A stretch of DNA of 64,000 nt from Dehalococcoidia bacterium (GTDB taxonomy: Bacteria > Chloroflexota > Dehalococcoidia > Tepidiformales > Tepidiformaceae). Position numbers and translations under genes: made by a program. Every line of letters starts with the position of its first letter. Position 1 is the stretch's first letter. This document shows, in pieces, positions 1 through 64,000 of this stretch. The notes below the pieces were generated by a model. It did not search any database. It was not told the DNA's origin and saw only the letters and a list, made by a program, of their open reading frames with translations. Where the stretch lies: assembly GCA_020850615.1 (NCBI GenBank), contig JADZEI010000029.1, positions 1 through 64,000 of the forward strand, in the 5' to 3' direction.

Positions 1-149
1 AGTGCGGATGGAAGCGGAGCTTCGAAACGACATCCCAGCTGGTGCGCCCGCTAAAGGCGCGGCTTGATCCAGGCTGGCCTTCTCATGGAAGTCGCAGAGC
101 ATCGGCTCTGCGGCCCCGAGGATCATGCCCCGCGGTAGCCCGTGACAAC

Positions 150-205
150 GTCCGGTGCTGCGAGGGCGGGAGCGCAGCTCCGCCCGGCTCGCCGCGTGCT
201 CATCT
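150..205. repeat. Partial copy of dispersed intergenic repeat
   Basis: This stretch (ggtgctgcgagggcgg and what follows) resembles the tail half of the repeats at 16829, 18349 and 28527. The head half is not recognisable. No gene is visible in bases 1-282. Confidence 0.35.
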
Positions 206-282
206 CCGCGCTGACGCTCCCGCCGCCGTTCGACCCGCCACGCCTTGCACCTTGGCCCACCCGCGCGGCATGATTCGCACAA

Positions 283-1533
283 ATGTTCGAACCACCGCCG
301 CCCGCCGCCGCACCCGCCCTCCGCGACCGGCTGCGCGCGGCGCTCCACCAGCCCGCCCGCAAGGACTCGCTCCCCCGCGCCGAGAGCGTCACCGAGCTCA
401 CCGACCTCTCGGCCCTCGGCGGGCGCTGGTTCCAGTCGCAGGACGGCCCGGGCTACGTCGTCGAAAGCGTCTACGAAGCCGGCCACGCGCACGGCTCCGT
501 CGTCCTCCACCGCGCGCTCTCGCTGAACCCGGTCCGTCTCGCCGGGCAAACGCGCGATGACCGCCTCGGCGCCGTCAACCCCGCCGACTTCCTCTACGTC
601 GACACCGAGACGACCGGCCTCGGCGGCGCCGGTGCGATGGTCTTTCTCGCAGGCGTGGCCCGCTTCGATGGTTCGCTCCTGCGCCTCCGCCAGTACGTTC
701 TCCCCGGACCGCAGTTCGAAGGCGGGCTCCTCGGCGGACTCGCGGGCGAGCTCGCCGGCGCCGGCGCGCTCGTCAGCTACAACGGCAAGTCGTTCGACCT
801 GCCTCTCCTCGAATCGCGCTACATCCTCTCGCGCCAGCGCCCCACCTTCCGCCAGCTCCCCCACCTCGACCTCCTCCACCCCAACCGGCGCATCTTCAAG
901 GACACCATGGAGTCGCACCGCCTCACGCGCGTCGAGCTCGAGCTCCTCGAGTTCGAGCGCGAGGCCGACTGCCCCTCGCACGAAGTGCCGGAGCGCTACT
1001 TCCGCTTCCAGCGCAGCAGCGACCCGACCCACATCCTGCCCGTACTGCGCCACAATGCCTGGGACGTGCTCTCGCTCGTGGCGCTCGCCGCCCACCTCGC
1101 CGGCGTCTGCGACGGCGCCGGGGAGCCGCTCCAGGCCGCCCGCGCCGCTGAATACGCCGGCCACCATGCCGAGGCCATCGCGCACTACGAACGCGCCCTC
1201 GATGGCCCGCTCCCGCGCGGCGCCCGCCTCGAAGTCCTGGAGCACCTCGCCCGCCTCGCCCGGAAGCTCGATCGCCACGACGACGCGGCCGCCTGGTGGT
1301 CGCGCCTCATCGCCGAGCCGCGCAGCCGCCGCGTCCTCCCCTACGTCGAGCTCGCCAAGTACGCCGAACACCACCAGAAGAGCCCTGCCCGCGCCCTCGC
1401 CTTCGTCGACGAAGCCCTCGCGCTGGTCCAGCGCGGCCTCGCCCGGCCCGGCCCCGCCGGCGGCGAGCTCTCCATCGAAGGCCTCCTCAAGCGCCGCCAG
1501 CGGTTGGTGAGGCGTAAAAGCATAGACGCCTAA
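283..1533 (+). CDS. YprB-like ribonuclease H-fold (DEDDh exonuclease-like) protein with C-terminal TPR-like region
   Basis: Protein of 416 residues. The central part carries an exonuclease-type RNase H fold: DTETTG near residue 108 (metal-binding Asp and Glu), SYNGKSFDLPLL near 165 (third acidic residue) and HNAWDVLSL near 258 (His and last Asp). These are the DEDDh positions of the YprB family. Such proteins are predicted 3'-5' nucleases; the substrate of this family is not firmly known. Residues after about 285 form helical, TPR-like repeats. The ATG at 283 has no Shine-Dalgarno sequence; a CATGAT box 8 nt upstream, with TTGCAC 18 bases before it, suggests leaderless translation. The 3' end of the frame runs into an octamer-type repeat. 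Confidence 0.8.
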   Translation: MFEPPPPAAAPALRDRLRAALHQPARKDSLPRAESVTELTDLSALGGRWFQSQDGPGYVVESVYEAGHAHGSVVLHRALSLNPVRLAGQTRDDRLGAVNPADFLYVDTETTGLGGAGAMVFLAGVARFDGSLLRLRQYVLPGPQFEGGLLGGLAGELAGAGALVSYNGKSFDLPLLESRYILSRQRPTFRQLPHLDLLHPNRRIFKDTMESHRLTRVELELLEFEREADCPSHEVPERYFRFQRSSDPTHILPVLRHNAWDVLSLVALAAHLAGVCDGAGEPLQAARAAEYAGHHAEAIAHYERALDGPLPRGARLEVLEHLARLARKLDRHDDAAAWWSRLIAEPRSRRVLPYVELAKYAEHHQKSPARALAFVDEALALVQRGLARPGPAGGELSIEGLLKRRQRLVRRKSIDA

Positions 1534-1542
1534 GGCGTAGAG
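1511..1542. repeat. Octamer-type repeat (GGCGTAGA/GGCGTAAA), left half of inverted pair
   Basis: The 3' end of the RNase H-fold gene and the bases just after it contain ggcgtaaaa and ggcgtagag. The same units appear in inverse orientation at 1682-1712, at the 3' end of the convergent gene. Confidence 0.5.
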
Positions 1543-1681
1543 TGGGCGTCTGCCGCGATCGCGGGGGCGGCGCGCCGGCTATTGGAGCCGCCCGAAGCGT
1601 ACATTCGCCCCGCTCTCAGCGCGCACTTGCCGCGCGAATCCAGGCACCTCCGCCTCACTCTCGCGGCGGACGCCCCACTTC

Positions 1682-1712
1682 ACGCCTTTACGCCTCTACG
1701 CCTCTACGCCTC
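1682..1712. repeat. Octamer tandem repeat (CTCTACGC), right half of inverted pair
   Basis: One ctttacgc and two ctctacgc units in tandem overlap the stop codon (1696-1698) of the minus-strand PRC-like gene. They are the inverse complement of the units at 1511-1542, so both ends of the convergent intergenic region carry the same repeat pointing inward. Confidence 0.55.
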
Positions 1713-2160
1713 GATCCATATCCGTGGGGTCGTCCGCGATGGGGGCCGGATGGCGGCCCTGCTCCTGGATTGGTACGCGGTACGGGTTCTCCGCGCCGGT
1801 GTGCGCCTCGCGCTTGACCGGCGTGGCCTCGTCATCGTCGCTGCCGATCTCGAAGTCCTCGATGCCCTGCTGTTCCATGAGGAGCTGTACCTCCTGCCGC
1901 TCGAACTCGTGGTCCAGGAGCCGGTATCCCGCGCGGTCGAACGGCGGAAGGTCGCTGTAGTCGTCCGCGGTGCCGGCGAGCACGACCCGGTTCCGCGGTG
2001 CTTCTATCACCGCCCGCAGCGGCACCATCACCGCGAACCCATTTCGTTCCAGTACCAGCCCCGAAGCACGGCCGCTTCCCGGCTCCGCGGCCACGTGGCG
2101 CAACCGGCCCACGTAGGACCCGTCCTCCGCCACGACTTCAATGCGTTCATGCCCGTCCAT
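1696..2160 (-). CDS. PRC-barrel-like protein (DUF2171-type)
   Basis: Small acidic protein of 154 residues. The first 75 residues form a short beta-rich domain (start MDGHERIEVV, then DGSYVGRLRHV and GLVLERNGFAVMVPLRAV) like PRC-barrel or DUF2171 domains, which bind other proteins or RNA in many bacteria. The rest is charged and probably disordered. The ATG at 2160 was chosen because a GGAGGTG ribosome site lies 5 nt upstream; a longer frame exists but its extra N-terminus is low-complexity arginine-rich. It diverges from the secreted protein at 2328. Function unknown. Confidence 0.55.
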   Translation of the reverse strand: MDGHERIEVVAEDGSYVGRLRHVAAEPGSGRASGLVLERNGFAVMVPLRAVIEAPRNRVVLAGTADDYSDLPPFDRAGYRLLDHEFERQEVQLLMEQQGIEDFEIGSDDDEATPVKREAHTGAENPYRVPIQEQGRHPAPIADDPTDMDRGVEA

Positions 2161-2327
2161 GCAGGCACCTCCTCTTCCGCGAAGGCGCGGGAGGGGCCAC
2201 GCGCGCGGCCCACCTCCATCGTGTCCCCGGCCCGCTCGAACGAGCGCCGCACGCAGTTCGGGCCGCGGTAACAGTTGCGTGGCGAGTCCCGGTACGCCCC
2301 GCCGCGCCACCCGCCGATGATCCGATC

Positions 2328-3053
2328 GTGGGCAAGTACCTCGTCTTCGGTGTTGCGCTGATGCTACTCCTGACGGGCCGCTGCTATACGGCCGACTTCG
2401 AATCTGCGATGGCAGGCGTGCCCATCGTCGGCGCCATGGTCTCCCCGCCCGCCCCGGTCCCCGCCTACGTCGACACCATCGGCACACCCGCGGCCACCAC
2501 GCTGCCCGAGGCCGACCTCGCGACCTGGTTCGCCGATGACGCCGAGGACCCCTACGACGTGACCACCTGGCGCGCCATCGGCGCGTTCGTCGCGGTCATG
2601 GGCACCGCCGATGGCTTCGCACAGGCCTGCAAGGCCGCCGCCGAAGCCGCCGGCGGCGAGCGCTCCGCCAACCCGGAGCTCGCCGCGCTCGCCTGCAGCG
2701 ACGACGGCACCGTGACCCAGCTCCAGCGTTTCGCCGCCGGGGTGCTCGCCCTCCAGTCCGAGCTCGTCGCCTGGTACCGCGGCGCTCCCGGGGCCAGCCT
2801 CGGCGCGATCGAAGCCCGCCAGGGCGAGGTGCGGCTGATGTGCGGGTTCGACATCGTCGCCCGCCAGGGCGGCGCCGAATCGGTGTACGCCGAGGCCTGC
2901 AGCAAAGCGCTCGACAACGCCTACCGGGAAGGCGACGTGCTCGCCAGCTTCGAAGCCGCCGCCGAAGCCTACGCCCTCGTCGCCGAAGACATCGCCACGC
3001 GCGACCCGAGCGTTGACCAGGAGCCCGGCTACTTCGAAGAGCCGAAGGAGTGA
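2328..3053 (+). CDS. Hypothetical secreted or membrane-anchored protein
   Basis: About 241 residues from the GTG at 2328. The N-terminus (VGKYLVFGVALMLLLTGRC) reads as a signal peptide or anchor; the Cys after LLLTGR is close to, but not exactly, a lipobox. The mature part is mostly alpha-helical and acidic, with four further Cys that could form two disulphides. An internal ATG at 2361 is an alternative start. No known family was recognised. It ends 96 bases before the histidine kinase gene, which has its own ribosome site, so a shared function is possible but unproven. Confidence 0.5.
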   Translation: MGKYLVFGVALMLLLTGRCYTADFESAMAGVPIVGAMVSPPAPVPAYVDTIGTPAATTLPEADLATWFADDAEDPYDVTTWRAIGAFVAVMGTADGFAQACKAAAEAAGGERSANPELAALACSDDGTVTQLQRFAAGVLALQSELVAWYRGAPGASLGAIEARQGEVRLMCGFDIVARQGGAESVYAEACSKALDNAYREGDVLASFEAAAEAYALVAEDIATRDPSVDQEPGYFEEPKE

Positions 3054-3149
3054 CGCCCCGGCAATACGGGCGTGCCCTGATTTACACCACCCACAGGCTC
3101 GGGAATCCTTGACCAGCATGCGCGCGAACCCGGCCGGACGAGGGAGCCC

Positions 3150-4994
3150 ATGAACCAGCCAGCGGCCGGCGCGCTTCTCCCTGCCCTCCTGGATCGCGGC
3201 GCCTACATCGTCCTCGCCGTCGATACCGCGACCGGGCGCATCGTCGAGTGCAACGCGGGCGCGGCGGCAGCCCTCGGCTACACCTGCGAGGAGCTCCGCA
3301 CACTCAACATCTTCGCGGTGGACGCCGGGCTCAGCCGCGACATCTTCGCACGCCATTCCGCGGCGCGCGGCGCCCATAGCCCCCTGGAGACGTGCTACCG
3401 CCGTAAGGATGGTTCGACGTTTCCCGTCGAGGTCAACGTCGATAGCGTGACCGCCGGCGACGGGAGCCAGTACTGCCTCGCCATCGCCCGCGACGTCACC
3501 GGGCAGCGCACCGTCGAGCGCCAGCTCGACGAGACCCGCCGCCGGAACGAGTTCCTCGTCCGGAACATGCCCGGCGCCGTCTACAGCGCAACCCTCGCCA
3601 ACGGCGGCCGCTTGACCTGGCTGGATCGCCGCATCGCCGAGATGACCGGCTACCCCGAGGCCGAACTGCTCGCGCTGGACGGCGGGATGCGCAGCCTCGT
3701 CCTCCCGGACGACCTCCCGGCCTTCGATGCCATCCGCCGCACGCCCCCCGGCCAGCCCTTCGACCACCAGTACCGGGTCACCCGCAAGGACGGCCAGGTC
3801 CGCATCCTCCGCGATACGGGCCGTGTTGCCGAGGGTGACCGGTCCCTCGCCGATGGCATGCTCTTCGACGTCACCGAGCGCGTTGAGCGCGAACGCATCC
3901 TCCGCGAAGCCTGGGAAGCCGAGCATGAGCGATTCCAGCTCGTCGTCCGCGCCAGCCGTCAGATCACGCACGAATGGACCGCCGCCACCATGGCGATCAA
4001 CTGGGGCGGCAGCCTCCGGGATGTGCTTGGCTACACCCGCGAGGCCCACGGCGAGACCTTCGAAGACTGGTTCTCCCGCGTCCACCCCGACGACCGCGCG
4101 CAGGTGAAGGCCCGCCGCAAACGCGCCGGCGACGACCAGCTCACCGTCCTCGATTTCGAGTACCGCTACCTCCACGCCGACGGCACCTACCGCTGGATCT
4201 GGGACCACTGCGCCTTCGAATGGGGCCCGAACCAGAAGCTCCTGCGCGTCATCGGCGTCATGCAGGACGTCACCGCCCGCAAGCAGCTCGAAGCCCAGGT
4301 CCACAGCGCCCAGCGCATGGAGACCATCGGCGCGCTCGCCGGCGGCGTCGCCCACGACGTCAACAACTACCTGACCACCATCCTCGGCAACATCGACCTT
4401 GCCCGCATGCGGGTCGGGCCCGGGGAGCGCTGGGATGAGCTCGAAGATGCCCGCGCCGCCGTGCAGGGCTGCGCCGAGCTGGTCCGCAGCCTGTTGACCT
4501 TCGCCCGCCAGCGGCAGCCGGCGCGTTCGCTGCTCCACGCCGACGAAGTGGTCGCGCACGCCGGCCGCATCCTCCAGCGGCTGGTCGGACCCGGCATCGA
4601 AATAACCCACTGCGCCGAACCCGGCCTCACCCTCTTCGCCGACCCGGTGCAGGTCCAGCAGGTCCTGATGAACCTCGTGGTCAACGCCCGCGATGTCCTC
4701 GGCGAGGACGGCCGCATCGACATCCGCGCCGAATCCGCAACCCGGGTTGACCCCGTGGCCGGCGCGCCCCGCGAGTACGCCCGCCTCACCGTCACCGACA
4801 CGGGCCCCGGCGTCCCCAACTCGCTCCTCGACCGCATCTTCGAGCCCTACTTCAGCTCCCGTCCTCTCGGCGAAGGCACGGGCCTCGGGCTCTCCATCGT
4901 CCACGGCATCAGCCGCGCCCATGGTGGCTGGGTCGAAGTCGAGAACGCGCCTTCCGGCGGCGCGGCGTTCAGCGTCTACCTCCCGGTCAACTGA
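3150..4994 (+). CDS. Multi-PAS soluble sensor histidine kinase
   Basis: A 614-residue cytoplasmic kinase with no membrane segment. Three PAS domains lie at roughly 15-125, 135-250 and 260-380, each ending in a PAC-like DVT(G/E/A) segment. The dimerisation domain follows, with the phospho-acceptor His in GGVAHDVNN near residue 398. The ATPase domain shows the N box (NLVVNARD), G1 (DTGPGVP) and G2 (GEGTGLGLSIV). It would autophosphorylate in response to a ligand or redox signal sensed by the PAS domains. No receiver domain and no response regulator gene lie next to it, so its partner is elsewhere. The start is set by ATG 3150, preceded by a GGGAG site. Confidence 0.9.
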   Translation: MNQPAAGALLPALLDRGAYIVLAVDTATGRIVECNAGAAAALGYTCEELRTLNIFAVDAGLSRDIFARHSAARGAHSPLETCYRRKDGSTFPVEVNVDSVTAGDGSQYCLAIARDVTGQRTVERQLDETRRRNEFLVRNMPGAVYSATLANGGRLTWLDRRIAEMTGYPEAELLALDGGMRSLVLPDDLPAFDAIRRTPPGQPFDHQYRVTRKDGQVRILRDTGRVAEGDRSLADGMLFDVTERVERERILREAWEAEHERFQLVVRASRQITHEWTAATMAINWGGSLRDVLGYTREAHGETFEDWFSRVHPDDRAQVKARRKRAGDDQLTVLDFEYRYLHADGTYRWIWDHCAFEWGPNQKLLRVIGVMQDVTARKQLEAQVHSAQRMETIGALAGGVAHDVNNYLTTILGNIDLARMRVGPGERWDELEDARAAVQGCAELVRSLLTFARQRQPARSLLHADEVVAHAGRILQRLVGPGIEITHCAEPGLTLFADPVQVQQVLMNLVVNARDVLGEDGRIDIRAESATRVDPVAGAPREYARLTVTDTGPGVPNSLLDRIFEPYFSSRPLGEGTGLGLSIVHGISRAHGGWVEVENAPSGGAAFSVYLPVN

Positions 4995-5052
4995 CCCGCT
5001 GTTCGCGGCGCCTTCCGTCCCTGTAGGCTCTCCGGTACCGAAGGAGGGCATC

Positions 5053-5700
5053 GTGGAACGCTTCGAAGACGGCAACCTGGTCATCTACGCGGCCGGCCCC
5101 GCCGGCCCCTACGCCAACAACATCTACCTGCTCGTCGACCGCGAGACCAACGAGGCGGTCTTCATCGACGCCCCGGGCGAGCCCCAGAAGAGCATCGACC
5201 TCGCCGAGGACGCGGACGTCGTCCCCCGCGCCGTCTTCCTGACGCACTCCCACATGGACCACACCGGTGGCTTCGCCGCCCTGCGCGACCACTACGGCCT
5301 TAGCCTCTACGCCGATGCCAACGAGCCCTGGCTCGAAGACGGCTGGCTCGACGAGCCGGTCACCCACGACGGCGAGTTGCGCGTCGGCAACCTGGCCTTC
5401 CGCGTGCTCAGCGTGCCCGGCCACACGCCGGGCAGCACAACCTTCGTGCACGGCCGGCACGCGTTCGTCGGCGACACGCTCTTCCCCGGCGGCCCGGGCC
5501 GAACGCGCACCAACGAGGACCTCCAGCAGGAGATCGCCTCCATCACCACGCGCCTCTACGCCCTGCCGCCGGACACGGTCATCTACCCCGGCCACGGCGC
5601 GCGCACGACCATCGGCGAAAGCCGCGCCGAATACGAGCTCTTCGCCGCTCGCGACCACGCCCCCGACCTCCACGGCGACGTCCTCTGGGCAGAATCGTAG
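5053..5700 (+). CDS. Metallo-beta-lactamase-fold hydrolase (glyoxalase II-like)
   Basis: A 215-residue protein with the zinc motif HSHMDH, a further His in VPGHTPGS, the bridging Asp in VGDTLFPGG and the last His in YPGHGARTT. This pattern and the short length match the hydroxyacylglutathione hydrolase-like branch of the fold; the actual substrate cannot be read from the sequence. GTG 5053 is chosen because AAGGAGG lies 5 nt upstream; upstream codons in frame belong to the kinase region in another frame. The gene ends 18 bases before a heptamer array and converges on the flavin oxidoreductase gene. Confidence 0.85.
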   Translation: MERFEDGNLVIYAAGPAGPYANNIYLLVDRETNEAVFIDAPGEPQKSIDLAEDADVVPRAVFLTHSHMDHTGGFAALRDHYGLSLYADANEPWLEDGWLDEPVTHDGELRVGNLAFRVLSVPGHTPGSTTFVHGRHAFVGDTLFPGGPGRTRTNEDLQQEIASITTRLYALPPDTVIYPGHGARTTIGESRAEYELFAARDHAPDLHGDVLWAES

Positions 5701-5717
5701 GCAGGGGCGGTCGCCCG

Positions 5718-5745
5718 CCATCGGCCATCGGCTATCGGCTATCGG
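5718..5745. repeat. Heptamer array (CCATCGG x2, CTATCGG x2)
   Basis: Four 7-bp units directly downstream of the hydrolase gene. Read on the minus strand the units are AGCCGAT and GGCCGAT, which fit RRCYRAY. A matching array in the opposite orientation lies at 5856-5883. Confidence 0.75.
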
Positions 5746-5775
5746 CCGCGCGCGGGCAGGGCGCCGCAGGCGTAG

Positions 5776-5796
5776 CCGCGGAGCATTGCTCCGCGG
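5776..5796. terminator. Hairpin between convergent genes
   Basis: A 10-bp perfect stem (CCGCGGAGCA / TGCTCCGCGG) lies midway between the two heptamer arrays and between convergent genes. There is no clear T tract, so termination is a guess. Confidence 0.4.
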
Positions 5797-5855
5797 GATT
5801 GTCCGAACTATTCCCCGCGCCAGCCCAGAGACGCCCCGCGTCCCGCGACCACGCC

Positions 5856-5883
5856 GCCGACAGCCGACGGCCGACGGCCGACA
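5856..5883. repeat. Heptamer array (GCCGACA / GCCGACG)
   Basis: Four 7-bp units (phase AGCCGAC, GGCCGAC; both fit RRCYRAY) ending one base before the stop codon of the minus-strand gene at 5885. Together with 5718-5745 it forms an imperfect inverted pair around 110 bp. Confidence 0.75.
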
Positions 5884-5884
5884 G

Positions 5885-7042
5885 CTACGACACGAACGCC
5901 GGCACCGCCGCTGGTTCGAACTGCTGCACCGCGGGCAGCACCTTCTCCGCGAACAGGCGCATGCTCGCCTCCGCCTTCTCCACCGGCATCGCCCCATAGG
6001 AGAACACGGCCACAAACTCCTCCGACCCCATCCGGTCGTTGATGTCGCGGAGCTTCTGGATGCACGACTCCGGGCTGCCCCAGACGTGGTTCGCGATGTA
6101 CACGTCTTCCGGGCGGAAGTCCGCCGGCAGGTTCGCCCGCAGCTTCGCCATCTGGGCGTAGTACTCGTAGCCCTTCAGCCCCTGGAGGTGCTCCCCGAGC
6201 AGCTGGTAGTGCCGGAACGCGCTGTCCGCGTACTCCGCCATGTACTGCCGCGCGCCCGCCTCCGCTTCCGCGTCCGTTTCGGCGCAATACACCCAGCACA
6301 CCGTCGTCGGGCGCTCCGCCTCCCAGCCGTGCTCCTCTACGCGGATGCGGTTGTACTCGGCGAGCTCCTGGCGGTGCTCCTCCCAGCTCCGCTGCGGGAT
6401 GAACAGCGGCTTGCACCCCTGGTGCGCCGCCACCGGCATCGACTGCGGGCTCCCCCAGGCGATGTACATGTTGTCGAGCAGCGTGTTCCCCGGCCGCGGC
6501 CGGGGCCGAAGGCTCATCCGCGGCACCTGGTAGTGCTGCCCCTCGTACGAAAACCACTCGTTCGAAACCGACGCCCGGAAGATGTCGAGCGACTCCTGGA
6601 ACCGCTCGCGCGACTCCGCCATGTCCACGCGCATCCCGTTGTACTCGCGCACGCCGAGCCCCCGCCCGAAGCCGACCTTCAGCGTCCGCCCATCGAGCAT
6701 GTAATCGAGCGCGATGTAGCCCTCCGCCACGCGCACCGGGTCGTGCCAGGGCAGGACAACGATCATCGTGCCCATGTCGATCCGCGTCGTCTGGCCCGCG
6801 AAGTACGCCAGGAACTGTGTCGGGTTGGTGATCATCGTGTAGGGCGTGAAGTGGTGCTCCACGGTCCAGAGCGAATCGAACCCCAGCGGCTCCACCAGCT
6901 TCCCCAGGTGGAACTGCTCCCGGTAGATCTGCGCGTCGGGCACGAGTTGCGGTAGCTCGCCCGCTTCTGGGTCCGCCTCGGCCCGCTCGAACCGGTCCCA
7001 ATCGACATAATTCTGGGCGAATAGCGTCACGCCCACTTTCAT
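5885..7042 (-). CDS. LLM-class (luciferase-like) flavin-dependent oxidoreductase
   Basis: A 385-residue TIM-barrel protein of the bacterial luciferase-like family, which uses reduced FMN or F420. Signs are the MKVGVTLFAQN beginning, TVEHHFTPY, the IDMGTMIVVLPWHDPVRVAEGYIALDYMLDGR core and GRGLGVREYNGM. The start ATG 7042 fits the family and has GGGAGAAG upstream; a longer frame adds only an arginine-rich stretch. It is the last gene of a minus-strand group with the GNAT and hydrolase genes, after a 124-base gap. Substrate unknown; family members oxidise or cleave varied small organic molecules. Confidence 0.85.
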   Translation of the reverse strand: MKVGVTLFAQNYVDWDRFERAEADPEAGELPQLVPDAQIYREQFHLGKLVEPLGFDSLWTVEHHFTPYTMITNPTQFLAYFAGQTTRIDMGTMIVVLPWHDPVRVAEGYIALDYMLDGRTLKVGFGRGLGVREYNGMRVDMAESRERFQESLDIFRASVSNEWFSYEGQHYQVPRMSLRPRPRPGNTLLDNMYIAWGSPQSMPVAAHQGCKPLFIPQRSWEEHRQELAEYNRIRVEEHGWEAERPTTVCWVYCAETDAEAEAGARQYMAEYADSAFRHYQLLGEHLQGLKGYEYYAQMAKLRANLPADFRPEDVYIANHVWGSPESCIQKLRDINDRMGSEEFVAVFSYGAMPVEKAEASMRLFAEKVLPAVQQFEPAAVPAFVS

Positions 7043-7166
7043 CGTGGCTTCTCCCTGCTTCGTCCTCGGCGCAGCTTCCCACCCGCGCCGGGCCGCCACA
7101 GTCTTCCCACCCCCGCCAGGGAAGTCAACGCACGTTCGCGTTTCGACCGTTGCCTTTCGCCATCGA

Positions 7167-8150
7167 CTAGAAGTGCACCGGGTCCAGGTACAGCCCGTGC
7201 CCCCGCGCCCCCTCCGGCTCCGGGATATCCGGCGTCCAGAAGTCGAGCGGCCGGATGCTCGTCGCCAGCGCCCGCAGGTGGTCGCCCAGCAGCGCCCCCG
7301 GCGACGTGAACGCCGTCAGGTCCGCAAACCCATCGCCCGCGAGCACCGCGCATACGCAGCGAAACAGGTCGAACAGCTCGTTCTCCCGCCCCGGGGGGCA
7401 CCCGTAATCGAGCGCGATGGCTCCCGGCGGGTGCACATCCTCGCCCTCGGCGGTCCGGGACAGCGTCCGCACCCAGTCGCCCTCGCGGTACACGCCCACC
7501 GCTGCGCCCCGCCCGAGCAGCACGCTGCCCCAGCTGTACTGCTTCGGCGCCCGGGTCATCCGCGCCCGCAGCGATTCGACCGTGTACGGCGCGAAGAGCT
7601 CCTCGCCCGCGTGGCCGGCGTTGAAGATAGCGGCGAGTTCCTCCGCGTCCGTCGCCGTCGCCCAGCGTCCGCACCACGAACCACCGTTCTCCGCCGTCTC
7701 GATGCTCAGCATTTGCGGTCCGAAGCTCCACCGGTTCGCCGCAGCTGAGGCGAACCCCTGCGAGCGCGCGTTGTCCGGCGCGATGTACCAGTACTGCGAA
7801 TCGACCCCGCGGCCGGCGAACATCTCGCGTAGCCGCCCGGCCAGCCGCCGCCCCAGCCCCATCCGCTGGTACTCCGGCGGGATGCGCGCGTGGTGTATGT
7901 ACACGAGCGTCCGCTCCACGCCGCCAATCGGCGCCCGGTGGATCGCACCGCACATCACGCCCGCCGGCGTGCCGTCCACCTCGGCCACGAGCACCGCCGC
8001 CTCCTCCATCAGCCGCGCCGCCGCGAAGTAGTCCTGCCCGCGGTCGATGACGAGCTCGTGGGTCGCGAACACCAGTGGCGACCGGCGCTCCAGCTCCGCC
8101 AGGGTGGCGTTGTCCGCCTCGGTCGCGTTCCGGATCGTGATCTCAGGCAT
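7167..8150 (-). CDS. GNAT-family N-acetyltransferase, two-domain
   Basis: A 327-residue protein. Residues 3-150 form a GNAT domain: the acetyl-CoA loop RMGLGRRLAG follows the strand VYIHHARIPPEY. The C-terminal half looks like a second, degenerate acetyltransferase-like fold. GNAT enzymes transfer an acyl group from acyl-CoA to an amine; the acceptor is not predictable here. The start at 8150 lies only 8 bases after the hydrolase stop codon, so the two are probably cotranscribed. Confidence 0.75.
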   Translation of the reverse strand: MPEITIRNATEADNATLAELERRSPLVFATHELVIDRGQDYFAAARLMEEAAVLVAEVDGTPAGVMCGAIHRAPIGGVERTLVYIHHARIPPEYQRMGLGRRLAGRLREMFAGRGVDSQYWYIAPDNARSQGFASAAANRWSFGPQMLSIETAENGGSWCGRWATATDAEELAAIFNAGHAGEELFAPYTVESLRARMTRAPKQYSWGSVLLGRGAAVGVYREGDWVRTLSRTAEGEDVHPPGAIALDYGCPPGRENELFDLFRCVCAVLAGDGFADLTAFTSPGALLGDHLRALATSIRPLDFWTPDIPEPEGARGHGLYLDPVHF

Positions 8151-8158
8151 GGCGTGCC

Positions 8159-8893
8159 CTACGTCGCCGCCGCGTCGCTCGCCGCGATCTCGGTCCGCCC
8201 CGATTCCGCCGGGTCGCCCCGGAAGCGCGCCAGCAGCCAGTCCGTCACGATCGCATCCAGCCGTCCGCCGGCGCGGCTCAGCATGTGGTCGTCCTCCTCG
8301 AACAGGACGATCTGCTTCGGGTCCCGCGCACGGCCATAGATGTCCTCGCTCGCCAGGTGCGGGAGGATGTTGTCGCCGGTGCCGTGCACCAGCAGCAGCG
8401 GCTTGCCGAGTTCCTGCACCTCCTGCGTGCCGTACACCTGTGGCGCGAACGCCACCACGCCGCTCACCCGGGGATGGATCTGCCCCGCACGCACCACCAC
8501 CGCGCCGCCGAAGCTGTGCCCCGCCAGCGCCAGCGCGGTCGCGCCAATCCCCTGGAGGAAGCTGCACCCTGCCAGCGTGTCGAGCACGCACTCCAGGAAG
8601 TTGTTCGGATGCCGGTAGTTCAGGCGCAGCACGGTGACCTGCCCCTCGGCCAGGAGCTCCGGCAGCCGCCCGTAGAGCGTCCCCGCCGGCCCGTCCACTC
8701 CGCCCATCGCCCCGCCCACGCAGACCATCGCGCTCGTGCCGCCCTCGACCGCGTGGAGGATGCCCTCGATCTCGCCCCGCGTCGTCTGGAGCACGATGCG
8801 GAACGCCTGCTCGCCCTCCAGCGGCAGCGCCCCCACCTGCAGGATGCGCAGGTCCATGTCCTGCTCGGGCTCGTCCAGGGTGTTTCCGGCCAT
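8159..8893 (-). CDS. Alpha/beta hydrolase
   Basis: A 244-residue serine hydrolase. The nucleophile is in LAGHSFGGAV, the acid in HGTGDNILP, and the histidine in EEDDHMLSRAG, in the right order for the catalytic triad. It resembles small dienelactone hydrolase-like or peptidase S9-like esterases. A TATAGT box ends 5 nt before the ATG with no ribosome site, so translation is probably leaderless. The GNAT gene follows 8 bases after its stop. Confidence 0.8.
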   Translation of the reverse strand: MAGNTLDEPEQDMDLRILQVGALPLEGEQAFRIVLQTTRGEIEGILHAVEGGTSAMVCVGGAMGGVDGPAGTLYGRLPELLAEGQVTVLRLNYRHPNNFLECVLDTLAGCSFLQGIGATALALAGHSFGGAVVVRAGQIHPRVSGVVAFAPQVYGTQEVQELGKPLLLVHGTGDNILPHLASEDIYGRARDPKQIVLFEEDDHMLSRAGGRLDAIVTDWLLARFRGDPAESGRTEIAASDAAAT

Positions 8894-8898
8894 GCGCC

Positions 8899-8904
8899 AC
8901 TATA
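8899..8904 (-). promoter_or_regulatory. -10 box of leaderless alpha/beta hydrolase gene
   Basis: TATAGT on the minus strand, 5 nt upstream of the ATG at 8893. Confidence 0.5.
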
Positions 8905-9019
8905 GCGCCGCCCCGGGTTCTTTCGCCTGTGCGCCCGGCGGCTGGTAGCATCGAACGCGCGGGCCAGGTTGCCTGGTTCCACCCAGGCTCCTGACTTACC
9001 GCCCGGAAGGCGCGCTCCG

Positions 9020-10915
9020 ATGTGCGGGATAGCAGGGATCCTCAGGGCCGATGGCGAACCGGTCCCACCCGGGCAGGTCGCGGCCATGATTGCCACGCTC
9101 CGTCACCGTGGCCCTGATGGCGACGGCAGCTTCTTCGCGCCCGGCATCGCCTTCGGCCACACCCGTCTCGCCATCATCGACCTCACCTGCGGCTCCGATC
9201 AGCCGTTCATCGATGAAGCCGCCGGCCTCGCCCTCATCTTCAACGGCGAGATCTACAACTACATCGAGCTCCGCAAGCAGCTCATCGGGCTCGGCCACCA
9301 GTTCCGTTCGACCGGTGACACCGAGGTGCTCCTTCGCGCCTACCAGGAGTGGGGCGTCGACTGCCTTTCGCGCCTGAACGGCATGTTCGCCTTCGCCCTC
9401 TGGGATGGCCCGAAGCGCAACCTCTTCCTCGCCCGTGACCGCTTCGGCGAAAAGCCCCTGTACATGGCCCGCTCCCCGAAAGGCGTCTGTTTCGCCAGCG
9501 AGATGAAGGCGATCCAGGCCGTCCGCCCGGAGCTGCGCCAACCGAACCGCCGCGTCGTCTTCCGCTACATCGCCCGCGGCGATCTCGACCTCGACGAGGA
9601 GACGTTCTTCGAGGGCATCGAAGCCCTCCCCGCGGCCCACTACCTCATGCTCGATGCCGCCGGCCGCGGCGAGCCCCGCCGCTACTGGAGCCCCGCCGCC
9701 GCCTGCGTGCCGAAGGACCCCGCCGAGGCCGTCGAAGGGTTCCGCGAGCTGCTGTTTGATGCGGTTCGCATCCGGCTCCGCAGCGATGTGCCGGTCGGCA
9801 GCTCCCTCAGCGGCGGCCTCGATTCCTCCAGCATCGTCGCCGCGATCAATGCCCAGAAGGGCTCCCGGCGCGTCCACCAGAAGACGTTCAGCGCCCGCTT
9901 CCATTCGAAAGCGCACGACGAAGGGCGCTACATCCGCCTGGTCGCCGACGCCGTCGACGCCGAGAGCCACGACATCTGGGTCGAACCCGACTGCTTCCTC
10001 GCTGAGTTCGACCGCCTGCAGTACCACCAGGAAGAGCCGATCGCGAGCTCGAGCCCCTTCGCTCAGTGGCTCGTCATGCGGCTCGCCCACGAAAACGGCA
10101 CCACCGTCCTGCTCGACGGCCAGGGCGCCGACGAGCTCCTCGCCGGGTACGACCAGGCGCACGGCATGTTCTGGGCCCACTGGCTCCGCCGCGGCCGCCC
10201 CGATCGCGTCGGCCGCGAGCTGCTCGCCTTCTCGCGCCGCTACCACGCCCTCCGCGAGCCCGCCCTCTTCGCCGCCTACTACTCCCTCCCCGGCAAGCTG
10301 CGCGACGGCCTCGCCGAGTTCTACTACCGCTCGTCCGACATCGTCTCGCCGGAGCTGCACACCGACTTCGCGCCCGCTCACGTCGACACGATCGAGCCCT
10401 TCCCCGACCGCCTGCGCAACGAGCTCGTCCGCTGGCAGATGACCACGCAGCTCCCCGAGTTCCTGCGCTACGCCGACCGCAACAGCATGGCCTTCAGCCG
10501 CGAGGTCCGCCTGCCATTCCTGGACCACCGCCTCGCCGAGTACTGCTTCGGACTGCCGCCGGACCTCATGCTGCACCGTGCGGTCACGAAGCTGCCGCTC
10601 CGCCGGGCCATGCGCGGCATCGTCCCCGACGAGATCCTCGACCGGAAGGACAAGCTCGCCTACGCGCCGCCTCAGCGCCGCTGGGTTCGCGAGTCGCTTC
10701 GCCCCTGGGTGGAAGGCCTCCTGCGCGACGCCGAACGGCGCGACGAGGTGTTCAAGCCGGCCGCCATCACGAAGCTGCGCGAGCACCTCGGCCGCAAGGG
10801 CGGCGACGCCCTCACCTGGCGCGTCATCAGCACCGAGGCCTGGTTCCAGGCGCTCGTCGACCAACCGCGCACCGCCGTTTCCGCGGGTGCGGAACGAAGT
10901 CCGCTTAGCTGGTAA
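9020..10915 (+). CDS. asnB: Asparagine synthase, glutamine-hydrolysing
   Basis: A 631-residue class II amidotransferase. Cys2 right after the initiator Met (MCGIAGIL) is the glutaminase nucleophile, which fixes the start at ATG 9020, with GGAAGG 9 nt upstream. The N-terminal domain has RHRGPDG, RLAIIDL and FNGEIYN; the synthetase domain has the ATP loop SLSGGLDSSSIVA. It makes asparagine from aspartate, ATP and glutamine, though some homologues amidate cell-surface sugars or peptides. It stands alone, so the exact role stays open. Confidence 0.93.
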   Translation: MCGIAGILRADGEPVPPGQVAAMIATLRHRGPDGDGSFFAPGIAFGHTRLAIIDLTCGSDQPFIDEAAGLALIFNGEIYNYIELRKQLIGLGHQFRSTGDTEVLLRAYQEWGVDCLSRLNGMFAFALWDGPKRNLFLARDRFGEKPLYMARSPKGVCFASEMKAIQAVRPELRQPNRRVVFRYIARGDLDLDEETFFEGIEALPAAHYLMLDAAGRGEPRRYWSPAAACVPKDPAEAVEGFRELLFDAVRIRLRSDVPVGSSLSGGLDSSSIVAAINAQKGSRRVHQKTFSARFHSKAHDEGRYIRLVADAVDAESHDIWVEPDCFLAEFDRLQYHQEEPIASSSPFAQWLVMRLAHENGTTVLLDGQGADELLAGYDQAHGMFWAHWLRRGRPDRVGRELLAFSRRYHALREPALFAAYYSLPGKLRDGLAEFYYRSSDIVSPELHTDFAPAHVDTIEPFPDRLRNELVRWQMTTQLPEFLRYADRNSMAFSREVRLPFLDHRLAEYCFGLPPDLMLHRAVTKLPLRRAMRGIVPDEILDRKDKLAYAPPQRRWVRESLRPWVEGLLRDAERRDEVFKPAAITKLREHLGRKGGDALTWRVISTEAWFQALVDQPRTAVSAGAERSPLSW

Positions 10916-10980
10916 TCTTTCCTATCGCAACCCCCGGGCAGGGCCCGGACGTACATCACTGGAGAGGAATCACACACAAC

Positions 10981-11898
10981 ATGGCAATTTCCTTTGAGGG
11001 CCAGGTCGCGCTCGTGACCGGCGCCGGCGCCGGGCTGGGCCGGGCGTACGCAATCGACCTCGCCCGCCGCGGCGCCAAGGTCGTCGTCAACGACCTCGGT
11101 GGCGACCCCGCCGGCACCGGCGAAAACCGCGCCCCCGCCCAGAAGGTCGTCGACGAGATCAAGGCAGCTGGCGGCGAGGCCGTGGCCAACTTCGATAGCG
11201 TCGCCAGCTACGACGGCGGCTTCAACATGGTGAAGCAGGCCATGGATACCTACGGCCGCCTCGACGTCGTCATCTGCAACGCCGGCATCCTCCGGGACAT
11301 GGCCTTCCACAACATGGCCGAAGAGGACTGGGACAAGATCTTCGCGGTCCACATCAAGGGCTCGTTCACGGTCCTCCGCGCCGCCTGGCCGGTCTTCCGC
11401 CAGCAGTCGTATGGCCGCGTCGTCCTCACCACCTCGTCCTCGGGCATCTGGGGCCAGTTCGGCCAGGCCAACTACGGCGCCGCCAAGACCGCCATGCTCG
11501 GCTTCATGAACGTCCTCAAGCAGGAAGGCGCCAAGTACAACGTGATGGTGAACACCGTCGCGCCCGTCGCCGGCACCCGCCTCACCGCCCAGGTCATGTC
11601 CCAGGAGATGGTCGACCGCCTGAAGCCCGAGTACGTCGTGCCCGCGGTCGTCTACATGGTCTCGAAGGAGAACACCGACACCGGCGTCGTCATCGAAGCC
11701 GGCGCCGGCAACTTCAGCCGCGCCGCCATCGTGAAGGGCCCGGGCGTCCAGCCCGGCATGGCCGACCTCAAGGACGCCGAGTGGATCGGCGAAAACTGGG
11801 CCGCCATCACCAGCCTCGAAGGCGCCGAGCCCATGTGGCGCACCGGCCAGACCCTCGCCGACCACCTCAAGGAAGTCGCCGCCGCCAAGCAGGGCTAA
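10981..11898 (+). CDS. SDR oxidoreductase, (3R)-hydroxyacyl-CoA dehydrogenase-like
   Basis: A 305-residue short-chain dehydrogenase. It shows the cofactor motif TGAGAGLGRAYA, NDLGGDPAGTGEN (an acid after the second strand, favouring NAD), CNAGILRD, and a complete catalytic set with Ser in TTSSSGIWG and YGAAK. The NDLGG and NAGILRD blocks are typical of the dehydrogenase domain of peroxisomal multifunctional enzyme 2, so a role in beta-oxidation or related acyl-CoA metabolism is likely. A GGAGAGG site lies 14 nt upstream of the ATG. It ends in a strong shared terminator. Confidence 0.85.
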   Translation: MAISFEGQVALVTGAGAGLGRAYAIDLARRGAKVVVNDLGGDPAGTGENRAPAQKVVDEIKAAGGEAVANFDSVASYDGGFNMVKQAMDTYGRLDVVICNAGILRDMAFHNMAEEDWDKIFAVHIKGSFTVLRAAWPVFRQQSYGRVVLTTSSSGIWGQFGQANYGAAKTAMLGFMNVLKQEGAKYNVMVNTVAPVAGTRLTAQVMSQEMVDRLKPEYVVPAVVYMVSKENTDTGVVIEAGAGNFSRAAIVKGPGVQPGMADLKDAEWIGENWAAITSLEGAEPMWRTGQTLADHLKEVAAAKQG

Positions 11899-11926
11899 CC
11901 GGCCCCGCACATCGCACCGACACAAA

Positions 11927-11953
11927 GCGCCCCTCCCGTCACGGGAGGGGCGC
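11927..11953. terminator. Bidirectional terminator
   Basis: Perfect 12-bp stem (GCGCCCCTCCCG / CGGGAGGGGCGC) with a TCA loop, followed by CTTTCTTTG. It lies between the convergent SDR and Uma2 genes. Confidence 0.8.
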
Positions 11954-11980
11954 CTTTCTTTGTCGCGAAGTCAGGGGCTA

Positions 11981-12544
11981 CTACTCGTCGAGGACCGCGA
12001 ACAGCTCCGCCACGCGCAGCTCGAACCCCGGCAGGTGCGGCGACGTGAGCACGTCCTCCCCGCTCAGCGCCACCCCATCGCGGCCCTCCTCGAACACCTC
12101 CACCGCCCGCCGCGACGGCAGCACGAGCCAGGCCACATCCACCCCGCGCTCGCGGTATTCCCGGCACTTCCCCCGCAGGAAGGCCAGCGTCTGCCCCGGC
12201 GACTGGATCTCCACGGCGAGCGTCGGCGGCGCGAAGATTTCGCCGCCCTGCGGCTTGCTCGGCCCCCAGTACCCGACATCGGGCACACGATATCGCCGGT
12301 CCGCCCGCTGGCTCATGTTGACGGTCGGCGTTGGCCCGGAGAGGGCGCCCTTCGTGCGGCGGCGGTACTCCCGGAGCACCGCCTGGATCTCGTCCTGCAG
12401 CAGCGTGTGTTCGCGTTTGGTCATGGGCTTCTGCGTGACCTCGCCGTTCACAAACTCATACGGCGGCTTCAGGTCCGCATACCGCGCGAGGTACTCCGAT
12501 TCGGAGATGCGCACCGGTGCGAGGGACGTCGGTTCCGCGCTCAT
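11981..12544 (-). CDS. Uma2-family (DUF820) putative nuclease, tandem copy 1
   Basis: A 187-residue protein of the Uma2 family, predicted PD-(D/E)xK-fold endonucleases of unknown role that are abundant in cyanobacteria and Chloroflexota. Candidate catalytic positions are the Asp of VPDVGYW, the Glu of LAVEIQSPG and the Lys of RGKCREY. The C-terminal 75 residues are nearly identical to the neighbour at 12599, while the part before position 110 differs strongly. ATG 12544 is preceded by TATGAT with a 6-nt gap, so the mRNA is probably leaderless. Confidence 0.8.
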   Translation of the reverse strand: MSAEPTSLAPVRISESEYLARYADLKPPYEFVNGEVTQKPMTKREHTLLQDEIQAVLREYRRRTKGALSGPTPTVNMSQRADRRYRVPDVGYWGPSKPQGGEIFAPPTLAVEIQSPGQTLAFLRGKCREYRERGVDVAWLVLPSRRAVEVFEEGRDGVALSGEDVLTSPHLPGFELRVAELFAVLDE

Positions 12545-12550
12545 GCGGCC

Positions 12551-12556
12551 ATCATA
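12551..12556 (-). promoter_or_regulatory. -10 box of leaderless Uma2 gene
   Basis: TATGAT, 6 nt upstream of the start codon at 12544. The paralogue has the same arrangement. Confidence 0.5.
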
Positions 12557-12598
12557 CCGCGACGCCCGGGTGCCGGGTTCGCCGGTGACCAGCCGCAT

Positions 12599-13162
12599 CT
12601 ACCCGCCGAGCACTGCGAACAGCTCCGCCACGCGCAGCTCGAAGCCCGGCAGGTGCGGCGATGTGAGCACGTCCTCCCCGCTCAGCGCCACCCCATCGCG
12701 GCCCGCCTCGAACACCTCCACCACCCGCCGCGACGGCAGCACGAGCCAGGCCACATCCACCCCGCGTTCCCGGTACTCCCGGCACTTTCCCCGCAGGAAG
12801 ACCAGCGTCTGCCCCGGCGACTGGATCTCCACCGCCAGCGTCGGCGGGGCCAGGATCTCGCCGCCCGTGTTGCGGTCCGCCCGCCAATAGGCCACGTCCG
12901 GCGCCCGGTACCGCCGGTCACCGTGCCGGCTGAGGTTCACGGTCGGGTCTTCGCCGCCCAGGCCACCGACCAGCTGCTCGTACTTGTACAGGGCTGCGTT
13001 GATCGTGCCTGCGAGCAGCATGAGCGTCCTCAGCGTCATCGGCTTCTGCGTCACCTCGCCGTTGACGTACTCGTACGAGGGCCGCATTGCCGTGTAGTGC
13101 CGCAGGTACTCCTCCTCGGAGACGTGCAGCACACCGGCGCTCGAAGTCGGTTGGGCGCTCAT
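12599..13162 (-). CDS. Uma2-family (DUF820) putative nuclease, tandem copy 2
   Basis: Also 187 residues. Same family and motifs (APDVAYW, LAVEIQSPG, RGKCREY) as the gene at 11981, 54 bases away on the same strand. The last 75 residues and the ends of the intergenic sequences match, but residues 10-110 are diverged, as expected from duplication followed by partial gene conversion. The start at 13162 has TATGAT 6 nt upstream; no ribosome site is seen. Confidence 0.8.
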   Translation of the reverse strand: MSAQPTSSAGVLHVSEEEYLRHYTAMRPSYEYVNGEVTQKPMTLRTLMLLAGTINAALYKYEQLVGGLGGEDPTVNLSRHGDRRYRAPDVAYWRADRNTGGEILAPPTLAVEIQSPGQTLVFLRGKCREYRERGVDVAWLVLPSRRVVEVFEAGRDGVALSGEDVLTSPHLPGFELRVAELFAVLGG

Positions 13163-13168
13163 GCCGCC

Positions 13169-13174
13169 ATCATA
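13169..13174 (-). promoter_or_regulatory. -10 box of leaderless Uma2 gene
   Basis: TATGAT, 6 nt upstream of the start codon at 13162. Confidence 0.5.
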
Positions 13175-13240
13175 CCCCTGCCAGCCTCTGCGCCGCCGCT
13201 CGCTTCCCTGCCGGGGCAGGGGACCCCGCCCCGAACCCGT

Positions 13241-13268
13241 GTCAACCGTGGACCGTGAATCGTGAACA
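13241..13268. repeat. Degenerate heptamer array (GTGGACC, GTGAATC, GTGAAC)
   Basis: Four imperfect 7-bp units. The complement reads GTTCAC, GATTCAC, GGTCCAC, which is the same family as the perfect array at 44296-44323 but in the other orientation. It sits just before the terminator of the ABC ATPase genes. Confidence 0.5.
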
Positions 13269-13272
13269 AACG

Positions 13273-13304
13273 AAAGGGGGCGCCCCCGAAGGAGCACCCC
13301 CTTT
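13273..13304 (-). terminator. Terminator of the oligopeptide ABC ATPase operon
   Basis: Stem AAAGGGGG / CCCCCTTT with a GC-rich 16-nt loop and T/A ends on both sides. It lies 24 bases past the stop codon of the downstream ATPase gene. Confidence 0.6.
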
Positions 13305-13327
13305 TGACTCTCGCCAGTTCGAACAAC

Positions 13328-15341
<2,014 letters not shown>

Positions 15342-15359
15342 CCTTTCTCCTTCCTGCCG

Positions 15360-15378
15360 CTTCCGGTTTGCCCGGAAG
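15360..15378 (-). terminator. Small hairpin between tRNA-Leu and the ABC ATPase operon
   Basis: Seven-bp perfect stem CTTCCGG / CCGGAAG with a 5-nt loop and no T tract. It may end the tRNA transcript or serve as a processing site. Confidence 0.3.
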
Positions 15379-15417
15379 CATCCCCTCGCCGGAGATTCCC
15401 TCCCTGTCTCGAGTGTG

Positions 15418-15499
15418 TGGGGAAGAGGAGACTCGAACTCCTACGCCTTGCGGCACATGATCCTAAGTCATGCTCGTCTGCCAGTTCCGACACTTCCCC
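15418..15499 (-). tRNA. tRNA-Leu (anticodon UAG)
   Basis: An 82-nt cloverleaf. It has an acceptor stem GGGGAAG / CTTCCCC, D arm GTC/GAC, anticodon stem CATGA/TCATG with loop CTTAGGA, a long variable arm with GCC-GCAA-GGC as expected for leucine, and T arm AGGAG/CTCCT around TTCGAGT. The CCA end is not encoded. Confidence 0.93.
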
Positions 15500-15550
15500 A
15501 CAAAGTGCACTGGACCGCCCTGGGTGGGCGGGCCAGTTAGGAACAGGGAT

Positions 15551-15626
15551 TGGTGAGCCGCGAAGGACTCGAACCTTCAACCGGCTGATTAAGAGTCAGC
15601 TGCTCTGCCAGTTGAGCTAGCGGCCC
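15551..15626 (-). tRNA. tRNA-Lys (anticodon CUU)
   Basis: A 76-nt cloverleaf including an encoded CCA. It has acceptor GGGCCGC / GCGGCTC (one G-U pair), anticodon stem GCTGA/TCAGC with loop CTCTTAA, and T arm GAAGG/CCTTC. It lies 51 bases upstream of tRNA-Leu on the same strand. Confidence 0.93.
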
Positions 15627-15643
15627 CCGTTCGGGACGCGCGG

Positions 15644-15673
15644 AGTCTACCGCGCGGGCTCCCTTGGCCACAA
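15644..15673 (-). promoter_or_regulatory. Candidate promoter of the tRNA-Lys/tRNA-Leu unit
   Basis: TTGTGG (15673-15668), an 18-base spacer and TAGACT (15649-15644), ending 17 bases before the mature tRNA-Lys 5' end. Confidence 0.4.
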
Positions 15674-16099
15674 GAGGGAGTGGTTTACGATAAGAATTCT
15701 CGTATGCCTTAACACACTCGAACGTTGTATCGCGTGGCCGTGGCGCTTCTTCTCTTCTTCTACCCCACAACCGTCGCACGAGCCGCCCCCTCGCGCAAGC
15801 TTTCAGCGCCCTCACAGCGCCGTTCCAGCTTCGAAACCGCCCGATCCCGCCCCGGTATGACATCGCGCAACGAGTAGCCTTACGCATCGTCTGATCGCCC
15901 AGATTGCACGACTTGTCGTACCCCGAGCTCGGCGTCCCCGGTGCGTGGGACGAATTCAGTCCCGCCCGTGCACTTCGCCGGTGCAGCCAGCTCCGCCACG
16001 GTTCGGAATGCACCGCCCTCGGCGCGCAGCGCGTCTTCTGCTGCCGCGGCGCCAGCCTGGACCACCCCTACCGGCCCAACTCCCTTGCCGCCATGCCCG

Positions 16100-16389
16100 G
16101 CGTCGCGACCGCCGGCTACGTCGCCGCCCGGCTCGACGACCTGCGCGCTCGTCCCGGGCGCCTGCGAATGGCAGGTGGACTACCGCACCCTGCGCCACAT
16201 GGCCGCGCCCGGCTTCCTCCCTGGCCACGGGCTCGCCCGCCATGGCGTCGAGCTCGCGCCTGGACGATTCGCGACGAAGGCCGCGACGTCACCCTCCCGC
16301 TGCTCCGCGAGCTCTGTGCACCCGGTGTCACCACGGTCATCACCGACTCGCCACTTGCGCTCGCCGGATTCACTCAAGAACGCGCGTAA
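16100..16389 (+). pseudogene. Decayed glycerophosphodiester phosphodiesterase-like gene (C-terminal remnant)
   Basis: Read across two frames, the sequence gives AARLDDLRA, then (after a shift near 16150) LVPGACEWQVDYRTLRHM, then (after a one-base loss near 16257) AWTIRDE, LLRELCAPG and VTTVITDSPLAL. The last part matches the C-terminal end of GDPD-family enzymes (W-T-x-x-D-E followed by GVxxVITDxP). The N-terminal catalytic half is absent or unreadable. It could instead be a sequencing error in a short gene, but the missing front half argues for decay. Confidence 0.4.
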
Positions 16390-16502
16390 ACGGACGATTC
16401 TTCACTGCGGAGTCACGGATCCGCTCCCCGCCGCGCCGGTTTTCCGGGGCCGCGGCGGCCGAATGCAAAATCAGAGTAAAAACGCGGCAAACGAGGTGCA
16501 TC

Positions 16503-16679
16503 ATGCGGGCCACCTGGCAGAAGGCGAAACGACTTGTGACCCACCGCGGCGACGACGAACCCGGCCAGGGCCTCGCCGAATACGCCCTGATCCTGGCGTT
16601 CGTCGCACTCGTCTGTGCCGCCGCCCTCGGCGCCCTTGGCGGGACCATCGCCAGCTCCGACGCCTGGACTATCCCCTGA
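16503..16679 (+). CDS. Flp/Fap-type pilin
   Basis: A 58-residue protein that matches Flp pilins: a short basic leader, then GQGLAEYALILAFVALVCAAALGALGG, the Gly plus Glu-Tyr motif followed by one hydrophobic helix. Prepilin peptidase would cut within the GQGLAEYAL block. A GAGGTG ribosome site lies 5 nt upstream of the ATG. No Tad assembly genes are in the window, so either they are elsewhere or this is an orphan pilin. A terminator follows directly. Confidence 0.8.
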   Translation: MRATWQKAKRLVTHRGDDEPGQGLAEYALILAFVALVCAAALGALGGTIASSDAWTIP

Positions 16680-16721
16680 GAATGCGGGCGCGGGCGATCT
16701 CTGCTCGCCCGCCGCGCACAG

Positions 16722-16752
16722 AGGCCGGCACCCGGTAACGGGGCGCCGGCCT
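16722..16752 (+). terminator. Terminator of the Flp pilin gene
   Basis: Stem AGGCCGGC / GCCGGCCT with an inner CCCG/CGGG helix, followed by TTCGTCGTCT. Confidence 0.65.
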
Positions 16753-16828
16753 TTCGTCGTCTCTCGGCCGCGCACTTGAGCAGGTGGCCGCTGCGCGGCG
16801 CCCCCGGGACCCCGCCTCGGGGGTCACG

Positions 16829-16960
16829 GTGCAGCCCGGGCCCCTCGCGGGCCCTGGGCGGCAGCCCACGGATGCTCCACCGCCAGGTCATCAACGCCCG
16901 GGGCTGCGGGGGCGGCAGCGCAGCGCCCGCCCGGCTCGCCGCGAACCACGTTCCGCCCTG
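16829..16960. repeat. Dispersed ~130-bp intergenic repeat, copy A
   Basis: Starts with gcagcccgggcccctcgcgg, contains gcagcccacggatg and ends with a G/C-rich part reading ggggctgcgggggcggcagc. Copies B (18349) and C (28527) match along nearly the whole length. The rest of 16753-16983 holds nothing else recognisable. Confidence 0.75.
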
Positions 16961-16983
16961 CCGCCCGTCTTGATGAGCTCCGC

Positions 16984-18174
16984 CTACACCCCATCGTCCC
17001 AGTAGGACCGCAGGATCCCCTGGCAGTCATACAGGAAGGCATCGTCGTCGCCGCCGTTCAGCCAGACGTTCGCCTCGGTCCAGAAGATCGTCTTCGGCGG
17101 CAGCCCACCGGGGTCACCGTCCCACCCGGAGATCACGTCCACGGTGCCGTCGAGCACGAAGCCCGTCGGGAAGTCGAACCGCTGGCTGCCGTTCTCGCTC
17201 ACGATGTACCACCCCGCGATCAGCCCCGTCCCCGCGACCGTCACCGACTCCGGGTTCCCCGACTTCGCGATCGAGACAATGTCCGCGTCCCCGCTGCACC
17301 CCTCCGCCGGCGGCGTGGGCGTCGGCGGGCCCACCGTCGGCGTCGAAGTCGCGGTGGCGGTGGGAGTGAGCGTCGGCGTCGCGGTTTGCGTGGCCGACGG
17401 CGTCGCAGGCACCAGCGCCACGCACGAGTCGCAGCCCACCTGCGGGATGTACCGCCGGATCAGCGTTGGCGTCGGGGTGGGCGTGGGGGTGGGGGTCCGC
17501 GTCGGGGTCGCCGTGGCCGTCCGCGTCGGCGTGTGGGTGGCCGTGGTCGTCGTGCCCGTGGCCGGCGTGGTCGCCGTCGCCGAGGGACTGGTAGCTGTCG
17601 AAGCCGGGCAGGCCTGCGCCGCCGGGAACTGCGCGATGATCACGATCCAGGCCGTCGCGCCACCTTCCCGGTACACGCCAACGCCCACGCACTTCGACGG
17701 CAGGCTGCTCGAAACCTGCGGCATGTTGATGCCGCTGCCCGGGTAATTCAGCCCCTGCATCGCCTCCGCCGGGCCAATGTGGATCGAGCCCGAGCCCGCG
17801 ATGACCGAGACGCCTTCGCCGCTTCCCGCCGCGTAGCCGCCATACCCGCAGTCCGCCGCGCGCTGCACCCAGGTGCGCCCGTACTGGTCCTGGTGGCCGC
17901 CGAACGGCCCCGCCTGGACCTGGTGCTGCGCGTACCAGGCCGCCGCCGCGTTCAGCGCTCCTGACTGCTGCATCGGCACAGACCCGGCGATGTTCGCATC
18001 GCGCCACGCCTGCAGCAGCCCGAGCAGCTGCAGCTCCTCCGACGTCACCGCGTCGTGCGTGGTGCCGCAGGGCCCCGCCGCCCGGGCCGCCTCCGGCTTA
18101 CTTCCCGCCAGCGCAAACGCCAGCAACGCCACACCCGCGACCATCACCGCCGCGAGCGGTATCACTCGTTTCAT
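16984..18174 (-). CDS. Secreted CAP-domain protein with Thr/Pro linker and lamin-tail-like C-terminus
   Basis: A 396-residue exported protein. Residues 1-34 are a signal peptide (basic start, VMVAGVALLAFALAG core). Residues about 40-190 are CAP/SCP-like: LLQAWRDANIAGSVPMQQSGALNAAAAWYAQHQ, a GEGVS segment and GVGVYREGGATAWIVIIAQFP. A Thr/Pro repeat linker (about 195-300) is interrupted by a two-Cys segment. The last 80 residues (SVTVAGTGLIAGWYIVSENG, WTEANVWLNGGDDDAFLYD) resemble a lamin-tail domain. It probably acts at the cell surface. It is flanked by dispersed repeat copies A and B. Confidence 0.8.
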   Translation of the reverse strand: MKRVIPLAAVMVAGVALLAFALAGSKPEAARAAGPCGTTHDAVTSEELQLLGLLQAWRDANIAGSVPMQQSGALNAAAAWYAQHQVQAGPFGGHQDQYGRTWVQRAADCGYGGYAAGSGEGVSVIAGSGSIHIGPAEAMQGLNYPGSGINMPQVSSSLPSKCVGVGVYREGGATAWIVIIAQFPAAQACPASTATSPSATATTPATGTTTTATHTPTRTATATPTRTPTPTPTPTPTLIRRYIPQVGCDSCVALVPATPSATQTATPTLTPTATATSTPTVGPPTPTPPAEGCSGDADIVSIAKSGNPESVTVAGTGLIAGWYIVSENGSQRFDFPTGFVLDGTVDVISGWDGDPGGLPPKTIFWTEANVWLNGGDDDAFLYDCQGILRSYWDDGV

Positions 18175-18348
18175 TCCATAAACCGTCTCCCGCCGCGCTC
18201 GACCATAACACCGCCCTTCCGCCCTGGGTCAAGGCGCACATCACCACTCCCCACCGAATTTGCCCCCGCTTTACAGCCGCCCCCGGCGGAGCGTGGCCGC
18301 GCCCCTCGTGGGCGCTGGCGGTGTATCCGGGTCCCCTCGCGGCCACGC

Positions 18349-18490
18349 GGTGTAGCCCGGGCCCCTCGTGGGCCCTGAGCGGCAGCCCACGGATGTCACA
18401 CCGACAGGTCACCAATGCACGGGGCTGCGAGGGCGGCAGCGTAGCGCCCGCCCGGCTCGCTCGGAACGTCGTGCCCCTCTTGCCACCTGT
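18349..18490. repeat. Dispersed ~130-bp intergenic repeat, copy B
   Basis: Starts tgtagcccgggcccctcgtg and follows the same order of blocks as copies A and C. Just before it (18290-18348) the head block is repeated twice in degenerate form, as if partial copies had been added in tandem. The 394-base gap 18175-18568 contains this and the heptamer array at 18539. Confidence 0.75.
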
Positions 18491-18538
18491 TCCCTCGGCC
18501 CCGGCCAGGCGAAGGGCCATCGCCGCGATCCCGGCACC

Positions 18539-18566
18539 AACAGCCAACAGCCAATAGCTAACAGCC
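18539..18566. repeat. Heptamer array (AACAGCC, AATAGCT)
   Basis: Four 7-bp units in phase AGCCAAC / AGCCAAT / AGCTAAC (RRCYRAY), ending two bases before the stop codon of the minus-strand gene at 18569. Confidence 0.7.
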
Positions 18567-18568
18567 CC

Positions 18569-19261
18569 CTACTGCGCCACCGCCGCCCCCAACTCCACCT
18601 CCCCCTCCACGTAGCACGCCGAGATCGTCAGCAGGTCCCGGAACGTCCGCCAGCGGTGCTCCCGCGGAAGCCCGGGCGCCATCTCGACGCTCGCGCCCTT
18701 GCTCAGCCACGCCTGCACCTCGCCCTGTTGGGGCACGAACTCGACCAGCCCGGTGCGTCCCTCAGTCGACGCGAAGCCCAGCCAGGCGTCCCAGCGCAGC
18801 ATTCCCGGCTCGGTCGCGTACAGCGCAGGCAGGGTCATCGCCGCCAGCGGCCCCTCCGCCGCCGCCACCTCCGCGGTCAGCCGCGGCCCCTCCCGTTGCA
18901 GCGCCACCGTCCCGGCGCGGAACGGCCCGCCGTATGCTGCCGCCACCGCCTCCACCGGCCCTTCGACGATCCCGTCCACGAGCACGTTGCGCGGGAGCAT
19001 CCGGTAGCGCGCACCCACGAGCAGCGCGGCCAGCCGGAACGGCCCCGCGGGGCTCTCCGGCGCGTCCAGCACGAACAGGCGGGCATAGGTGGGTATGGGC
19101 CGCGTCGTGTCCGGCGGCAGCATCGCCAGCGCCGCCTGTTGCGCCACTTCGAACGTGATCTGCGCCCAGCGCGCGCCCGCGAGCCGCCACGGCGCCCGCT
19201 CCCCCGGGGCGAGCTGCCCGGCGGCGACCGCGCCCACGTCGAGCAGTCCTCTATCGGGCAT
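18569..19261 (-). CDS. Conserved protein, possibly acetoacetate decarboxylase-like fold
   Basis: A 230-residue soluble protein. The order TYARLFVLDAPES, RLAALLVGARYRMLPRNVLVDGI and LQREGPRLTAEV loosely recalls the acetoacetate decarboxylase superfamily, but the catalytic Lys-containing GFPKK segment is not seen, so an enzyme function is doubtful. It overlaps the upstream DegV gene by 11 bases and is probably translated with it. A heptamer array abuts its stop codon. Confidence 0.5.
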   Translation of the reverse strand: MPDRGLLDVGAVAAGQLAPGERAPWRLAGARWAQITFEVAQQAALAMLPPDTTRPIPTYARLFVLDAPESPAGPFRLAALLVGARYRMLPRNVLVDGIVEGPVEAVAAAYGGPFRAGTVALQREGPRLTAEVAAAEGPLAAMTLPALYATEPGMLRWDAWLGFASTEGRTGLVEFVPQQGEVQAWLSKGASVEMAPGLPREHRWRTFRDLLTISACYVEGEVELGAAVAQ

Positions 19262-20111
19262 CGCCCACCTCCGCGAGTGCCGGCGCGACGCCGATCCCCA
19301 CCGCGCCCGGCCCCAGCTGCGAGCCGAACGTCGCGCTCAGCTCCGTCACCACCAGCTGCGCGATCGCGAGCCCGGCGCGGGCGATCTGTTCGAGCGCCGC
19401 CGCGGCATCCGGCGCGGCCGCATGCGCGATCGTCACGACCACGGGCCCGCCGGCGGCGCGTTGCCCCGCCGCCGCGACCGCCCGCGCCAGCGCCTCGTCG
19501 CGCGTCGCCGCGAGCGCCACGCCCGTGATCCGCGTACCCACCCGCACGACCAGGTGGCCGCCTTCCACCTCGCCCAGCCGGTCGCGGATCAGCGCCAGCC
19601 GCCCCGACCGTTCGAGCCACGCGGCGGATGCCGGGACGAACACGCTGTCGCAGCGCGGGGCAAGGCCGTCGATTGCGTCGAGCAGCTCCCGCCGGTCCCA
19701 GCCGCGCGCCAGCCCGCCCGACAGCGTCAGCAGCAGCGAACAGAGCCCGGTCGAAGCGACGCCCGGGTTTACCACCTTCATGTCCACGCCGTCGAACGAG
19801 AGCATCGCCGCGTTCGCGATCGTGAAGCTCGGGTTCACTTCGAATGGCGTGAGCAGGCAGAACGGCTCGTCCCCGGCGGCGAACACGGCTTCGAACGCCG
19901 CCCGGAACGCCGGTTCGCTCACCCCGAACGGCCGCGGCGTACAGCCCTCCGACGCCATCCGCCGGTAGATCTCCGCCGCCGCCAGTTCGCCGTCGCGCAG
20001 TGTCGTGTCGCCCAGGGCAAACGTCCCCGGGACCACGACGATCCCGGCCTCCGCCGCCACCGCGCCCGGGATGCCGGCCGAACTATCGGTCACGAGCACG
20101 ATGCGCGGCAT
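19251..20111 (-). CDS. DegV-family fatty-acid-binding protein
   Basis: A 286-residue protein starting MPRIVLVTDSSAGIP, the signature of DegV/FakB proteins. These bind a fatty acid for phosphorylation by FakA kinases in Gram-positive-type bacteria. The STGLCSLLLTLSGGLARG helix and the C-terminal GPGAVGIGV block also fit. The start 20111 has GGGGAGG 5 nt upstream; an upstream in-frame codon is less likely. No fakA-like kinase gene is nearby. Confidence 0.75.
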   Translation of the reverse strand: MPRIVLVTDSSAGIPGAVAAEAGIVVVPGTFALGDTTLRDGELAAAEIYRRMASEGCTPRPFGVSEPAFRAAFEAVFAAGDEPFCLLTPFEVNPSFTIANAAMLSFDGVDMKVVNPGVASTGLCSLLLTLSGGLARGWDRRELLDAIDGLAPRCDSVFVPASAAWLERSGRLALIRDRLGEVEGGHLVVRVGTRITGVALAATRDEALARAVAAAGQRAAGGPVVVTIAHAAAPDAAAALEQIARAGLAIAQLVVTELSATFGSQLGPGAVGIGVAPALAEVGDAR

Positions 20112-20225
20112 CTCGCCTCCCCCCGCCAGCGGCCGGGATCCTAGCACAAACATTTAGCCTCGGGCTCACGAGTTGACAGCGTCCGGGCCGTTCGCCAACC
20201 TGCCCGCCAACGGGGAGGCACGGGG

Positions 20226-21383
20226 ATGAAGTTCGGGGTCTTCTACGAGCACTCGGTCCTGAAGCCGTGGGATGAGCGCTCCGAATACCGGGTCTACCAC
20301 CAGGCCGTCGAACAGGTGGTCGCCGCCGAAGAGGCCGGCTTCGACCAGGTCTGGGAGGTCGAGCACCACTTCCTCGAGGAGTACTCCCACTCGCCCGCAC
20401 CCGAAGTCTTTCTATCTTTCTGCGCGGCGAAAACGTCGAGAATTCGGTTGGGACACGGCATCGCCCTCATGCTGCCGCCGGTGAATCACCCCGCCCGCGT
20501 CGCCGAACGTGCCGCCGCGCTCGACATTCTCAGCGATGGCCGCCTGGAGTTCGGTACCGGCCGCTCCGCCACCTGGACCGAGCTCGGCGCCTTCGGCTGC
20601 GAACCCGACGTCACCAAGGAGATGTGGGACGAATGCACGCGCGCCGTCGTCCGCATGTGGACCAGCTCGGACGCCGGCTGGGATGGCAAGCACTTCAAGA
20701 TGCCCCCGCGCAACGTGGTCCCGAAGCCGCTGCAGAAGCCGCACCCGCCGCTCTGGGTGGCCGTCCAGTCACCCGAGACCGCCGTCCAGGCCGGCGAGCG
20801 CGGCATGGGCATGCTCGGCGTCACCCTCGGCGCCCCGCTCGACTACCAGCAGATGGTGAAGGACTACCACCGTGCCATCCGCACCTGCGAATCCGTCGGC
20901 GAAGCCGTGAATGAGCAGGTCAACGGCGTCTCGTTCATGTTCTGCGGCGAAGACGATGCCGAGGCCAAAGCCCTCGGCGGGATGGCCGCGATGCAGTTCG
21001 GCGTCCGAGCGGCGCACCTCGTCGGCGTGGGCGGTATCTACCCCTCGCCCGCCTACCACGCCCACTCCAGCGCCGCCCCCCTGCGCAACCGCCCCGGCGA
21101 CGTCGTCGGCCCGGTGCGCGAAGGCACGCCCGTCGGCGACCCGCACGAGTGCATCAAGCAGCTCAAGTGGTGGGAGGAAGTCGGCGTCGACCGCATGTGC
21201 TTCCTGGTCAACACCGGCGAGACCATCCCCCAGGAGAAGGTCCTGGAATCGCTCCGCCTGTTTGGCCGCGAAGTCATCCCCGCGCTCACGGTCCGCGAGC
21301 GCGCCGAAGCGGCGAAGGCCGCCGAAGCCGCGAAGAAGGACGAGCTCGCCCGGCGGGAGGCCGGCCTGCCGATGCCCGCCTGA
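20226..21383 (+). CDS. LLM-class (luciferase-like) flavin-dependent oxidoreductase
   Basis: A 385-residue member of the luciferase-like family. It starts MKFGVFYEHSVLKPW and shows WEVEHHFLEEYSHSPAPEVFLSF, LGHGIALMLPPVNHPARVAERAAALDILSDGRLEFGTGR, and a C-terminal substrate-side segment. The family uses reduced flavin with oxygen or F420. It is only distantly like the paralogue at 5885. GGGGAGG lies 9 nt upstream of the ATG. The C-terminal 20 residues are Lys/Ala/Glu-rich and probably flexible. Confidence 0.87.
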   Translation: MKFGVFYEHSVLKPWDERSEYRVYHQAVEQVVAAEEAGFDQVWEVEHHFLEEYSHSPAPEVFLSFCAAKTSRIRLGHGIALMLPPVNHPARVAERAAALDILSDGRLEFGTGRSATWTELGAFGCEPDVTKEMWDECTRAVVRMWTSSDAGWDGKHFKMPPRNVVPKPLQKPHPPLWVAVQSPETAVQAGERGMGMLGVTLGAPLDYQQMVKDYHRAIRTCESVGEAVNEQVNGVSFMFCGEDDAEAKALGGMAAMQFGVRAAHLVGVGGIYPSPAYHAHSSAAPLRNRPGDVVGPVREGTPVGDPHECIKQLKWWEEVGVDRMCFLVNTGETIPQEKVLESLRLFGREVIPALTVRERAEAAKAAEAAKKDELARREAGLPMPA

Positions 21384-21389
21384 CCCGCG

Positions 21390-21848
21390 CTACCCGCGCC
21401 GCTCCCGGAGCCGCCGCCGCGCGTGGCTGGTCACGTGATCCAGCATCCCCATGAGGCCCTGCCCCTTTCCCATGGAGAGGTCCTTTCCATACAGGGTGAA
21501 GATCACGTCGGTGGGCACCGCCGCCACCTGTTCGAGCGGTTGACCCGAAAGCGTCTCATCCATGATCACCGCCCACGACTTCGCCGAGAGGCCCTGCGGG
21601 TTCTCCACGGCGAAGTGGTACTTGATCGACCCATCCGGCAGGTCCTCCGCCCACACGTACGCCTCGGATTCGCACCGCTGCACGTGGTTCTCCTCGGGGA
21701 ACGGCCGCGTCGCGACCGCCGCCGGCACCTCCGCGAACTTGTCTGCGTATTCGATGAGCAGCTCGGCCCGCTCGCTCCGGTCAACGAATGCGAAGTCATC
21801 GAGGACCTCGCGCAACTTCTGGGGGATGTTCGATTCAGGATTCGTCAC
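21390..21848 (-). CDS. sufE: SufE-family cysteine desulfuration protein
   Basis: A 152-residue protein. SufE accepts persulfide sulfur from the desulfurase SufS for Fe-S cluster assembly. The sulfur-accepting Cys sits in VQRCESEAYVW, and YADKF, FPEENHV and KSWAVIMDETLSG are other family blocks. The usual Gly before the Cys is Arg here. GTG 21848 is preferred over GTG 21878 because TACGAT lies exactly 6 nt upstream, the spacing seen at other leaderless starts in this window. No suf operon is nearby. Confidence 0.8.
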   Translation of the reverse strand: MTNPESNIPQKLREVLDDFAFVDRSERAELLIEYADKFAEVPAAVATRPFPEENHVQRCESEAYVWAEDLPDGSIKYHFAVENPQGLSAKSWAVIMDETLSGQPLEQVAAVPTDVIFTLYGKDLSMGKGQGLMGMLDHVTSHARRRLRERRG

Positions 21849-21854
21849 GCCACG

Positions 21855-21860
21855 ATCGTA
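21855..21860 (-). promoter_or_regulatory. -10 box of leaderless sufE
   Basis: TACGAT, 6 nt upstream of GTG 21848. It decides the start codon. Confidence 0.45.
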
Positions 21861-21885
21861 GCGCACCGCCCCGGTCACGGCAGCG

Positions 21886-22566
21886 TTAGCCCAGCAGTTC
21901 GGCCATCCGCTCCCGCCCTACCACCTCCGCGAGGCAACGCAGCGGGCTCGCGTTCTCGTCGAAGAGCCAGCGCACGTTCACCCAGCACCCCGGGAGCACA
22001 GAGGAATAGTAGCGGCCTGACTCGATGGGCTGGGGCACGTAGGCGCGCTCGCGCCGCCCAGCCGGGTCCGGGCTGAGCACGAAGAACTGCGCCGCTTCAC
22101 GACCCGGCCTCGAATCGACGATCCAGTACTCGGCGATGCCGGCTGCCTCGTACTCCTCATATTTGTCGCGGAAGTCCCGGGTAACGCTCTCGTCCGAGAC
22201 CACCTCCACCACGAGGTCGGCCGGTCCCTCCAGGAGGAGGTCACCCAGCCTCGTCCGCTCGAGCACGACCGTGATATCCGGTTCCCGCGCCGGGCCGCCA
22301 GGCATCGCGCGCATTGCGTACGGCGCCAGCTTCACCGCTCCACCCCCATGGAGGCGCACGTAGCTGTCCAGGAAGATGTGAAGGAACTCCACGATTCGCT
22401 GATGCAGGTCGGAATTCGACATGTAGAGGTGCACCTTCCCGTCGACCCACTCGGCCAGGCCGCCCTGGTGGTCCCAGACGATGAACTCCTCGAAGCTCAT
22501 CTCCAGCACTGCCGGCCGTTCGATCCGCTCGGGGTCGCGAAGGTCCATCGCCTGCGTGCTCGTCAT
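21886..22566 (-). CDS. Uma2-family (DUF820) putative nuclease, second pair copy 1
   Basis: A 226-residue Uma2 protein. Candidate catalytic set: Asp in REPDITVVL, Glu in LVVEVVSDES, Lys in DKYEEYEAAG, then AEYWIVD. The first 50 residues ([20 protein letters not shown] and on) and the last 20 are almost the same as in the next gene, while the middle differs at many places. It has a GATACT box 6 nt before its ATG. This pair is not closely related to the pair at 12 kb. Confidence 0.82.
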   Translation of the reverse strand: MTSTQAMDLRDPERIERPAVLEMSFEEFIVWDHQGGLAEWVDGKVHLYMSNSDLHQRIVEFLHIFLDSYVRLHGGGAVKLAPYAMRAMPGGPAREPDITVVLERTRLGDLLLEGPADLVVEVVSDESVTRDFRDKYEEYEAAGIAEYWIVDSRPGREAAQFFVLSPDPAGRRERAYVPQPIESGRYYSSVLPGCWVNVRWLFDENASPLRCLAEVVGRERMAELLG

Positions 22567-22572
22567 GTCCCC

Positions 22573-22578
22573 AGTATC
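22573..22578 (-). promoter_or_regulatory. -10 box of leaderless Uma2 gene
   Basis: GATACT with an upstream TG (extended -10), 6 nt before the ATG at 22566. Confidence 0.45.
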
Positions 22579-22612
22579 GCACACCGCATCGCCCGCCCCG
22601 GTCGCGGCAGCG

Positions 22613-23302
22613 TCAGCCCAGCAGTTCGGCCATCCGCTCCCGCCCTACCACCTCCGCGAGGCAACGCAGCGGGCTCGCGCTCTCGTCGAAGAGCCAGCGG
22701 ACATCGACGCGGCAGCCTTCGAGGGCCCGCGAGTGGAAGGAGCTTCCATCCAGGGCCGTGGGGACGTACACCCGCTCGCGGATACCGAGTGGGTCCGGCC
22801 CGAGCACGAAGAAGTCCGCCCGCTCGTGCCCCGCACGCGAATCGATCAGCCAGTACTCCCGCACACCCGCGGCTTCGTACTCATCGAACTTGTCGAAGCG
22901 ATCGCGGTCCACGCTTCCCTCGGACATCACTTCGACCACGACGTCAGCCGGGCCCGAAAGGTACCGGTTGCCCACGCGCTCCGCCTGACCGTCGAGCACG
23001 ACGACGACGTCCGGCTCGCGCGCCGGGCCGAACGGGGTCGCCCGCATCGCGTAGGGAGCCGTGGTCACGAGCGCTCCCGGGTGCGCCAGCTCGCAGAACG
23101 CCGCCAGGAACCGCTGCAGGAAGTTCACGATCTGCTGATGCCGCTTCGTGTTGGACATACAGAGGTACACCTTCCCATCGACCCATTCGGCCAGGCCGCC
23201 CTGGTGGTCCCAGTCGATGAACTCCTCGAAGCTCATCTCCAGCACTGCCGGCCGTTCGATCCGCTCGGGGTCGCGAAGGTCCATCGCCTGCGTGCTCGTC
23301 AT
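22613..23302 (-). CDS. Uma2-family (DUF820) putative nuclease, second pair copy 2
   Basis: A 229-residue paralogue of the gene at 21886, in tandem with a 46-base gap. Motifs: [36 protein letters not shown]. Both ends and the promoter region match the neighbour at DNA level over about 90 bases, whereas the central core has diverged. ATG 23302 has the same GATACT box 6 nt upstream. Confidence 0.82.
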
Positions 23303-23308
23303 GCCCCC

Positions 23309-23314
23309 AGTATC
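23309..23314 (-). promoter_or_regulatory. -10 box of leaderless Uma2 gene
   Basis: GATACT, 6 nt before ATG 23302. The surrounding 20 bases match the promoter of the neighbouring copy. Confidence 0.45.
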
Positions 23315-23348
23315 GCACACCGCATGGCCCGCGAGATTGTTGACCATC

Positions 23349-23377
23349 TTGATTAACTTTCTCGCCCGGCCTAGGCT
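23349..23377 (+). promoter_or_regulatory. Candidate promoter of the sulfurtransferase gene
   Basis: TTGATT (23349-23354), a 17-base spacer and TAGGCT (23372-23377), about 55 bases before the ATG. The region is A/T-richer than its surroundings. Confidence 0.5.
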
Positions 23378-23432
23378 GTGCCTCCAACGCACCACGCAGG
23401 GAGCGCCATTTTCCCCCAGGAGGAGGTCACCT

Positions 23433-24299
23433 ATGTCCGGAATCGCCGACCGTGGCTACGCCCACCCCGATGTCCTCGTCAGCACCGACTGGGTCGCTGC
23501 GCACAAGGACGACACGAACGTCCGCATCGTCGAATCAAACGAGGACCAGCTCCTCTACCCCAGCGGCCACATCCCCGGCGCCGTCCAGGTCGACTGGGCC
23601 GCCGACCTCAACGACCAGCTCCGCCGCGACTACCTCGACCGCGCCGGCTTCGAACGCCTCGCCTCCCGCATCGGCATCACGCCCGAAACGACCGTCGTCT
23701 TCTACGGCGACAAGAACAACTGGTGGGCGACCTACGCCTTCTGGGTCTTCCAGCTCTTCGGCCACACGAACGCGAAGGTGATGGATGGCGGCCGCCTGAA
23801 GTGGGAGAAGGAAGGCCGCGAGATGACGCGCGAGGTCCCCTCCTACGCCGCCACCACCTACACCGCCCCCGAGCGCGACGACAAGAAGATCCGCGCCTTC
23901 CGCGACCAGGTGCTCGCGCACCAGGCCGCCGGCAAGCCCCTCGTGGACGTGCGCAGCCCCGCCGAGTACAGCGGCGAGAAGACCCACATGCCCGAATACC
24001 CCCAGGAAGGCGTGCTCCGCGGCGGCCACATCCCCGGCGCCAAGAGCGTGCCGTGGGCGCGCGCGGCCAACCCCGAGGACGGCACCTTCAAGTCCGCCGA
24101 GGAGCTCCGCGCCATCTATGAACAGGAGCAGGGGCTCAAGTCCGGCGACGACATCATCGCATACTGCCGCATCGGCGAGCGCAGCTCCCACACCTGGTTC
24201 GTCCTGACCCACCTCCTCGGCTACCCCAGCGTCCGCAACTACGACGGCAGCTGGACCGAGTGGGGCAACTCCGTCGGCGTCCCGATCGAACGCTCCTAG
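23433..24299 (+). CDS. Thiosulfate/3-mercaptopyruvate sulfurtransferase (two rhodanese domains)
   Basis: A 288-residue tandem rhodanese. The N-terminal domain is inactive-like ([12 protein letters not shown] present, no active-site Cys at the loop). The C-terminal domain carries the active Cys in [10 protein letters not shown]. It moves sulfane sulfur from thiosulfate or mercaptopyruvate to thiophilic acceptors such as cyanide; CRIGER is close to the CRxGxR loop of thiosulfate sulfurtransferases. ATG 23433 follows a strong AGGAGGAGG site. It ends in a hairpin shared with the convergent gene. Confidence 0.92.
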
Positions 24300-24321
24300 C
24301 CGACCCGCTCATCCTCACCGT

Positions 24322-24354
24322 ACGTCCCGGGCGCCCACCACGGCCCCGGGACGT
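24322..24354. terminator. Bidirectional terminator hairpin
   Basis: Perfect 10-bp stem ACGTCCCGGG / CCCGGGACGT with a 13-nt loop, between convergent genes. Confidence 0.6.
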
Positions 24355-24370
24355 CCTGCGTCGCGCGCCG

Positions 24371-25066
24371 TCACCCCGCCGACGCATGCACCCGCGGCAC
24401 ATACCCCGCCGCGATCGCCCGCGCGGCCGACGGCGGCGTCAGCAGCCGCGCCTTGCCCTCCGCCGGCCGCACCTCCCCGTACCCCTCGAACGACCACCGC
24501 CGTACAAGGCCACCCCACACCAGCCACGCACCGCCCGGGTCATCGCCAAACATCACCATCACCCCATCCGCCACCGCCGCCACGTCGATCTCAGGCAGCC
24601 GATCCTGTTCCCCCTCTCCCGCCGCAGCGGGAGAGGGCCGGGGTGAGGGCACGATGTCGCGCTTCCCGACCACCGCCAGCCGCTCACCGTGGAGCACCGC
24701 GTCGATCGCCGGAGCCCTCGGCACTCGCTCCAGCGCCAGCGCCTCCCGGTTTCCTTCGAACCACGCCCGCTGGAACCGCACCGCGTCCGCCCGCCGGCAG
24801 AGGAAGCACGGCCGGTGTCCCGCCGCCAGTGCGGTCGCTTCGTCCAGGAAGAACAGCTCGGTGTAGTGGCCCGGCGCCATCAACCGCTCGATGTGGTTGC
24901 CCTTGTACTCCAGCTCGCAGCAGATCCACGCCCCCGATGCCCACCGCCGCCGCGTGAGCCGCTGTTCGCCATCGTGGAAGCATCCGCCGCGGTTGCCGAA
25001 CATCGTCCCCCGCGCCGGTGTCGCCACCAGCGCGCCGAACGGCGAAACGCGGTTCTGCAGTGTCAC
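24371..25066 (-). CDS. Conserved hypothetical protein carrying a translated palindromic repeat
   Basis: A 231-residue soluble protein of unrecognised family. Conserved-looking blocks are GTMFGNRGGCFH, WICCELEYKGN and GHRPCFLCRRADAVRF, the latter two Cys-containing and perhaps metal-binding. Residues about 138-152 (PSPRPSPAAAGEGE) are encoded by a palindromic repeat also found between genes at 28669, so it looks like an in-frame insertion. The GTG at 25066 is the only early start. It sits 43 bases after the regulator gene on the same strand. Confidence 0.6.
   Translation of the reverse strand: MTLQNRVSPFGALVATPARGTMFGNRGGCFHDGEQRLTRRRWASGAWICCELEYKGNHIERLMAPGHYTELFFLDEATALAAGHRPCFLCRRADAVRFQRAWFEGNREALALERVPRAPAIDAVLHGERLAVVGKRDIVPSPRPSPAAAGEGEQDRLPEIDVAAVADGVMVMFGDDPGGAWLVWGGLVRRWSFEGYGEVRPAEGKARLLTPPSAARAIAAGYVPRVHASAG
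24612..24650. repeat. Palindromic repeat inside a coding region
   Basis: Stem CCCTCTCCCGC / GCGGGAGAGGG with loop CGCA, then a GGGGTGAGGG tail. The same unit is intergenic at 28669-28706. Confidence 0.8.
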
Positions 25067-25109
25067 CCGCGCAGGATGCTCGCCTGCCCCGGCACCCGCA
25101 ACGCCGGTG

Positions 25110-25793
25110 TCACTCCTCGTTGGTGTCCTTGCGTGCCTCGGCGACCAGCCGGTAGCCCACGTTCCTCACCGTCTCGATGAACTGGTGCCCGTGGATCTCG
25201 ATCTTCGAACGGATCCGCCGGATGTGGACATCCACCGTCCGCGCGCCACCGAAGTAGTCGTAGCCCCAGACCCGGTTCAGGAGCTGCTCGCGCGTGAACA
25301 CCCGGCCGGCGTTCATCGCCAGGAAGCGGAGCAGCTCGTACTCCTTGAACGTCAGGACCAGCGCCTCGCCGTCCACGCTCACCTTGTAGTTCGAAAGGTC
25401 CAGCATGAGCGCGCCGCAGCGGACGTAGTTCTCCGTGTCGATGCCGTGGCGGCGCCACAACGCGCGCTCGATCCGGCGGCCGAGCTCGTTCGCGTTCGCC
25501 GGCAGCATCACGAAGTCGTCCACCTGCAGGTCGACGCTGATCCGGTCGAGTTGCTCCTCCGGCACGAGCACGACGAGGACCACGCCGTTCTCCGCGTACG
25601 AAGCCGTGAGCAGGTTGAACGCCGCCCCCGGGATGTCCCGCAGGTCGAGCACGACCACGTCCGCGCGCGGGCTCATCTCGTCGGTGGCGAGCCGGTCCGG
25701 CGGCACCACCGGCGCCGAAAACCCCGTGCGCTCCAGGGCAGGGCCAAGTCGCGCAACGTCCGGATGACGGGTCACGAGAAACACAGTCCGCAC
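25110..25793 (-). CDS. OmpR/PhoB-type winged-helix regulator with degenerate receiver
   Basis: A 227-residue DNA-binding protein. The C-terminal winged helix is complete (LTFKEYELLRFLAMNAGRVFTREQLLNRVWGYDYFGGARTVDVHIRRIRSKI and VRNVGYRLV). The N-terminal receiver keeps an Asp in VVLDLRD but lacks the paired acidic residues at its start (VFLVTRHPD) and the conserved Lys (LPAN instead of KP), so phosphorylation is doubtful. GTG 25793 has GAGGGGG 7 nt upstream and a perfect TATAAT box at 25822-25817. No histidine kinase gene is adjacent. Confidence 0.85.
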   Translation of the reverse strand: MRTVFLVTRHPDVARLGPALERTGFSAPVVPPDRLATDEMSPRADVVVLDLRDIPGAAFNLLTASYAENGVVLVVLVPEEQLDRISVDLQVDDFVMLPANANELGRRIERALWRRHGIDTENYVRCGALMLDLSNYKVSVDGEALVLTFKEYELLRFLAMNAGRVFTREQLLNRVWGYDYFGGARTVDVHIRRIRSKIEIHGHQFIETVRNVGYRLVAEARKDTNEE

Positions 25794-25816
25794 GATAGGC
25801 CCCCTCGTTTCGACTG

Positions 25817-25822
25817 ATTATA
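25817..25822 (-). promoter_or_regulatory. -10 box of the OmpR-type regulator gene
   Basis: Perfect TATAAT with no recognisable -35 hexamer at the usual distance, which suggests an activator-dependent promoter. An inverted repeat GTTTCG/CGAAAC lies at 25824-25844. Confidence 0.6.
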
Positions 25823-25853
25823 GGTTTCGCAACCTGCCCGAAACGGGGGGCGC

Positions 25854-25873
25854 TGTGAAATCCATGTGAAATC
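25854..25873. promoter_or_regulatory. Candidate operator: two TGTGAAATC direct repeats 11 bp apart
   Basis: TGTGAAATC at 25854-25862 and again at 25865-25873. Direct repeats with 11-bp spacing are the usual binding pattern of PhoB/OmpR-type dimers. They lie about 45-65 bases upstream of the expected transcription start. Confidence 0.5.
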
Positions 25874-25897
25874 GTTCACGAAACAAGTTGGACACGC

Positions 25898-25930
25898 GAA
25901 GGGGCCCGCGTCCGCACCGCGGGCCCCTTC
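25898..25930 (-). terminator. Terminator of the SDR gene
   Basis: Perfect 13-bp stem GAAGGGGCCCGCG / CGCGGGCCCCTTC with a 7-nt loop, 18 bases past the SDR stop codon. Confidence 0.65.
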
Positions 25931-25948
25931 CATTCCCGGCGCCTGGGA

Positions 25949-26929
25949 CTACTTCTCGTAGACCAGCGCCTCCTCGGCGCTCCAGGGCAGCGTCTCTTCA
26001 CGCACGTCGAACGTCACCTGCTTCCAGGTCACGCGCACGCCGCCCTCGTTCGCCTGGTCCGGGTCGACCATCACTTCGAACATGCCGCCGTTCGTCTCCT
26101 CCGCCGGCCGGGCGAGCATCTGGAGGAATGCCTGGGCCGCCTCGTGCGTCTCGAGCATGCGCGGCTGCCAGCGGCCGAACACCTTCGGGTTCGCCGCGTA
26201 TTCGTCCGTCATGCCCGTGCGCACGAACGGGTAGAGCACCGAGAACGCCGAGACCAGGTTCGCGTTCTTGCCGAGGTTCACCCGCAGCACCTCCGGCAGC
26301 TTGAGCACCGCCCAGTTCGCGATCACGTAGCCGGGCACGCTCACGCCCGGGTCCACCGCCTGCCGCGACGAGATGTACACGATCTGGAGCGGGTCGTTGT
26401 GGTACACCGCCTCGCCCGCCCAGAGATGCGTCATCGCCATGAAGCCGTCGATCTTCGTGCCCAGCACGTCACGCGACTCCTCCAGGCTGTCGATGAAGTG
26501 CTGCCGCACCCGCGCCCGCCGCACGGCCTTCGGCTCGTCCTCCACCTCGCGCAGCGCCCGCCCGAAGGAGTAGCCCTTCTCGGAGAGGCCGGAATTGCAG
26601 ATGATCAGGTTCGGCGTCTTCTTGCCCATCTGCTCGATGACGTAGCTGCGGCTCGCCCACAGGTCGCGCATGTTCGTCACGTCCGCCTGCAGCGGGAACG
26701 CGTTCACGCCGGTTTCGCGCAGCTTGTTCACCAGGTCGAACCCGTCTTCGTAGCTGCGATGGAAGTGCACCGCCACCGATTCCGCGCCGTTGAGCCCCGC
26801 AGCCAGCGCGAACGCCTGGCCCATGCCGCCGTCCTTGCCGGCTCCGGTGATCAGGACACGTTTGCCGCGCACGCCGGCGGCGACGGCGTCGTTGAAGCGA
26901 TACTGGTCTGGTTCGACGGTGAAAGCCAT
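25949..26929 (-). CDS. SDR-family protein with altered active site
   Basis: A 326-residue Rossmann protein. The cofactor loop GAGKDGGMGQAFA and ICNSGLSEKGYSFG (in place of NAG) mark a short-chain dehydrogenase. The expected YxxxK is GYVIANWAVLK, with Asn at the Lys position, so catalysis may be altered or lost. Long inserted helices (REVEDEPKAVRRARVRQHF) are unusual. It faces the ketoacyl synthase gene across a 232-base divergent gap and may act with it in acyl-chain metabolism. ATG 26929 has only a weak upstream ribosome site. Confidence 0.7.
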   Translation of the reverse strand: MAFTVEPDQYRFNDAVAAGVRGKRVLITGAGKDGGMGQAFALAAGLNGAESVAVHFHRSYEDGFDLVNKLRETGVNAFPLQADVTNMRDLWASRSYVIEQMGKKTPNLIICNSGLSEKGYSFGRALREVEDEPKAVRRARVRQHFIDSLEESRDVLGTKIDGFMAMTHLWAGEAVYHNDPLQIVYISSRQAVDPGVSVPGYVIANWAVLKLPEVLRVNLGKNANLVSAFSVLYPFVRTGMTDEYAANPKVFGRWQPRMLETHEAAQAFLQMLARPAEETNGGMFEVMVDPDQANEGGVRVTWKQVTFDVREETLPWSAEEALVYEK

Positions 26930-26987
26930 GGAATACCCCGAGGTGTGTTTCGCGCATTATGGCTCACCGCGCACGAATATGCTTCGG

Positions 26988-27022
26988 CTATGGATGTATC
27001 CCGCGCTGGGCGTCATCCATAG
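26988..27022. repeat. Inverted repeat in the SDR/ketoacyl synthase divergent region
   Basis: CTATGGATG (26988-26996) and CATCCATAG (27014-27022) pair perfectly around a 17-nt loop. Fragments CCCATAGCC and CCATAGGCTACGGATG follow up to 27117. It could be an operator or a mobile repeat. Confidence 0.45.
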
Positions 27023-27161
27023 CCCAGCCGGCGGATCCGCTCGGGCCCATAGCCTCGCTACCGTTCGGTCGCTCGTTCGGCTGGACGCCTCCCGCCGCGT
27101 TCCATAGGCTACGGATGCGGCGCTCCTGCGGCGCACATCCCCCTGGACCGCGGAGGCCTCC

Positions 27162-28400
27162 ATGAGTCGAGACGTTGTCATCACCGGTATCGGAGCGGTT
27201 ACTCCCTACGGCACGGACCTCCACGCCTACTACGACGCCCTCGCCGCCGGGGAGATCGCCATCCGCCCCACCCCCTGGATGCCCCCCGAGTCCGGCCTCT
27301 ACACCGCGCTCGTCCCCGATTTCGAGCCGCTCGACTGGATGTCCCCGCGCGTCGCCGACGGCACCGACCGCTTCGCCCAGTACGCGCTCGCCGGCACGCG
27401 CATGGCCCTCGACCACGCGGGACTCTCCCAGCTCGACCAGGAGCGTACCGCCATCGTCCTCGGCACGGCCATGGGCGGCACGCGCGCCCTCCAGCGCGGC
27501 CAATCCCTGCTCGAACGCGACGGTCCGGACGCCGTCCCCCGCAAGCTCCAGATCCAGGTCTGGCCGAACATGGCCGCCGCGCAGATCGCCATGGAATACG
27601 ACGTCCACGGCCCGTCGCTCACGATCTGCACCGCCTGCGCCGCCTCCATCGACGCGATCGGCACCGCCACGCGCTTCATCCAGTCCGGCCTCGCCGATGT
27701 TGCGATCACCGGCGCCATGGAGGGCTCGAACGGCGAGGTCGACTTCCTCCCCGCGCTCAGCGCGAACCAGATGAGCTACGGCATGGTCTCGCCCACCACC
27801 GACCCCACGAAGGCCTGCCGCCCGTTCGACGCCGACCGCACCGGCATCGCCGGCGGCGATGGCGGCGCCATCTTCGTGCTCGAATCCGCGGAACACGCGC
27901 GCGCACGCGGCGCGAAGCAGCTCGGCGTCATCCGCGGCTACGCCTCGCTCGCCGACGGCTACCACCCATCGAGCCCCGAGCCCACCGGTAAGTGGGAATC
28001 CCTCGTCATGCGCCGCGCCCTCGCTGATGCCGGCCTGGGCGACGGCGCCGGGGTCGTCGGCGTCTATGCCCATGGCACCGGCACCCGCGCCGGCGACGCC
28101 GCCGAGATCCACGCCATCAACGACGTCTACGGCTACCGCGGCCGCGACCTCCTGGTCACGTCGCTCAAGGGCCACTTCGGCCACCCCGGCGGCTCCGCGG
28201 CGTCGCTCAACCTCGCCGCCGCCCTCGTCGGCATGCAGCGGGGCGAAATCCTCCAGACCGCCTCCACCACCACCCCCGACCCCGAGATCGGCTTCACCCT
28301 CGTCCTCGGCCAGCCCGCAAAGGCCGACGTCACCACGCTCCAGCTCAACGCCTTCGGCTTCGGCGGCCAGAACGCCTCCCTCATCGTCACCCGCGACTGA
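27162..28400 (+). CDS. Beta-ketoacyl-ACP synthase II-like (FabF family)
   Basis: A 412-residue thiolase-fold condensing enzyme. The active Cys is in CTACAASIDAI, the first His in AHGTGTRAGDAAE and the second in SLKGHFGHPGG, with the expected Lys. The C-terminal GFGGQNAS loop closes the pocket. It extends acyl-ACP with malonyl-ACP, for fatty acids or a related product. The N-terminal third is more divergent than housekeeping FabF, and no acyl carrier protein gene lies nearby. GGAGG sits 5 nt upstream of the ATG. Confidence 0.88.
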   Translation: MSRDVVITGIGAVTPYGTDLHAYYDALAAGEIAIRPTPWMPPESGLYTALVPDFEPLDWMSPRVADGTDRFAQYALAGTRMALDHAGLSQLDQERTAIVLGTAMGGTRALQRGQSLLERDGPDAVPRKLQIQVWPNMAAAQIAMEYDVHGPSLTICTACAASIDAIGTATRFIQSGLADVAITGAMEGSNGEVDFLPALSANQMSYGMVSPTTDPTKACRPFDADRTGIAGGDGGAIFVLESAEHARARGAKQLGVIRGYASLADGYHPSSPEPTGKWESLVMRRALADAGLGDGAGVVGVYAHGTGTRAGDAAEIHAINDVYGYRGRDLLVTSLKGHFGHPGGSAASLNLAAALVGMQRGEILQTASTTTPDPEIGFTLVLGQPAKADVTTLQLNAFGFGGQNASLIVTRD

Positions 28401-28410
28401 CTCATTCTCG

Positions 28411-28426
28411 AAGGCGCAAAGGCGCA
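28411..28426. repeat. Octamer repeat (AAGGCGCA x2)
   Basis: Two tandem units 10 bases after the ketoacyl synthase stop codon, a location typical of the short arrays in this window. Confidence 0.45.
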
Positions 28427-28526
28427 GCGTGGCGCCCGCCGCGAATCCGAGCCGCGCGCGTAGCAAGCGGAGGCGTGCCCCTCCCGCCACCGCCCCGCGC
28501 CAGCGCACGACCCCGCACCACCCCGC

Positions 28527-28655
28527 CGTAGCCCGGGCCCCTGGTGGGCCCTGAGCGGAAGCCCACGGATGCCCCACCGACAGGCCACCAACGCCCGGGG
28601 CTGCGAGGGCGGCAGCGGAGCGCCCGCCCGGCTTGCCCGGAACGCCGTCGCCCTC
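28527..28655. repeat. Dispersed ~130-bp intergenic repeat, copy C
   Basis: Starts cgtagcccgggcccctggtg and runs through gaagcccacggatg to the tail gcccgcccggcttgcccgg. It is the third full copy. The gap 28401-28747 holds this, the octamers, the palindrome at 28669 and the moaD promoter, with no gene. Confidence 0.75.
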
Positions 28656-28668
28656 CATCGGTCCAGCT

Positions 28669-28706
28669 CCCTCTCCCGCCGCAGCGGGAGAGGGCGGGGG
28701 GTGAGG
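28669..28706. repeat. Palindromic repeat, intergenic copy
   Basis: CCCTCTCCCGC / GCGGGAGAGGG with loop CGCA and a G-rich tail; the same unit is embedded in the gene at 24371. Confidence 0.8.
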
Positions 28707-28734
28707 GTCATGCGCGCCCCCGCCCCCACCCCGC

Positions 28735-28740
28735 TACAAT
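28735..28740 (+). promoter_or_regulatory. -10 box of leaderless moaD
   Basis: TACAAT, 7 nt upstream of the ATG at 28748; no ribosome site. Confidence 0.5.
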
Positions 28741-28747
28741 CGATCCC

Positions 28748-28993
28748 ATGGAAATCACGGTGTTGCTCTTCGCCTCCGTCGCGGAAGCTGCCGGCGCGCG
28801 CCGCCTCCAGCTCCCCATCGAGCACGGCGACACCGTCGCGACCGTCCGGGACCGCCTCCTCGCGGAGCGCCCCGCCCTCGCCCGCTTCGCCCCCAACCTG
28901 CTCTACGCGCTCGACGAGGAGTACGTGGACACGGCCGCCCCCGTCCATGCCGGTGCCACCCTCGCACTCATCCCGCCCGTCTCCGGAGGCTGA
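28748..28993 (+). CDS. moaD: Molybdopterin synthase small subunit
   Basis: An 81-residue ubiquitin-fold sulfur carrier ending in Gly-Gly (LIPPVSGG), the residue that becomes a thiocarboxylate and donates sulfur to precursor Z (cPMP). The ATG is placed by the TACAAT box 7 nt upstream and by family length; the upstream frame reads through repeats. moaE follows after 3 bases, so the two subunits are cotranslated. Confidence 0.88.
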   Translation: MEITVLLFASVAEAAGARRLQLPIEHGDTVATVRDRLLAERPALARFAPNLLYALDEEYVDTAAPVHAGATLALIPPVSGG

Positions 28994-28996
28994 CCC

Positions 28997-29443
28997 ATGC
29001 TCATCCGCGTCACCGAAGAAGTCCTCCGGCCCGAAGAAGCCACCGCCGCCGTCGAATCCCCCGGGGCCGGCGCCATCGGCCTCTTCCTCGGCGTGGTGCG
29101 CGACAACAACAAGGGCCGCCGGGTCGCCTACCTCGAGTACGACGCCTACCCGTCCATGGCCGAGAAGGTCATGCGCGAAATCGCCGAAGAGGCCCGCGAC
29201 CGCTTCGGGCTGATCGATTGCGCCGTGCTCCATCGCACCGGCCGCCTCGAAATCGGCGAGACGAGCCTGCTCATCGCCGTCAGCTGCGGCCACCGCGCCG
29301 CCTCGTTCGAAGGCGGCCACTGGCTCGTCGACGAGATCAAGAAGCGCGTCCCGGTGTGGAAGAAGGAAGTATGGGAAGACGGCGAGGAATGGATCGAAGG
29401 CCCCGAGTCGCTCGGCATGCAGGCGCCCGCCAGCATGCGTTGA
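28997..29443 (+). CDS. moaE: Molybdopterin synthase catalytic subunit
   Basis: A 148-residue MoaE. Family blocks are GAIGLFLGVVRDNNKGRRVAYLEYDAY, HRTGRLEIGETSLLIAVSCGHR, and the active-site Lys region IKKRVPVWKKE. With MoaD it forms the heterotetramer that inserts two sulfurs into cPMP to make molybdopterin. Other cofactor genes are not in the window. The NUDIX gene starts 13 bases later. Confidence 0.93.
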   Translation: MLIRVTEEVLRPEEATAAVESPGAGAIGLFLGVVRDNNKGRRVAYLEYDAYPSMAEKVMREIAEEARDRFGLIDCAVLHRTGRLEIGETSLLIAVSCGHRAASFEGGHWLVDEIKKRVPVWKKEVWEDGEEWIEGPESLGMQAPASMR

Positions 29444-29456
29444 CCCACGAGGACGC

Positions 29457-29978
29457 ATGAGCACGATCAGCCACCCGCACTCCTTCAGCCGCTACTGCAT
29501 GCACTGCGGTCAGCGGCTCACCACCGCCACCCCGGAAGGCGACTTCAAGCGCCGCCTCGTCTGCCTCGATTGCGGCTTCGTCCACTACATTAACCCGCGC
29601 CCGGTCGCCGGGATCATCCCCGTGCGCGAACCGGACGGCCACATCCTCCTCGTCCGCCGCGCGATCGAGCCCCAGGCCGGGCAGTGGGTCTTCCCCGGCG
29701 GCTTCATGGATGTCGGCGAGACGGCCGAGGAGGCCGCCGTCCGCGAGACGATGGAAGAGGCGAACCTCGCAGTGCGGGACCTCTCGCTTGTCGGCGTCTA
29801 CACGCGTCCCGGGCCCGGCGTGGTCGTCATCGTCTACGAAGCCATCGCCGTCAGCGATGCCTCCGCCGGGCACGAATCGCTCGAAGTCGGCTGGTTCCCG
29901 CCCCACAGCATCCCGTGGGACGAGCTCGCCTTCGATTCCACGATTGCCGCGCTGAAGGACTGGGCCGCCCGCCGCTAA
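29457..29978 (+). CDS. NUDIX hydrolase with N-terminal zinc ribbon
   Basis: A 173-residue protein. A CxxC...CxxC zinc ribbon (CMHCGQ, CLDCGF) is followed by a NUDIX domain with a full box: GGFMDVGETAEEAAVRETMEEANL matches GX5EX7REX2EEX. It resembles the NudC/ADP-ribose type and should hydrolyse nucleoside diphosphates linked to another group. It is third in the moaD-moaE unit. Its stop overlaps by 3 bases the stop codon of the convergent regulator gene. Confidence 0.88.
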   Translation: MSTISHPHSFSRYCMHCGQRLTTATPEGDFKRRLVCLDCGFVHYINPRPVAGIIPVREPDGHILLVRRAIEPQAGQWVFPGGFMDVGETAEEAAVRETMEEANLAVRDLSLVGVYTRPGPGVVVIVYEAIAVSDASAGHESLEVGWFPPHSIPWDELAFDSTIAALKDWAARR

Positions 29979-30661
29979 CTCGCCTGGCGGATGTCGAACC
30001 GGTACCCGGTGCCGCGCACCGTGCGCACGCTCCGCCCCGCCTGCGTCCCTTCCAGCTTCCGCCGGATGTTGGAGACGTGCCGCCGCAGGATCTGCAGGTA
30101 CCGCTCGTCGGGGTCCACGCCCCAGCTCCGCTCGATGATCTCGCCCGCCGTCACCGTCTTGTTCGGCCGCGCCAGCAGCAGCGAGAGGATCTCCGCCTCG
30201 CGCTCCGTCAGCGGCACGTCCATCTGCGACGACCGCAGGCGGCCATGGATCGGGTCCAGCTCGAACGGCCCCGCGACCACCACCTCCGCCGCCGCCACGC
30301 CCTCGCGCGCCATCTCGCGGATGCGCCGCTGGACCGCTGGCGTCTCGAGCGTCCCACGCACCATGCCGTCGATGTCCGGCCGGAAGCTCCCCGGCACCGC
30401 GAGCCCCGGCAGCCCGGGCGTCACCAGGTAGAGCACGGGCACGATCCGCCAGCGGCGCTCTTGCTGCAGTTGCTGCGCCAGCTCGTTCTGTTCGTCCACG
30501 CTGAACCCGGCCAGCACCAGGAGATCGTACGACCGCTCGGTATCGCGCCGGAGCGCCACGCGCGGGTCCGCCGTCACCTCCACGGTGATCTGCTCACCGA
30601 TGAGGTGCCGGCCAAGCAGGGCCGGGGGAGTGTCGGGGGCTATTGCCAGGACACTTGCCAA
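29975..30661 (-). CDS. Winged-helix (OmpR-type) regulator with pseudo-receiver
   Basis: A 228-residue protein. The C-terminal winged helix is clear (LTEREAEILSLLLARPNKTVTAGEIIERSWG, LRRHVSNIRRKLEG, VRTVRGTGYRFDI). The N-terminal 130 residues keep the outline of a receiver but lack the phospho-accepting Asp (DLLVLAGF) and the acidic pocket. TTG 30661 is preferred because GGAAGGGAG lies 7 nt upstream; an earlier TTG at 30733 has no site. A second regulator of this kind is at 25110. Confidence 0.78.
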   Translation of the reverse strand: MASVLAIAPDTPPALLGRHLIGEQITVEVTADPRVALRRDTERSYDLLVLAGFSVDEQNELAQQLQQERRWRIVPVLYLVTPGLPGLAVPGSFRPDIDGMVRGTLETPAVQRRIREMAREGVAAAEVVVAGPFELDPIHGRLRSSQMDVPLTEREAEILSLLLARPNKTVTAGEIIERSWGVDPDERYLQILRRHVSNIRRKLEGTQAGRSVRTVRGTGYRFDIRQAS

Positions 30662-30831
30662 CGAAGTACTCCCTTCCACGCGGGCCGTCGCCGCCACCGC
30701 TCCCGGTGCGAAACCGGCGCCCCGCCACCACAATTCATGCTAGGTCCCGGTCCCGGGCGCGGGCATTGGGAGTATCCCTTGGTCGCACGAGGACTGCCCC
30801 GATCGGCCCGCGACGCTGCTCCGACGCTCCT

Positions 30832-31110
30832 CTATAGGCCGCGTTCGAGAATCCGCTTCGCGACTTCCCGCGGGTCGGGGTTGTACTCGCCGCGCGCGAT
30901 CTGCTCCCGCAGCTGCTGGATGCGCTCGGCGCGCTCCGACGGCGCCTGTTGAACCGCCTCGCGCGCCCGGGAAAGCTCGCGCGCACCCTCGCTGATCCCG
31001 GTCGCGTCGGCCGGCTGTGCAGCCGTCGCTGTCGCTTCCTTCCGCTCCCGTGCCTTCGCAATGTCGTACACCACGGCCCGTGAGCCGGAGGTCTTGCGTA
31101 TCTCAGACAT
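30832..31110 (-). CDS. flgM: Anti-sigma-28 factor FlgM
   Basis: A 92-residue protein. The C-terminal half (ISEGARELSRAREAVQQAP, ERIQQLREQIARGEYNPDPREVAKRILE) is the sigma-28-binding region of FlgM; the N-terminal half is disordered. It holds sigma-28 inactive until it is exported through the flagellar body. ATG 31110 is preceded by GAGGT. It follows the sortase gene after 39 bases, so it is probably driven from the sigma-28-like promoter at 31867. Confidence 0.82.
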   Translation of the reverse strand: MSEIRKTSGSRAVVYDIAKARERKEATATAAQPADATGISEGARELSRAREAVQQAPSERAERIQQLREQIARGEYNPDPREVAKRILERGL

Positions 31111-31149
31111 GGCGTACCTCGATTCGATCATAGGGCGCGCGAGCGGCCC

Positions 31150-31791
31150 TCACAATTGGTCTTTTCCTTCGAACGCGGCCGTTACCACCAGCCGCTGCTT
31201 CAGGTCCGGCGTACAGGTGATCAGCGTCACCAGCGTCTGGTGGTCCGAACGCAGCACCTTCGTCTGCGTCGGCGCCACCACCTGGACGTTCGTCACCCGG
31301 TAGCTGTACTTCGTCGTGCCCGCGTACACCTCGACCACGTCGCCCACGGCCACCCGGTCCAGCGACTGGAAGGCGGCCACGTTCCCTGCATCCGCCACCG
31401 AGACGTGCCCGGTCAATACCATGGTCCCGGGCTGCCCCGGCCGCGCCGAGCTCAGCAGGTGGCCGACCGACTTCCAGGCCGTTTCCCAGGCCGGCTTGCC
31501 GTCTTTCACCACCACGCCGACTTCCGTCACCGCCTGGTCGACGCCCGCCGCCGGGACCACCACGCGCGTCGGGAGCAGCCCTTCCGCGCTCCGCCCGAGC
31601 ACCACCGGCACCGAGTCCGGCTCACCCGGGATGGTCACGGTCTCTGCCGCCGGCGCCGGTGCGTGCCCGCCGGTCACGCTTTCGCGGACCGTGGTGCTGC
31701 CGAACCAGGCGACTAGCCCGGCCGCGCCCACCAGCGCTGCCGTCATCACGTTGGAGGCGCTCAGGAGTCCGCGCGCGCGAGTGCTGCCCAT
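31150..31791 (-). CDS. Sortase-family transpeptidase
   Basis: A 213-residue membrane-anchored sortase. One N-terminal transmembrane helix is followed by a beta-barrel with the catalytic His in VLTGHVSVADAG, Cys in TLITCTPD and Arg in LKQRLVV. Sortases join surface proteins to the cell wall or to each other, which implies a single-membrane cell envelope. No LPxTG-like substrate is obvious in the window. The ATG has GGGAGGTGG upstream. Its place inside a flagellar cluster, before flgM, is unusual. Confidence 0.85.
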   Translation of the reverse strand: MGSTRARGLLSASNVMTAALVGAAGLVAWFGSTTVRESVTGGHAPAPAAETVTIPGEPDSVPVVLGRSAEGLLPTRVVVPAAGVDQAVTEVGVVVKDGKPAWETAWKSVGHLLSSARPGQPGTMVLTGHVSVADAGNVAAFQSLDRVAVGDVVEVYAGTTKYSYRVTNVQVVAPTQTKVLRSDHQTLVTLITCTPDLKQRLVVTAAFEGKDQL

Positions 31792-31866
31792 CGGCCTCCA
31801 CCTCCCTTCATGCCCGCGTCCCGCGCGCCGTTCCCGCGTGGGAATCGCGGTGCATTCCTGCTCTAA

Positions 31867-31893
31867 CTGTCGGCAGAAAGAGGTGGATCTTGA
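31867..31893 (-). promoter_or_regulatory. Candidate sigma-28 promoter upstream of sortase-flgM
   Basis: TCAAGATC, an 11-base spacer and GCCGACAG on the minus strand. The flagellar sigma-28 consensus is TAAAGTTT-N11-GCCGATAA. The promoter at 35148 has the same shape. Confidence 0.5.
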
Positions 31894-31972
31894 CGACCCG
31901 CAGCGGTCGAATGGCGGACGATTAGGGAACAGCTGGCCCGTGCGTGAAGGACCTCACGCGCTCCCGCGCGGC

Positions 31973-32293
31973 CTACAGCTCGCGCGTGCCCAGGGCCTCG
32001 CCCGCAGGGTGCGCGAGGTACGCGCTCGCCGCCCGCCGCCGCTGCGCGAGCTGCTGCGTCCGCTCCGTGGTCGCCTCCATGGCGGCCGCCAGCTCCTCGC
32101 TGATCGCGCGCGTCACGGCGGCCAGCTCTTCGATCTGCGCCGCCGCCTGTTCAGTTGCCGTTGGGTCGTCCAGCGCCGCCTGGCATGCTTCGAAGCACAC
32201 CTGGTTCCCGGCGAGAAAGGCCTCGACGTCGCCGCCCTGGATGAGCCCGAGTTGCTCCCGGGCCAGGGCCAGCGCCGAAGCCGCCGCAGTCAT
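31973..32293 (-). CDS. FliT/FlgN-like flagellar chaperone, putative
   Basis: A 106-residue all-helical, coiled-coil-prone protein with two Cys near residues 33-37. Its size, helical content and position directly after fliS (stop and start overlap by one base) fit a FliT/FlgN-type chaperone of the filament cap or hook proteins. Direct sequence similarity to known FliT is weak. Confidence 0.5.
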   Translation of the reverse strand: MTAAASALALAREQLGLIQGGDVEAFLAGNQVCFEACQAALDDPTATEQAAAQIEELAAVTRAISEELAAAMEATTERTQQLAQRRRAASAYLAHPAGEALGTREL

Positions 32294-32706
32294 CAGGCGA
32301 CCGCCTCGCCCTGCTCCGCTGCCGTCGCCGCCGCGATCCGGAGCTCGGTCGTCGCCGACCGCCAGGCTTCCGCGATGCGCGTGATGTGCTTCTCCGCTTC
32401 GTCCAGCTTCGCAACGTCGCCGGTCGTCGAATCGATGATGCAGCGGATGCTGTAGGCGTAAATCGCCGCCAGGTTCGCCGCCATCTCCCCGCCCTTTTCG
32501 TGGTCCAGCGTCGCCAGCAGCTCGCCGATGATCAGGTGCGCCCGCTGGGTCTCGTCCAGGAACCGCTCCCGCCGGCCATCGGCGTGGAACATCCGCGCCT
32601 TCTTGAGCGCCTTCAACGCCCCCTCGTACAGCATCGTCGTCAATGTCACCGGGTCCGCGGTGCTCACGTCGGCGGTGCGGTAGGCGTCGTAGGCGTTCGG
32701 CATCAT
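32293..32706 (-). CDS. fliS: Flagellin export chaperone FliS
   Basis: A 137-residue helical protein starting MMPNAYDAYRTADVSTADPVTLTTMLYEGALKALKKA, the FliS signature with an N-terminal YDAYR. It binds the C-terminus of flagellin and keeps it unpolymerised before export. ATG 32706 and ATG 32703 are both possible; GGAGG is 3 and 6 nt upstream respectively, which favours 32703. It lies between fliD and the FliT-like gene. Confidence 0.92.
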   Translation of the reverse strand: MMPNAYDAYRTADVSTADPVTLTTMLYEGALKALKKARMFHADGRRERFLDETQRAHLIIGELLATLDHEKGGEMAANLAAIYAYSIRCIIDSTTGDVAKLDEAEKHITRIAEAWRSATTELRIAAATAAEQGEAVA

Positions 32707-32782
32707 GCTCCTCCTGGGAAGGGCCTCAGTGCCCCCAGTTTCCTCGCCGCCTCAGCGGCCGGGGATCGGGGGAACCCTGCTC

Positions 32783-34789
32783 TTACTCTTTCGAATTGCT
32801 CAACTGTGTCGCTGCGTTCGAGATCGACTGCAGGATGGTCTGCGCGCGGGCCTGGGCCTGCTCCATCGCTGCGAATTTCTTGCGCAGCAGGTCCATCTCC
32901 GCCTCGATTGACGCCGAGACCCGGTCGAACCGCGTCTCGATGTCCTTGATCCGCTTGTCGTAGGTCGACTGCCGTTGCTGGAAGACGCCCCCGGCAGCTG
33001 CCAGGCCCTCCACGAACGACTGGACCCGCTTGATTACGCTCGAACGCTCCGGGGCCACCTCGATCGTGTGGCTCCCCGCCGCCAGCGCCCCCGCCGCCGT
33101 GATCGTGACCCCGGGGATCAGCGTCGAGTTCGTCCCGCCCGCGGTGATCGTCCCCGTGGTCGTCGTCGCGGCCGTCCCGTCGCGCGGCGTGAAGGTCGCG
33201 GTCAGGTTCCCGGCGCCGTCGTCTGTGATCGCGTAGGAGCCTTCCTTGCTCCCGCCGTACGTCCCCGCGATGCTCGCGATCGAGCCCGTCCCGCCGGGCG
33301 TCAGCGTCGCCGCGAGCTTGAACTCGCTCAACACGCCCTGCACCGAGGCCGGGTCCGCCGCCATGGCGTCCTTGAACTTCACCGCATCGAACTTCAGCTC
33401 GTTGGTGGCGCCCACCGCCGACCCCACCGCACCGAAGCTGACCCCGATCTCGCTCAGCGTCCAGTAGCGCCCGGAGAGGTTGATCCCGGTCGAGGTCACC
33501 ATCGACCGCAGGTTCGTCTCCAGCACGCGCACGCTCGTGTCGCCGCTCAGCACGCCGCCGCCGTCCTTCGAAGCCTTCGTCGCGGTCCTGATGGCGTTCA
33601 GGACGCCGTTGAACTCGGCCACGAAGTTCGTGATCGCTGAAGTCGCGGTCGTCGTATCCGACCCCACGGTCACCGTCGCGGGCGTCCCGCCGCTCACCGC
33701 CGTGAAGGTAACGGACGTGCCGTTCACGCTCACCGTGTTCGAGCTCGCGTACTGCGTCGCCCCGCCGTCGATCGAGTAGGCCGCGTTCGAACCGAGCGAC
33801 TGGCTCGCCGCGAGCAGCCCCGTCTTCGAGAGGAAGTCACCGCCCGCGCCGTCTTCCTCCAGCGCGATCGCCAGGGAGCCCGTCTTCGTCTGCTGCAGCC
33901 GGATCGTGTCCGTCTGCGTGTCGTACCGCGCCGTCACCCCGGCCGTGCTCGAATTGATCCGCGAGATCACGTCGTTCAGCGAGTCGGTCGCCGCGTTGTA
34001 GTTGATCTGCACGCCGTTGATCTTGAAGAAGTGGTCGCCGCCCGCCGGCGCGCCGCCCTCCCACGTCGCCGCGTCCATCTTCGCCGATGTGCTCAGCCGC
34101 GCGATGCCCAGCGTGCTCTCCCGCGTCGTCGTCCCGCTCGAAGCGAGCAGGTTCGTCGCCGCCAGGAAGTTCGACGTGTCGCCGCCGGTGCCCAGCGTGA
34201 TCGCGCCCTGCGTGGACGTCAGCCGCAGCAGGTTGGCCCGGCCGTTCGCGTCGTTCTCGATCGTCGCCGTCACGCCGATGCCCGAGCCGTTGATCGCCGT
34301 CACGATGTCGTCGAGCGTCTGCGTCGCCGGGTCGACCGTGATCGTCGCCGTCCCGCCCGTCGCCGTCCGCATCGTGAACGTCCCCGCCGTCACCGGCGTC
34401 GCGAAGCTCGCCGCGTTCATCAGCGAGCTGCTGTTCAGCGCCGCCGAAAGCGCCCCGCCCGTCGCCGTCGTCCCGCTGGCGACGCTCGTCACGTTGACCG
34501 TGAACGAGCCGGTGGTCGAACCGGGCGCGGCGGCCGCCGTCACGCCCGCGCCGGTCACCGTCGCGGTCTTGCCGGACACCGACGTCACGTCCGCGAGCAT
34601 CTTCGTCCGCAGCAGCAGCGCCGAGAACTTCGTCTGCAGGTCCGCCAGCGCGTTCTTCTGCTGGGTCGCCGAGGTGATCTGCGTGTTGAGCCGCGTCAGC
34701 ACCGTGGACCGCGCCGCGGTCAGCTGCGTGATCACGGACTCCGTGTCGAAGCTGGAGAAGAAGTTCGAAAGCCGGACAGGGTCGGCCAT
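32783..34789 (-). CDS. fliD: Flagellar filament cap protein FliD (hook-associated protein 2)
   Basis: A 668-residue secreted cap protein. The N-terminal domain (LSNFFSSFDTESVITQLTAA and a coiled-coil up to residue 60) and the C-terminal coiled-coil (from about 590) polymerise at the filament tip; the middle is Thr/Ala-rich beta structure. FliD helps flagellin subunits fold into the growing filament. It starts 3 bases after the flaG-like gene and is followed by fliS, all probably from the promoter at 35148. Confidence 0.92.
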   Translation of the reverse strand: MADPVRLSNFFSSFDTESVITQLTAARSTVLTRLNTQITSATQQKNALADLQTKFSALLLRTKMLADVTSVSGKTATVTGAGVTAAAAPGSTTGSFTVNVTSVASGTTATGGALSAALNSSSLMNAASFATPVTAGTFTMRTATGGTATITVDPATQTLDDIVTAINGSGIGVTATIENDANGRANLLRLTSTQGAITLGTGGDTSNFLAATNLLASSGTTTRESTLGIARLSTSAKMDAATWEGGAPAGGDHFFKINGVQINYNAATDSLNDVISRINSSTAGVTARYDTQTDTIRLQQTKTGSLAIALEEDGAGGDFLSKTGLLAASQSLGSNAAYSIDGGATQYASSNTVSVNGTSVTFTAVSGGTPATVTVGSDTTTATSAITNFVAEFNGVLNAIRTATKASKDGGGVLSGDTSVRVLETNLRSMVTSTGINLSGRYWTLSEIGVSFGAVGSAVGATNELKFDAVKFKDAMAADPASVQGVLSEFKLAATLTPGGTGSIASIAGTYGGSKEGSYAITDDGAGNLTATFTPRDGTAATTTTGTITAGGTNSTLIPGVTITAAGALAAGSHTIEVAPERSSVIKRVQSFVEGLAAAGGVFQQRQSTYDKRIKDIETRFDRVSASIEAEMDLLRKKFAAMEQAQARAQTILQSISNAATQLSNSKE

Positions 34790-34792
34790 GGT

Positions 34793-35119
34793 TTACCCCC
34801 GCCGCTCGAAGAGCAGCCCGCGTTGGTCGCTGACTTCGCTGAGCTGCGCGATCTGGCGGGCGCTCACGCGGGCGATGACCTGGCCGCTTGCCACATCACG
34901 CACCACCACACCCTCCAGCTCGCCCTGCGCGTCGAACTCGCAGGCGACATCGCACGTCTCCGGGTCCCGCGCCGGCAGGATGGCCGCCAGCAGCCGCTGC
35001 CGCGCGTTTCGCCGCGGCTGGCGATACTGGTGGCGCGGGTGGCTCCCGGCCTGGTCCCACGTCGCCTGGTGCACCCCGATAGAGACCGGGGCTACCGAAG
35101 CCAGCGTAAAGCGGTCCAT
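34793..35119 (-). CDS. FlaG-like flagellar protein
   Basis: A 108-residue protein whose C-terminal half (CEFDAQGELEGVVVRDVASGQVIARVSARQIAQL) matches the FlaG pattern of one strand, a short turn and V-x-D-x-x-(T/S)-G-x-V-I. FlaG proteins affect filament length in other bacteria. ATG 35119 is used, with GGAGG 9 nt upstream; GTG 35125 is an alternative. It is the first gene after the candidate sigma-28 promoter. Confidence 0.65.
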   Translation of the reverse strand: MDRFTLASVAPVSIGVHQATWDQAGSHPRHQYRQPRRNARQRLLAAILPARDPETCDVACEFDAQGELEGVVVRDVASGQVIARVSARQIAQLSEVSDQRGLLFERRG

Positions 35120-35147
35120 GGTCACCTACCTCCGGGGTTCTCCCTGA

Positions 35148-35174
35148 TCATCGGCGCGCATTCCATGCGCTTGA
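35148..35174 (-). promoter_or_regulatory. Candidate sigma-28 promoter of the flaG-fliD-fliS operon
   Basis: TCAAGCGC, an 11-base spacer and GCCGATGA on the minus strand. It shares TCAAG and GCCGA with the element at 31867 and lies about 30 bases before the flaG-like ATG. Confidence 0.55.
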
Positions 35175-35221
35175 GCGATTCCTGCCGTTACGGGCGAGGT
35201 TTCGCCCGGTTGAGAAACGGC

Positions 35222-35253
35222 GAAGCCCGGGCCCCTCGCGAGGCCCGGGCTTC
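35222..35253 (-). terminator. Terminator after flagellin gene 1
   Basis: Perfect 12-bp stem GAAGCCCGGGCC / GGCCCGGGCTTC with an 8-nt loop, 21 bases past the flagellin stop codon. Its left arm and loop share agcccgggcccctcgcg with dispersed repeat copy A. Confidence 0.75.
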
Positions 35254-35274
35254 ACGCCGGATGTGAACCCGCCC

Positions 35275-36432
35275 TTACTTCAGCAGGTTGAGGACCGCCT
35301 GCGGGGACTGGTTCGCCTGGGAAAGGACGCTGACGCCGGCCTGCTGCAGGATCTGGTTGCTCACCATCATGCTCGAGAGCTCGGCCACGTCGGCGTCACG
35401 GATCCGGCTCTCCGCCGCGCTCAGGTTCTCGACCGCGATGCCGAGGCTGGCGATGGTGTGCTCGAGCCGGTTCTGGGCCGCACCGAGGTTGGCGCGGCGG
35501 GTGTTCAGCGTGCTGATGGCAGTGTCGATCTCCGTGATCCGGGCGTTCGATGCTGCAAGGTCCTGGACCGCCGTGTTGGCGACCCACGTCGTCAGGTTCA
35601 GGCCCGTCGCCTGCGTCGCACGCACGTCGCTGAAGCCCACGCTCATCGTGTTGCCGACGTTCGCGCCCACCTGGAACACGGCCGAGCCGTTGCCAGTCAC
35701 GGTGATGCCGGCGCCGAAGCCGCCAATGTCGGTGTTGATGTTCGCGGCCGTCTTGCCGGCGGCGCCCGTCACCAGCGTGATCGTCACGCCGCTCTGCGAG
35801 AAGTTCAGCACCTGGGTACTGTTGGCGGCCATGTCGTTGAGGGTGATCGTCTCGCTGCCGAGCGTGATCGTCGTCGCCGTCGAGGTGATGGACAGGGCGC
35901 CCGCCTGGGCCCGGCTCACGTCCAGCGACGCGACCGTCGCATCGCCGCCCGCACCGCTCAGCACGGTGCCGACTTTTGTGGCCGAGGCCACGTCCAGCGT
36001 GCCCACGAGCGTGCCGTTCAGGAGCTGCGCGCCGTTGAACTGCGTCGCCCCGGCAATCCGGTCGATTTCCGCCTGCAGGGCGACGAGCTCCGTGCCGATC
36101 GAGGTGCGGGCCGCCGCGTCCATCGAGCCGTTGGCCGCCTGGACCGCCAGCTCGCGCGCCCGCTGGAGGATGCTGTGGATCTCGTCCATCGCGCCTTCAG
36201 CGGTCTGGATCATCGAGATGCCGTCCTGGCTGTTGCGCAACGCCTGGGCCGAGCCCCGGATCTGGCTGCGCATCTTCTCCGAGATGCCGAGCCCCGCCGC
36301 GTCGTCCGCCGCGCGGTTGATGCGGTAGCCGCTGGAGAGCTTCTCCAGGACCTTGCCCATCTTCAGGCTCGTGGTGTTCAGGTTCCGCTGCGCGTTGATC
36401 GCGGCAACGTTGGTGGCGATGTACATACCCAT
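35275..36432 (-). CDS. fliC: Flagellin, paralogue 1
   Basis: A 385-residue flagellin. The N-terminal D0/D1 region (IATNVAAINAQRNLNTTSLKMG, LSSGYRINRAADDAAGLGISEKMRSQIRG) and C-terminal region (NLGAAQNRLEHTIASLGI, ESRIRDADVAELSSMMVSNQILQQAG, ending VLNLLK) are standard, and the variable middle is short. The start ATG 36432 has GGAGG 6 nt upstream. It is downstream of the second flagellin gene with its own leader, and the two proteins are close paralogues. Confidence 0.95.
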   Translation of the reverse strand: MGMYIATNVAAINAQRNLNTTSLKMGKVLEKLSSGYRINRAADDAAGLGISEKMRSQIRGSAQALRNSQDGISMIQTAEGAMDEIHSILQRARELAVQAANGSMDAAARTSIGTELVALQAEIDRIAGATQFNGAQLLNGTLVGTLDVASATKVGTVLSGAGGDATVASLDVSRAQAGALSITSTATTITLGSETITLNDMAANSTQVLNFSQSGVTITLVTGAAGKTAANINTDIGGFGAGITVTGNGSAVFQVGANVGNTMSVGFSDVRATQATGLNLTTWVANTAVQDLAASNARITEIDTAISTLNTRRANLGAAQNRLEHTIASLGIAVENLSAAESRIRDADVAELSSMMVSNQILQQAGVSVLSQANQSPQAVLNLLK

Positions 36433-36608
36433 GGTGATCCTCCGGCTTTCCTGCACGAACCCCGGGGCCTCACTCCGGGGCGTCCACCGCTGGTGTTATT
36501 TCGGTGGACAGCAGGTGTTCACGGTAGGTATCGAAACGTCCGCCTCCGCCAACAGGGCCGGGGGCGAAAGATCAGGGAATCCCTTACGTTCCGCGTGAAC
36601 ACGCAGAA

Positions 36609-36635
36609 GGGCCCCCGCGGTTACCGCGGGGGCCC
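36609..36635 (-). terminator. Terminator after flagellin gene 2
   Basis: Perfect 12-bp stem GGGCCCCCGCGG / CCGCGGGGGCCC with a 3-nt loop and TTCTGCGTGTT after it on the minus strand. Confidence 0.75.
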
Positions 36636-36662
36636 TCCTGTGTTGGCTCCGGAGCCGGAGGA

Positions 36663-37814
36663 CTACCGGAGGAGGCTGAGGACCGACTGCGAGGCCTGGT
36701 TCGCCTGTGCGAGCACCGCGGTGCCGGCCTGCTGCAGGATCTGGTTGCTCACCATCTTGCTCGAGAGGTCCGCCACGTCCGCGTCGCGGATCCGGCTCTC
36801 CGAAGCCGTCAGGTTCTCCACGCTCACGCCGAGGCTGCTGATCGTGTGCTCGAGCCGGTTCTGCGCCGCACCGAGGTTCGAGCGGCGGGTGTTCAGCGTC
36901 GTGATCGCGGTGTCGATTTCGGTGATGCGCGCATTCGCCGCCGTCAGGTCCTGCACCGCCGTGTTCGCAACCCAGCTCGTGAGGTTCAGGCCCGTCGCCT
37001 GCGTCGCACGGACGTCGCTGAAGGCCACGCTCATCGTGTTGCCGACGTTCGCGCCGACCTGGAAGACCGCCGAGCCGCTGCCCGTCACCGTGACGCCGGC
37101 GCCGAAGTCGCCGATGTCGGTGTTGATGTTCGCGGCCGACTTCGCGGCGCCGCTAACGAGGGTGATGGTCACGCCCGTCTGGGCGAAGTTGAGGACCTGG
37201 GTGCTGTTCGCAGCCATGTCATTGAGCGCGATCGTCTCGGTGCCCATCGTGATCGTTGTCGCCGTCGAGGTGATGGCGTACGTCCCCGCCTGGGCGCGGC
37301 TCACGTCGAGGGCCGCCACCGTCGCGTCGCCGCCGGCGCCGCTCAGCACTGTGCCGACTTCCGTCGCCGAGGCCGCGTCGAGCGAGCCGACGAGCGTGCC
37401 GTTCAGGAGCTGCGAGCCGTTGAACTGGGTCACGCCCGCGATGCGGTCGATTTCCGCCTGCAGGGCGACCATTTCAGTGCCGATCGAGGTCCGCGCCGAG
37501 GCGTCCATCGAGCCGTTCGCCGCCTGGACCGACAGTTCCCGGGCGCGCTGGAGGATGCTGTGGATTTCGTCCATCGCGCCTTCAGCGGTCTGGATCATCG
37601 AGATGCCGTCCTGGGCGTTGCGCAGGGCCTGCGAGTTGCCGCGGATCTGGCTGCGCATCTTCTCCGAAATGCCGAGGCCGGCGGCGTCGTCGGCGGCGCG
37701 GTTGATGCGGTAGCCGCTGGAGAGCTTCTCCAGGACTTTGCCCATCTTCAGGCTGGTGTTGCTCAGGTTCCGCTGGGCGTTCAGGGCGCCGACGTTGGTA
37801 ACGATCGATGACAT
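36663..37814 (-). CDS. fliC: Flagellin, paralogue 2
   Basis: A 383-residue flagellin starting MSSIVTNVGALNAQRNLSNTSLKMGKVLEKL and ending QSVLSLLR. It is near-identical to the gene at 35275 in both conserved ends and similar in the middle, so the pair arose by tandem duplication. Upstream on the minus strand, CCCGATAA (37903-37896) resembles a sigma-28 -10 box, though the -35 part is poor. Each flagellin has its own terminator, so levels can be set separately. Confidence 0.95.
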   Translation of the reverse strand: MSSIVTNVGALNAQRNLSNTSLKMGKVLEKLSSGYRINRAADDAAGLGISEKMRSQIRGNSQALRNAQDGISMIQTAEGAMDEIHSILQRARELSVQAANGSMDASARTSIGTEMVALQAEIDRIAGVTQFNGSQLLNGTLVGSLDAASATEVGTVLSGAGGDATVAALDVSRAQAGTYAITSTATTITMGTETIALNDMAANSTQVLNFAQTGVTITLVSGAAKSAANINTDIGDFGAGVTVTGSGSAVFQVGANVGNTMSVAFSDVRATQATGLNLTSWVANTAVQDLTAANARITEIDTAITTLNTRRSNLGAAQNRLEHTISSLGVSVENLTASESRIRDADVADLSSKMVSNQILQQAGTAVLAQANQASQSVLSLLR

Positions 37815-38301
37815 TTCTGTGTGTCTCCCGATCCTGTGCCCCGTCTCCGGGGCGAGCCAACCGCGGTGTGGATTTGCGGCCGGTCGTTCCTGTTGGTTAT
37901 CGGGCCGCTCCCACGACCACTAGGGGCACAGCCGGGGGACAACGCGTGGACAGCCGGTAGCCCCCCGGTGACAAACCGGTGGACGCGCCCCGCCCACCCT
38001 GTTCCCCACCAAACACACGAAGCCCAGTACCTCGCTCCTGGCCATTCGCCCACCCCTCCTGCGCTCGAAACCCCGCCCCGGCCGCTCCAGCACCAGCTCG
38101 CCATGCCCGCCGCCCCGCCCAACCATGCCACCCAACCCAGCCCCACGCCGCAGGAGCCACGCAGCACCGGGCCCGCACACCCCGGCTGATAACTGATAAC
38201 TGACGACTGACAACCACCCCGCCGTTTGCCGCCGTTTGGGGCCGGGGATACACTTTCTGTTCGACTAACGACCGCCAGCGGTTTTCCCGGAGATTCCCTA
38301 C
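37815..38301. other. 487-base divergent intergenic region
   Basis: Lies between the second flagellin gene (minus) and coaE (plus). It contains the flagellin promoter candidate at 37896-37903, a C-rich low-complexity stretch, the heptamer array at 38186-38213 and a TACACT box near 38250 that may serve coaE. No gene is visible. Confidence 0.6.
38186..38213. repeat. Heptamer array (CTGATAA x2, CTGACGA, CTGACAA)
   Basis: Four units in phase AACTGAT / AACTGAC / GACTGAC, all fitting RRCYRAY. It is upstream of coaE. Confidence 0.7.
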
Positions 38302-38919
38302 GTGCACGTGATCGGCCTGACTGGCGGCATTGCCAGCGGTAAGTCCACCGTGACCCAGTTCTTCCGTGCGAAGGACGTCCCCGTCATCGACGCCGACCTG
38401 CTCGGCCACCGTACCTATGAACAGGGCAGCGAGACCTACCACCAGGTCATCGCCGCCTTCGGCCAGGATGTCGTCGCCCCCGACGGCTCGATCGACCGCA
38501 AGGTCCTCGGCGGGAAGGTCTTCGGCAAGCCCGACGAGCTCAAGCGCCTGACCGACGTCGTCTGGCCCGGCATCCGCAAGCTCGCTAGCCAGGAGCTCGC
38601 CGCGCTCGAGACCGCCGGCAACACGATCGCCGTCCTCGAGGCCGCGGTGCTCTTCGAAGCGAGCTGGGAGGACCTCGTCGACGAGATCTGGGTCGTCGTC
38701 GTCGAACCCGACCAGGCCGTCGCCCGCCTCGCCGCCCGCAACGGGCTGGACGAAGCCGCGGCCCGCGCGCGCCTGGCCTCGCAGCTTTCGAACGACGAAC
38801 GCACGGCCCGCGCCGGCATCGTGATTACCAACAACGGCACACTCGACGAGCTCGAGCGCAACATCGGACAGGCATGGGAAGAACTTCAGCAACGGCTGCG
38901 CACAGCGGCCGGGAGGTGA
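38302..38919 (+). CDS. coaE: Dephospho-CoA kinase
   Basis: A 205-residue P-loop kinase: GLTGGIASGKST at the N-terminus, VIDADLLGH (substrate-binding Asp), and the lid and C-terminal helices of CoaE. It phosphorylates dephospho-CoA in the last step of coenzyme A synthesis. GTG 38302 is chosen by homology, with GGAG upstream. Its stop codon lies 7 bases before the MoxR-like start, and the ribosome site of that gene is within its end. Confidence 0.92.
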   Translation: MHVIGLTGGIASGKSTVTQFFRAKDVPVIDADLLGHRTYEQGSETYHQVIAAFGQDVVAPDGSIDRKVLGGKVFGKPDELKRLTDVVWPGIRKLASQELAALETAGNTIAVLEAAVLFEASWEDLVDEIWVVVVEPDQAVARLAARNGLDEAAARARLASQLSNDERTARAGIVITNNGTLDELERNIGQAWEELQQRLRTAAGR

Positions 38920-38925
38920 TGGTGA

Positions 38926-39813
38926 GTGACTGAGGCAGCGACAAAGACCGGACCCAAGGTGCACGCGGTCGAGGAGTACACGGTCCAGGAAGAACCGTAC
39001 TACCTCCCGATCGGCGACGAAGTCGAACTCTTCGAAACCGCGTACGCGCAGCGCATCCCCGTCCTTCTCAAGGGCCCGACCGGCGCCGGCAAGACCCGGT
39101 TCGTTGAGTACATGGCCTGGCGCCTTGGCCGGCCCCTCACGAAGGTGTCCTCGCAAAGCGGCAACGAAGAGGAATACCGCCAGCCGCTGATCACCGTGGC
39201 CTGCCACGAAGACCTCACCGCGTCCGACCTCGTCGGCCGCTACCTGCTCGATACCGACGGCACGAAGTGGGTCGATGGCCCGCTGACCCGCGCGGTCAAG
39301 GTAGGCGCCATCTGCTACCTCGACGAAGTGGTCGAAGCGCGCAAGGACACCACCGTCCTCATCCATCCGCTCACCGACTACCGGCGCCTGCTCCCCATCG
39401 AGAAGCTCGGCCAGGTCATCGAGGCAACGGACGGCTTCCTCCTGGTCATCAGCTACAACCCGGGCTACCAGAGCGCCCTGAAGGACCTGAAGCACTCGAC
39501 CCGCCAGCGCTTCATCGCGATCGAGTTCGACTACCCGCCCAAGGACCAGGAAGCCGAGATCATTGCGCACGAATCCGGCTGCTCCCTCGCCGCCGCGACC
39601 GACCTCGCCAAGCTCGGCGAAAAAGTCCGCAACCTCAAGGAGCACGGCCTCGGCGAAGGCGTCTCAACCCGCCTCCTTATCTATGCCGGCCGCCTCATCG
39701 CCAACGGCATCCCCGCCCGCCGCGCCTGCCAGGTCGGCATCACCTGGGCCCTCACGGACGACGCCGAAGTCCAGCGCAGCATCGAAGAGGTGGTGACGTC
39801 GATCTTCGAGTGA
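38926..39813 (+). CDS. MoxR-family AAA+ ATPase (CbbQ/NirQ/NorQ type)
   Basis: A 295-residue AAA+ ATPase: Walker [12 protein letters not shown], Walker [12 protein letters not shown], sensor 1 LVISYNPGY and the second-region SRH Arg ([12 protein letters not shown]). The C-terminal domain ([13 protein letters not shown]...[13 protein letters not shown]) matches CbbQ/NorQ. These ATPases work with a VWA protein (CbbO/NorD) to remodel a metal enzyme such as RuBisCO or NO reductase. The VWA protein is here at 41047, but two genes lie in between and no client enzyme is in the window. Confidence 0.9.
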
Positions 39814-39856
39814 CGTCTGGGAGTCTGCAGTTCGGGGCTCCGGGAGGGGGACGCAA

Positions 39857-39880
39857 AGTGCTGAGTGCTGAGTGCTGAGG
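39857..39880. repeat. Left inverted repeat: AGTGCTG x3 plus AGG
   Basis: Three 7-bp units then AGG, 24 bases in all. It is the exact reverse complement of 40298-40321. Confidence 0.9.
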
Positions 39881-40353
39881 TCGTGGACTTCGTCAGGGGC
39901 CGCGCCGAACGGTTTGAGGACCTCGTCGCGTGGCAACGCGCCCGGGCCCTCACGAGGCGTGTCTACGAAGTCACTCGCACGGGGACGTTCCGCGCGGACC
40001 GCGCACTCGGGCAGCAGGCGCAGCGTGCCGCCGTGTCGGTGATGGCTAACATCGCTGAGGGTTTCGAACGGGGTCGTCCGGCCGAGTTCCACCAGTTTCT
40101 GTCCGTCGCGAAGGCGTCCTGTGGCGAGCTCCGTTCCCACCTCTACGTCGCGCTCGACGCGGGGTACCTCGATCGGCCGCTGTGGCAGGTGCTGCACAGC
40201 GAGACGGAAGAGGTTGGGCGCATCATCGGTGGGCTGCGGGCGTCGATCGAACGTCGGCACGGTGGCGGATGGAGTTCCGGCCCCACCGGGCGGTCTGCCT
40301 CAGCACTCAGCACTCAGCACTCCAAACCGCGTTCTGCGCCGGGCTCGGAATAA
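39865..40353 (+). CDS. Four-helix-bundle protein (23S rRNA intervening-sequence/S23 family)
   Basis: A 162-residue helical protein. FEDLVAWQRARALTRRVYEVT, QAQRAAVSVMANIAEGFERG, FHQFLSVAKASCGELRSHLYVALDAGYL are the hallmark helices of the S23/IVP family, of which the Avd accessory protein of diversity-generating retroelements is a relative. The function of stand-alone members is unknown. GTG 39865 lies in the left repeat and GTG 39883 is an alternative start. The C-terminal tail SALSTQHS is translated from the right repeat, so the tail is probably not functional. Confidence 0.82.
   Translation: MLSAEVVDFVRGRAERFEDLVAWQRARALTRRVYEVTRTGTFRADRALGQQAQRAAVSVMANIAEGFERGRPAEFHQFLSVAKASCGELRSHLYVALDAGYLDRPLWQVLHSETEEVGRIIGGLRASIERRHGGGWSSGPTGRSASALSTQHSKPRSAPGSE
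40298..40321. repeat. Right inverted repeat: CCT plus CAGCACT x3
   Basis: Exact reverse complement of 39857-39880. Confidence 0.9.
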
Positions 40354-40365
40354 GGACTCCCACCC

Positions 40366-40980
40366 GTGCGCATCGGCATTGTCTCCGACATCCACTGCAA
40401 CCTCGCCGGCCTCGAACGCGCCCTCGAGCTCATGGCGCCGTTCGATGCGCTGCTGTGCGCGGGCGATTCCGTCTTCCAGTTCCGCTGGTCGAACGATGTC
40501 GTGGCGCGGTTGCGGGAGCTGGGGGCGTATGTGGTCCAGGGGAACCACGAAGAGACGATCCTTAGCCGCGACGGCGAGCGCGCCATCTCCAGCCCGAAGG
40601 TGGACCAGGAGCTCGTCGCCTGGATGCGCGAACAGCCCTTCCGCATGGACCTCGTCTTCGATGGCAAGCGCGTGCTCCTGACGCACGGGTCGCCCTGGGA
40701 GCCGTGGAAGGAGTACCACTACCCCCACGAGACCATCTGGGCGAAGGCCGCCTCGCTCGACACCGATGTCGTCGTCGTCGGGCACACCCACTTCAAGATG
40801 GCCCAGCGCTTCGGCGATGTCCTCGTCATCAACCCCGGTTCCGCGAGCGACCCCCGCGACTCCCGGAACGACTTCCAGCTGTCGTGCGCGGTGTGGGACA
40901 CGACAAGCGACGAAGTGACGTTCTACGATTACCCGGATCCCACCCGCAATTTCGTCGCATCGTCGGGACAGCTCACCTGA
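40366..40980 (+). CDS. Metallophosphoesterase (MJ0936/YfcE-type)
   Basis: A 204-residue calcineurin-like phosphoesterase: SDIHCN (D-x-H), CAGDSVFQF (GD), VQGNHEET (GNHE), LLTHGSPW (H) and VVGHTHFKM (GHxH) form the full two-metal site. Small members cleave phosphodiesters such as cyclic nucleotides. GTG 40366 starts the D-x-H strand directly, with AAGGAC upstream. It sits between the four-helix gene and the VWA gene and reads in the same direction, so it may belong to the MoxR/VWA unit. Confidence 0.88.
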   Translation: MRIGIVSDIHCNLAGLERALELMAPFDALLCAGDSVFQFRWSNDVVARLRELGAYVVQGNHEETILSRDGERAISSPKVDQELVAWMREQPFRMDLVFDGKRVLLTHGSPWEPWKEYHYPHETIWAKAASLDTDVVVVGHTHFKMAQRFGDVLVINPGSASDPRDSRNDFQLSCAVWDTTSDEVTFYDYPDPTRNFVASSGQLT

Positions 40981-41046
40981 GCCGCTCACGAGCGCCCTTC
41001 GCGGGCGCCGAACCCGACTGAACGTCTGAAGGAGAGGTCCTGCCGC

Positions 41047-44000
41047 ATGAGCATCGTCGGTGAACTGCTGGCCCGGCACCACGAACGACTGGCGGGCTTC
41101 CCCGCGCCGCTCCAACAGCACTTCGAATCCGGTCTCCGCGCCCTCGCGCCCCGGCTCTCGCCCTCGCAGCTCCAGCAATGGACCGAGACCGGCGTCGAGC
41201 TCACGGCCCTGAGCCTCCGCTCCTGGGAAGCCGCCTCCGAGTACTTCCGCGCTGGCCCGGACCTCCCGAAGGAGACGACTTGGGAGGCGATCGAGACCCT
41301 CGGCCGCGAAGCCGTCACCATGGCCGCCGATTCCGCGCCGCTGGCCGTCTCCTTCCTGCGCGCCGCGCCTGCCGCCATCGCCGCGGTGGGCCCGTCGCAC
41401 ATCCGCCAGTGGGCCGACCTCGGCCGCCGCCTCTACAAGGGCAACTGGAAGAGCTCCTCGCTCGCCGCGCAGTTCTACGACCTCGCGCCGCAGCTCTTCC
41501 AGGTCGTGCGCGTCTCGCAGGCCTCCCGCCTCGTGCTCTTCGTCGACGAGCTTTCGCGGCACAGCTACGAGCTCGCCGCCGCCTGCCTCGGCGTCGCACC
41601 CGAAGTCCTGAAGAAGCTGGACGACGACGACCGCCTGCCGTTCATCGCCTTCGCGGTCGAGCTGGCGCAGTCCAGCTGGGCCGACTCGCGGCTCTACTTC
41701 GAACGCGGCGCACCGCTGATTCAGAAGGTGCACAGCCCCGTCCGCGAGCGCTATCTCTTGCTCGCCGCACAGGTCGCCCGTGGCCCGAACCGCTCCGCCT
41801 TCCAGTACTTCGAAGAGGCCGCTGTCGCCCTCGGCGAGCTGGAGCCGGACGACCACAACAAGGTCATCGAGCTCGCGGAGCAGCTGGCGCCCTACTCCGC
41901 CTACGCCGCGATGGACTTCATCACGAGCGTGCCGCGCGTCCTCCAGCGCGTCCGCATCGACGAGCTCCAGAACTGGCAGGACGCGGGCCTCCGCATCCTC
42001 AAGCAGAGCCACGACGGCGGCGAGGCCTACTTCCGCCTGCAATCCACCCGCGGCGAGGACATCCTCGACACGCTCTCCGCCCGCGTCGAGCTGAACAAGG
42101 TGGGCGAGATCCTCCGCCTCTACTGCAAGGCGCTCACCGGCCGGAACGTCAGCATCCAGTCCACCTCCAACCTCGCGGAGAAGGGCATCGGCTGGGTCGA
42201 CGAGCAGCGCGCCAGCACCGAGGGCAGCACTATCTTCCTGCCCGACGTGATGGAGCGGTACCACGAGAAGGACTCGAACTTCGCCGCCGTGAAGGTGTTC
42301 GCGACCCACCAGGCCGCACACATCGAGTTCGGCAGCTTCGACTTCGCCTACGACCGGCCCGGCACCCTCTTCGGGGCGACGGCGCGCGAGTCCATCCGTT
42401 CCGAAAGCAGCGCCGCCGTCACCGACATGGAGCGCTTCTTCGACCTCTTCGGCGAACGGCAGCTCGCGGCGGACCTCTACGAGCTCGCCGAGGACGCGCG
42501 CATCGATGGCGCGATCAAGCGCGAGTACGGCGGCATCCGCCGCCCGCTCCAGCGCATCCAGCGCGACGAAGTGGAGAAGCGGCCGGACGTGCGCCGGATG
42601 CCGCTCCGCATCGCGTTCGTGGAGAACCTGGTCCGCGCCAGCCTGGACGCACACGACACCGTGCTCTGGCCACGCGATCGCGCCGAGGTGATGGCCCAGG
42701 CGCTTGGGCTGCTCCAGGAGCTCGCCGGGCCCGGCACCTCCGTCGAAGACACCGCCGAGGCGACTGTCCGCCTCTACATGCTCGCGATGTCGATCCCGAA
42801 CGTGTTCCAGGACGGCGACGACAACGACTGGGATTCGGTCGAGCCCATGGAAGGCGGCCAGTCCATGCCCATGGACGGCGCCGGCGAGATGGGCGGCGGC
42901 GGCAGCGACCCGCAGTTCGGCGACGTGGGCGAAGGCGAGGGCGAAGAGCAGTACCAGAGCCCCGAGGACGTCGACTTCCGCGGCGACTTCAAGCCCGAGC
43001 TCGTCCAGCTCCTGATGAAGCTGAAGAAGGACGCCCAGGGGGGCGACGCCGGCGAGATGTCTCCCCAGGCGCTCACCCCCGAACAGCTCCAGGAGCTGCT
43101 CGAAAAGAGCGTCGAAATCGACCTCGACGCCCTCATGGAGGGCGACCTCGACGCCACCACCGGCATGTTCATGAACAACCTCCAGAAGGAGGCGGGCACG
43201 CCCACTTCGGAGAAGGACAAGAACGGCCAGCCGATGAGCGATGACTCCACCGGCGCCGGTGAAGGCGAAGAGCCGCTCAAGCCCATCGTCACGATCTACT
43301 ACTACGACGAGTGGGACTTCCGCGCGCAGGACTACAAGCCGCGCTGGTGCGCCGTCAAGGAAGCCAAGCTCGAAGAGGGCGACGAAGGCTTCTACGAAAA
43401 CGCCCTCAAGGAGCACGCCGGCCTCGTCGCCCAGACCCGCAAGCAGTTCGAGCTCATGAAGCCCGAGCTCTTCCGGAAGCTCAAGCGCCTCCCCGAAGGT
43501 GAGGACTTCGACCTCGACGCCGCCATCGACTGGATGATCGAACGCAAGGCCGGCGGCGCGCCGAATGAGAAGATTTACTGGCGCCGGAACAAGATCGAGC
43601 GCGACGTCGCCGTCGCCTTCCTGATCGACATGTCCGCCAGCACCGACGAGGAGATCAACAAGCGTGAGAAGAAGTACGACGACGACGATTACGACGACGA
43701 CCCGCGCAAGTACCTGAGCTGGTGGGTCTCGAAGCGGCGCCAGGAGCTGACCAGCCCGCCGAAGCGGATCATCGACCTCGAAAAGGAATCGACGGTCCTC
43801 CTCATGACCGCGCTCGAGACGATCGGCGACCAGTACGGCATCTACGGCTTCAGCGGCTACGGCCGCGACAACGTCGAGTTCTTCGTCATCAAGGACTTCG
43901 ACGAGCACCTGGACAACAACATCAAGAAGCGGCTCGACAAGGTCGTGCCGATCCGGTCGACGCGCATGGGCCCGGCCATCCGCCACGCCACGCACAAGCT

Positions 44001-44289
44001 CATCCTCACCGACGCGAAGGTGAAGATCCTCGTGCTCCTTTCCGACGGGCGTCCGCAGGACCACGGCTACGGCCGCGACCGCACGGAAAAGGAGTACGCC
44101 ATCCACGACACCAAGCAGGCGCTGAACGAGGCGAAGCGCGAGGGCATCACGCCCTTCGCGCTCACCGTCGACCGTTCCGGGCACGACTACCTCAAGACCA
44201 TGTGCGAAGACATGGGCTACGAGGTCGTCGCCGACATCGAGGCGCTCCCGAGCCGGCTCCCGACGCTGTACCGCCGCCTGACGGAGTAG
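41047..44289 (+). CDS. Large VWA-domain protein (CbbO/NorD-like)
   Basis: A 1080-residue protein. The first 400 residues are helical repeats; 400-560 contains a CbbO/NorD-like middle part (VDEQRASTEGSTIFLPDVMERY, THQAAHIEFGSFDF). Residues 595-650 are a very acidic linker. The C-terminal 230 residues are a von Willebrand A domain with MIDAS residues in FLIDMSASTDEE and LLSDGRPQDHGYG, plus an odd Asp-rich insert (KKYDDDDYDDD) after the first strand. It is longer than usual CbbO or NorD. It probably forms an ATPase-adaptor pair with the MoxR protein at 38926 that activates an unknown metal enzyme. GGAGAGG lies upstream of the ATG. Confidence 0.85.
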   Translation: MSIVGELLARHHERLAGFPAPLQQHFESGLRALAPRLSPSQLQQWTETGVELTALSLRSWEAASEYFRAGPDLPKETTWEAIETLGREAVTMAADSAPLAVSFLRAAPAAIAAVGPSHIRQWADLGRRLYKGNWKSSSLAAQFYDLAPQLFQVVRVSQASRLVLFVDELSRHSYELAAACLGVAPEVLKKLDDDDRLPFIAFAVELAQSSWADSRLYFERGAPLIQKVHSPVRERYLLLAAQVARGPNRSAFQYFEEAAVALGELEPDDHNKVIELAEQLAPYSAYAAMDFITSVPRVLQRVRIDELQNWQDAGLRILKQSHDGGEAYFRLQSTRGEDILDTLSARVELNKVGEILRLYCKALTGRNVSIQSTSNLAEKGIGWVDEQRASTEGSTIFLPDVMERYHEKDSNFAAVKVFATHQAAHIEFGSFDFAYDRPGTLFGATARESIRSESSAAVTDMERFFDLFGERQLAADLYELAEDARIDGAIKREYGGIRRPLQRIQRDEVEKRPDVRRMPLRIAFVENLVRASLDAHDTVLWPRDRAEVMAQALGLLQELAGPGTSVEDTAEATVRLYMLAMSIPNVFQDGDDNDWDSVEPMEGGQSMPMDGAGEMGGGGSDPQFGDVGEGEGEEQYQSPEDVDFRGDFKPELVQLLMKLKKDAQGGDAGEMSPQALTPEQLQELLEKSVEIDLDALMEGDLDATTGMFMNNLQKEAGTPTSEKDKNGQPMSDDSTGAGEGEEPLKPIVTIYYYDEWDFRAQDYKPRWCAVKEAKLEEGDEGFYENALKEHAGLVAQTRKQFELMKPELFRKLKRLPEGEDFDLDAAIDWMIERKAGGAPNEKIYWRRNKIERDVAVAFLIDMSASTDEEINKREKKYDDDDYDDDPRKYLSWWVSKRRQELTSPPKRIIDLEKESTVLLMTALETIGDQYGIYGFSGYGRDNVEFFVIKDFDEHLDNNIKKRLDKVVPIRSTRMGPAIRHATHKLILTDAKVKILVLLSDGRPQDHGYGRDRTEKEYAIHDTKQALNEAKREGITPFALTVDRSGHDYLKTMCEDMGYEVVADIEALPSRLPTLYRRLTE

Positions 44290-44295
44290 GGGGGC

Positions 44296-44323
44296 GATTC
44301 ACGATTCACGATTCACGGTTCAC
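44296..44323. repeat. Heptamer array (GATTCAC x3, GGTTCAC)
   Basis: Four units starting 6 bases after the VWA gene stop codon. A degenerate relative in reverse orientation lies at 13241. Confidence 0.8.
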
Positions 44324-44420
44324 GCGGGTGTGGGCCGTGGTCGTGGCCGCGGACGCCGTGGCCCGCGCGGCACTCCCGGGGTGGCGCTGAGCTGTGCCCG
44401 ACCCTACGGCGCGCCGCTGC

Positions 44421-44426
44421 TACACT
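44421..44426 (+). promoter_or_regulatory. -10 box of leaderless alpha/beta hydrolase gene
   Basis: TACACT, 6 nt upstream of ATG 44433. Confidence 0.45.
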
Positions 44427-44432
44427 CGCTCG

Positions 44433-45272
44433 ATGCCCGAACTGACGCTCGTCGACGGCTTCGTCATCAACTACGAGGAGTGGGGCGACCCCGAGGCGCC
44501 GGCCGTCGTGCTGCTCCACGGCTTCACCGCCGACCTGCGCAGCTGGGCCCAGCACGCCCCGGCCTTCGCGGAGGACTACCGCGTCATCGCCCCGGACCTG
44601 CGCGGCCACGGCCGGACGACGGCGCCCGAAGACCTCGACGCCTACACCATGGCCGCCTTCGCCGGCGACGTGAAGGCGCTGGTCGATGCGCTCGGCTTCG
44701 GGCTGTTCGCGCTCGTGGGGTCGAGCTTCGGCGGCATGGTATCCGCCCATTTCGCCACCGAGTGGCCGGAGCGCATCGCCGCGCTCGTGCTGTCCGACAC
44801 CTCCGCCGCATACCAGGACAGCCGCTACGAGGAGCCGTACTTCGAGCGCGAGCGCGGCATCGACCGCATGGAGGAGACCGTCCGGAAGGCCGGCACTGCG
44901 GGGCTCGGCAAGCAGCTCGCCGCCGGCATCGCCGACGAGTTCCTCCGCCAGGCGACCATCCGGCGCTACGCCTCACTCTCCCCGGAGGGCTTCATCGGCA
45001 CCGCGAAAGTCCGCCGCGAGCGCCCGAACCTGCTCCCAGTGCTCCAGTCCCGCCTGGCGATGCCCGTGCTCGTGGTCGCCGGCGAGACGGACCCGGTCCG
45101 CAGCGCGTCAGAGGTGATCGCGGCCGAGCTGCCCGGTGCCCGCTACGTCCAGTTCCGCGAAGCCGGCCACACCGTGCCGATGCACCGCCCCGGTGACTTC
45201 GCCGATGCGGTCATCGGCTTCCTGCGGGACGTCGAAGACGGCATCGAAATCGCCGGGCGCCACCTGGTCTGA
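44433..45272 (+). CDS. Alpha/beta-fold hydrolase
   Basis: A 279-residue serine hydrolase: oxyanion HGFTADLRSW, nucleophile elbow VGSSFGGMVSA, acid in VAGETDPVRSA and His in EAGHTVPMHRP. It resembles 3-oxoadipate enol-lactonase or carboxylesterase-like enzymes; the substrate is not clear. ATG 44433 is set by the TACACT box 6 nt before it. Its stop is one base from the stop of the convergent epimerase gene. Confidence 0.88.
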   Translation: MPELTLVDGFVINYEEWGDPEAPAVVLLHGFTADLRSWAQHAPAFAEDYRVIAPDLRGHGRTTAPEDLDAYTMAAFAGDVKALVDALGFGLFALVGSSFGGMVSAHFATEWPERIAALVLSDTSAAYQDSRYEEPYFERERGIDRMEETVRKAGTAGLGKQLAAGIADEFLRQATIRRYASLSPEGFIGTAKVRRERPNLLPVLQSRLAMPVLVVAGETDPVRSASEVIAAELPGARYVQFREAGHTVPMHRPGDFADAVIGFLRDVEDGIEIAGRHLV

Positions 45273-45273
45273 G

Positions 45274-46152
45274 TCAGCGCACATCCCAGGTCCAGCGGCT
45301 CTCGATCGCCACCGGGCGCCCCGGCGCGGCGATCGCCATGCCGTCGCCGCCGAAGCCGTTAGCCGCGAGGTTGAACGCATCCGGCGCGCAGGTCTGCGGC
45401 TCGATGCAGAACGCGTAGTCCGGAGTGAACACCTGCACGTGCGGCACGGCGCAGTCCACGCTCATCGTCAGCCGCACCCGCCCCCAGTCCGCCACGAGCG
45501 GCCCGGTGACCCCGGTGAAGCAGTCATCGATCCGCCGGTCGCCGAGCTCCTGCAGCGCGCGCAGGTCGTGCTCCCCGGCCGGTTCGATGACTTCCCCGGT
45601 CGGGATGCCATCGGCGAGGATGTAGCGCCGCTCGGCCGGCACCTGCACGCGCACTTCGCTCGCGCCGGCCGCGTCCCGCCGGAACCAGGGATGCCAGCCG
45701 CACCCGGCGGGAAACGGCTCCCGCGCGCTCCGCACTTCGAGCTTCATGCGCAGCCCGGCATCCGTCAGCTCGTAGCGTTGCCAGGCGCTGCCCTGCCACG
45801 GCCAGCCGTCGTCGAACGCGCAGCGGAGCTCGACCACGCGGGCAGTGCGGGCCACCACCTCCCACGGTCGCTGAAAGACGCGGCCGTGGTTCGCGTGAGG
45901 CTTCCCGTCGAGCGGCACCGTCCACTCCGCGCCGCCATACGAAAAGCGCCCTTCGCGGACGCGGTTGGGCCACGGCGCCATCGGGAACGACCCGCCCCGC
46001 GTCGGCCGTTCGAGGTAGGCCGCGGGGTCATCCGGCTGCCAGAGCAGCTCCTCCAGCGCGCCGCCCACCTCCACCGCCAGGGCGTGCAGCCGCCCGCCGA
46101 GCTCCGGCAGGACGATGGCACGGGCCGGGCCGGATACGAGCTCGATCGCCAC
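45274..46152 (-). CDS. Aldose 1-epimerase family protein
   Basis: A 292-residue galactose mutarotase-like protein. Key residues: SFPMAPWPNRVREGRF (Arg), HANHGRVFQRPW (His), GCGWHPWFRR (second His, the base) and the general acid Glu in AFCIEPQTCAPDAFN. It interconverts alpha and beta anomers of a hexose or hexose phosphate. GTG 46152 has a CACGAT box 6 nt upstream. It is separated from the gene at 46259 by a terminator. Confidence 0.87.
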   Translation of the reverse strand: MAIELVSGPARAIVLPELGGRLHALAVEVGGALEELLWQPDDPAAYLERPTRGGSFPMAPWPNRVREGRFSYGGAEWTVPLDGKPHANHGRVFQRPWEVVARTARVVELRCAFDDGWPWQGSAWQRYELTDAGLRMKLEVRSAREPFPAGCGWHPWFRRDAAGASEVRVQVPAERRYILADGIPTGEVIEPAGEHDLRALQELGDRRIDDCFTGVTGPLVADWGRVRLTMSVDCAVPHVQVFTPDYAFCIEPQTCAPDAFNLAANGFGGDGMAIAAPGRPVAIESRWTWDVR

Positions 46153-46199
46153 CGCCCGATCGTGGGCCGCGCCCCGCTACGAGGCAATCGGCCGGCGTG

Positions 46200-46235
46200 C
46201 GAAAGCCCCCTCCGCGGGGTTGGAGGGGGCTTTCG
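46200..46235 (-). terminator. Terminator after the secreted 540-residue protein gene
   Basis: Perfect 14-bp stem CGAAAGCCCCCTCC / GGAGGGGGCTTTCG with an 8-nt loop. Confidence 0.75.
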
Positions 46236-46258
46236 CTGAGGCGACGGGGCGCCGTCTG

Positions 46259-47881
46259 CTATCGGGCCGAGCGTTCTTCAACCGGGAGCGGCTTCACGTC
46301 GCCGCCATCCTGCAGCTTCGAAACGTCGAGCCCGGGGTCGATGCTCGTGGCCACTTCGATCAGCATGTCGCGGTCGACGGGGTTACCCGTCGTCCGGTTC
46401 CAGCCGTAGATCTCGATGCGCCAGTTGTTTGGCCCCTGCCAGTTGGCGCTGCCCTGGCCGATGTAACCGGGGGAGCTGGTGGCGCCAGCTCCGTACCGGT
46501 ACGCCCGCACGTCGATCGTCGATCCCTCCGTGTCGGTCAGCGTCCAGGCAGCCTGCTCGTTGCCGGTGTACATCGCCCTCTGCGCGGGCGTGCAGTTCCC
46601 GGTGAGCTCGGTCTTGCTCGCCGGCCCGAATTTGGTCGTGTAGCCGTCCGCGGCCGGCGACTTGAGCCCCATCGCGAGGATGTCGGCTTCGGTCAGTGGC
46701 ACGTTCGTCGCGAGGCAGGCGTTGGCGAACCCGGGGTCGAGGGCGCGGGCGATTGCCGAGATGACATCGATGCCCATGCCCTGCTCCGACTTCGCGCCGA
46801 TGTTGAACTGCCACTTCGCGTTGGCCCAGTTCGCACCGTACTCGTTCAGGTTGCCGGGATACGGCTCGGAGCCTTCGCCCAGCGGGTAGACCGAGATGTA
46901 GAAGAAGCCGAACGGATTCGCCCGTTCGAACGTCGCTTCGTAGCCGCCCTGGGCCGGCGCCGGCCCGGCATCGCAGCTGGAGGGCGCCACGAACGTGCGG
47001 AAGTTGGTCGACGACTCAGCGAAGCCCGACGGGATCGCGCTGCGCGGGTCGCCGATGCCGGCCGCCACCAGGTCCGCCCAGGTGCCCTGCGTCTCCGTGT
47101 AGAAGCACTTGCCGCCGGCCAGCTCCGGCGCGAGCTTCGCGACGAGGTCCTCGAGGACCGCGGCCGCGCGGGGGTCGATCTCGCTGCCCGGGTACGGTTC
47201 GCCGGGCGCGATGGCCGGGGACGAAGCGCTGCCGGAACCGCTCGCGCTGTCCGGCGCGTCGTCGACGATGGTCCCCGCCGGGTAGATGCGGTAGCCGTTC
47301 ACGGCGACCGAGTAGTTGTAGCCGTTCGAAGCGAACGTCGCTGAGGTCTCCCAGCGGACGTTCGAGGCCCGGATGCTGCTCTTCACCTGGGAGATGTAGA
47401 CATCGAGGCCGCTCTCGGTGTGCTTCCAGGTCGTGTCGAGGGCGAGGTCGCCGCTCGTTGCGTTGCCGGTGTCGTCGCATTTGCCCACGGCGTGCAGGTT
47501 CACGCCCGTGAGCGTGTACCCAGATGCGGGCACGTTCATGACGAAGCCGGCCTTCGCCGGGTCGATCACGCCGGCGCCGACCACGTCGCCGATGGGCGCG
47601 GCGCAGCCGGCCGGGTAGGTGGTCATGGCCCCACCGCGCCCCCCGTCCGCATCCTGCTTCGGCGGCACCGCGTTCACGCTCGGAGTGTTGGATGCGACGC
47701 CGCCATCGTCCCGGCTGACGTTCGAGATGGGGATCGTCACGGACGGCGAGCTGGGCTCCTCGTCGTCGCTGACGGCCCCGGCGACCAGCGCGCCGGTGCC
47801 GAACATGATCGCGGCACCGGCAACGCCGAGGCCGATGAGGCTGACGCGCCGCCTCGCGCGGGTAGCAGTGAATACGGACAT
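46259..47881 (-). CDS. Hypothetical secreted or membrane-anchored protein
   Basis: A 540-residue extracytoplasmic protein. The N-terminus (MSVFTATRARRRVSLIGLGV then a long hydrophobic helix) is an uncleaved anchor or signal peptide. A Ser/Pro-rich linker follows, then roughly 450 residues of beta-rich sequence with several Cys and Tyr/Trp/Gly-rich segments (GTWADLVAAG, YGANWANAKWQFNIG, NWRIEIYGWNRTTG). Three segments of like length suggest repeated domains, but no family is recognised. ATG 47881 has GGAGA 6 nt upstream. Confidence 0.6.
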   Translation of the reverse strand: MSVFTATRARRRVSLIGLGVAGAAIMFGTGALVAGAVSDDEEPSSPSVTIPISNVSRDDGGVASNTPSVNAVPPKQDADGGRGGAMTTYPAGCAAPIGDVVGAGVIDPAKAGFVMNVPASGYTLTGVNLHAVGKCDDTGNATSGDLALDTTWKHTESGLDVYISQVKSSIRASNVRWETSATFASNGYNYSVAVNGYRIYPAGTIVDDAPDSASGSGSASSPAIAPGEPYPGSEIDPRAAAVLEDLVAKLAPELAGGKCFYTETQGTWADLVAAGIGDPRSAIPSGFAESSTNFRTFVAPSSCDAGPAPAQGGYEATFERANPFGFFYISVYPLGEGSEPYPGNLNEYGANWANAKWQFNIGAKSEQGMGIDVISAIARALDPGFANACLATNVPLTEADILAMGLKSPAADGYTTKFGPASKTELTGNCTPAQRAMYTGNEQAAWTLTDTEGSTIDVRAYRYGAGATSSPGYIGQGSANWQGPNNWRIEIYGWNRTTGNPVDRDMLIEVATSIDPGLDVSKLQDGGDVKPLPVEERSAR

Positions 47882-48004
47882 ACGGTTCTCCGATCTGGAG
47901 TTTCCCTCGCGTTCGGTAAGACGCTGCGGTCGCACGCGAAGTTCCATGCGCCCGGCGGCTATTGCAACCTGTGTTCGAACCAGGGCCGTCGATGCCGGGC
48001 TGTC

Positions 48005-49615
48005 TTACATCCGGAATACGCCGAACTGGGTCGCCGGGATGGGTGCGTTCAGCGCTGCGGCGATCCCCAGCGCGAGCACCCGCCGCGTGTCGAGCGGGTC
48101 GATCACGCCGTCGTCCCAGAGCCGTGCCGTGCTGAAGTACGGCGAGCCTTCGTGCTCGTACCGCTCGATCGTCGGCGCCTTGAATGCGGCCTGATCTTCG
48201 GGTGAGAGCTCTTCGCCGCGGTCCAGCCGCACCTGGAGCAGCACGCTCGCGGCCTGCTCGCCGCCCATCACGCTGATCCGCGCGTTCGGCCACATCCAGA
48301 GCTGGCGCGGGCTATACGCGCGGCCGCACATCGCGTAGTTCCCCGCGCCGAAGCTGCCCCCGATGACGACCGTGAACTTCGGCACCTCCGCGCTCGCGAC
48401 CGCGGTGACCATCTTCGCGCCGTCCTTGGCGATACCGGCGTTCTCGTACTGCCGCCCCACCATGAACCCGGTGATGTTCTGGAGGAAGATGAGCGGCACC
48501 CGCCGCTGGCAGCAGAGCTCGATGAAGTGCGCGCCCTTGAGCGCGCTTTCGCCGAAGAGGATGCCGTTGTTCGCCACGATGCCGACGGGAAAGCCCGCCA
48601 GCCGCGCGAACCCGCAGACCAGTGTGCGCCCATACCGCGCCTTGAACTCGTGAAAGCGCGAGCCGTCGACCAGCCGCGCGATGATCTCGTGCACGTCATA
48701 TGCCAGCCGCGAGTCCGTCGGCACGATCCCGTAGATGTCGGCCGGGTCGTACGCGGGCTCTTCCGGCGCGGCGAGCTCCCAGGGTGCCTCCCGCCGGCCC
48801 GGCGCGTTCGCGATGATGCTCCGCACGATCGCCAGCGCTTCGAGGTCGTCTTCGGCGAGGTGGTCGGCCACGCCCGAGACGCGGGTGTGCACGTCGGCGC
48901 CACCGAGCTCCTCTGCGGTCGTGACTTCGCCCGTCGCCGCCTTCACCAGCGGCGGCCCGCCGAGGAAGATGGTCCCGTTGCCGCGCACGATGACCGTTTC
49001 GTCGCTCATCGCCGGCACGTAGGCGCCGCCGGCCGTGCACGAACCCATGACCGCCGCTACCTGGTAGATGCCCTTCGCGCTCATCCGCGCCTGGTTGTAG
49101 AAGATGCGCCCGAAGTGCCCTTTGTCCGGGAAGACGTCGTGCTGCAGCGGCAGGAACGCGCCGCCGGAATCGACCAGGTAGATGCACGGCAGCCGGTTCT
49201 CCTCGGCGACTTCCTGGGCGCGCAGGTGCTTCTTGACGCTCACCGGGTAGTAGGTCCCGCCCTTCACCGTCGCGTCGTTGGCGATGATGACGCACTCGCG
49301 GCCGGCCACCACGCCGATACCGGTGACGATCCCCGCGGAGGGCACATCGTCGTCGTAGACGCCGTCCGCCGCGAGCGCGCTCATCTCGAGGAACGGGCTG
49401 CCGCGGTCCACCAGCCGGTCGACCCGCTCGCGGGCGAGGAGCTTGCCGCGCTCGCGGTGCCGGGCCACGTTCGCCGGGCCGCCGGCCTCGCGCACGCGCG
49501 CCAGCCGCGCCTCCAGGTCCGAGACCAGCGCGCGGTTCGCGGCCTGGTTCGCGACGAACCGGGGGTCGCTGCGGTCGACGGCGGTGGGGAGTTGCGGGGT
49601 GTCGTGCCAGTCCAC
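48005..49615 (-). CDS. Acyl-CoA carboxylase carboxyltransferase subunit (methylcrotonyl-CoA carboxylase beta-like)
   Basis: A 536-residue carboxyltransferase: the N half has [29 protein letters not shown] and [16 protein letters not shown]; the C half has [34 protein letters not shown] and MGGEQAA. These blocks are closest to methylcrotonyl-CoA carboxylase beta (leucine breakdown); propionyl- or geranyl-type substrates are possible. The biotin-carrying alpha subunit is not in the window. GTG 49615 has TAGGCT 6 nt upstream and no ribosome site. Confidence 0.9.
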
Positions 49616-49621
49616 GCGCGA

Positions 49622-49627
49622 AGCCTA
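49622..49627 (-). promoter_or_regulatory. -10 box of leaderless carboxyltransferase gene
   Basis: TAGGCT, 6 nt upstream of GTG 49615. Confidence 0.45.
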
Positions 49628-49666
49628 CCCGCGCCCCGCCCCGCGCGCACGTGCAGACGATCGTCG

Positions 49667-49867
49667 TCAGCGGGCGAACCCGAACTCCCGGCCGATCTCC
49701 TCGTGCGAATAGGACTTCCCCGCGCGGATGGACGCCCGGCCCGACTCGACGGCTGCCTTTGCTGCTACCAGGAGACGGACATCGTCCCAGGCAACATCGT
49801 CCGGCAGCGCGTCGGCGCGCGCGTGCAGTTGTTCCTTCACCGTTGGGCGCCGGTCCGGCATGGCCAT
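49667..49867 (-). CDS. Small antitoxin-like protein 1
   Basis: A 66-residue acidic helical protein. Its C-terminus SGRASIRAGKSYSHEEIGREFGF matches the (E)xG-A-xxAG-xxxxHEE pattern at the end of many RelB/ParD-type antitoxins, and it is similar to the next small gene upstream. No toxin gene (ParE, RelE or PIN type) is adjacent. ATG 49867 has TAGGCT 6 nt upstream. Confidence 0.5.
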   Translation of the reverse strand: MAMPDRRPTVKEQLHARADALPDDVAWDDVRLLVAAKAAVESGRASIRAGKSYSHEEIGREFGFAR

Positions 49868-49873
49868 GTCCGT

Positions 49874-49879
49874 AGCCTA
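49874..49879 (-). promoter_or_regulatory. -10 box of leaderless small gene
   Basis: TAGGCT, 6 nt upstream of ATG 49867. Confidence 0.4.
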
Positions 49880-49893
49880 CCGGATACGAAAGC

Positions 49894-50112
49894 TCACGGC
49901 GTGCGAATGGCCAGCGGTGGCAAACCAAGCCGGGCTCGCACCTCATCGGTGGTCGAGCTGCGCCCCGCCCGTGCGTCGGCGCGGCCGCGTTCAACCATCG
50001 CCCGGAACCGCGCCTGGTACTCCGCCTCCGATTCTTCGATGTCCGCCTGCGCGCGGCGCACGTCGGCTTCGAACGCCGTTTCGGCCCAAGTGGCGTCGTC
50101 CGGCGTGGCCAT
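49894..50112 (-). CDS. Small antitoxin-like protein 2
   Basis: A 72-residue helical protein. The C-terminal RGRADARAGRSSTTDEVRARLGL parallels SGRASIRAGKSYSHEEIGREFGF of the gene at 49667, so the two are probably distant paralogues of a RelB/ParD-like antitoxin tail. No partner toxin is seen. ATG 50112 has a TAGAAT box 6 nt upstream that overlaps the stop codon of the isomerase gene. Confidence 0.5.
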   Translation of the reverse strand: MATPDDATWAETAFEADVRRAQADIEESEAEYQARFRAMVERGRADARAGRSSTTDEVRARLGLPPLAIRTP

Positions 50113-50118
50113 GCCGCG

Positions 50119-50124
50119 ATTCTA
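50119..50124 (-). promoter_or_regulatory. -10 box overlapping the upstream gene's stop codon
   Basis: TAGAAT, 6 nt upstream of ATG 50112; its first three bases are the TAG stop of the isomerase gene. Confidence 0.45.
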
Positions 50125-51183
50125 CCCCGCCAGCGCTGCCTTCAGCCGCACGATCTGCGGCACCGGCGAAGGGTCCACGCCGTTCAGCAGCGCCAGGTAG
50201 CACGAGACGTAGTCGCCCCAGGCCGTGCCCTGGAACAGCTGCGAGAGGATCGAACTCCCGCCAACAGTCAGACGGTGCACCGGAACGCCGTCCTCTTCGA
50301 ACAGCTGGCAGGTCACGTCGAACCGCTTCTGGACGCGCGGGTCGTACGTGTCCGGCGCCTCCAGCGTGACCAGCGCCGCCGACTCGCCGGCCTTCTTGCC
50401 GGTCCCGAGCCCGACCACGAGGTTGTGGTCCGCCTCGGGCAGGATGTCGGCGCCGCCGAGCGACTTGCCGTTCTCCGCGACCTGGTTCTTGAAGCGCGAG
50501 GCCACCGAGGCGAGGTGCTCCGCGCCAAGCACGAGCGGCAGACGCCCGTGGAGTGCGCGGGCGAGCTGCTTCGCCGGGTTCGCCGCCTCCACGACCTCCG
50601 GTACGAATTCGCCTTCGACCAGGTCCCGGTGCTCCTCGCCCGCGGCGCGCACGTCCGCCGTGGAGAGCGAGATGAACCCCAGCCGCTCGCCGATCCGCAA
50701 CAGCGGCGCCAGCGAATGGGCGAGCGCCGCCCGCGGCTGCGACTCGTAGGTGATGGTGTACACGGGCACGCCGTCTCCCCGCGCGCGCTGGCCGAGCTTG
50801 CCGCCCTTGGTGGCCGCGATGAGCTGCGCGCCCCGCTTCCAGGCGTCGTCGTAGCAGGAGAGCAGCTCCTCCGTGTCGCCGCTGTACGACGAGATCACTA
50901 CGAGCGTCCGCTCCGACACATAGTTCGGGAGCGTGTAGCCCCGCACCACGTGCACGGGCACTTCGGACGAGATCGCGCAGAGCGCCGCGAAGTAGTCCCC
51001 GCCCGTCGCGGAGCCGCCCATGCCCGCGACGACGACGTTGTTCACGTCCGAAGCGCCGGGCGGCAGGACGAGCTCCTCGGAGAGCTCCCAGGCGCGGATC
51101 AGCTCCGTACCCAGCTCGCGCACCCGCGCGAACATCCCCGCGTTGTCGATCTCCAGTGCCTTCGGGTCGTCCAGGTTCGTCAT
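50122..51183 (-). CDS. Bifunctional phosphoglucose/phosphomannose isomerase-type protein
   Basis: A 353-residue SIS-domain protein: VVVAGMGGSATGGDYFAAL, VVISYSGDTEELLSCYDDA (as SSYSGDTEE), the catalytic Glu region and ADHNLVVGL match the bifunctional PGI/PMI family of archaea and Actinobacteria/Chloroflexota. It interconverts fructose-6-P with glucose-6-P or mannose-6-P. Its ATG overlaps by 4 bases (ATGA) the stop codon of the mutase gene, so the two are translationally coupled and likely feed mannose-1-P production. Confidence 0.88.
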   Translation of the reverse strand: MTNLDDPKALEIDNAGMFARVRELGTELIRAWELSEELVLPPGASDVNNVVVAGMGGSATGGDYFAALCAISSEVPVHVVRGYTLPNYVSERTLVVISSYSGDTEELLSCYDDAWKRGAQLIAATKGGKLGQRARGDGVPVYTITYESQPRAALAHSLAPLLRIGERLGFISLSTADVRAAGEEHRDLVEGEFVPEVVEAANPAKQLARALHGRLPLVLGAEHLASVASRFKNQVAENGKSLGGADILPEADHNLVVGLGTGKKAGESAALVTLEAPDTYDPRVQKRFDVTCQLFEEDGVPVHRLTVGGSSILSQLFQGTAWGDYVSCYLALLNGVDPSPVPQIVRLKAALAG

Positions 51184-52601
51184 CGCGCCACCCCCGCGAT
51201 CTGCTTGCCGGCTTCGAGGATCGGCCGGACCAGCGATTCGTCCTTCACTTCCGTGTAGATCCGCAGCAGCGGTTCCGTGCCCGAAAGGCGGAACAGCAGC
51301 CACCCCTCCTCGATGTGGAACCGCCAGCCGTCCGTCCGGTCACTCCTGATGATCGGCCGGCCCGCGATCTCCGTCGGGTTTGCCCCGTCGAGCGTCGCCT
51401 TCACCCTCTCGTTCGAGCCGGGCTCCAGGTCGAAGTCGAGCCGCTCGTAGAAGTGCGGCCCGGTAATGTCGAACACCTCCTTGAGGAGCTCCGACGGCGG
51501 CTTCCCCGTCGCCGCGACATAATCCAGGAGGAACAGGCCCGCGAGGATGCCGTCGCGCTCGGGCAGGTGGCCGCGGAAGCCGTAACCGCCGCTCTCCTCG
51601 CCGCCGATGAGCGCGTCCTCCTGCATCATCAGCGGGCCGATGTGCTTGAACCCGACCGGCGTCTCGAAGCAGGGCACGCCGTAGTGCGCCGCCAGCAGGT
51701 TCGCCATGTTCGTCGTCGTCACCGACTTCACGACCGGGCCGCGCAGCCCCCGCGAGCCGAGCAGGTAGTTCACCAGCAGCGCGAACGTCCGCAGCTGGTC
51801 CACGTACGTCCCGCGCTCGTCGACCAGCCCGACGCGGTCGGCGTCGCCGTCGTTCGCCACACCCACGCTGAAGTCGCCGCCCGCCATGAGCGCGAGGAAC
51901 TCGCCGAGGTTCGACTCGATCGGCTCGGGCGCGCGGATGCCCGGGAACGCCGGGTTGCGGACGTTGTGGATCTCCGTGATGGTCGTGCTCCCGCCGCCGA
52001 GGAGCTCCTGGAACAGGCCCGCCCCCGCGCCATACATAGGGTCCAGCGCGATCTTGAGTCCCGCCGAGCGCAGCCGGGCCACGTCGACCTGCCGCTCCAG
52101 CGTGCCGAGGTAGCCCGGCACCGGGTTGAACGTGCGGATTGCGTCGCTGCTCGCAGGTGCCAGCGCAATCGACGCCGGATTCTCGAGGATCGCCGGCACC
52201 CGCCGCTCGATGTCGGCGACGATCTCCGGGCTCGCGCTGCCGCCGTAGTGCGGCTTCACCTTGATCCCGTTCCACCGGAACGGGTTGTGGGAGCTCGTCA
52301 CCACCACGCCGCCGCAGGCGCCGGTCTCGATGATCCGGTAGCTCAGCGCGGGCGTCGGTGCCGGCCGGTCGGCCAGGTCCACCGTGAAGCCGTTCCCCGC
52401 GAGCACCCGCGCCACGGCATCGGCGAATTCGTCGCTCAGGAAGCGCGTGTCGTAGCCGACGACGACCGGGCGTTCCTTGCCGTAGGTCTCGGTGAAGTGG
52501 GCGGCGATGGCCTGCGAACAGGCCCGGACGTTGTCAAAGGTGAAGGTCTCGCCAATGATGGCGCGCCAACCGTCGGTACCGAACTTTACGGGGTTATCCA
52601 T
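51180..52601 (-). CDS. Phosphoglucomutase/phosphomannomutase
   Basis: A 473-residue alpha-D-phosphohexomutase. The phosphoserine loop is TSSHNPFRWNGIK, the metal loop NDGDADRVGLVD, the sugar loop GGEESGGYGF and the phosphate loop RLSGTEPLLRIY. It moves phosphate between C1 and C6 of glucose or mannose. ATG 52601 has TATGAT 7 nt upstream and lies inside the 3' end of the nucleotidyltransferase gene (8-base overlap). Confidence 0.92.
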   Translation of the reverse strand: MDNPVKFGTDGWRAIIGETFTFDNVRACSQAIAAHFTETYGKERPVVVGYDTRFLSDEFADAVARVLAGNGFTVDLADRPAPTPALSYRIIETGACGGVVVTSSHNPFRWNGIKVKPHYGGSASPEIVADIERRVPAILENPASIALAPASSDAIRTFNPVPGYLGTLERQVDVARLRSAGLKIALDPMYGAGAGLFQELLGGGSTTITEIHNVRNPAFPGIRAPEPIESNLGEFLALMAGGDFSVGVANDGDADRVGLVDERGTYVDQLRTFALLVNYLLGSRGLRGPVVKSVTTTNMANLLAAHYGVPCFETPVGFKHIGPLMMQEDALIGGEESGGYGFRGHLPERDGILAGLFLLDYVAATGKPPSELLKEVFDITGPHFYERLDFDLEPGSNERVKATLDGANPTEIAGRPIIRSDRTDGWRFHIEEGWLLFRLSGTEPLLRIYTEVKDESLVRPILEAGKQIAGVAR

Positions 52602-53607
52602 CCCCCGCATCATACCGCGCGCCCGGCTCAATCGAGGCATTCGCGAGGCGGGCGCCTGCCAAAATCGTCGCGCCCGCGCCGATCACGCAGCGCTCCACGA
52701 TTGCTCCCTCGCCGATTTCGACGCCGTCCGCGAGGATGCTCTCCACCACGCGCGCGCCCGCGCCCACGGTCACGTTCTCCCAGAGCACCGACCCGTCCAC
52801 GACCGCTTCCGCACCCACGCGGCAGCCGCTCCCGATCGAGCTCATCAGCACCATCGCCGAGGGGTCCACCGTGGCATCGGACGAGACCGAGACGTGCGCC
52901 TGGTAGCTGAGCAGCGCCTCGTTCAGCGCCAGGTAGCGCTGCGGCGTGCCGATGTCCGCCCACACGCCGCGGAACACGTACCCGACGACCGGCTTGCGCC
53001 GCGCGATGAGCGACGGGAACAGCGTCTCCTCCACCCGCACGGGCCCGGGCGGGATCTCGTCCACGAGGTGGGGTTCGAAGATCCAGACGCCGGCGTTCAC
53101 CAGGCGGCTGGGCTCGGTGCCCGGCGGCGGCTTCTCGATGAAGCCGTCGATGAGCCCATCCTCGTTCACCACCGCCACGCCGAACATGGTCACGTCGTCC
53201 ATCTCGTAAAGCGCGATGGTCAGGTCCGCGTGCGCCTTCTCGTGACGTTCGAGCGCGTCTTCGAAGTCGAAGTCGACGAAGACGTCGCCGTTCAGCACGA
53301 CGAAGCGGCCTTCGATGCCTGCGACCCGGACAGCGTTGCGGATGGCGCCGCCGGACTCGAGCCGCTCACGTTCGCGGACGAACGTCAGCTCGAGCCCGGC
53401 GTACCGTCCCTGCGGGTAGGCGTCGGCCAGGTCGTCGTTGTCCTGGCCGAGCGCGAGCACGGCCCGGCGGATGCCGGAACGGATGAGCCAATCGAAGAGG
53501 TACTCGATCGCCGGCCGGTTCACGACCGGCACGAGGCTCTTGTGGCGGGTTTGGGTCAGTGGCCGAAGGCGGAGCCCCTTGCCGCCGACCAGCACGATCG
53601 CGTCCAT
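52594..53607 (-). CDS. Sugar-1-phosphate nucleotidyltransferase (GDP-mannose or related)
   Basis: A 337-residue protein. The N-terminal pyrophosphorylase domain begins DAIVLVGGKGLRLRPLT and contains NGDVFVDFDF; a left-handed beta-helix (hexapeptide repeats such as VDPSAMVLMSSIGSGCRVGAEAVV) forms the C-terminal third. It activates a sugar-1-phosphate with a nucleotide, most likely mannose-1-P given the mutase and isomerase downstream. ATG 53607 is used; a TTG at 53616 is also possible. It starts 18 bases after the metK stop. Confidence 0.87.
   Translation of the reverse strand: MDAIVLVGGKGLRLRPLTQTRHKSLVPVVNRPAIEYLFDWLIRSGIRRAVLALGQDNDDLADAYPQGRYAGLELTFVRERERLESGGAIRNAVRVAGIEGRFVVLNGDVFVDFDFEDALERHEKAHADLTIALYEMDDVTMFGVAVVNEDGLIDGFIEKPPPGTEPSRLVNAGVWIFEPHLVDEIPPGPVRVEETLFPSLIARRKPVVGYVFRGVWADIGTPQRYLALNEALLSYQAHVSVSSDATVDPSAMVLMSSIGSGCRVGAEAVVDGSVLWENVTVGAGARVVESILADGVEIGEGAIVERCVIGAGATILAGARLANASIEPGARYDAGDG
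52609..52614 (-). promoter_or_regulatory. -10 box upstream of the mutase gene
   Basis: TATGAT, 7 nt upstream of ATG 52601, inside the preceding gene. Confidence 0.35.
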
Positions 53608-53625
53608 CGGCGGCAATGCTACCTG

Positions 53626-54789
53626 CTACAGCCCGGCGGTGGCGGCCAGGTCGGCGGCGCGCTCCGTCCGTTCCCACGGCACGTGCAGGTCGTTCCGGCC
53701 GAAGTGGCCGTACGCCGCCGTCTGCCGGTAGATCGGCTGCCGCAGCTCCAGGTCCTGGATGATTGCGCCAGGCCGGAGGTCGAAGTGCTTGCGCACCGCC
53801 GACAGGATCTTCGAATCCGGCACCCGGCCCGTCCCGAACGTCTCCACCGCGATCGACGTCGGCTCCGCGACGCCGATCGCGTACGAGAGCATGACCTCCG
53901 CCCGCGTCGCGAGCCCCGCGGCGACGATGTTCTTCGCCACCCAGCGCGCCGCGTACGCGCCCGAGCGGTCCACCTTTGTCGGGTCCTTGCCGCTGAAGGC
54001 GCCGCCGCCGTGCCGCGCGATGCCGCCGTACGTGTCGACAATGATCTTGCGCCCGGTTAGCCCCGCGTCGCCGCGCGGCCCGCCGATGACGAACCGGCCG
54101 GTCGGGTTGATGTACACCCGCGTCGAGTCGTCGACCAGCCGCGGGTCGATGATCGTGCCGATGATGTGCCGCCGGATTTCGGTCTGGATCGTCTCCCAGT
54201 CCACGTCCGGCGCGTGCTGCGTCGAGATCACGACTGCCTCGGCACGCACGGGCGCGAAGTGGTCGTCGTATTCGATCGTCACCTGGGACTTGCCGTCCGG
54301 GCGCAGCCACGGCAGCTCGCCGCTCTTGCGCGCTTCGGCCAGTCGCCGGGTCAGCCGGTGCGCCAGCGAGATGGTCAGCGGCATCAGCTCCGGCGTTTCG
54401 TCGCAGGCGAAGCCGATCATCATGCCCTGGTCACCTGCGCCCGTATCGATCTCGGAGCCGCGGTCGACGCCCTGCGCGATATCCGGCGACTGCGTGTTGA
54501 TCGCGGTGATCACGCCGCAGGTGTCGGCGTCGAATCCCATCTCCGAGGACGTGTACCCGATTTCCTTAATCGTCCGGCGGACGAGGCCCGGGATGTCGAC
54601 GTAGGTGGCTGTCGTGATCTCGCCGGTGACGAGGACGAGGCCGTTCGTGATCGCCGTTTCACAGGCCACGCGCGCCTTTCGGTCGCGGTCGAGGATCGCG
54701 TCGAGGACGCTGTCGGAGATCTGGTCGCAGATCTTGTCGGGGTGGCCCTCCGTGACGGACTCGGAGGTGAGGAGCTTGCGTTCGCCCAT
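53626..54789 (-). CDS. metK: S-adenosylmethionine synthetase
   Basis: A 387-residue methionine adenosyltransferase: [37 protein letters not shown] and [16 protein letters not shown] (ATP and metal loops) are invariant family blocks. It makes SAM from methionine and ATP. A SAM-binding riboswitch and an intrinsic terminator lie between its promoter and start codon, so it is shut off when SAM is plentiful. ATG 54789 fits the family start; the open frame extending upstream is the riboswitch leader. Confidence 0.96.
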
Positions 54790-54847
54790 CTGGGTTCTGT
54801 CTCTTCCTTGCCTTGCGCTACTGGAGGTATCGGCTTTCGTGTGCGCA

Positions 54848-54876
54848 ACGAAAAGCCCCTCGGACGGCCGAAGGGC
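54848..54876 (-). terminator. Intrinsic terminator in the metK leader (attenuator)
   Basis: Nine-bp stem GCCCTTCGG / CCGAGGGGC (one G-T pair) with a 4-nt loop, followed by TTTTCGTT. It lies between the riboswitch and metK, as expected for SAM-controlled transcription attenuation. Confidence 0.75.
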
Positions 54877-54959
54877 ACGGGCATTCACGCGAAGCACGTC
54901 CCCTCGATGAGGGGCGGGCAAGGCCCGCCTTTTGTTGCCCGCGGCTTGCACCGCGCGCC

Positions 54960-55033
54960 ACGTCGTTTCGGCACCTTGGAGGCATAACCAGGTTGCCGGG
55001 CTCCTCCGCCTGCGCGGGGCGCCCTCTTGACGC
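54960..55033 (-). ncRNA. SAM riboswitch (SAM-I/IV clan) aptamer
   Basis: The minus strand carries the core motifs TCAAGAGGG, GGAGGAGCCCGGCAACC and AAGGTGCC in the SAM-I/SAM-IV order. The P3 helix forms between GGCAACCT and AGGTGCC, P2 between GGGC and GCCC, and a closing helix between GCGTC and GACGT. It is short (about 74 nt) and seems to lack the usual P4 arm, which points to a SAM-IV-like or SAM-I/IV variant. It controls metK. Confidence 0.78.
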
Positions 55034-55041
55034 TTCAAAGG

Positions 55042-55047
55042 ATGGTA
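55042..55047 (-). promoter_or_regulatory. -10 box of the metK leader
   Basis: TACCAT, placing the transcription start near 55035, at the first base of the aptamer. The -35 region is poor. Confidence 0.4.
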
Positions 55048-55133
55048 GCAGCGCCGCTCTCGACATGAAAGGGCGTGGCACACACCGCCCGGCGCGCCCA
55101 GTTCCCTGTACGTGCCCGTATCGCGGGAATTGG

Positions 55134-55139
55134 TACAAT
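55134..55139 (+). promoter_or_regulatory. -10 box of gyrA
   Basis: TACAAT, about 45 bases upstream of the gyrA ATG; no clear -35 hexamer. Confidence 0.45.
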
Positions 55140-55183
55140 AGGCTTAGCGGTATCGCCCGCCCAGCGTGTCCCCCGGAGTCCGC

Positions 55184-57889
55184 ATGACCTCAATGGAACC
55201 CACCTCGAACATCCGCCCCATCGGCATCGAAAGCGAGATGCGCACGAGCTACCTCGATTACGCCATGAGCGTCATCGTCGCCCGTGCCCTCCCCGATGTC
55301 CGCGATGGGCTCAAGCCGGTGCAGCGCCGCATCGTCTGGGGCATGTTCGAACAGGGCGCCCGCGCGGGTACGGGCTACCGCAAGTGCGCCGGCATCGTCG
55401 GCGAGGTCATGGGCCGCTATCACCCCCACGGCGATAGCCCCGTCTACGAAGCCCTCGTCCGCATGGCCCAGGACTTCTCCCTGCGCTACCCCCTCGTCGA
55501 TGGCCAGGGCAACTTCGGCAGCGTCGACGGCGACCCGCCCGCGGCCATGCGCTACACCGAAGCCCGCATGTCGCCGATCGCCGAAGAGCTCGTCGCCGAC
55601 ATCGACCAGAACACGGTCGACTTCGAGCCCAACTACGACGGGCGCCACCAGCAGCCGATGCCGCTGCCCGCCCGCATCCCGAACCTGCTGCTGAACGGCT
55701 CCGCCGGCATCGCCGTCGGCATGGCCACGAACATCCCGCCGCACAACCTCGGCGAGCTCGCCGACGCGATCGGCATGCTCATCGAGGACCCGAACACCAC
55801 CCTCGATGACCTCCTTACCGTGGTGAAGGGTCCCGACTTCCCGACCGCCGGCGTCGCCCTCGTTGGGAAGAACAGCGAGCAGGTCCGCCTCGCCTACGGC
55901 GAGGGCCACGGCCGCATCACCATGCACGCCCGCACCACCATCGAAGAGAGCTCCCGCGGGCGCATGCAGATCATCGTCACCGAGCTCCCCTACCAGGTGA
56001 ACAAGGCCACCCTCATCGAGAAGATCGCCGACCTCGTCCGCGACCGGAAGATCGAGGGCATCGCCGACCTGCGGGACGAGAGCGACCGCACCGGCATGCG
56101 CATCGTCATCGAGCTCAAGCGCGAAGGCTCCGCCGCACAGATCAAGAACCTGCTCTACAAGCACACGGCCATGCGCTCGACCTTCGCGATCAACATGATG
56201 GCGATCGTCGATGGCGCGCCCCGCCGTGTGGGCCTCAAGCGCGCGCTCGACGAGTGGATCCGACATCGCCGCGAAGTGATCCGCCGCCGAACCGAGTACC
56301 AGCTCGAAAAGGCCCGCGAACGCGCCCACATCCTCGAAGGCCTGCTCAAGGCGATCGACCTGCTCGACATGGTCATCGCCACGATCCGCGGCGCCGAATC
56401 CGCGAACAACGCGCTCGAGCTGCTCCAGGGCCTGCTGCCGCTGCCTGAGCCGGTGCTCGCGCTCCTCCGCGACCGCCGCATCCGCGTCCCGGCCGCGAAC
56501 CCGTTCGACTTCACCGAGGTCCAGGGCCGCGCCATCCTCGACATGCAGCTCCGCCGCCTCGCCGCCCTCGAGCGCCAGGCCCTCCAGGACGAGTACCAGG
56601 AGATCATCGAGCGCATCAACTACCTCGAAGACCTCCTCGCCAACCCGCGCAAGATCGACATCCTCATCAAAGAGGACGTCCAGGCGATGAAGAAGAAGTA
56701 CGGCGACGACCGCCGTACCGAGATCGTCGAAGCCGACGCCGAGGACTTCCGCGAAGAGGACCTGATCGCCCACCAGGAGAGCGTCCTCACCCTCAGCATC
56801 CGCAACTACATCAAGCGGATGCCGCTCGAAGAGTTCCGCGCCCAGAAGCGCGGCGGCCAGGGCACCCGTGGCGCCGCCATCCGCGAAGAAGACGCGGTCA
56901 TGAAGCTCGTCGTCTGCGACACGCACGACAACCTGCTCTTCTTCACCGACCGCGGCAAGGTCTACCACCTCCGCGGCTACGACGTGCCGGATACCAAGAA
57001 GCAGGCGAAGGGCCTGCCCATCGTGAACCTGATCGAAGTCGAAAACGGCGAGCGCGTGACCGCGATCCTGCCCGTCCAGAGCTTCGAACGGGACTTCATC
57101 CTCCTCGCCACGCGCCAGGGCGTGATCAAGAAGACGCAGCTCCGCGAGTTCGAAGAGGTCCGCCGCAACGGCAAGATCGCCATGCGCCTCGACGACGGCG
57201 ACCAGCTCATCACCGCCCGGCTCGCCACCAACGAGACCCACGTCCTCATGGTTTCGAGCGAGGGCCAGGCGATCCGCTTCAAGATTGACGACCTCCGCGA
57301 CGCCAGCCGCACCAGTGGCGGCGTCCGCGGCATGAAGCTTCCCGCGGGTGGCTACGTCGTCGGCGTCGAGACCCTGGACGATGGCGACCAGCTCCTCATC
57401 ATCTCCGAGCGCGGCTTCGGCAAGCGCACGATGATCCCCGAGTACCCGCTCCAGGGCCGCGGCGGCCAGGGCGTCAAGACGCTCAACATCACTGACCGCA
57501 CCGGCGTGGTCGCAGCCTCGCGCATCGTCGCGCCAGGCCAGGAGCTCATGCTCGTCTCCCGCGATGGCATCGTCATCCGCACCAGGGTCGACAGCATCAG
57601 CCTCCTCGGGCGGAACACGCAGGGCGTCATGGTCATGCGCGTCGCCGAAGGGGACCAGGTCGCCAGCATCGCGGCCTTCACGATGCAGGACGAACCGCAG
57701 CGCCGTTCGCGTGCCCAGGCCCGCGCGGCCGTCCTCGGCACCATCTCCGACGAGACGCCGTCCGCCAACGGCAGCGCCCGCGGCGGCCAGGCCCGCCTCC
57801 TCCCGGACGACGGCGACGCCGGCGAGGATGACGACGACATCGGTGACGATGAGGACACCGGCGACGACGACGAACCGACCGGCGAGTAG
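55184..57889 (+). CDS. gyrA: DNA gyrase subunit A
   Basis: A 901-residue type IIA topoisomerase subunit. The catalytic Tyr is in [11 protein letters not shown] near residue 124, with the quinolone region [18 protein letters not shown] keeping the sensitive Ser and an acidic residue. The GyrA box [10 protein letters not shown] begins the C-terminal beta-pinwheel, which marks gyrase rather than ParC. The last 40 residues are an acidic tail. ATG 55184 has CGGAG 7 nt upstream; GTG 55166 is less likely. gyrB is not in the window. Confidence 0.96.
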
Positions 57890-57915
57890 CCGCGCCTGCG
57901 AGCCACCAACCTGCA

Positions 57916-57939
57916 ACGCCCGGGCCACCGCCCGGGCGT
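57916..57939. terminator. Bidirectional terminator between gyrA and clpS
   Basis: Perfect 10-bp stem ACGCCCGGGC / GCCCGGGCGT with a 4-nt loop. Confidence 0.65.
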
Positions 57940-57960
57940 CCCTGTGTGCCCCGCCCTGAC

Positions 57961-58248
57961 TCAGGCCGGCTCGATGGTGGCCGTGAGCTGGTGGGATTCG
58001 AGCCGCTCCCGGTAGTGCTCCGCCGCTTCCTTCGGGCAGGTGATGACCGTCGCCTCGCCGTGGTGATGGGCCGTGAACATGATCTCGATCGCCTCGTCGA
58101 TCGTCAGCGACGGCACCGTGCTGACCAGCGCGAAGACCACGTGGTCCATGCTGTTCACGTCATCGTTGTGGAGCACCACGCGCCAGGGCGGGAGCAGCCG
58201 CTGCAGCGCATCCGTGTCAATCTCGCGGGTCGGCGTCGGCGTGGTCAC
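57961..58248 (-). CDS. clpS: ATP-dependent Clp protease adaptor ClpS
   Basis: A 95-residue N-degron adaptor. WRVVLHNDDVNSMDHVVFALVSTVP and the following MFTAHHHGEATVITCPKEAAEHYRERL are the ClpS fold, with the Asn-Asp-Asp that grips N-terminal residues of substrates. It delivers them to ClpA/ClpC-ClpP. GTG 58248 is chosen by family length. No clp ATPase gene is next to it. Confidence 0.92.
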   Translation of the reverse strand: MTTPTPTREIDTDALQRLLPPWRVVLHNDDVNSMDHVVFALVSTVPSLTIDEAIEIMFTAHHHGEATVITCPKEAAEHYRERLESHQLTATIEPA

Positions 58249-58300
58249 GCCTCGATCCTGCGTGCCCTGTGCCCGGCTGTCCACGCCCGCGGCGAAACAC

Positions 58301-58330
58301 GAAGAAGCCCGCCGATCGGCGGGCTTCTTC
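58301..58330 (-). terminator. Terminator after the ABC ATPase gene
   Basis: A 30-nt perfect palindrome (stem GAAGAAGCCCGCC, loop GATC), 25 bases past the ABC ATPase stop codon. Confidence 0.75.
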
Positions 58331-58355
58331 GCTGGGGGACCGGGTGGGGGTGTCT

Positions 58356-59099
58356 TTAGCGGGTCCGCTCGTCCGAGACGATCCGGCCGTCGCGCATCTG
58401 GATAACGCGGTCGCAGCGCGCGGCGATGGCAGGGTCGTGCGTGACGATGACGAACGTGTGGCCGGCGGCGTGGAGCTCTTCCATCAGCGCCATGATCTCG
58501 TTCGCGGTGGCCGAATCCAGCGCCCCGGTCGGCTCGTCCGCGAAGACGATGGCCGGGTTGTTCACCAGCGCCCGGGCGACCGTGACGCGCTGGCGTTGCC
58601 CGCCGGAGAGCTGCGACGGCCGGGCGTGGGCCTTGTCGCGCAGGTTCACGCGCGCCAGCGCCTCCATCGCCTGGCGGCGCGCCTCGCGCGGGTTCGTGCC
58701 CGAAACGACCAGCGGCAGCTCCACGTTCTCCACCGCCGAGAGCACCGGCAGCAGGTTGTACGTCTGGAAGACGAAGCCCATCTTCTCGGCGCGATAGGCG
58801 GTCCGCTGGTAATCGGCCATCGTCGAGATGTCGACGCCATCGATGGCCACGGAGCCGCTGTCGAACGTGTCGAGCCCGGAGATGCAGTTCAGCAGCGTCG
58901 TCTTGCCGCAGCCCGAGGGGCCCATGATCGCGACCATCTCGCCGCGCTCGACGCGGAGGTCGACGCCGCGCAGCGCCGGCACAGGGCTCGCGGCGCCGTT
59001 GTACGTCTTGACCAGGCCCGTCGCGGCGACGGCATCGGCGCGCTCCACCAGGCGGAGGTGCGGGACGGCCGGGGCAGCGGTTGCGGTTGCGGTGTGCAT
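58356..59099 (-). CDS. LolD/MacB-type ABC transporter ATP-binding protein
   Basis: A 247-residue ATPase: Walker [11 protein letters not shown] loop [18 protein letters not shown] (typical of the MacB/LolD/FtsE group), signature LSGGQRQRV, Walker [14 protein letters not shown] and H loop VTHD. Such ATPases drive mechanotransmission-type exporters of lipoproteins, peptides or drugs. The matching FtsX-like permease is not in the window. ATG 59099 has AAGGGGG upstream. Confidence 0.9.
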
Positions 59100-59140
59100 C
59101 GTGGCGTCCCCCTTCCCTGGTGTTCCCCTGAGCTCGTCGC

Positions 59141-59518
59141 TCAGGCGACGTTCGCGCCCTGGCCGAGCGAGCGGATGACCGACACGAGCCGGTCGCAGGA
59201 TTCGTGCTTGCCGACGAACGCCCGCGCGCCGGCGGCTTCCGCCCGCACACGGGTGGCAGTGTCGTCGTGGAGGCTCAGGATCACGACGCGCGTCCCCGGG
59301 GCCCGCTGGCTCAGCGCTTCCGTGGCGGCGATGCCGTCCATGCCGCGCATGTTCACGTCCATCACCACCACGTCCGGGCGGAGCTCTTCGACCAGGGCCA
59401 GTGCGGCCGCGCCATCCCCGGCTTCGCCGACGACCGCGACGTCCTGTTCGAGGGCGAGCTGCATCCGCAGGCCGCGGCGCACGGACGCTTCGTCGTCTAC
59501 GAGCAGCAGACGGATCAT
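59141..59518 (-). CDS. Single-domain response regulator (CheY-like receiver)
   Basis: A 125-residue receiver with nothing attached: [13 protein letters not shown] (acidic pair), [13 protein letters not shown] (phospho-accepting Asp), VILSLHDD and FVGKHES (Lys). It may pass phosphate within a relay or bind a partner protein. The start ATG 59518 has GGAGGGAGAG 5 nt upstream. The frame stays open for 73 more codons to an ATG at 59737, so a longer form with an extra N-terminal part cannot be excluded. The ABC ATPase gene follows 41 bases later. Confidence 0.82.
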
Positions 59519-59946
59519 CTCTCCCTCCGGTTCAGGTTGTACGCCTGCAGCGGCTGGAACCGCGTCAACCGTCGGTACCGTGGCCGCCTCGGTCTTAAGG
59601 CGGAGGCCGTCCTGGGCGGCGAAGAAGTCGACGATGTTCTGGTTCGATGCGACGGTGCGGCCGGCCCTGCGGGTGCGCTCAGCCGGGAACCGCAACACGT
59701 CGTGCCGGGGGCCTTCGAGGACGGTGAGCAGGGGCATGGCGGTCACCCAACCTGTCGTGATTCCCGGCGCCTGGGCCGGTGGTGTGTCACCAGTGTGACG
59801 CAGCCGAGTGGTGTTCGAATCCAGCAAGCGGCGTCACCGGCCTCGGCCTTTGGGCGGAGTTGCGGGAGGGCCCGGCGGCGTACCATTTGCCCGCACGCTA
59901 GACTGAGCGTGCCCCGACGCGTTCCCAGCCCGCTACCGGAGACACC
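59519..59946. other. 428-base divergent region between two response regulator genes
   Basis: The minus frame of the receiver gene stays open here without recognisable domain content. On the plus strand a TAGACT box lies at 59899-59904 and CCGGAGACACC precedes the downstream ATG. Nothing else is identified. Confidence 0.5.
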
Positions 59947-60594
59947 ATGACCATCCGCATCCTCCTCGCCGACGACCACAGCGTCGTCCGCCAGGGCCTC
60001 AAGATGTTCCTCGGCCTCGACCCCGACCTGGAGGTTGTGGGCGAAGCGCAGAACGGCGAGGAAGCCGTCCGCCTCGCCCACCAGCTCCTCCCCGATGTCG
60101 TCCTCATGGACCTGCTCATGCCGGTGATGGACGGGATCACGGCCATCGGCAAGATCCGCACCGAACTCCCCGACGTCGAGGTCATCGCCCTCACGAGCGT
60201 GCTCGAAGACGCCTCCGTGGTCGGGGCGGTGCGGGCCGGCGCCATCGGCTACCTGCTCAAGGACACGCAGGACGAGGAGCTCCGCCGGGCGATCAAGGCG
60301 GCCGCCCAGGGCCAGGTCCAGCTCTCGCCCCAGGCGGCGGCGCGGCTCATGCGCGAAATGCGCCAGCCCGAGGCCCCGGAGCCCCTCACCGAACGCGAGC
60401 AGGAGGTCCTCGTCCTCCTCGCCCGGGGCCGCGCGAACAAGGAGATCGCCCGCGACCTCTCGATCGGCGAGAAGACCGTGAAGACGCACGTCAGCAACAT
60501 CCTGAGCAAGCTGGGCGTGCAGAGCCGCACGCAGGCCGCCCTCCACGCCGTCCGCGTCGGGCTCGTCCCCGCCGACCAGCTGAGCGACCACTAG
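59947..60594 (+). CDS. NarL/LiaR-type response regulator
   Basis: A 215-residue two-domain regulator. The receiver has LLADDHSVVRQGL, VVLMDLLMPVMDG and LLKDTQ; the C-terminal LuxR-type helix-turn-helix has LTEREQEVLVLLARGRANKEIARDLSIGEKTVKTHVSNIL. It should be phosphorylated by the sensor encoded 13 bases downstream and then activate target genes. GGAG lies upstream of the ATG. Confidence 0.92.
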   Translation: MTIRILLADDHSVVRQGLKMFLGLDPDLEVVGEAQNGEEAVRLAHQLLPDVVLMDLLMPVMDGITAIGKIRTELPDVEVIALTSVLEDASVVGAVRAGAIGYLLKDTQDEELRRAIKAAAQGQVQLSPQAAARLMREMRQPEAPEPLTEREQEVLVLLARGRANKEIARDLSIGEKTVKTHVSNILSKLGVQSRTQAALHAVRVGLVPADQLSDH

Positions 60595-60607
60595 CGAGAC
60601 CGGGCCC

Positions 60608-63600
60608 GTGCCTGCCGGATCCCCCCTCGGCCTCTCGCTTCGCGCCAAGCTCAATATCGGCCTGACCGCGTTCCTCGTGATCGTTGCGGTCGCCGTCGCG
60701 GCGATCGTCGTCGTCGGCTTCAACCGCAGCAAGGACGACGCAACCGAGACCGCCAGCCAGGGGTTCGAAGACCAGAGCCGCGAGACCCTCGCCCTGCTGG
60801 CCGATGTCCAGTCCTTCGCCGGGCAGCTCCAGCTCGACGCGACTGCCGAGCTCAGCGATATTGCCGCGCGCTACATGGCGAACGCGCTCGCCTCCGACAC
60901 CGAGTACGCCTCCGACGTTGCCGGCATCGATGGCCGCGGCGGTGTCGTCTACGACCGCAGCGAAGACCGGACCACCGACATCTGGTATCGCGGCATGCTC
61001 CCGCTCGACGACGCCACGCTCCGCGACTTGCGCGAGTCGGCCACCCTCGATGCCGCCCTGAAGACCCTCTACGAGGAGCAGTCGAAGGACCTCCCGACCG
61101 GCTTCGAGGCCGTGGCCATCTACTACATCGGCACCAGCGGGCTCGTGCGCTACTTCCCGGCGATCGGCCTGCACAACACGCTGCTCCCCGTCTTCGATGT
61201 CCGCGCGCAGGAGTACTTCACCGCCGCCGCGCCCGCGCAGAACCCCGAGCGCCGCACCGTCTGGACGAAGCCCTACTTCGACCGCACCGGCCGCGGCCGC
61301 ATCCTCACCGCGACCACGCCCGTCTACGTCGGCGACGAGTTCCGCGGCGTCGTCGCCGTCGACCTCTCGTTCTTCCGGCTAATCAGCCAGGTCGACAACT
61401 TCCAGGTGGGCCAGACCGGCTTCGCCTTCTACGTCGACGCGCTCGGCGACATCGCCCCGAGCTCCTCCGCGCCGCAGGTCATCTCTTCGCTCTCCGCGCC
61501 GGAGGAAGACGGCCTCCCCGCCGTGCTCGCCGCCATGCGCGACGGCAAGACCGGCACTGACCGTATCCGCCTCAACGGCCGCGAAGTCTTCGTGAGCTAC
61601 GCGCCCATCGCCGGCGCCGGCGGCAGCCTTGGCCTCGTCGCGCCCGTCGACGAGATCACCGCTGCCGCGGCAGGCGTGACCAGCGCCATCGCAGACGAGA
61701 GCGACACGACGATCGTCGCCACCCTCGTGACGATGTCGCTCCTCTTCCTCGTCGTCATCGCCATCTCGGCGGTGCTCAGCCGGTACATGCTCCTCAAGCC
61801 GATCCTGGCTCTCGTCGAAGGCACGAACGCTGTCGCTGCCGGCGACCTTTCCACGACTATCCCCGTCCGCTCGCGGGACGAGCTGGGCATGCTCGCCTCT
61901 TCCTTTAACCGCATGACCGCCGAGCTCCAGGTCGGCCGCGCGGAGCTCGAAGCGAAGGAAGCCCAGTTCCGCGGCATCTTCGAATCCACGAGTGACGGCG
62001 TCATCCTGAACGACGCCGAAGACGGCACCGTCGCGGAAGCGAACCCCGCCGCCATCGTCATGCACGGCTACACCCGCGAAGAGTTCATCGGCATCCAGCC
62101 GGAGAAGTTCATCCATCCCGACTCGCTCTCCGACTTCGGCGCCTACATGGAAGCGATGGCCGAGGACCGCCCCTTCCGCACCCGCGCCCGCGACGTCCGC
62201 AAAGACGGGACCGTCTTCCACGTCGAGGTCGCGGGCTCCCGCGTCCAGTATCTCGGCCGCACGCACTACCTCGCCATCGTCCGCGACGTCACCGAGCGGG
62301 TGCAGGCGTACGAGCTGCTCGAAGAGCGCGTGGCCGACCGCACGCGCGAGCTCTCGACCCTGCTCGAAGTCGCGCGCACCGTGGGCTCCACACTCGAGCT
62401 CGACCGGCTCCTCGAGCTCATCCTCACCCACCTCCACAACGTCATCGACTACACGGCATCGTCGATCCTCATCGAAGACGACGGCGAGCTCGTCATCCGC
62501 TTCAGCCGCGGCGCCGACCCCGGGGTCACGGAGCGCCAGGTGGACCGCAGCATCGGCATGCGCTTCCCGGTCCACCTGGCGGAGCCGATCTGGGGGCCGA
62601 TCAGCCGTGGCGATGTCGTCCTCATCGGCGATGTCCGCGCCGACGAGCCGCTCGCGAACGCCTACCGCCGCGCGGTCGGCGACGTCGACAACGGCCCCTT
62701 CAGCCACGTCCGCTCGTGGATGGCGATCCCGTTCATCGCCAAGGGCCGGGTCCTCGGCTTCATGAGCGCGTCCCGCTCCGAGCCGAACTACTTCGAACAG
62801 CGCCACGTGGACCTCGCCCGCGCTTTCGCTGCACAGGCCACGGTCGCGCTCGAAAACGCGCGGCTCTTCGAAGAGACGGCTCGCCGCGTGGGCGAAAACG
62901 AGGCGCTCGCCCGGATCGCCGCGCGCTTCACCCTCGCCGAGTCCCAGGCGGACCTGCTCGACGGCGCCGCCGAGGAGGTGCTCCGCGCCACCCGCGCCGT
63001 CGGCATCAACTTGATCATCAACCGTGACGGCGAGTTCGAAGCGCTGGGCGCAGCTGGCTGGACCGAGGACTACCGCGCGGCCGTGCTGCGCGCCCTCGAA
63101 GGTGGCGCCATCCGCATCGTCCAGCAACATAACGAGTCCGTGAACGTCCGCATCTCGCCGAACGGGCGTGAGCGCATCCTCAGCTTCCCGGAATGGGGCC
63201 CGCTCCACCCCTTCCTCCAGGAGCAGACCTGGGAAGCGCTCGTCTCCGCGCCGCTGGTCTACCGTGGCCAGCCGTTCGGCGCGATCGGCGGCTACTTCCC
63301 GCCCGGCTTCGTCCCCAGCCAGCGCGAAGCCGACTTCTTCCGCGCCATGGCCGACCAGGTGGCCATCGGCGTCGCGAACCAGCGGCTCTTCGGCGAAATC
63401 GAGCAGCGCGGCCGCGAGAACCTCGCCCTCGCGACCATCGCCTCGCGGTTCACCCTCGACGAGCCGGTCGAACAGACCCTCCGCGACCTCGCCGGCGACA
63501 TCGTCCAGGCGACCAGCGCACTCGCGGTCACCGTCCTCGTCGTCGACGACGACCGCCCGGTGTCCCTCGGCGGTTCGGGCCTGCCGGATGGCTACGTCGA

Positions 63601-64000
63601 GGCCGTCTTCGCGACGCTCGCCGACCGCGGCGGGCCGACGTCTGGCCTCCTCGCAGCTGCCCGCTCAGGCAAGCCCATGCGCTTCCCCGGCAGCCGCCAG
63701 TTCGCCCTCGCCATGCCCGAATGGCACCGCGCCCACCACCTGCTCGCCGAGCCGTTCTACGAGGACATGCTCGCGGTGCCGCTGATCTATCGCGGCGGGG
63801 TTGTCGGCACCATCGCCGGCTACTACCCGGCGGGCGGCATCCCCGGCGACGACGAGGTGCGCTTTCTGGAGGCGATCGCCGGCCAGGCGGCCATCGGCAT
63901 CGAGAACCTGCGCCTCTTCGCCGAGGCCGACCGTCGTGTCCGTGAGCTGGAGTCGCTCACGCGCGTCGCCCGCGGCCTCACGCTCGACCAGGCGATGAGC
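60608..64000 (+). CDS. Large membrane sensor: dCache, HAMP, PAS and repeated GAF domains (probable histidine kinase, truncated by window end)
   Basis: At least 1131 residues are visible and the frame is still open at the end. A transmembrane helix at 17-37 (LNIGLTAFLVIVAVAVAAIVVVGF) is followed by an extracytoplasmic dCache-like domain (to about 365), a second helix at 372-395, a HAMP (LKPILALVEGTNAVAAGDLS), a PAS (about 451-575, GIFESTSDGVILNDAEDG) and three GAF domains starting near 585, 764 and 937, with a fourth beginning near 1112. A kinase domain is expected beyond the window, since the NarL-type regulator gene lies directly upstream. GTG 60608 starts 13 bases after that gene. Confidence 0.85.
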   Translation, partial: MPAGSPLGLSLRAKLNIGLTAFLVIVAVAVAAIVVVGFNRSKDDATETASQGFEDQSRETLALLADVQSFAGQLQLDATAELSDIAARYMANALASDTEYASDVAGIDGRGGVVYDRSEDRTTDIWYRGMLPLDDATLRDLRESATLDAALKTLYEEQSKDLPTGFEAVAIYYIGTSGLVRYFPAIGLHNTLLPVFDVRAQEYFTAAAPAQNPERRTVWTKPYFDRTGRGRILTATTPVYVGDEFRGVVAVDLSFFRLISQVDNFQVGQTGFAFYVDALGDIAPSSSAPQVISSLSAPEEDGLPAVLAAMRDGKTGTDRIRLNGREVFVSYAPIAGAGGSLGLVAPVDEITAAAAGVTSAIADESDTTIVATLVTMSLLFLVVIAISAVLSRYMLLKPILALVEGTNAVAAGDLSTTIPVRSRDELGMLASSFNRMTAELQVGRAELEAKEAQFRGIFESTSDGVILNDAEDGTVAEANPAAIVMHGYTREEFIGIQPEKFIHPDSLSDFGAYMEAMAEDRPFRTRARDVRKDGTVFHVEVAGSRVQYLGRTHYLAIVRDVTERVQAYELLEERVADRTRELSTLLEVARTVGSTLELDRLLELILTHLHNVIDYTASSILIEDDGELVIRFSRGADPGVTERQVDRSIGMRFPVHLAEPIWGPISRGDVVLIGDVRADEPLANAYRRAVGDVDNGPFSHVRSWMAIPFIAKGRVLGFMSASRSEPNYFEQRHVDLARAFAAQATVALENARLFEETARRVGENEALARIAARFTLAESQADLLDGAAEEVLRATRAVGINLIINRDGEFEALGAAGWTEDYRAAVLRALEGGAIRIVQQHNESVNVRISPNGRERILSFPEWGPLHPFLQEQTWEALVSAPLVYRGQPFGAIGGYFPPGFVPSQREADFFRAMADQVAIGVANQRLFGEIEQRGRENLALATIASRFTLDEPVEQTLRDLAGDIVQATSALAVTVLVVDDDRPVSLGGSGLPDGYVEAVFATLADRGGPTSGLLAAARSGKPMRFPGSRQFALAMPEWHRAHHLLAEPFYEDMLAVPLIYRGGVVGTIAGYYPAGGIPGDDEVRFLEAIAGQAAIGIENLRLFAEADRRVRELESLTRVARGLTLDQAMS

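Follow-up and report, generated by a model that had tools for sequence, protein, structure and literature searches.

The intervening sequences (IVS) of 23S rRNA and the heptamer repeats of bacterial genomes are among the described systems closest to the locus reported here. The IVS of Coxiella burnetii carries strain-variable GACAGAT heptamers before S23p and is excised by RNase III (PMC4990558). Heptamer repeats have been reported in Beggiatoaceae, cyanobacteria, Xanthomonas, and Nostoc, including TAACTGA (PMC4679880) and, in PMC4692102, the Xanthomonas unit GGGAATC, with 70 to 75 convergent pairs, and the Nostoc unit GGGGATT, and MacGregor suggested a repeat-binding protein as a possible mobile element (PMC4679880). 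None of the open-access literature that we searched, which comprised no subscription papers or preprints, joins S23, heptamer arms, and mobility. An initial annotation of our locus, made from sequence alone, did not know the unit to have been described, and this largely held: heptamers (in one rRNA IVS) and heptamer repeats have been reported, but separately (PMC4990558, PMC4692102, PMC4679880).

The window unit and its site in related genomes

The window, i.e., the whole 64,000-nucleotide stretch of DNA that was analyzed, contains a 465-bp unit made of an S23/IVP gene and inverted arms of tandem heptamers. The features of the unit and its neighbors are as follows:

38926 to 39813, plus strand: upstream neighbor, MoxR-like (CbbQ/NorQ) ATPase gene (PF08406, PF07728), same sense as S23
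39857 to 39880, plus strand: left arm, AGTGCTG x3 followed by AGG, exact 24-nt inverted repeat
39865 to 40353, plus strand: S23/IVP four-helix gene, domain at 39916 to 40230 (PF05635, TIGR02436)
40298 to 40321, plus strand: right arm, CCT followed by three CAGCACT units, the inverted counterpart of the left arm
40366 to 40980, plus strand: downstream neighbor, metallophosphoesterase gene (PF12850), which adjoins MoxR at empty sites (junctions in 30 genomes)

The initial annotation had described exact 24-bp inverted ends, each made of three AGTGCTG/CAGCACT units, and these were confirmed at positions 39857 to 39880 and 40298 to 40321. The 24 nt form the longest exact inverted repeat between positions 39500 and 40700, compared to 10 to 14 nt in 15 dinucleotide shuffles. 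The proposal that the gene starts within the left end held only in part, since the GTG at 39865 is merely the earliest start codon available to the ORF and the GTG at 39883, two bases past the left arm, is likelier and better fits the gene length of relatives. The gene does read out through the right end, as claimed, with its stop at 40351 to 40353. According to domain matches, the unit also lies between the MoxR gene and the phosphoesterase/VWA genes, as had been stated, a VWA gene being found among its neighbors as well. Elsewhere in the window, the minus strand carries a tandem pair of flagellin-like genes (35275 to 37814) whose translations appear mutually similar by eye.

The encoded protein matched the PF05635 profile (E = 1.4e-30) and TIGR02436, and S23 codons show a purifying pattern. 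Structure comparison of the predicted model (pLDDT of 85.5) returned XCC0516 (2gsc) and BT_0352 (2rld) as the nearest PDB folds, followed by Avd (4dwl) from a Bordetella phage retroelement, and the matches included Avd chains from the DGR RNP. XCC0516 forms homopentamers (Lin et al. 2006, cited in PMC4990558). The initial annotation had related S23 to Avd and to rRNA insertions; besides the Avd-like fold, an armed S23 gene was found in the 23S rRNA of Azospirillum. This Azospirillum lipoferum locus is inside the 23S rRNA gene (Rfam RF02541), in sense, with GACAGAG/GACGGAG heptamer arms, at what we take from its sequence context to be the helix-45 region. This rRNA intervening sequence, the only one examined directly, is built like the armed S23 units, and with the heptamers reported for the Coxiella IVS, we read these rRNA insertions as ribosomal members of the same class. 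For the window unit itself, the RNA is predicted to fold end to end.

We then read the junction between the MoxR and phosphoesterase genes in 30 genomes of the family. Nine were filled, with a gap of 435 to 552 bp containing S23 and both arms; 20 were empty, with a gap of -4 to 77 bp and no heptamers; and one was a relic in which only the left arm and the beginning of the S23 coding sequence were left. At empty sites, the gene and both arms were missing jointly: the arms belong to the unit, coming and going with the gene. This outcome favors the cassette interpretation put forward in the initial annotation. The nine S23 genes at this site may have a single origin, given that one clade was not rejected (AU p = 0.56, with a poorly resolved tree), and independent insertions were accordingly set aside as a candidate. 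The window copy is perhaps an old, vertically retained insertion, and its own movement was not seen.

The units at the nine filled sites nonetheless differ (AGTGCTG, AGTTCCG, AGTCCCG, AGTCCCA, and AGTCCCT), and both arms changed together at each of them. Own arm pairs had a mean score of 21.6 versus 11.6 for arms swapped between orthologous sites (permutation p = 1e-4). Some process keeps the two arms alike even as their unit changes. Selection on an RNA stem was considered as the cause and rejected: the arm differences comprised 64 G-U versus 79 A-C, i.e., no G-U excess. This lack of wobble bias makes RNA pairing an improbable cause of the match between arms and favors pairing or binding at the DNA level.

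Armed S23 units across genomes and plasmids

The source genome encodes five PF05635 genes, all five of which are enclosed by inverted tandem arms with five different units, namely, GTTGTCC, AGTGCTG, GGCTGTT, and ATTCACG (7 nt) and the 8-nt AGGCGTAA/G. The arms of one element carry one unit, and elements differ in that unit, which is usually of 7 nt and sometimes of 8 to 10 nt. In the same-family set of 73 loci (28 genomes), the best inverted repeat had 7 as its leading lag at 64 loci. We then applied a common rule to all locus sets, using 220 nt per side and thresholds for score and period. Period-7/14 arms were detected at 59 of 72 loci in the family set, 13 of 15 in the plasmid set, and 47 of 75 in a broad set covering about 25 phylum-level groups, for a pooled 119 of 162 scorable S23 loci versus 5 of 3,000 random positions of the source genome. 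The arrangement thus recurs, with varying units, in the majority of the bacterial phyla tested. When any period was accepted (8 to 10 and 15 added), these values became 138/162 and 57/3,000, periods 8, 9, and 10 being seen more often in groups such as CPR and Bacteroidota. The counts for the 162 loci are not fully independent, since a few loci are duplicated between collections and some sites are orthologous, and the genome background rates were taken from a 458-kb sample of the source genome. This comparison also favors the cassette and, together with the empty sites, supports the initial proposal of a mobile or structural cassette.

The units share a loose pattern, GAGTNNN (information of 3.9 bits versus 3.0 for letter-shuffled units); a broad alignment proved too diverse for pattern scanning. 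Unit identity was 0.72 at 60 to 75% S23 protein identity versus about 0.49 at 20 to 35%, an agreement that simple coinheritance could possibly also yield. No period-7 arms were found at Y1_Tnp or GxxExxY loci, the other small mobile-type genes checked. Separately, GxxExxY (PF13366) genes at L236 to L239, L243, and L245 were observed between inverted arms of 8- to 9-nt units like CACNGAGGN, perhaps representing a second family of tandem-armed elements. Additional peculiarities were seen at individual S23 elements. The outer array of the element in L009 (1001 to 1062) drifts stepwise from GTTGTCC to GTTGCCC to GTGGCCC, which might reflect slippage spreading new variants, and in the elements of L041 and L042 the arms are long, with GC-rich hairpins alternating with short heptamer-like words (TGAGTGGAGCGCCGCGCTGGCGCGCGGC...). 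Many family genomes have another S23 site with common flanks and GGCTGTT-like units, as noted in L011, L015, L022, L025, L029, L044, L047, L048, L051, L053, L056, and L064.

Heptamer arrays without S23 also occur in the window, none with an assigned strand:

5717 to 5882: S23-less inverted heptamer array pair, ATCGGCY / GCCGACR, about 110 bp between, candidate nonautonomous element
18537 to 18565: solo array of CCAACAG, unit identical to that of S23 element L011 of the source genome
38186 to 38211: solo array of CTGATAA, a rotation of TAACTGA (PMC4679880)
44295 to 44324: solo array of CGATTCA, unit identical to that of S23 element L013 of the source genome

An empty-site search in relatives for the pair at 5717 to 5882 found no synteny, the downstream frame having been badly chosen. 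Period 7 dominates the short arrays of the 458-kb sample (27 versus 0 to 6 for the other periods from 4 to 15), and most of these arrays are solo. Among S23-less arrays, 8 of 13 matched one of the genome's own S23 units at 6/7 positions or more, compared to 2.6 expected from random sets drawn from relatives (p = 0.003), and exact matches numbered 6 versus 0.86 expected. This test was limited to the unbiased part of the sample, the other part having been chosen for the ACTCAGC unit. Such agreement is the pattern of a single family that has both full copies and copies without the gene.

The elements lie in sense behind a host gene. The upstream gene was in sense at 50 of 51 broad-set loci with a clear call (50:1) and, over all sets, by 77 to 8 at loci where both neighbors were called; 62% of arms start between -5 and +15 nt from the upstream stop codon. 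Neighbors were called by ORF length, and the window itself was miscalled. Such noisy calls would therefore have diluted the sense bias, not created it. The bias may arise because read-through expression is selected or because insertion follows transcription. Some elements sit inside operons, such as the one in the suf operon of Riemerella and an element with 8-nt arms between cas10 and cmr3 in a type III-B CRISPR operon of a Picosynechococcus plasmid (L139, 1495 to 1851). Heptamer arrays and genes annotated as "four helix bundle protein" within operons are to be read as insertions and not as operon members.

Filled and empty sites at about 90 to 99% identity were available in Nostoc plasmids sharing a common operon. 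An S23 element occupies junction 2 in three plasmids, with four empty, and a different S23 element, with GGGAAAA units, occupies junction 3 in one plasmid only. At junction 1, an S23-less heptamer element is present in five plasmids and absent from two, and in 2 of the 5 filled copies, a second element is nested at the identical spot, its core differing between the two. The junction-2 element was also found in an Aulosira plasmid at 81% identity, where the flanks are unrelated and homology does not extend past the outer end of the arms. S23-less elements share the heptamer unit of S23 elements in these Nostoc plasmids, and the plasmid of a Peltigera cyanobiont has an S23 gene interrupted by an S23-less element of 182 bp, with a duplication of 0 to 1 nt relative to the intact copy. 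Target site duplication was not evident at the other Nostoc sites compared, and element edges are slightly ragged at operon sites 1 and 3. From the filled and empty sites and the S23-less insertions, we therefore conclude that armed units move with and without S23. Insertion without evident target duplication is shown, as are copies with and without S23, and the armed S23 unit is very likely a mobile unit. The "nonautonomous" label of the initial annotation was not borne out either way: S23-less copies exist and S23 copies are perhaps the fuller form, and S23 is no known transposase.

Several S23-less elements (L137, 730 to 999, as well as L144, L147, L149, and L150) have conserved noncoding cores, some of them nested, and the cores of L144 and L147 have TCTGAATCCCCCACT and a CTAAATC/GATTTAG hairpin in common. 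On L137, an Rfam search gave sub-threshold matches only, which we took as chance hits to palindromic AT-rich DNA.

Proposed mechanism and alternative explanations

The explanation that we favor, by a modest margin, is a mobile family in which pentameric S23 acts on the heptamer ends and movement proceeds through a folded single strand. S23 would form a ring, a pentamer as in XCC0516 and akin to the nucleic acid-handling Avd, that binds the repeated units of both arms; such rings would pair the element ends and stabilize the element as a folded single strand, which host replication or repair enzymes might cut and join into nicked or transcribed DNA. Template switching at the hairpin, with one arm copied from the other, would let the unit drift without the arms losing their match. 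Lying in sense, S23 would be expressed by read-through, and S23-less copies would be moved in trans. The parts of this model are not equally secure. Action of S23 on the arms is inferred, without binding data, and we consider it slightly better supported than its absence; no report of S23 binding its arms was found in the open-access literature searched. The single-strand route is also an inference, and one that we lean slightly against. No catalytic motif could be named in S23, and the strand-transfer enzyme is thus unidentified. Two candidates were rejected. Dependence on a reverse transcriptase (RT) is contradicted by the absence of PF00078 from the source genome with its five elements (7/38 family genomes have it), and dependence on a Y1 transposase by its absence from the element and from the S23-bearing genomes G021, G022, G024, G026, and G035.

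The alternative that survives best is an RNA-level element, which is rather unlikely but remains possible. In this scenario, the arms would pair in the transcript, RNase III would cut the hairpin, S23 would hold the RNA, and a cellular RT would copy it into transcribed sites, comparable to Avd and RT in diversity-generating retroelements. In its favor are the strong sense bias and the position right behind stop codons, the sense orientation of rRNA copies, the match of the S23 fold to Avd, including DGR RNP chains, and the excision of the Coxiella IVS by RNase III (PMC4990558). Against it, the PF00078 RT is found in just 7 of 38 family genomes and not in the five-element genome, and the arm differences lack a G-U bias, although a later loss of the RT, or an RT that PF00078 does not cover, is still possible. 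A second, unlikely alternative is a kept host module, i.e., an ancient S23 gene whose arms serve as a regulatory or mRNA-processing operon hairpin, selected for pairing and immobile today. The probably single origin of the copies at the MoxR site and their long persistence there, the purifying pattern in S23 codons, the in-sense operon position, and the end-to-end RNA fold of the window unit are compatible with this view; the many empty MoxR junctions, the recent differences between filled and empty sites in Nostoc plasmids, where S23-less copies and an insertion into a gene also occur, and the lack of wobble bias in the arms argue against it. Finally, it is very unlikely that the arms are ordinary slippage repeats gathering beside small genes without relation to S23: heptamer arrays are indeed the commonest short arrays in the source genome, and mostly solo, but slippage yields direct, not paired inverted, arrays, the S23 association is strong (119/162 versus 5/3,000), and Y1_Tnp and GxxExxY loci lack period-7 arms.

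Returning to the favored mobile family, a bolder reading can be stated, for and against which we see equal grounds when its parts are taken jointly. It would be a transposase-free mobile class with freely changing end units of 7 to 10 nt that are kept matched, aided by S23 rings, with the excess of bacterial heptamer repeats representing largely its ends and remains and the rRNA IVS its ribosomal members. Apart from this bolder reading, the armed S23 units tie together the S23 protein with no known function, the rRNA intervening sequences, and the unexplained excess of heptanucleotide repeats. S23 gains a testable role, binding of its own arms, and many solo heptamer arrays a possible origin. 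The units also point to mobility without a recognized transposase in many bacterial phyla and mark a widespread and little-noticed form of small mobile DNA.

Comparison with known systems

Like insertion sequences and DNA transposons, the window unit has terminal inverted repeats; unlike them, it encodes S23 only and no transposase. Target site duplication is usual, yet not universal, for such elements. The S23-less heptamer elements resemble MITEs in being short, inverted-ended, and present or absent at one site, but they have no evident target duplication or known transposase, and their ends consist of tandem units that differ among elements. REP/RAYT systems (Y1_Tnp, PF01797) likewise combine a small gene between inverted repeats with many gene-less genomic copies; in contrast, S23 is no HUH transposase, and Y1_Tnp loci lack period-7 arms. 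In the same family, we also observed Y1_Tnp genes with REP-like inverted palindromes on their flanks that show no period 7 (L248, L256, and L257), apparently a RAYT/REP system. The Avd protein of diversity-generating retroelements shares the four-helix fold of S23, whereas the source genome has no PF00078 RT, nor, short of a dedicated search, was any candidate for template or variable repeats noticed.

The IVS of 23S rRNA share with the window unit an S23 gene of similar length and terminal inverted repeats capable of forming a stem, with tandem heptamers in Coxiella. Many IVS, although not all, carry an S23/IVP ORF, as the window unit does, the difference being that the latter lies between protein genes and not in rRNA. 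Known heptamer repeats are also 7-nt tandem and intergenic, often as inverted pairs in Xanthomonas, and a TAACTGA array is present within the window. They differ in that PMC4679880 and PMC4692102 tie no S23 gene to the repeats and that those of Xanthomonas and Nostoc are generally linked to no mobile element. The arrays described here, unlike the published heptamer repeats, form the termini of S23 units and S23-less relatives.
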